Positions 1-10,234 of a stretch of DNA of 10,234 bases are shown here, piece by piece. The first letter of the stretch is position 1; the number at the start of each line of letters is the position of its first letter. The stretch lies in contig CADFHB010000020.1 of NCBI GenBank assembly GCA_902834055.1, positions 1 through 10,234 of the forward strand. The letters are read 5' to 3'. The stretch is from Lactobacillaceae bacterium (GTDB taxonomy: Bacteria > Bacillota > Bacilli > Lactobacillales > Lactobacillaceae). A program made the translations under genes and the position numbers. The notes beneath the pieces are model-generated. The model made no database searches, was not told where the DNA came from, and saw only the letters and a list, made by a program, of their open reading frames with translations.

Positions 1-1160
1 GTTGTTTCTGTTTGGGTTGCTGATGACGTGCTTTCACCCGCCTGCGTGCTCGCGTCTGCTTTTTCGGTCTCACTAGTCTGAGTGTCGGCATCTTGTCCCT
101 TGTCAGTGTCTGTCTGGGTAGAAGAGCTAATCCCCGAATCTTCAGTTTGAGTGCTGCCATCACTTTTCACGGTATCCGTTGTCTGACTGCCTTTTTCCTG
201 GCCAGTTTGGCTAGTGGCGGTTGATGAGTCCTTTGAGTCGACTTTTGAACCTTGTGCCGTCTCCTCCCCTTTTTCTTTACTACTATCCTTTTGGTCACTT
301 GTATTCTTACTGTACTGGACCTCAAATGTCGGTACGACCTGGTCGATTGCATTCTCTTCAACTTGCAAGTCCGGAACGCTTTTAACCGTCGACACATATC
401 CATCCACTTGCGGAACCGTTAGTTTCGGGAAAGATTGAATTATCCAGTGACCATTCTTAAAATCAGCCCGTGCAGACTGTTCAATGACCTTGTCACCAGC
501 CGGTAAGTGGAAAATAACTTTCCGGGTCAAGACCTTGCTAACTATTTTCCCCTGATTGTTTCCATCCTTCTTGATTGTCAGGTAGAAGGTAGAGTGCCCA
601 GTGTTTGGGAAGTACTGAATTTCTTTTGGCAGGTTTTTGATGAAGTAGTGGTATCCTGCTGGTGGGGTTGGCAATTTATAACGACCGAACTGATCAGAAT
701 GGACTGGAATTGTAAACGATGACTTATAGGGATTATCGACGTCATCCAGCACAAAATAACGAGTAGCCGGGGCCACCTTATCGATAAACGGTTGGTAATC
801 AATCGTTACATCTACCGACTTCGTCTTCGGTGTCATTTTCACGGGGTTCAATTGAAGTTCGGATGGTCGGTAACCCTTAAATTCCGGGGCCACGAATTCA
901 GGCCACATGTCGGGGTGCTTCGCATTTATCCGCTCAATATTAATAGTGGCAACCTGTTTGATGACCGTCTTTTCCTTGCTTAACGGATTGATAACCGTTA
1001 TTGTCCGAGTAACCATCCGCTCTGCGGGGGCTGTGGTTTTTCCAACCTGGGTGCTCTCCGCATTGCCAATTGTCTTGGCATCCACCGTCGTCACCGTTAT
1101 TGATACTAGGGCGAGTGTGGAAAAGAGTGCTAATGTTGTTTTGATATGTTTGCTTTTCAT
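1..1160 (-). CDS. Secreted Mub/MucBP-type surface protein, 3' end outside window
   Basis: This reading frame is open from ATG at 1158-1160 to the left edge, giving about 386 residues with no stop. An AGGAG site lies 8 bases upstream of the ATG. Residues 1-28 form a signal peptide: basic MKSKHIK, a hydrophobic core, and a likely cut after VDA. Two regions resemble the Mub B2-like repeats of lactobacillar mucus-binding proteins. The first, about residues 36-130, begins RTITVINP and ends VDVTIDYQPF. The second, about 215-300, begins LTRKVIFHLPAGDKVIEQ and ends TFEVQYSK. Between them is an unassigned stretch of about 80 residues. From about residue 300 the chain is a low-complexity Ser/Thr/Gln/Asp/Lys stalk with recurring STQT-like motifs, as in wall-spanning adhesins. 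The cell-wall anchor, probably LPXTG, would lie outside the window. A role in adhesion to mucus or host surfaces is inferred from the family only. Confidence 0.85.
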   Translation of the reverse strand, partial: MKSKHIKTTLALFSTLALVSITVTTVDAKTIGNAESTQVGKTTAPAERMVTRTITVINPLSKEKTVIKQVATINIERINAKHPDMWPEFVAPEFKGYRPSELQLNPVKMTPKTKSVDVTIDYQPFIDKVAPATRYFVLDDVDNPYKSSFTIPVHSDQFGRYKLPTPPAGYHYFIKNLPKEIQYFPNTGHSTFYLTIKKDGNNQGKIVSKVLTRKVIFHLPAGDKVIEQSARADFKNGHWIIQSFPKLTVPQVDGYVSTVKSVPDLQVEENAIDQVVPTFEVQYSKNTSDQKDSSKEKGEETAQGSKVDSKDSSTATSQTGQEKGSQTTDTVKSDGSTQTEDSGISSSTQTDTDKGQDADTQTSETEKADASTQAGESTSSATQTET

Positions 1161-1337
1161 GTATTTTTCTCCTCGCATTATTGGTCTCACTTAATAAATA
1201 CGAGGCTAAGTCATTTTGGCATCTAAGAATTTCAGGTAATTTGAAAAGCGACTAGTCAACGGTCAGAAGTGTACTAGGTGATTACCTAATTGTTTATTTC
1301 CGTGAATCATTTATCTTAGATGTTATAGGAGGAATAT
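1161..1337. promoter_or_regulatory. Divergent intergenic region with operator-like palindrome
   Basis: This AT-rich spacer must carry the promoters of the surface-protein gene (minus) and the transporter (plus). A palindrome TAGGT-GATT-ACCTA lies at 1275-1288, and a related half site AGGTAAT at 1234-1240. The palindrome abuts a weak plus-strand promoter candidate: TTGTTT at 1290-1295, then 16 bases, then TATCTT at 1312-1317. An operator for a repressor of the transporter gene is possible but unproven. I could not find a convincing promoter for the minus-strand gene, although a TTGACT occurs upstream of it. Confidence 0.3.
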
Positions 1338-2232
1338 ATGAATAATACAAAGTCTTTTTCTAAAGGTCAGTTGTGGGGTGTTAAGCTAAACCTGATTTCA
1401 CTCTTGTTCAGCAGCATTAGCCCCGTCCTGAATAAGTTCTCGCTAACAAGCCTCAGCCCGGTAATCGGTGGAATATTCACCAGTATTTTTGCGGCCGTAT
1501 TTGTCTTAATAACAATTGTTTTCCGGCGCCAGGCTCTTAGCTGGCGTTCCTTCGCCAATCCCTGGCTCTGGCTTCTCGAGGGAACGAACGCCGTGGGAAT
1601 TATTCTCCAGTACGTGGCATTATCCCTACTGAGCCCAATTACCGTTACACTGATTGCACGGATGTACCTGGTCTACTTTTTCGTGCTCTCCTACGTTTTT
1701 CTTCGTGAAAAGATTGAAGGACTAGACTATCTTGCCATCGTTTTGTGCATCATCGATTCTTTCTTGATTTCCAGTGATCGCCTACAGCTCAGTGATAACG
1801 GTTGGGGAATTATCTGTGCCTTTATCTACCCGTTGATGTATGCCGCAAATAATATCACCGCTAAGCACCTGGTTACGGATGCTCACGCAAACAGCGTCCT
1901 CTTTTATAACCATTCAACCTCAGCGATCCTATTACTTGTCTTTGCACTGGCGAGTGGGACGTCGTTTAAAGGAATTTCATCCTCAGCGGTAGCCTTTAAC
2001 TTTGGTGGGGGCCTTCTTTAATGGTTTCCTCTCCCTCCTTCTTTTCTACACAAGTTTAAAATTTATTTCTGCAGGAAAGGCAAACATTGTGCGCGCCATC
2101 GGACCGGTTATTGTAATCATCTACTCCGCATTCTTCTTCCCGGTTCAAGTAACCCCCTCGTTAATTTTGGGAGCCATCCTAGTACTCGCTGCCAGTGTCA
2201 TCGTCACCTTTACCAAAACAATTCACCGGTAA
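1338..2232 (+). pseudogene. EamA/DMT-family transporter, split by a frameshift
   Basis: This resembles a drug/metabolite transporter with two EamA halves, inner-membrane proteins that move small metabolites. A strong AGGAGG site precedes ATG at 1338. The first frame encodes about ten residues of soluble N-terminus, then hydrophobic segments, with FLREK near residue 121 closing one pair. The frame ends at TAA 2019-2021 just after a run of five G (2007-2011). The remainder continues in the +1 frame from about 2002 to TAA 2230-2232 and encodes typical last-helix EamA sequence: YTSLKFISAGKAN, then RAIGPVIVIIYSAFFFP, then a final helix. Removing one G joins the two parts into a protein of about 297 residues, the normal size for this family with ten helices. 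As written, the protein loses about three C-terminal helices and is probably inactive. A sequencing error in the G run is the main alternative. The substrate is unknown. Confidence 0.8.
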
Positions 2233-2262
2233 TTTACATGCACAACAAAAGGCATTCACTGC

Positions 2263-2448
2263 TTGCTCGATATTATGTCCGCTGACCTGGCACCGCTGCT
2301 TAATAAACAGCCCGTCTTGCGCATTAAGTTTGACCAGCTCATCGATCAGTATTTCCTGGTTGATGGCCAGGGCCACGAACATGTGATGGACAAGCCCCTC
2401 AAGGATATCAAGCAAAAGTACCAGTTTTACCGCACTCATTTTGAATAG
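2263..2448 (+). CDS. Small hypothetical protein, possibly a truncated remnant
   Basis: I do not recognise this protein of about 61 residues. It is hydrophilic and charged, with no signal peptide or membrane segment. Readable pieces are MSADLAPLLNKQPVLRIKFD and the basic/aromatic C-terminus KQKYQFYRTHFE. Codon choice looks coding and like the neighbours. The start is uncertain: TTG at 2263 has only a weak AAAGG about 10 bases upstream, and ATG at 2275 has no visible ribosome binding site. The frame is open back to the transporter stop codon at 2230, which is in the same frame, so this could be the 3' end of a gene that lost its beginning. Its stop at 2446-2448 overlaps the ribosome binding site of the next gene, which suggests co-transcription and coupled translation. 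Confidence 0.5.
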   Translation: MLDIMSADLAPLLNKQPVLRIKFDQLIDQYFLVDGQGHEHVMDKPLKDIKQKYQFYRTHFE

Positions 2449-2459
2449 GGAGGTTAATG

Positions 2460-2891
2460 ATGCATCCACAAATACGACCAGAAATGAAACTCGGCATGCG
2501 CGAATTCGAAAACACAATGTTCATGCTCCGCGTCCAACCAACCGCACTCAACATTGATAAATTTGCCCTCCAGGGGGATATGCTGCCTGAACAGATTGAT
2601 GATGTTGCCTGGGGCATGCCGGCCTACCTTTCCACGGACTTTAACATGTTCTTTGTCTTTGCACCAAACGTTGGTGGACGGTGGGCTATTTCTTGCTCCC
2701 AGGTGGAAATTAAGGACGGTAACCAAGTAACGGCGATGAGCGAAACCGTACCGACGGGGATGGGGCTCAACGCGGTCAACGAACTCAGTCCGAGCTCCGC
2801 AATTGAGTTGATTGCCTATCTGAAGACCCTCGAGGTCAATAAAATTGGCTACTTTGACGAACAGATTGCCAACCGCTTGGGGGAGAAGTGA
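2460..2891 (+). CDS. Hypothetical soluble protein, about 143 residues
   Basis: I do not recognise this protein. It has no signal peptide, no membrane helix and no obvious catalytic motif. It looks like a compact alpha/beta cytoplasmic protein: MHPQIRPEMKLGMREFE at the start, NMFFVFAPNVGGRWAISCSQ around residue 60-80, and an alpha-helical end with IELIAYLKTLEVNKIGYFDEQ. GGGAGG at 2448-2453 sits six bases before the ATG at 2460. A second ATG immediately before it (2457) is only three bases from that site, so I prefer 2460. The gene begins just after the stop of the small upstream ORF and ends at a strong hairpin terminator, so the two short ORFs probably form one transcript, perhaps together with the broken transporter. 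A large antisense ORF on the other strand is rejected as a shadow. Confidence 0.75.
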   Translation: MHPQIRPEMKLGMREFENTMFMLRVQPTALNIDKFALQGDMLPEQIDDVAWGMPAYLSTDFNMFFVFAPNVGGRWAISCSQVEIKDGNQVTAMSETVPTGMGLNAVNELSPSSAIELIAYLKTLEVNKIGYFDEQIANRLGEK

Positions 2892-2916
2892 GGGGCGTTT
2901 ACCAAATACCATATAC

Positions 2917-2960
2917 AAAAAATCAGGCAATGGTTCTTGTAAATCCATTGCCTGATTTTT
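2917..2960. terminator. Bidirectional rho-independent terminator
   Basis: A perfect stem pairs AAATCAGGCAATGG (ending 2933) with CCATTGCCTGATTT (from 2945). The loop is 11 bases, and there is an A run on the left and a T run on the right. It lies between the convergent ends of the 143-residue hypothetical gene and gatD and should stop transcripts from both sides. Confidence 0.9.
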
Positions 2961-2967
2961 ATTTTGC

Positions 2968-3672
2968 TTAGTAAGTTGCTTCAATTTTAACGTTCTTTTG
3001 GGCCGTTAAGTCCGCGTCTGGGTACTTATTTTTAAGTGCTGCCAGTAACATCTTCTTTGCCAATTCACCATTGCGGTCGAGGATGGTGTGCATGTTGGTG
3101 CAGAAGGTGTTCTTGTAAACAGCTCCTTCCGTATCGTCATCATGGTTATTACCGGTTCCCTCAACCACGGTCCCGAGGGCCTTTTCGCCTTCACCAAGGA
3201 AGGTCACGAGGTCGTGGTTTTCATGGCCGTGCATCTTGGTCCCCCACTGGGACTCAATCACCAACTCACCCTGGATTTGCTCGCCATCAGCTGGTAGTTC
3301 GCTATGGTGGGATAGTAGCCCGGCCCCAGCAATCTTTTTGTTATGCTGGTCAACATAAGATTGTCCAAGCAACTGGTAGCCCTCACCAACCGCTAGCAGA
3401 GGCTTACCACCTTCAATATAGCGGTGGAGCTCATCATGTTTACTGTCGATATCCTCCCGGGCGATGGACTGCTCAAACTTCTGGCCGGCGCCCAGGACAA
3501 TCAGGTCATAGTCGGCAGCTGAAAACCCATCTTCCACACTGACAACCCTACTCAATACATCGGTGTCCAAAAGCTGGCCATAGTACTTTAATGCCATGAT
3601 ATTACCCAGGTCACCATAGGTATTCAGCAGGTTACCATACAGGTGCGCTAGCTGTAATTGGTACTTTGCCAT
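2968..3672 (-). CDS. gatD: GatD-like glutamine amidotransferase subunit, catalytic Cys missing
   Basis: GatD is the glutaminase half of lipid II isoglutaminyl synthase; it supplies ammonia to MurT for amidation of D-Glu in peptidoglycan precursors at the inner face of the membrane. This 234-residue protein has family length and layout: HLYGNLLNTYGDLGNIMAL near the start, LIVLGAGQKFEQ at 58-69, HGHENHD at 148-154, and an EGTGNN...YKN block at 171-188. The family nucleophile Cys (Cys94 in S. aureus) should lie in a C-G-G-Y-Q type motif. Here residues 94-100 read AVGEGYQ, so Gly96 takes its place. His195 remains at the position of the catalytic His, but its usual T-Y-x-H-G-P surroundings read TNMHTI. 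The GGGQD motif has become GAGQK. The ATG overlaps the murT stop as TAATG, so translation is coupled. Family membership is clear from sequence and synteny, but glutaminase activity is doubtful. Confidence 0.88.
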   Translation of the reverse strand: MAKYQLQLAHLYGNLLNTYGDLGNIMALKYYGQLLDTDVLSRVVSVEDGFSAADYDLIVLGAGQKFEQSIAREDIDSKHDELHRYIEGGKPLLAVGEGYQLLGQSYVDQHNKKIAGAGLLSHHSELPADGEQIQGELVIESQWGTKMHGHENHDLVTFLGEGEKALGTVVEGTGNNHDDDTEGAVYKNTFCTNMHTILDRNGELAKKMLLAALKNKYPDADLTAQKNVKIEATY

Positions 3673-5009
3673 TATTCCATCCCCCCATCGATCAGCTTCT
3701 GTTCTGCCAGTGCCTTCCGGAGCTGCCGCATCGCGGTATAGCAGGTTACCACGTACATGCGCTTCGTTGGAATCTCCTTGATCCGGTCAATCACTTTTTC
3801 CGGGTTCGGTTCAACGTTTACATCCTTAAATCCACCAAACTTAAAGCGGGTCGCGGCATCCTTGTAATTTGCCGCACCGACTAGGTAGTACGGGATGTCA
3901 TGGTCCTTGAGGATTTCAAAGTTGCAGTCCCAAATCCAAGAAGTGTCTTCCCCGTCTGCCGGTAAGGCGGTAAGCAAGAAGGCAAAGGAAAACGGGTCCT
4001 TATCAGTTTTGATCATATCCAAGACGGTATCGACCCCGATTTGGTTCTTGACCATGATAATGACCATTTCCTTGTCACCAATTTTGACCTTTTCCTGGCG
4101 GCCAAAGATTTCGGGACTTTGGGCAAACGCGGTCTTAATGGCGCTGCTTTCCACCCCCATGAAGCGGGCCAGGGAGTACGCCGCCAGGGCATTATAAATG
4201 TTGTAGGCGCCTCCCACGGGAATCTTAAACTCGCTATCATCAAACTTAACCACTGAGTCCGCCGAAGTCATCCGCTCAACGGCAGTTACTTCATAGTCTA
4301 ATTGCGGACGCTTGTGGCCACAATTAGGGCAGAAGTAAGCACCCAGGCCACCATAGGTAATGAAGCCGTAGTGGATGATATGGTGGCATTTCGGACAAAC
4401 CACCCCATCGGTATTGGATGGTGCTTCTAAATCGCCCATTGGCTGGTCGTTAAACCCGTACCAAACGCGGGGGTTGGGCAGGTCAACGGAGTTAAAGATG
4501 GGGTCATCAGCGTTAGCAATAATGGTTGCTTGAGGTGCCATCCGCACCCCTTCGAGCATCCGGTCCCAGGTTGCGTATAGTTCACTGTACCGGTCAAGCT
4601 GGTCCCGGAAGAGGTTGGTGAAAACAAAGGCCTTGGGTTTAAAGTACTTTACAATGCGGACAATGTTAGCCTCATCGACCTCAAGGACGGCTAGCCCCTT
4701 CTTCTTGGGCTTAGGCGCCGTGACGAAGATGGTGGCGATCCCCCGTTTCATGTTGGACCCGGTTGGGTTATAAAGGACATCCGGGTACTTTTGCTTAAGG
4801 GCGTGGACGGCCAATGCAGTTGCCGTGGTTTTCCCGTTGGTTCCCCCGACAATTACGAAGTCATAGCGATCTTTGTAGTGGTAAAGAATGTCTGGATCAA
4901 GCTTAAGCGCAACGAGACCGGGCAGTGAACTTCCCCGGTTAAAGATTCCGTGTAGGATGGATTGGGAAAGGTGACCTACTCCAGCAGCAACTGAACTTCT
5001 GAGTGACAT
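3672..5009 (-). CDS. murT: MurT-like lipid II isoglutaminyl synthase, ligase subunit
   Basis: MurT is a Mur-ligase-family enzyme that uses ATP to activate the D-Glu carboxylate of lipid II and attach ammonia, forming D-isoglutamine with GatD. This protein has 445 residues, the usual length. Visible motifs are the P-loop GGTNGKTT (55-62), VLEVDEAN (108-115), TNLFRDQLDRYSE (131-143), a four-Cys zinc ribbon (Cys205, Cys208, Cys227, Cys230), and the C-terminal DUF1727 region with ADGEDTSWIWD (351-361). That last motif should hold the Asp that completes the GatD triad in S. aureus. Family motifs of the form KNPxG and LND..ADG read KNQIG (321-325) and LTALPADG here, so the second half has diverged along with its partner. 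AAGGA lies upstream of the ATG. A possible promoter is TAAAAT at 5033-5038 with TTATGA at 5055-5060. The pair forms a two-gene operon. Confidence 0.92.
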   Translation of the reverse strand: MSLRSSVAAGVGHLSQSILHGIFNRGSSLPGLVALKLDPDILYHYKDRYDFVIVGGTNGKTTATALAVHALKQKYPDVLYNPTGSNMKRGIATIFVTAPKPKKKGLAVLEVDEANIVRIVKYFKPKAFVFTNLFRDQLDRYSELYATWDRMLEGVRMAPQATIIANADDPIFNSVDLPNPRVWYGFNDQPMGDLEAPSNTDGVVCPKCHHIIHYGFITYGGLGAYFCPNCGHKRPQLDYEVTAVERMTSADSVVKFDDSEFKIPVGGAYNIYNALAAYSLARFMGVESSAIKTAFAQSPEIFGRQEKVKIGDKEMVIIMVKNQIGVDTVLDMIKTDKDPFSFAFLLTALPADGEDTSWIWDCNFEILKDHDIPYYLVGAANYKDAATRFKFGGFKDVNVEPNPEKVIDRIKEIPTKRMYVVTCYTAMRQLRKALAEQKLIDGGME

Positions 5010-5032
5010 GATGGATTCCTTTCTGCGTTTTA

Positions 5033-5060
5033 ATTTTACAATCTCTGCTTAACGTCATAA
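5033..5060 (-). promoter_or_regulatory. Possible murT-gatD promoter
   Basis: Read on the minus strand, TTATGA (5055-5060) and TAAAAT (5033-5038) are separated by 16 bases and lie just upstream of the murT ribosome binding site. The -35 match is poor. Its place between the dxs terminator and murT is the main support. Confidence 0.35.
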
Positions 5061-5103
5061 CCGTTAGGCATGGAGAAAGAAAAACTGAAAATTTATAAAT
5101 AAT

Positions 5104-5143
5104 AACGCGCCCCACTCGTTTTCTCAGACGGGTGGGGCGCGTT
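5104..5143 (-). terminator. Rho-independent terminator after the DXS-like gene
   Basis: A 15-bp GC-rich stem (5104-5118 with 5129-5143, core CGCGCCCCAC/GTGGGGCGCG, one G-T pair) encloses a 10-base loop. On the minus strand it is followed by a T-rich run. It lies 17 bases past the stop of the DXS-like gene and separates that transcript from murT-gatD. Confidence 0.88.
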
Positions 5144-5160
5144 TGTTCGATTATCAAATT

Positions 5161-6936
5161 TTACAAGGAGTGAATAACCTTTTCGATGTCATCAACGATT
5201 TGCTTAGGTGTCAGGTGGTACCATTCGTAGAGAACCTCTAACGGCACGTTATCGGCAAATTCACGTGGTGCACCAAAATTAAGAACCTTCATCGGTGTTG
5301 GTCCGTAGTAGCGGTCAATGGTCTCGCCAAAGCCCCCACTTAAGTTTCCATCCTCCAAAGTAACGACAACATCATGATTTTCTGATAGGTGGTGTAGGAC
5401 CTGCGGATCAATTCCGGTAAGTGACTTTGGATTGATCAGCGTCGCGTCGACGTTGATCTTCTTCTTGAGTTCTTCACAAACCTTCTTACCTAACTCCCAG
5501 AAGTCACCAACAGCCATGATGGCAACCTCACTCCCGTGGTGGGCAATGTCATACTTGATGTTGCTGTAGTCATCCTGCGTTGCTTCACCGTGAATCAGTG
5601 GCTTTTCTGGTTCCCGGATAACAACCGGCTGGTCAGTCTGCTTAATGGCCCACTTCAGCATTGAAAGCAACTCTTCGACGTTTGTCGGTGCCAGGTACTC
5701 AATGTTCGGCAGGTCACTAATCATCGAAATATCAAACGATCCCTGGTGGGTTGCGGATTCGGTGGCAATTGTTCCCCCACGAACAATCATCACTACTGGA
5801 GCATCATTCAGGGCCATGTCATGAATTAACTGGTCGTACGCCCGCTGCAGGAAGGTTGCATTCTGAAATACGACTGGCCGTGCACCGGCGATTGCCATCG
5901 CAACCGCCGAGCTGATGCAGTCCTGTTCAGCAATTCCCACGTCATAGTACCGGTCCGGGTGCTTAGCCTGGAATTTCTTCAAGTTAAAGGCACCGGGAAT
6001 GGCGGCGTTCATGGCCACGACCGGTTCACCAGCATCAATTTGCCGATCTAACTCGGCCAAAATGGCATCGCTATAGGATTCACCAGTAACGGGATGCTTA
6101 TCTTTACCCGTCTTGAGGTCGAATGGCATCCGCCAGTGGTAATTCATCTTTTCCTTGATTGCTGGTTCATAGCCCTTGCCCTTCAGCGTATTGACGTGAA
6201 GCACGATCGGGTGGTCAACATCTTTGATTTCCTTGAAAGCATCAATCATGGCCCGCAAATTATTACCATCCTTGACGTAACGGTAGTCCAGGCCCATGAA
6301 CTTAAAGATGTTATTCGGTGATGCCCCGTCGGTCTCCCGGAGCTCCTTCAAACCTTGGTATAACCCACCTTGGTTTTCGTCAATCGACATCTGATTATCA
6401 TTAACAACGATAATCAGGTTAGACTTAAGCTTAGCCGCGTTATTCAAGCCCTCAAAGGCGAGGCCCCCACTTAAGGAGCCATCCCCGATGACGGCAACAA
6501 CGTTATCTTTGGAATCCGGGTTCAAGAGGTCCCGTGCTTGGGCCATCCCCACGGCCAACGAGATGGAAGTGGAGGTGTGGCCAATCTCAAAGAAATCGTG
6601 GTTACTCTCGGCTGGTGATGTAAATCCGGAGATGTCCTTGTAGTGGTCAGGATTTAAGAAGGCCAGCTTCCTGCCCGTCAACATTTTATGGGCATAGCAT
6701 TGGTGGGAAACATCCCAGATGATTTTATCATGTGGAGAATTAAAAACATAGTGGTAAGCAAGCGTTAATTCCATTACCCCAAGGTTTGGACCAACGTGCC
6801 CACCGATTGCTGCATCACGCTCCAGAACCAGTTGGCGCATTTCACTCGCCAACCGCTTCAGTTCATCAAGCGTCATCCCTTTGATATCTTCCGGTTCATC
6901 TACTTCATTCAGTAAATAGTCTGGATGCCGATTCAT
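5161..6936 (-). CDS. dxs: 1-deoxy-D-xylulose-5-phosphate synthase-like TPP enzyme
   Basis: DXS joins pyruvate and glyceraldehyde 3-phosphate with thiamine diphosphate to give DXP, the precursor of MEP-pathway isoprenoids, thiamine and pyridoxal. The 591 residues show its domain order. In the N-terminal domain GGH (45-47) is followed by IIWDVSHQCYAHKMLTGR (72-89), GHTSTSIS (119-126) and the TPP motif GDGS (151-154) through VNDN (178-181). The pyrimidine domain has YDVGIAEQD (331-339) with the TPP-activating Glu337, TFLQRAYDQ (361-369) and THQGSFD (396-402). The C-terminal transketolase domain has LEDGNLSGGFGE (527-538). Several positions differ from canonical DXS: AEQH is AEQD, the DRAG loop before THQG is VRGG (385-388), and RYPRG is REPEK (441-445). 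No MEP gene is nearby, and lactobacilli usually make isoprenoids through mevalonate, so the true substrate may differ. AAAGGAG precedes the ATG. It appears monocistronic. Confidence 0.88.
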   Translation of the reverse strand: MNRHPDYLLNEVDEPEDIKGMTLDELKRLASEMRQLVLERDAAIGGHVGPNLGVMELTLAYHYVFNSPHDKIIWDVSHQCYAHKMLTGRKLAFLNPDHYKDISGFTSPAESNHDFFEIGHTSTSISLAVGMAQARDLLNPDSKDNVVAVIGDGSLSGGLAFEGLNNAAKLKSNLIIVVNDNQMSIDENQGGLYQGLKELRETDGASPNNIFKFMGLDYRYVKDGNNLRAMIDAFKEIKDVDHPIVLHVNTLKGKGYEPAIKEKMNYHWRMPFDLKTGKDKHPVTGESYSDAILAELDRQIDAGEPVVAMNAAIPGAFNLKKFQAKHPDRYYDVGIAEQDCISSAVAMAIAGARPVVFQNATFLQRAYDQLIHDMALNDAPVVMIVRGGTIATESATHQGSFDISMISDLPNIEYLAPTNVEELLSMLKWAIKQTDQPVVIREPEKPLIHGEATQDDYSNIKYDIAHHGSEVAIMAVGDFWELGKKVCEELKKKINVDATLINPKSLTGIDPQVLHHLSENHDVVVTLEDGNLSGGFGETIDRYYGPTPMKVLNFGAPREFADNVPLEVLYEWYHLTPKQIVDDIEKVIHSL

Positions 6937-7000
6937 TTATCGCCACTCCTTTTATGATTTTCGGTATAAACGATATTTTATGCTTCCTGCATTTCCTATT

Positions 7001-7009
7001 ATTTTATCA
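7001..7009 (-). promoter_or_regulatory. Extended -10 promoter of the DXS-like gene
   Basis: Read on the minus strand this is TGATAAAAT, an extended -10 element (TGn followed by TAAAAT) about 65 bases upstream of the dxs-like start. No good -35 hexamer lies at the usual distance, which fits an extended -10 promoter. Confidence 0.45.
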
Positions 7010-7045
7010 CTTTTCACAAGGGTGCGAAAATAGTGGGCCCCTAAA

Positions 7046-7074
7046 TTGACGAACAAGCTCGATTTAGATAACAT
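7046..7074 (+). promoter_or_regulatory. Promoter of the DUF2075-VTT operon
   Basis: TTGACG (7046-7051), a 17-base spacer and TAACAT (7069-7074) make a plausible sigma-A promoter about 40 bases upstream of the DUF2075 gene. It is back to back with the dxs-like promoter, so the two transcripts share a divergent control region of roughly 175 bases. Confidence 0.5.
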
Positions 7075-7111
7075 AATATAGGTAAAGATTTTTTGAAAAA
7101 AGGGACTTGGT

Positions 7112-8374
7112 TTGACTATGGGGGAAATTGAAAACGCTGCGGTTGAAAAGCTTTCGCCGCTGAAGAAATTGACCCGGGAACAAGAACAACTGGTGGAAGA
7201 CATTTTAAACTTTACCAGTGACCATTTGAAAAAAGGCTTTCCGGCCACCTACACCATTTACGGTGATGCGGGGACTGGAAAGAGCGTTGTCTTATCACAA
7301 CTGTTTGACCGCATCCAGACGGCCGCGCGCCGGGATAAGTCGTCGCCTTTTTATAAGACCAGTAACTACTTCCTGGTCAACCACCCAGAAATATTGAAGG
7401 TGTACCGGGAGATTGCTGGCGAACGTCCCGAACTTTACAAGAAGGACTTTGCCCGGCCCACCTCTCTGATCAACCAGCTAGATAAGCGGGGAAAGACGAT
7501 TGACGTTGCGGTGGTTGACGAGGCCCACCTCCTGTTATCAAAGGCTGACCACTACAATAACTTTTATCATGACAACCAGCTGGTTGAACTCATCAAGCGG
7601 GCGAAGGTGGTCATCATCGTCTTCGACCAGTACCAGGTTTTACGGATGAAAAGTCTGTGGACACCGGAACGACTGCAAAAGATCACCCACCAGTATCCAT
7701 TCAAGGAATACCACCTTCACCACATGTTCCGGATGACCGCCAGTGACGATCTTGTCGCCTGGTTTAACCACTTTACCAGCAATGGTGAGCTAGTGCCCAT
7801 TCCCCGTGACGCCCGTGATCACTACGATTTTCGGGTTTACGATGATGCGGAAGAGATGCGGCAGGCGATTGTCCACCGCAATAGTGAAGTCGGTCTCTCC
7901 CGAATTCTCTCCACTTCGGGGTACCCTTCAACGCTGGATGGGGGAAAACACTATATCCGCGAGGGACGGTTCAAAATGCCATGGGACCAGTACAACTACA
8001 CCGTTACGCCCTGGGCGGAGATCCCCCAGACGATTGACGAGGTTGGGTCTATCTACACCTGCCAGGGTTTTGATCTTAACTATACGGGAATCATCATTGG
8101 GCCGCCAATCAGCCAGATTCCCGCCAGCAAGCGACTCCAGGTCAACCTCGATAAGTACACCGACAGCGAAGCGTTCAAGAAGCGAGCTGATTTAACCGAT
8201 CCACAGGAAATCACGGATTTGGAAAAACGGATGATTATGAACTCACTGAACGTCCTCTTCAAGCGTGGCGTCTACGGAACATACATCTATGCCCATGACC
8301 CCCTGCTCCGTCACACCCTCACTGACCTGTTCAAAGAAGCGGGCCTGACCATTCCCCGGGAGGAAGATAAATGA
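7112..8374 (+). CDS. DUF2075 / Schlafen-group-3-type helicase ATPase
   Basis: This 420-residue cytoplasmic P-loop protein belongs to the superfamily 1-helicase-like group Pfam calls DUF2075. Motifs in order are Walker A GDAGTGKS (51-58), Walker B VVDEAH (134-139), FDQYQ (171-175) as a helicase motif III position, HHMFRM (203-208), VGSIYTCQGFDLNYTGIIIG (311-330) as motif V, and RGVYGTYIYA (385-394) as motif VI. ATP-dependent nucleic-acid remodelling is inferred from these motifs; the substrate is unknown. It has no nuclease or Schlafen core domain, so it is the compact single-domain form. AAGGGA at 7100-7105 favours the TTG start at 7112 (six-base gap). ATG at 7118 is the alternative and would remove two residues. 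The stop overlaps the next start as ATGA, so the two products are made together. Confidence 0.85.
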   Translation: MTMGEIENAAVEKLSPLKKLTREQEQLVEDILNFTSDHLKKGFPATYTIYGDAGTGKSVVLSQLFDRIQTAARRDKSSPFYKTSNYFLVNHPEILKVYREIAGERPELYKKDFARPTSLINQLDKRGKTIDVAVVDEAHLLLSKADHYNNFYHDNQLVELIKRAKVVIIVFDQYQVLRMKSLWTPERLQKITHQYPFKEYHLHHMFRMTASDDLVAWFNHFTSNGELVPIPRDARDHYDFRVYDDAEEMRQAIVHRNSEVGLSRILSTSGYPSTLDGGKHYIREGRFKMPWDQYNYTVTPWAEIPQTIDEVGSIYTCQGFDLNYTGIIIGPPISQIPASKRLQVNLDKYTDSEAFKKRADLTDPQEITDLEKRMIMNSLNVLFKRGVYGTYIYAHDPLLRHTLTDLFKEAGLTIPREEDK

Positions 8375-9060
8375 AAAACATAAATAAACCCCTATTGATT
8401 ACCGGCGGGATTATCATTTCACTAATTCTGCTCTACCTTATCTACCGTGATTACCGGCCTGAGCTGACCCTGCTTCTCCATATGAACCACCATAACAAGC
8501 TGATTTTGCTCCACATGATCCGGAGCCACGGAATCAAGGACATGCTTTTGCTCTTGGCACTGATTGCTACCTTCAATGCAATCCCCGGTATGTCGAATTC
8601 CTTTGTCTGTATTTTTGCTGGTCTCTGTTATGGGCCAGCCATCGGATTCATCATCAACTGGCTGGGGAACATCATTGGTAACTGCGGTGTCATGGCGGTC
8701 ATCCGGAAAATCGACCTCTCCAAGCGCACCAAGAAGTCCAAGCTGTTAAATTCACTGATGAACCAGCGCCACCCCCTCATCGGGCTTACCATCGGCTTCA
8801 TGGTCCCCGTCATTCCGAGTGTCCTGGTAAACTACGCCGGGGCCCGATTAAATATCAACCGTTGGCGGTACCTGGCAATGGTAACCGTCGGAATGGCACC
8901 GACTTCCTTCATCTACGCCTTTGGTGGGGATGCCCTCTTCAAGGGTGATAACAAGCGCTTGATTGGAGCCGTGGTGGCGATCGTAATCGTGATTGCCCTC
9001 TACATCCTTGTCAAAAAGATGATTAAGCGCACGCGTTCCAATAAAGAAATACCAGCATAA
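8371..9060 (+). CDS. VTT-domain (TVP38/TMEM64, DedA-like) membrane protein
   Basis: This 229-residue integral membrane protein has a short N-terminus, a first helix at about 7-25 and several further hydrophobic segments (about 57-111, 136-154, 167-187 and 198-215). It ends in a basic tail KKMIKRTRSNKE. The family hallmark is visible: an FAGLCYGPAIGFIINWLGN segment (82-100), a re-entrant Pro motif FMVPVIPSVLVNYAGA (143-158) and VTVGMAPTSFIYAFGG (171-186). VTT/DedA proteins are linked in other bacteria to lipid scrambling or undecaprenyl-phosphate recycling and to envelope stress. That role here is inference. Its start overlaps the DUF2075 stop by four bases (ATGA), with GGGAGG at 8358-8363 seven bases upstream, so expression is tightly coupled. 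A large perfect hairpin follows the stop. Confidence 0.85.
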   Translation: MKNINKPLLITGGIIISLILLYLIYRDYRPELTLLLHMNHHNKLILLHMIRSHGIKDMLLLLALIATFNAIPGMSNSFVCIFAGLCYGPAIGFIINWLGNIIGNCGVMAVIRKIDLSKRTKKSKLLNSLMNQRHPLIGLTIGFMVPVIPSVLVNYAGARLNINRWRYLAMVTVGMAPTSFIYAFGGDALFKGDNKRLIGAVVAIVIVIALYILVKKMIKRTRSNKEIPA

Positions 9061-9065
9061 CGATA

Positions 9066-9108
9066 AAATGAGGTTGGGAGAAAACAAAGTTTTCTCCCAA
9101 CCTCATTT
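9066..9108. terminator. Perfect 20-bp hairpin, terminator or palindromic repeat
   Basis: Positions 9066-9085 and 9089-9108 are perfectly complementary around a three-base AAA loop. The core is GAGGTTGGGAGAAAAC. It follows the VTT gene stop by five bases, so it probably terminates that operon. The T tract is poor on the plus strand (TTTAGTT) and better on the minus strand (ATTTTATC), so it may also stop exoA transcripts. Its GGTTGGGA/TCCCAACC core is the type of palindrome often dispersed at gene ends in Firmicutes; that it is repeated in this genome is inference. Confidence 0.8.
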
Positions 9109-9298
9109 AGTTCTCTGAATATTACACAGTAATCGCAGAAAAACCAAATAGGCTTGCTCCGCGTCGAAGCGTGCTCCTAGTGTCTAGCGCCGCGAAGCAA
9201 GTCCATTGATTACGGACAATCATTGGCCCGTACCGTGCAACAATCGTCCTATACTAGCCATACGGAGCACTCTGAAGCTTTTTTCCCAGCTTCTTATT
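9109..9298. other. Noncoding, hairpin-rich convergent intergenic region
   Basis: I find no credible coding frame here. The region holds imperfect inverted repeats. GGCTTGCTCCGCG (9151-9163) faces CGCGAAGCAAGTCC (9191-9204), enclosing CTAGTGTCTAG. GGAC at 9214 faces GTCC at 9249 with about nine of twelve outer pairs. GAAGCT (9274-9279) faces AGCTTC (9288-9293), followed by TTATTTTAT, which would act as a weak plus-strand terminator. It could be a dispersed repeat, a decayed element end, or a small structured RNA. Confidence 0.45.
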
Positions 9299-10126
9299 TT
9301 ATAGGTCAATATCAAGCATGATTGGGGTGTGGTCACGCCGTTTCCCGCTGTCGACCATCGTGGAAGATTGCAGCTTATCAGCCAGGCGGTCACTGACCAA
9401 CCAGTAGTCAATTCTCCAGCCGGAGTTGTTTTGCTTACTAGTAATTACCCGTTGGGCCCACCATGAGTAGGCTCCCTTCTCGTCCGGATGGAGGTAGCGG
9501 AAACTATCCGTAAAGCCGGCGTCCAGTAGCTTCGTGAAGTGTTCCCGTTCTTCATCCGTGAAGCCCGCGGAATGGTGGTTATTTGCCGGATGGGCCAGGT
9601 CAATTTCTTCGTGGGCCACGTTGAAGTCGCCACTAGCAATCACCGGCTTTTGCTCATCAAGTTTTTCCAGGTATTCCCGGTAGCAGTCATCCCAAACCTG
9701 ACGCTCTGCCAGCCGTTTCAGGCCATTGCCAGAGTTTGGCGTGTAGACTTCAGTAACGAAGAAGTCCGGGAACTCCATGGTAATGATCCGCCCCTCATCA
9801 TCCATTGGTTCTGGGGCACCGATCTGTGGGTAGGTAACCTGTGGACTGTACTTATCCAGGTAGAGGTACATCGTTCCGGCGTAACCCTTCCGTGCTGGCT
9901 CAACGGAACTCCGCCAGGCCACCTGGTAACCCGGAAACATCTTATCCAAGGCTTGGTAGTGTTTCTTGGTGGGGCCGTTTTTGGAAAGCTTGGTCTCCTG
10001 GATGGCTAGCACGTCCGGCTTAAGTTCATAGATTTTTTGCAGCACCTCCCGGGTTTCGCCGGCCCGGGTTGAGGTGCCAGTCAGGGCCGCGTTGATTGAA
10101 TCAATGTTCCACGAAATAAATTTCAT
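9299..10126 (-). CDS. exoA: Exodeoxyribonuclease III / AP endonuclease
   Basis: This enzyme cuts DNA 5' to abasic sites and degrades the 3' end of duplex DNA in base-excision repair, acting in the cytoplasm on the chromosome with a divalent metal. The 275 residues cover the exonuclease-endonuclease-phosphatase fold with all key motifs. These are SWNIDSIN with metal-side Asn7, IQETK with Glu44, DEGRI (110-114), VYTPNSG with Tyr128, SGDFNVAHEEIDLA with Asp167 and Asn169, the GFTDEER loop (188-194), AYSWW (219-223), GWRIDYWLVS with Asp240, and RRDHTPIMLDIDL with Asp265-His266. Length and motifs match Gram-positive ExoA/XthA, and the catalytic set is complete. AAAGGAG lies eight bases before the ATG. 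It is transcribed alone, convergent with the VTT gene. A promoter with perfect hexamers at unusual spacing lies upstream. Confidence 0.95.
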   Translation of the reverse strand: MKFISWNIDSINAALTGTSTRAGETREVLQKIYELKPDVLAIQETKLSKNGPTKKHYQALDKMFPGYQVAWRSSVEPARKGYAGTMYLYLDKYSPQVTYPQIGAPEPMDDEGRIITMEFPDFFVTEVYTPNSGNGLKRLAERQVWDDCYREYLEKLDEQKPVIASGDFNVAHEEIDLAHPANNHHSAGFTDEEREHFTKLLDAGFTDSFRYLHPDEKGAYSWWAQRVITSKQNNSGWRIDYWLVSDRLADKLQSSTMVDSGKRRDHTPIMLDIDL

Positions 10127-10159
10127 CGTTAATTCTCCTTTGCAACATTCTCTGCCTGC

Positions 10160-10193
10160 ATTATACCGTTTTTTTCCAGACCCGGAATGTCAA
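10160..10193 (-). promoter_or_regulatory. exoA promoter with 22-base spacer
   Basis: On the minus strand a perfect TTGACA (10188-10193) and a perfect TATAAT (10160-10165) lie upstream of exoA. The spacer is 22 bases, not 16-18, and includes a run of seven A. The TATAAT is about 34 bases before the start codon, a normal place for the -10 box. Confidence 0.55.
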
Positions 10194-10234
10194 TTTAAAT
10201 TAGAAATTGGTCATCTGTAATATACTTCATGAAT

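Follow-up and report, generated by a model that had tools for sequence, protein, structure and literature searches.

The MurT–GatD complexes of Staphylococcus aureus, Streptococcus pneumoniae and S. pyogenes are the closest described systems to the locus reported here. In S. aureus GatD, the literature assigns roles to C94, H189, R128, G60 and G95, of which C94, H189 and R128 are each required for glutaminase activity (PMC5871853); residue roles have also been described for the S. pneumoniae complex (PMC6085368). The prevailing view is that lipid II amidation draws its nitrogen from glutamine in vivo, partly from the report that the S. aureus complex does not use NH3 at pH 7.5 (PMC3266927). 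According to the same study, a C94G substitution in S. aureus GatD abolishes glutamine-dependent amidation of lipid II, while the NH3-dependent reaction is kept at pH 8.5; this reaction still needs GatD, MurT alone being inactive.

In human CPS1, Ser replaces the catalytic Cys and external ammonia is taken, and in the frog enzyme the residue after the Cys is reported to matter (PMC4655335). Archaeal MurT-like proteins are MurT homologues that manage without a glutaminase, in genomes described as having no GatD at all (PMC11915815). Other work has dealt with GatD overexpression and acid tolerance in Limosilactobacillus reuteri (PMC11471561) and with gatD of S. albulus (PMC12016549). Judged by titles, abstract openings and passages, none of the papers listed by our searches of the open-access literature, some of which were capped in length, deals with a GatD that naturally lacks the Cys. 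To our knowledge, no natural, selected Cys-less MurT–GatD pair has been known before.

The stretch of DNA analysed here (the window) is 10,234 nucleotides long. Judged by identity and residue pattern, it carries a second, diverged murT–gatD operon of a Limosilactobacillus near L. panis, the genes of which we call murT2 and gatD2. A Cys-less pair of this kind, maintained by selection, may amidate peptidoglycan independently of glutamine or carry out a changed modification of the stem peptide.

Residues lost from GatD2 and changed in MurT2

2968–3672, minus strand: gatD2, a GatD-fold subunit of 234 aa, predicted to be glutaminase-dead (PF07685, phmmer, AlphaFold/Foldseek)
3382–3387, minus strand: codons 96–97 of gatD2, G-E replacing the nucleophile Cys and an oxyanion Gly (codon 96, GGT, 3385–3387; codon 97, GAG, 3382–3384)
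3478–3492, minus strand: GatD2 residues 61–65, GAGQK, altered oxyanion strand (canonical GGGQD; A62 and K65 in 8/8 GatD2, G and D in 35/35 canonical)
3277–3279, minus strand: GatD2 residue 132, Q in the window, where canonical GatDs have the glutamine-capturing Arg (R128 in S. aureus, R142 in S. pneumoniae)
3082–3090, minus strand: GatD2 residues 195–197, H-T-I, with the His retained and the Gly-Pro of HGP gone
3672–5009, minus strand: murT2, a MurT-type Mur ligase of 445 aa, sharing one base with the start of gatD2 (PF08353, PF08245)
4743–4748, minus strand: MurT2 residues 88–89, K-R, beside the acceptor loop (canonical x-Q)
4584–4586, minus strand: MurT2 Ser142 in the interface/channel loop 135–143 (S in 7/7; Gly in 58/58 canonical)
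4041–4043, minus strand: MurT2 Gln323, converting the KNP loop to KNQ (Q in 7/7; Pro in 58/58 canonical)
3945–3971, minus strand: MurT2 residues 347–355, TALPADGED (canonical N-A-x-YADG-I-D), with Asp355 kept
3924–3926, minus strand: MurT2 Cys362, adjoining gate residue Asp361

The gatD2 product scored 96.3 bits against PF07685 (GATase_3; cut-off 27), and phmmer matched it to the solved GatDs 9sq9 (E = 8e-50) and 6fqb (E = 1e-48). Its AlphaFold model (pLDDT 85) gave a Foldseek TM-score of 0.88 to GatD in both structures. MurT2 was matched by phmmer to MurT of 6fqb at E = 5e-120, and its model (pLDDT 79) had query-normalised TM-scores of 0.77–0.83 to streptococcal MurT. Both proteins fell below the cut-offs of the NCBIfam models, with 221.5 bits for GatD2 (NF045636, cut-off 400) and 488.6 bits for MurT2 (NF045635, cut-off 800), as did the canonical GatD and MurT of L. 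oris (334.4 and 586.7 bits, respectively).

Codons 94–100 of gatD2 (GCG GTT GGT GAG GGC TAC CAG) encode AVGEGYQ, and Gly96 aligns with the nucleophile of S. aureus GatD (Cys94) and of streptococcal GatD in the solved structures. G96 and E97, like the altered oxyanion-strand residues, are present in all eight GatD2 sequences aligned, where all 35 canonical sequences have C and G. (The latter are distinct canonical GatDs from part of the 50 Limosilactobacillus genomes described below and from some other genera.) Site 132 is Pro in seven GatD2 sequences and Gln in one, compared to Arg in 35/35 canonical sequences, and Tyr105 is also lost; neither of these two sites was named in the initial annotation. 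His195 and the triad residue Asp21 are retained in 8/8, as are the NTY plug and, in 7/8, the interface residue Gly23. His150 in the pocket is fixed in 8/8, along with K65 and E97. Without the nucleophile, the oxyanion-hole residues and the glutamine-capturing Arg, GatD2 is not expected to act as a normal glutaminase, yet its predicted fold is still that of GatD. The names given to Cys-less proteins in databases do not reveal the loss: those seen were “type 1 glutamine amidotransferase” and, for the protein of Acetilactobacillus jinshanensis, a UniRef name beginning “Lipid II isoglutamin...”.

The murT2 frame is open, and the literature-defined catalytic residues that we checked are all intact. 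Kept in 7/7 MurT2 sequences are G59-K60 of the P-loop, E110, D112, E113, N132, R135, D136, N270, N273, R304, the gate residue D355 and W360, together with the zinc-ribbon cysteines 208, 227 and 230; the fourth, C205, is invariant in 25/25 alignment rows. The P-loop Lys, the acidic Mg residues, the adenine Asn, the hinge Arg and the zinc Cys are all among these retained residues. At otherwise invariant sites close to the GatD gate and around the presumed acceptor site, MurT2 carries many fixed changes. R89 occurs in 7/7 MurT2 sequences, compared to Q in 58/58 canonical MurTs, while the adjacent K88 is also seen in 6/58 of the latter. The stretch 347–355 has N347T, Y350P (Tyr in 57/58 canonical sequences) and I354E, the last of these just before gate Asp355; for the corresponding S. 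aureus stretch, matching NAxYADGID, a contact with the stem-peptide L-Lys has been proposed (PMC6113224). Cys362, next to a residue described as part of the gate (D361; PMC6085368), is found in 7/7 MurT2 sequences and in Acetilactobacillus, where the 58 canonical sequences have Gly (49) or Ala (9).

The pair thus resembles the S. aureus, S. pneumoniae and S. pyogenes systems in gene order, in both folds, in the MurT catalytic residues checked, and in the zinc ribbon, interface Trp360, GatD NTY plug and GatD His. In contrast to these systems, GatD2 lacks the nucleophilic Cys, the oxyanion glycines, the glutamine-capturing Arg and the HGP loop, and MurT2 is altered at the gate, in the KNP loop and in the presumed acceptor region. 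The initial annotation had read Gly in place of the nucleophilic Cys at position 96, with which both the codons and the alignment to solved GatDs agree; the GAGQK and H195-T-I sequences are as it described them, and the five nearest relatives have GAGQK and H-T[IV]. It had also called MurT apparently intact, which holds for the catalytic core but not for the surroundings of the gate and presumed acceptor site, where many fixed changes lie.

A second pair in Limosilactobacillus and a Cys-less pair in Acetilactobacillus

The window GatD is 87% identical to that of L. panis DSM 6035. Among 13 relatives found by scanning GTDB contigs, the nearest five (72–87% identity) have AVGEG[YF]Q, GAGQK and H-T[IV], whereas the other eight (47–55%) have C-G-G, GGGQD and HGP. 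GatD2 (72–87% identity) was present in 6/50 Limosilactobacillus genomes, each of which also had a second match at 47–52%; the remaining 44 had a single match (47–56%). The initial annotation had proposed a search for a second pair with an intact Cys, and the second GatD bears the Cys in 6/6 carriers, from which we infer that a canonical pair is also present in the window’s own genome. In a MurT_C family search of five genomes, each of the four carriers had two matches above the cut-off, and L. pontis had a single one. Position 96, which the annotation had suggested scoring in relatives, is Gly (12) or Ser (2) in all 14 GatD2-type proteins, the window’s included, among the matches listed. Together with two from Acetilactobacillus, these make up the 16 proteins without Cys among 188 GatDs, the union of the best 120 matches from each of two protein searches, with the window’s own counted in.

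MurT2 has diverged less between species than canonical MurT, with dN of 0.059 vs. 0.165 for L. panis–L. oris, 0.046 vs. 0.185 for L. panis–L. intestinipullorum and 0.040 vs. 0.145 for L. intestinipullorum–L. oris, or a quarter to a third of the canonical value for the same species pairs. For GatD2 and canonical GatD the values are 0.174 vs. 0.144, 0.127 vs. 0.172 and 0.110 vs. 0.121, respectively, so the constraint is about equal. The dN/dS of MurT2 was 0.016–0.046 for between-species pairs with measurable dS, L. panis–G032 excepted; dS was high or saturated (≈2 or more) throughout, except for MurT2 of L. intestinipullorum–L. oris (1.13), a pair that interspecies transfer may have shortened. 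The nearly identical L. panis–G032 pair had high ratios (0.44 for MurT2, 0.85 for GatD2) based on very few changes. By these estimates, MurT2 is under strong purifying selection. That gatD is not simply decayed, as the annotation had argued, is borne out by the open frames across species and by dN values close to the canonical ones.

Rows were dropped if the alignment was shorter than 400 aa for MurT or 220 aa for GatD (380 and 190 for the combined tree), and identical sequences were counted once. The residue counts and dN comparisons thus cover sequences other than the MurT2, canonical MurT and canonical GatD of L. equigenerosi. In the draft genome of that species (L037, L042), both copies of murT and the canonical gatD are frameshifted.

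All 41 genomes in a sample of Lactobacillaceae had a GatD match (42 places). The motif could be read at 30 of these and had Cys at 29; the exception, G083, has AVGEGYQ and a GatD 100% identical to a protein of A. jinshanensis. This genome has only one GatD match, even at a looser threshold, and one MurT_C match. The motif also occurs in a second Acetilactobacillus GatD (78%), a MAG-derived protein of 212 aa whose end is divergent. The exact DNA motif, a pattern that misses other replacements, occurred in 4/397 genomes of the family: three Limosilactobacillus and G083. The Acetilactobacillus MurT retains the P-loop, EVDEA, the RDQ loop, the hinge and the zinc motifs. Changes common to the two Cys-less groups are C96G, G97E and Y105S in GatD (with AVGEGYQ in A. 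jinshanensis as in the window) and Q89R, G142S, L319M, L428R and Cys362 in MurT. A. jinshanensis differs from the window pair in having GDGQY, HSFL and L354, and in being the sole pair in the genome searched.

In a GatD tree calculated without the motif columns, from which 11 near-identical canonical rows had been thinned out, Acetilactobacillus grouped with the Cys-bearing P0245 and P0246 (100/99), on a different branch from GatD2, which was placed, with moderate support values (84/81, 91/96), among the Limosilactobacillus sequences. A single Cys-less clade had an AU p-value of 0.020 for GatD, for a group that was named after the combined tree had been seen. The MurT tree also separated the two groups, although there a single clade was not rejected (AU p = 0.351). 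Together, these results favour a separate loss of the Cys in Acetilactobacillus, short of proof. A single origin is disfavoured, although a combined MurT+GatD tree joined the groups (SH-aLRT 99); long branches were flagged in that tree, which included the motif columns.

Convergence on identical residues above background was rejected, with 7/27 changed sites in Acetilactobacillus compared to 26/96 summed over 58 canonical controls. The same conserved GatD sites were nevertheless hit in excess, 14 of 21 changes falling on 20 of 92 sites (p = 2e-7; controls 25/151). In MurT, 20 of 37 changes fell on 40 of 176 sites (p = 2e-6), a weaker overlap, since controls gave 104/262. Acetilactobacillus is the fastest-changing row, with 58 conserved sites changed; the next has 26.

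Possible functions of the pair

Our preferred reading, to which we give an even chance, is that GatD2 is a dead structural and gating subunit and that MurT2 uses free ammonia, perhaps with an altered acceptor. GatD2 would dock on MurT2, serving structure and gating; MurT2 and ATP would activate a stem-peptide carboxylate, which free ammonia or ammonium would then attack without any need for glutamine. In the former glutaminase pocket, the conserved Glu97 could help to draw in ammonium, as could Glu354 at the acidic gate of MurT, which is found in Limosilactobacillus only; both suggestions are guesses. The acceptor may be altered because residues around its presumed site have changed. Of the possibilities raised in the initial annotation, namely free ammonia, a structural or regulatory GatD and a new substrate, the S. 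aureus data favour free ammonia and a structural GatD together (PMC3266927). GatD2 has the same Cys-to-Gly change as the C94G mutant of that study; unlike the laboratory mutant, it is natural and fixed by selection, with many more changes in both subunits. Human CPS1 is similar in that a class I glutaminase domain is kept in a dead state, with the Cys and the next residue changed (PMC4655335); it is a different synthase in another pathway and domain of life, and ammonia use is established for CPS1 and predicted for MurT2–GatD2. Compared to the archaeal MurT-like proteins, which occur without GatD (PMC11915815), a dead GatD is kept here and has changed together with MurT.

The A. jinshanensis genome, in which the only gatD match beside the one murT is Cys-less, also speaks for ammonia use. 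Against it, GatD His195 and MurT Asp355, both canonical glutaminase residues, are retained, E354 is replaced by Leu in Acetilactobacillus, and Q89R and TALPADGED hint at a change beyond the nitrogen source. The high dN/dS of the L. panis–G032 pair, based on few changes, also counts against it. Moreover, A. jinshanensis grows optimally at pH 4.0 (PMC10284405), whereas S. aureus MurT–GatD was reported to use NH3 only at pH 8.5. There was no association with an ammonium transporter, matched in 3/6 carriers (one partially) and 25/44 non-carriers, or with glutamine synthetase, matched in 8/8 genomes tested (twice in A. jinshanensis).

Other Mur ligases join amino acids. It is possible, if rather doubtful, that the reaction itself has changed, with MurT2 acting on another acceptor carboxylate (for example, in a lipid-linked stem peptide with different branching) or joining some other amine, for instance an amino acid, in place of ammonia, and with GatD2 as a remodelled substrate-binding subunit. 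The fixed MurT2 changes at invariant sites point in this direction, notably R89 by the acceptor loop and the conversion of NAxYADGID, whose S. aureus counterpart is the proposed L-Lys contact (PMC6113224), to TALPADGED; so do K65, E97 and H150 in the GatD2 pocket, which would hardly be fixed in 8/8 by drift alone, and the canonical pair, which by homology already covers D-Glu amidation in the carriers. However, none of the catalytic and ATP residues checked has changed, and no candidate substrate gene accompanies the pair, whose neighbours vary by locus. A wholly new reaction would also leave D-Glu unamidated in A. jinshanensis, which has only this pair. That same genome, lacking a canonical pair to regulate, argues against a regulatory or decoy pseudoenzyme that would adjust amidation non-catalytically, through binding to lipid II or to the canonical subunits. 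We consider such a role unlikely: the canonical pair is there alongside in 6/6 carriers and the glutaminase residues of GatD2 are gone, but the kept catalytic residues and low dN of MurT2 fit an active ligase.

A nucleophile relocated to the interface is a far slimmer prospect. MurT Cys362, gained in both Cys-less groups (7/7 MurT2 and Acetilactobacillus; Gly or Ala in 58/58 canonical sequences) and directly following gate residue D361 (PMC6085368), might hydrolyse glutamine with GatD His195, which is retained, as is Asp355. With the glutamine-capturing Arg and both oxyanion positions lost, however, a substitute Cys is unlikely to work. Hardly credible at all is a dying duplicate or a sequencing error. 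The frameshifts in the draft murT2 of L. equigenerosi would be in line with it, but the canonical pair of that genome is frameshifted as well, so the draft assembly is the likely cause; the same motif stands in open frames of several species, and the dN/dS of MurT2 is low between species. Cross-species conservation and selection rule out sequencing error, decay and chance.

An extension of the ammonia reading, which we put forward tentatively and rate below an even chance, is that MurT–GatD has been rebuilt at least twice, as a second pair in Limosilactobacillus and as the sole pair in Acetilactobacillus, into a glutamine-independent ligase in which the former glutaminase pocket handles ammonium or an amine, with coordinated changes in MurT. 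If this is true, these lactobacilli would have a different route to, or kind of, stem-peptide modification. The existence of the Cys-less pair itself opens to direct test the question of what such a dead subunit is needed for.

Gene surroundings and possible mobility

5105–5142 (approximate), minus strand: GC-rich hairpin and, after it, a run rich in T, lying between the stop of a dxs-like gene and murT2 (seen by eye; the scanner did not report it)

The gatD2 and murT2 genes overlap by one base, at 3672, and adjoin each other in all seven other carrier loci compared (in L. equigenerosi, murT2 is in pieces). The hairpin is likely the terminator of the upstream gene, and its position between the dxs-like gene and murT2 suggests that murT2–gatD2 is a two-gene operon. 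Upstream of murT2 in the window lies a dxs-like TPP enzyme (5161–6936, minus strand), as in L. panis and G032; of the other carrier loci, the four whose upstream DNA extends far enough lack it at this place.

The pair was found in at least four distinct gene surroundings, and no gene, including any candidate substrate gene, was consistently linked to it across the loci compared. Integrase-core (rve) genes of one cluster occur in three carrier loci (L076:6566–7528, L079:5906–6892 and L077:2871–3839), adjoining gatD2 in G032 (L076) and L. intestinipullorum (L079); the rve score is slightly below the Pfam cut-off in L079 and L077. With its varied surroundings and rve neighbours, murT2–gatD2 behaves like a self-contained cassette. 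Between L. panis and G032 (L078 and L076), the murT2 region is 98–99% identical, compared to 91% for the canonical murT region, which suggests that the murT2 region was recently exchanged between them. The canonical pair of L. panis lies beside thymidine kinase and peptide-chain release factor genes, and by eye its neighbours are similar in L. oris and L. equigenerosi.

In the window (7112–8374; panis group) and in A. jinshanensis (L111:9087–10307) alike, an SLFN-g3 helicase gene is located near the Cys-less pair, with 58% identity between the two helicases; it was seen in no other locus examined, most of which had flanks of only 1.5 kb. An EamA-type transporter gene (1338–2232, plus strand) is split into two frames near a G-run (1338–2021 and 2002–2232, both EamA) by a frameshift or sequencing error.
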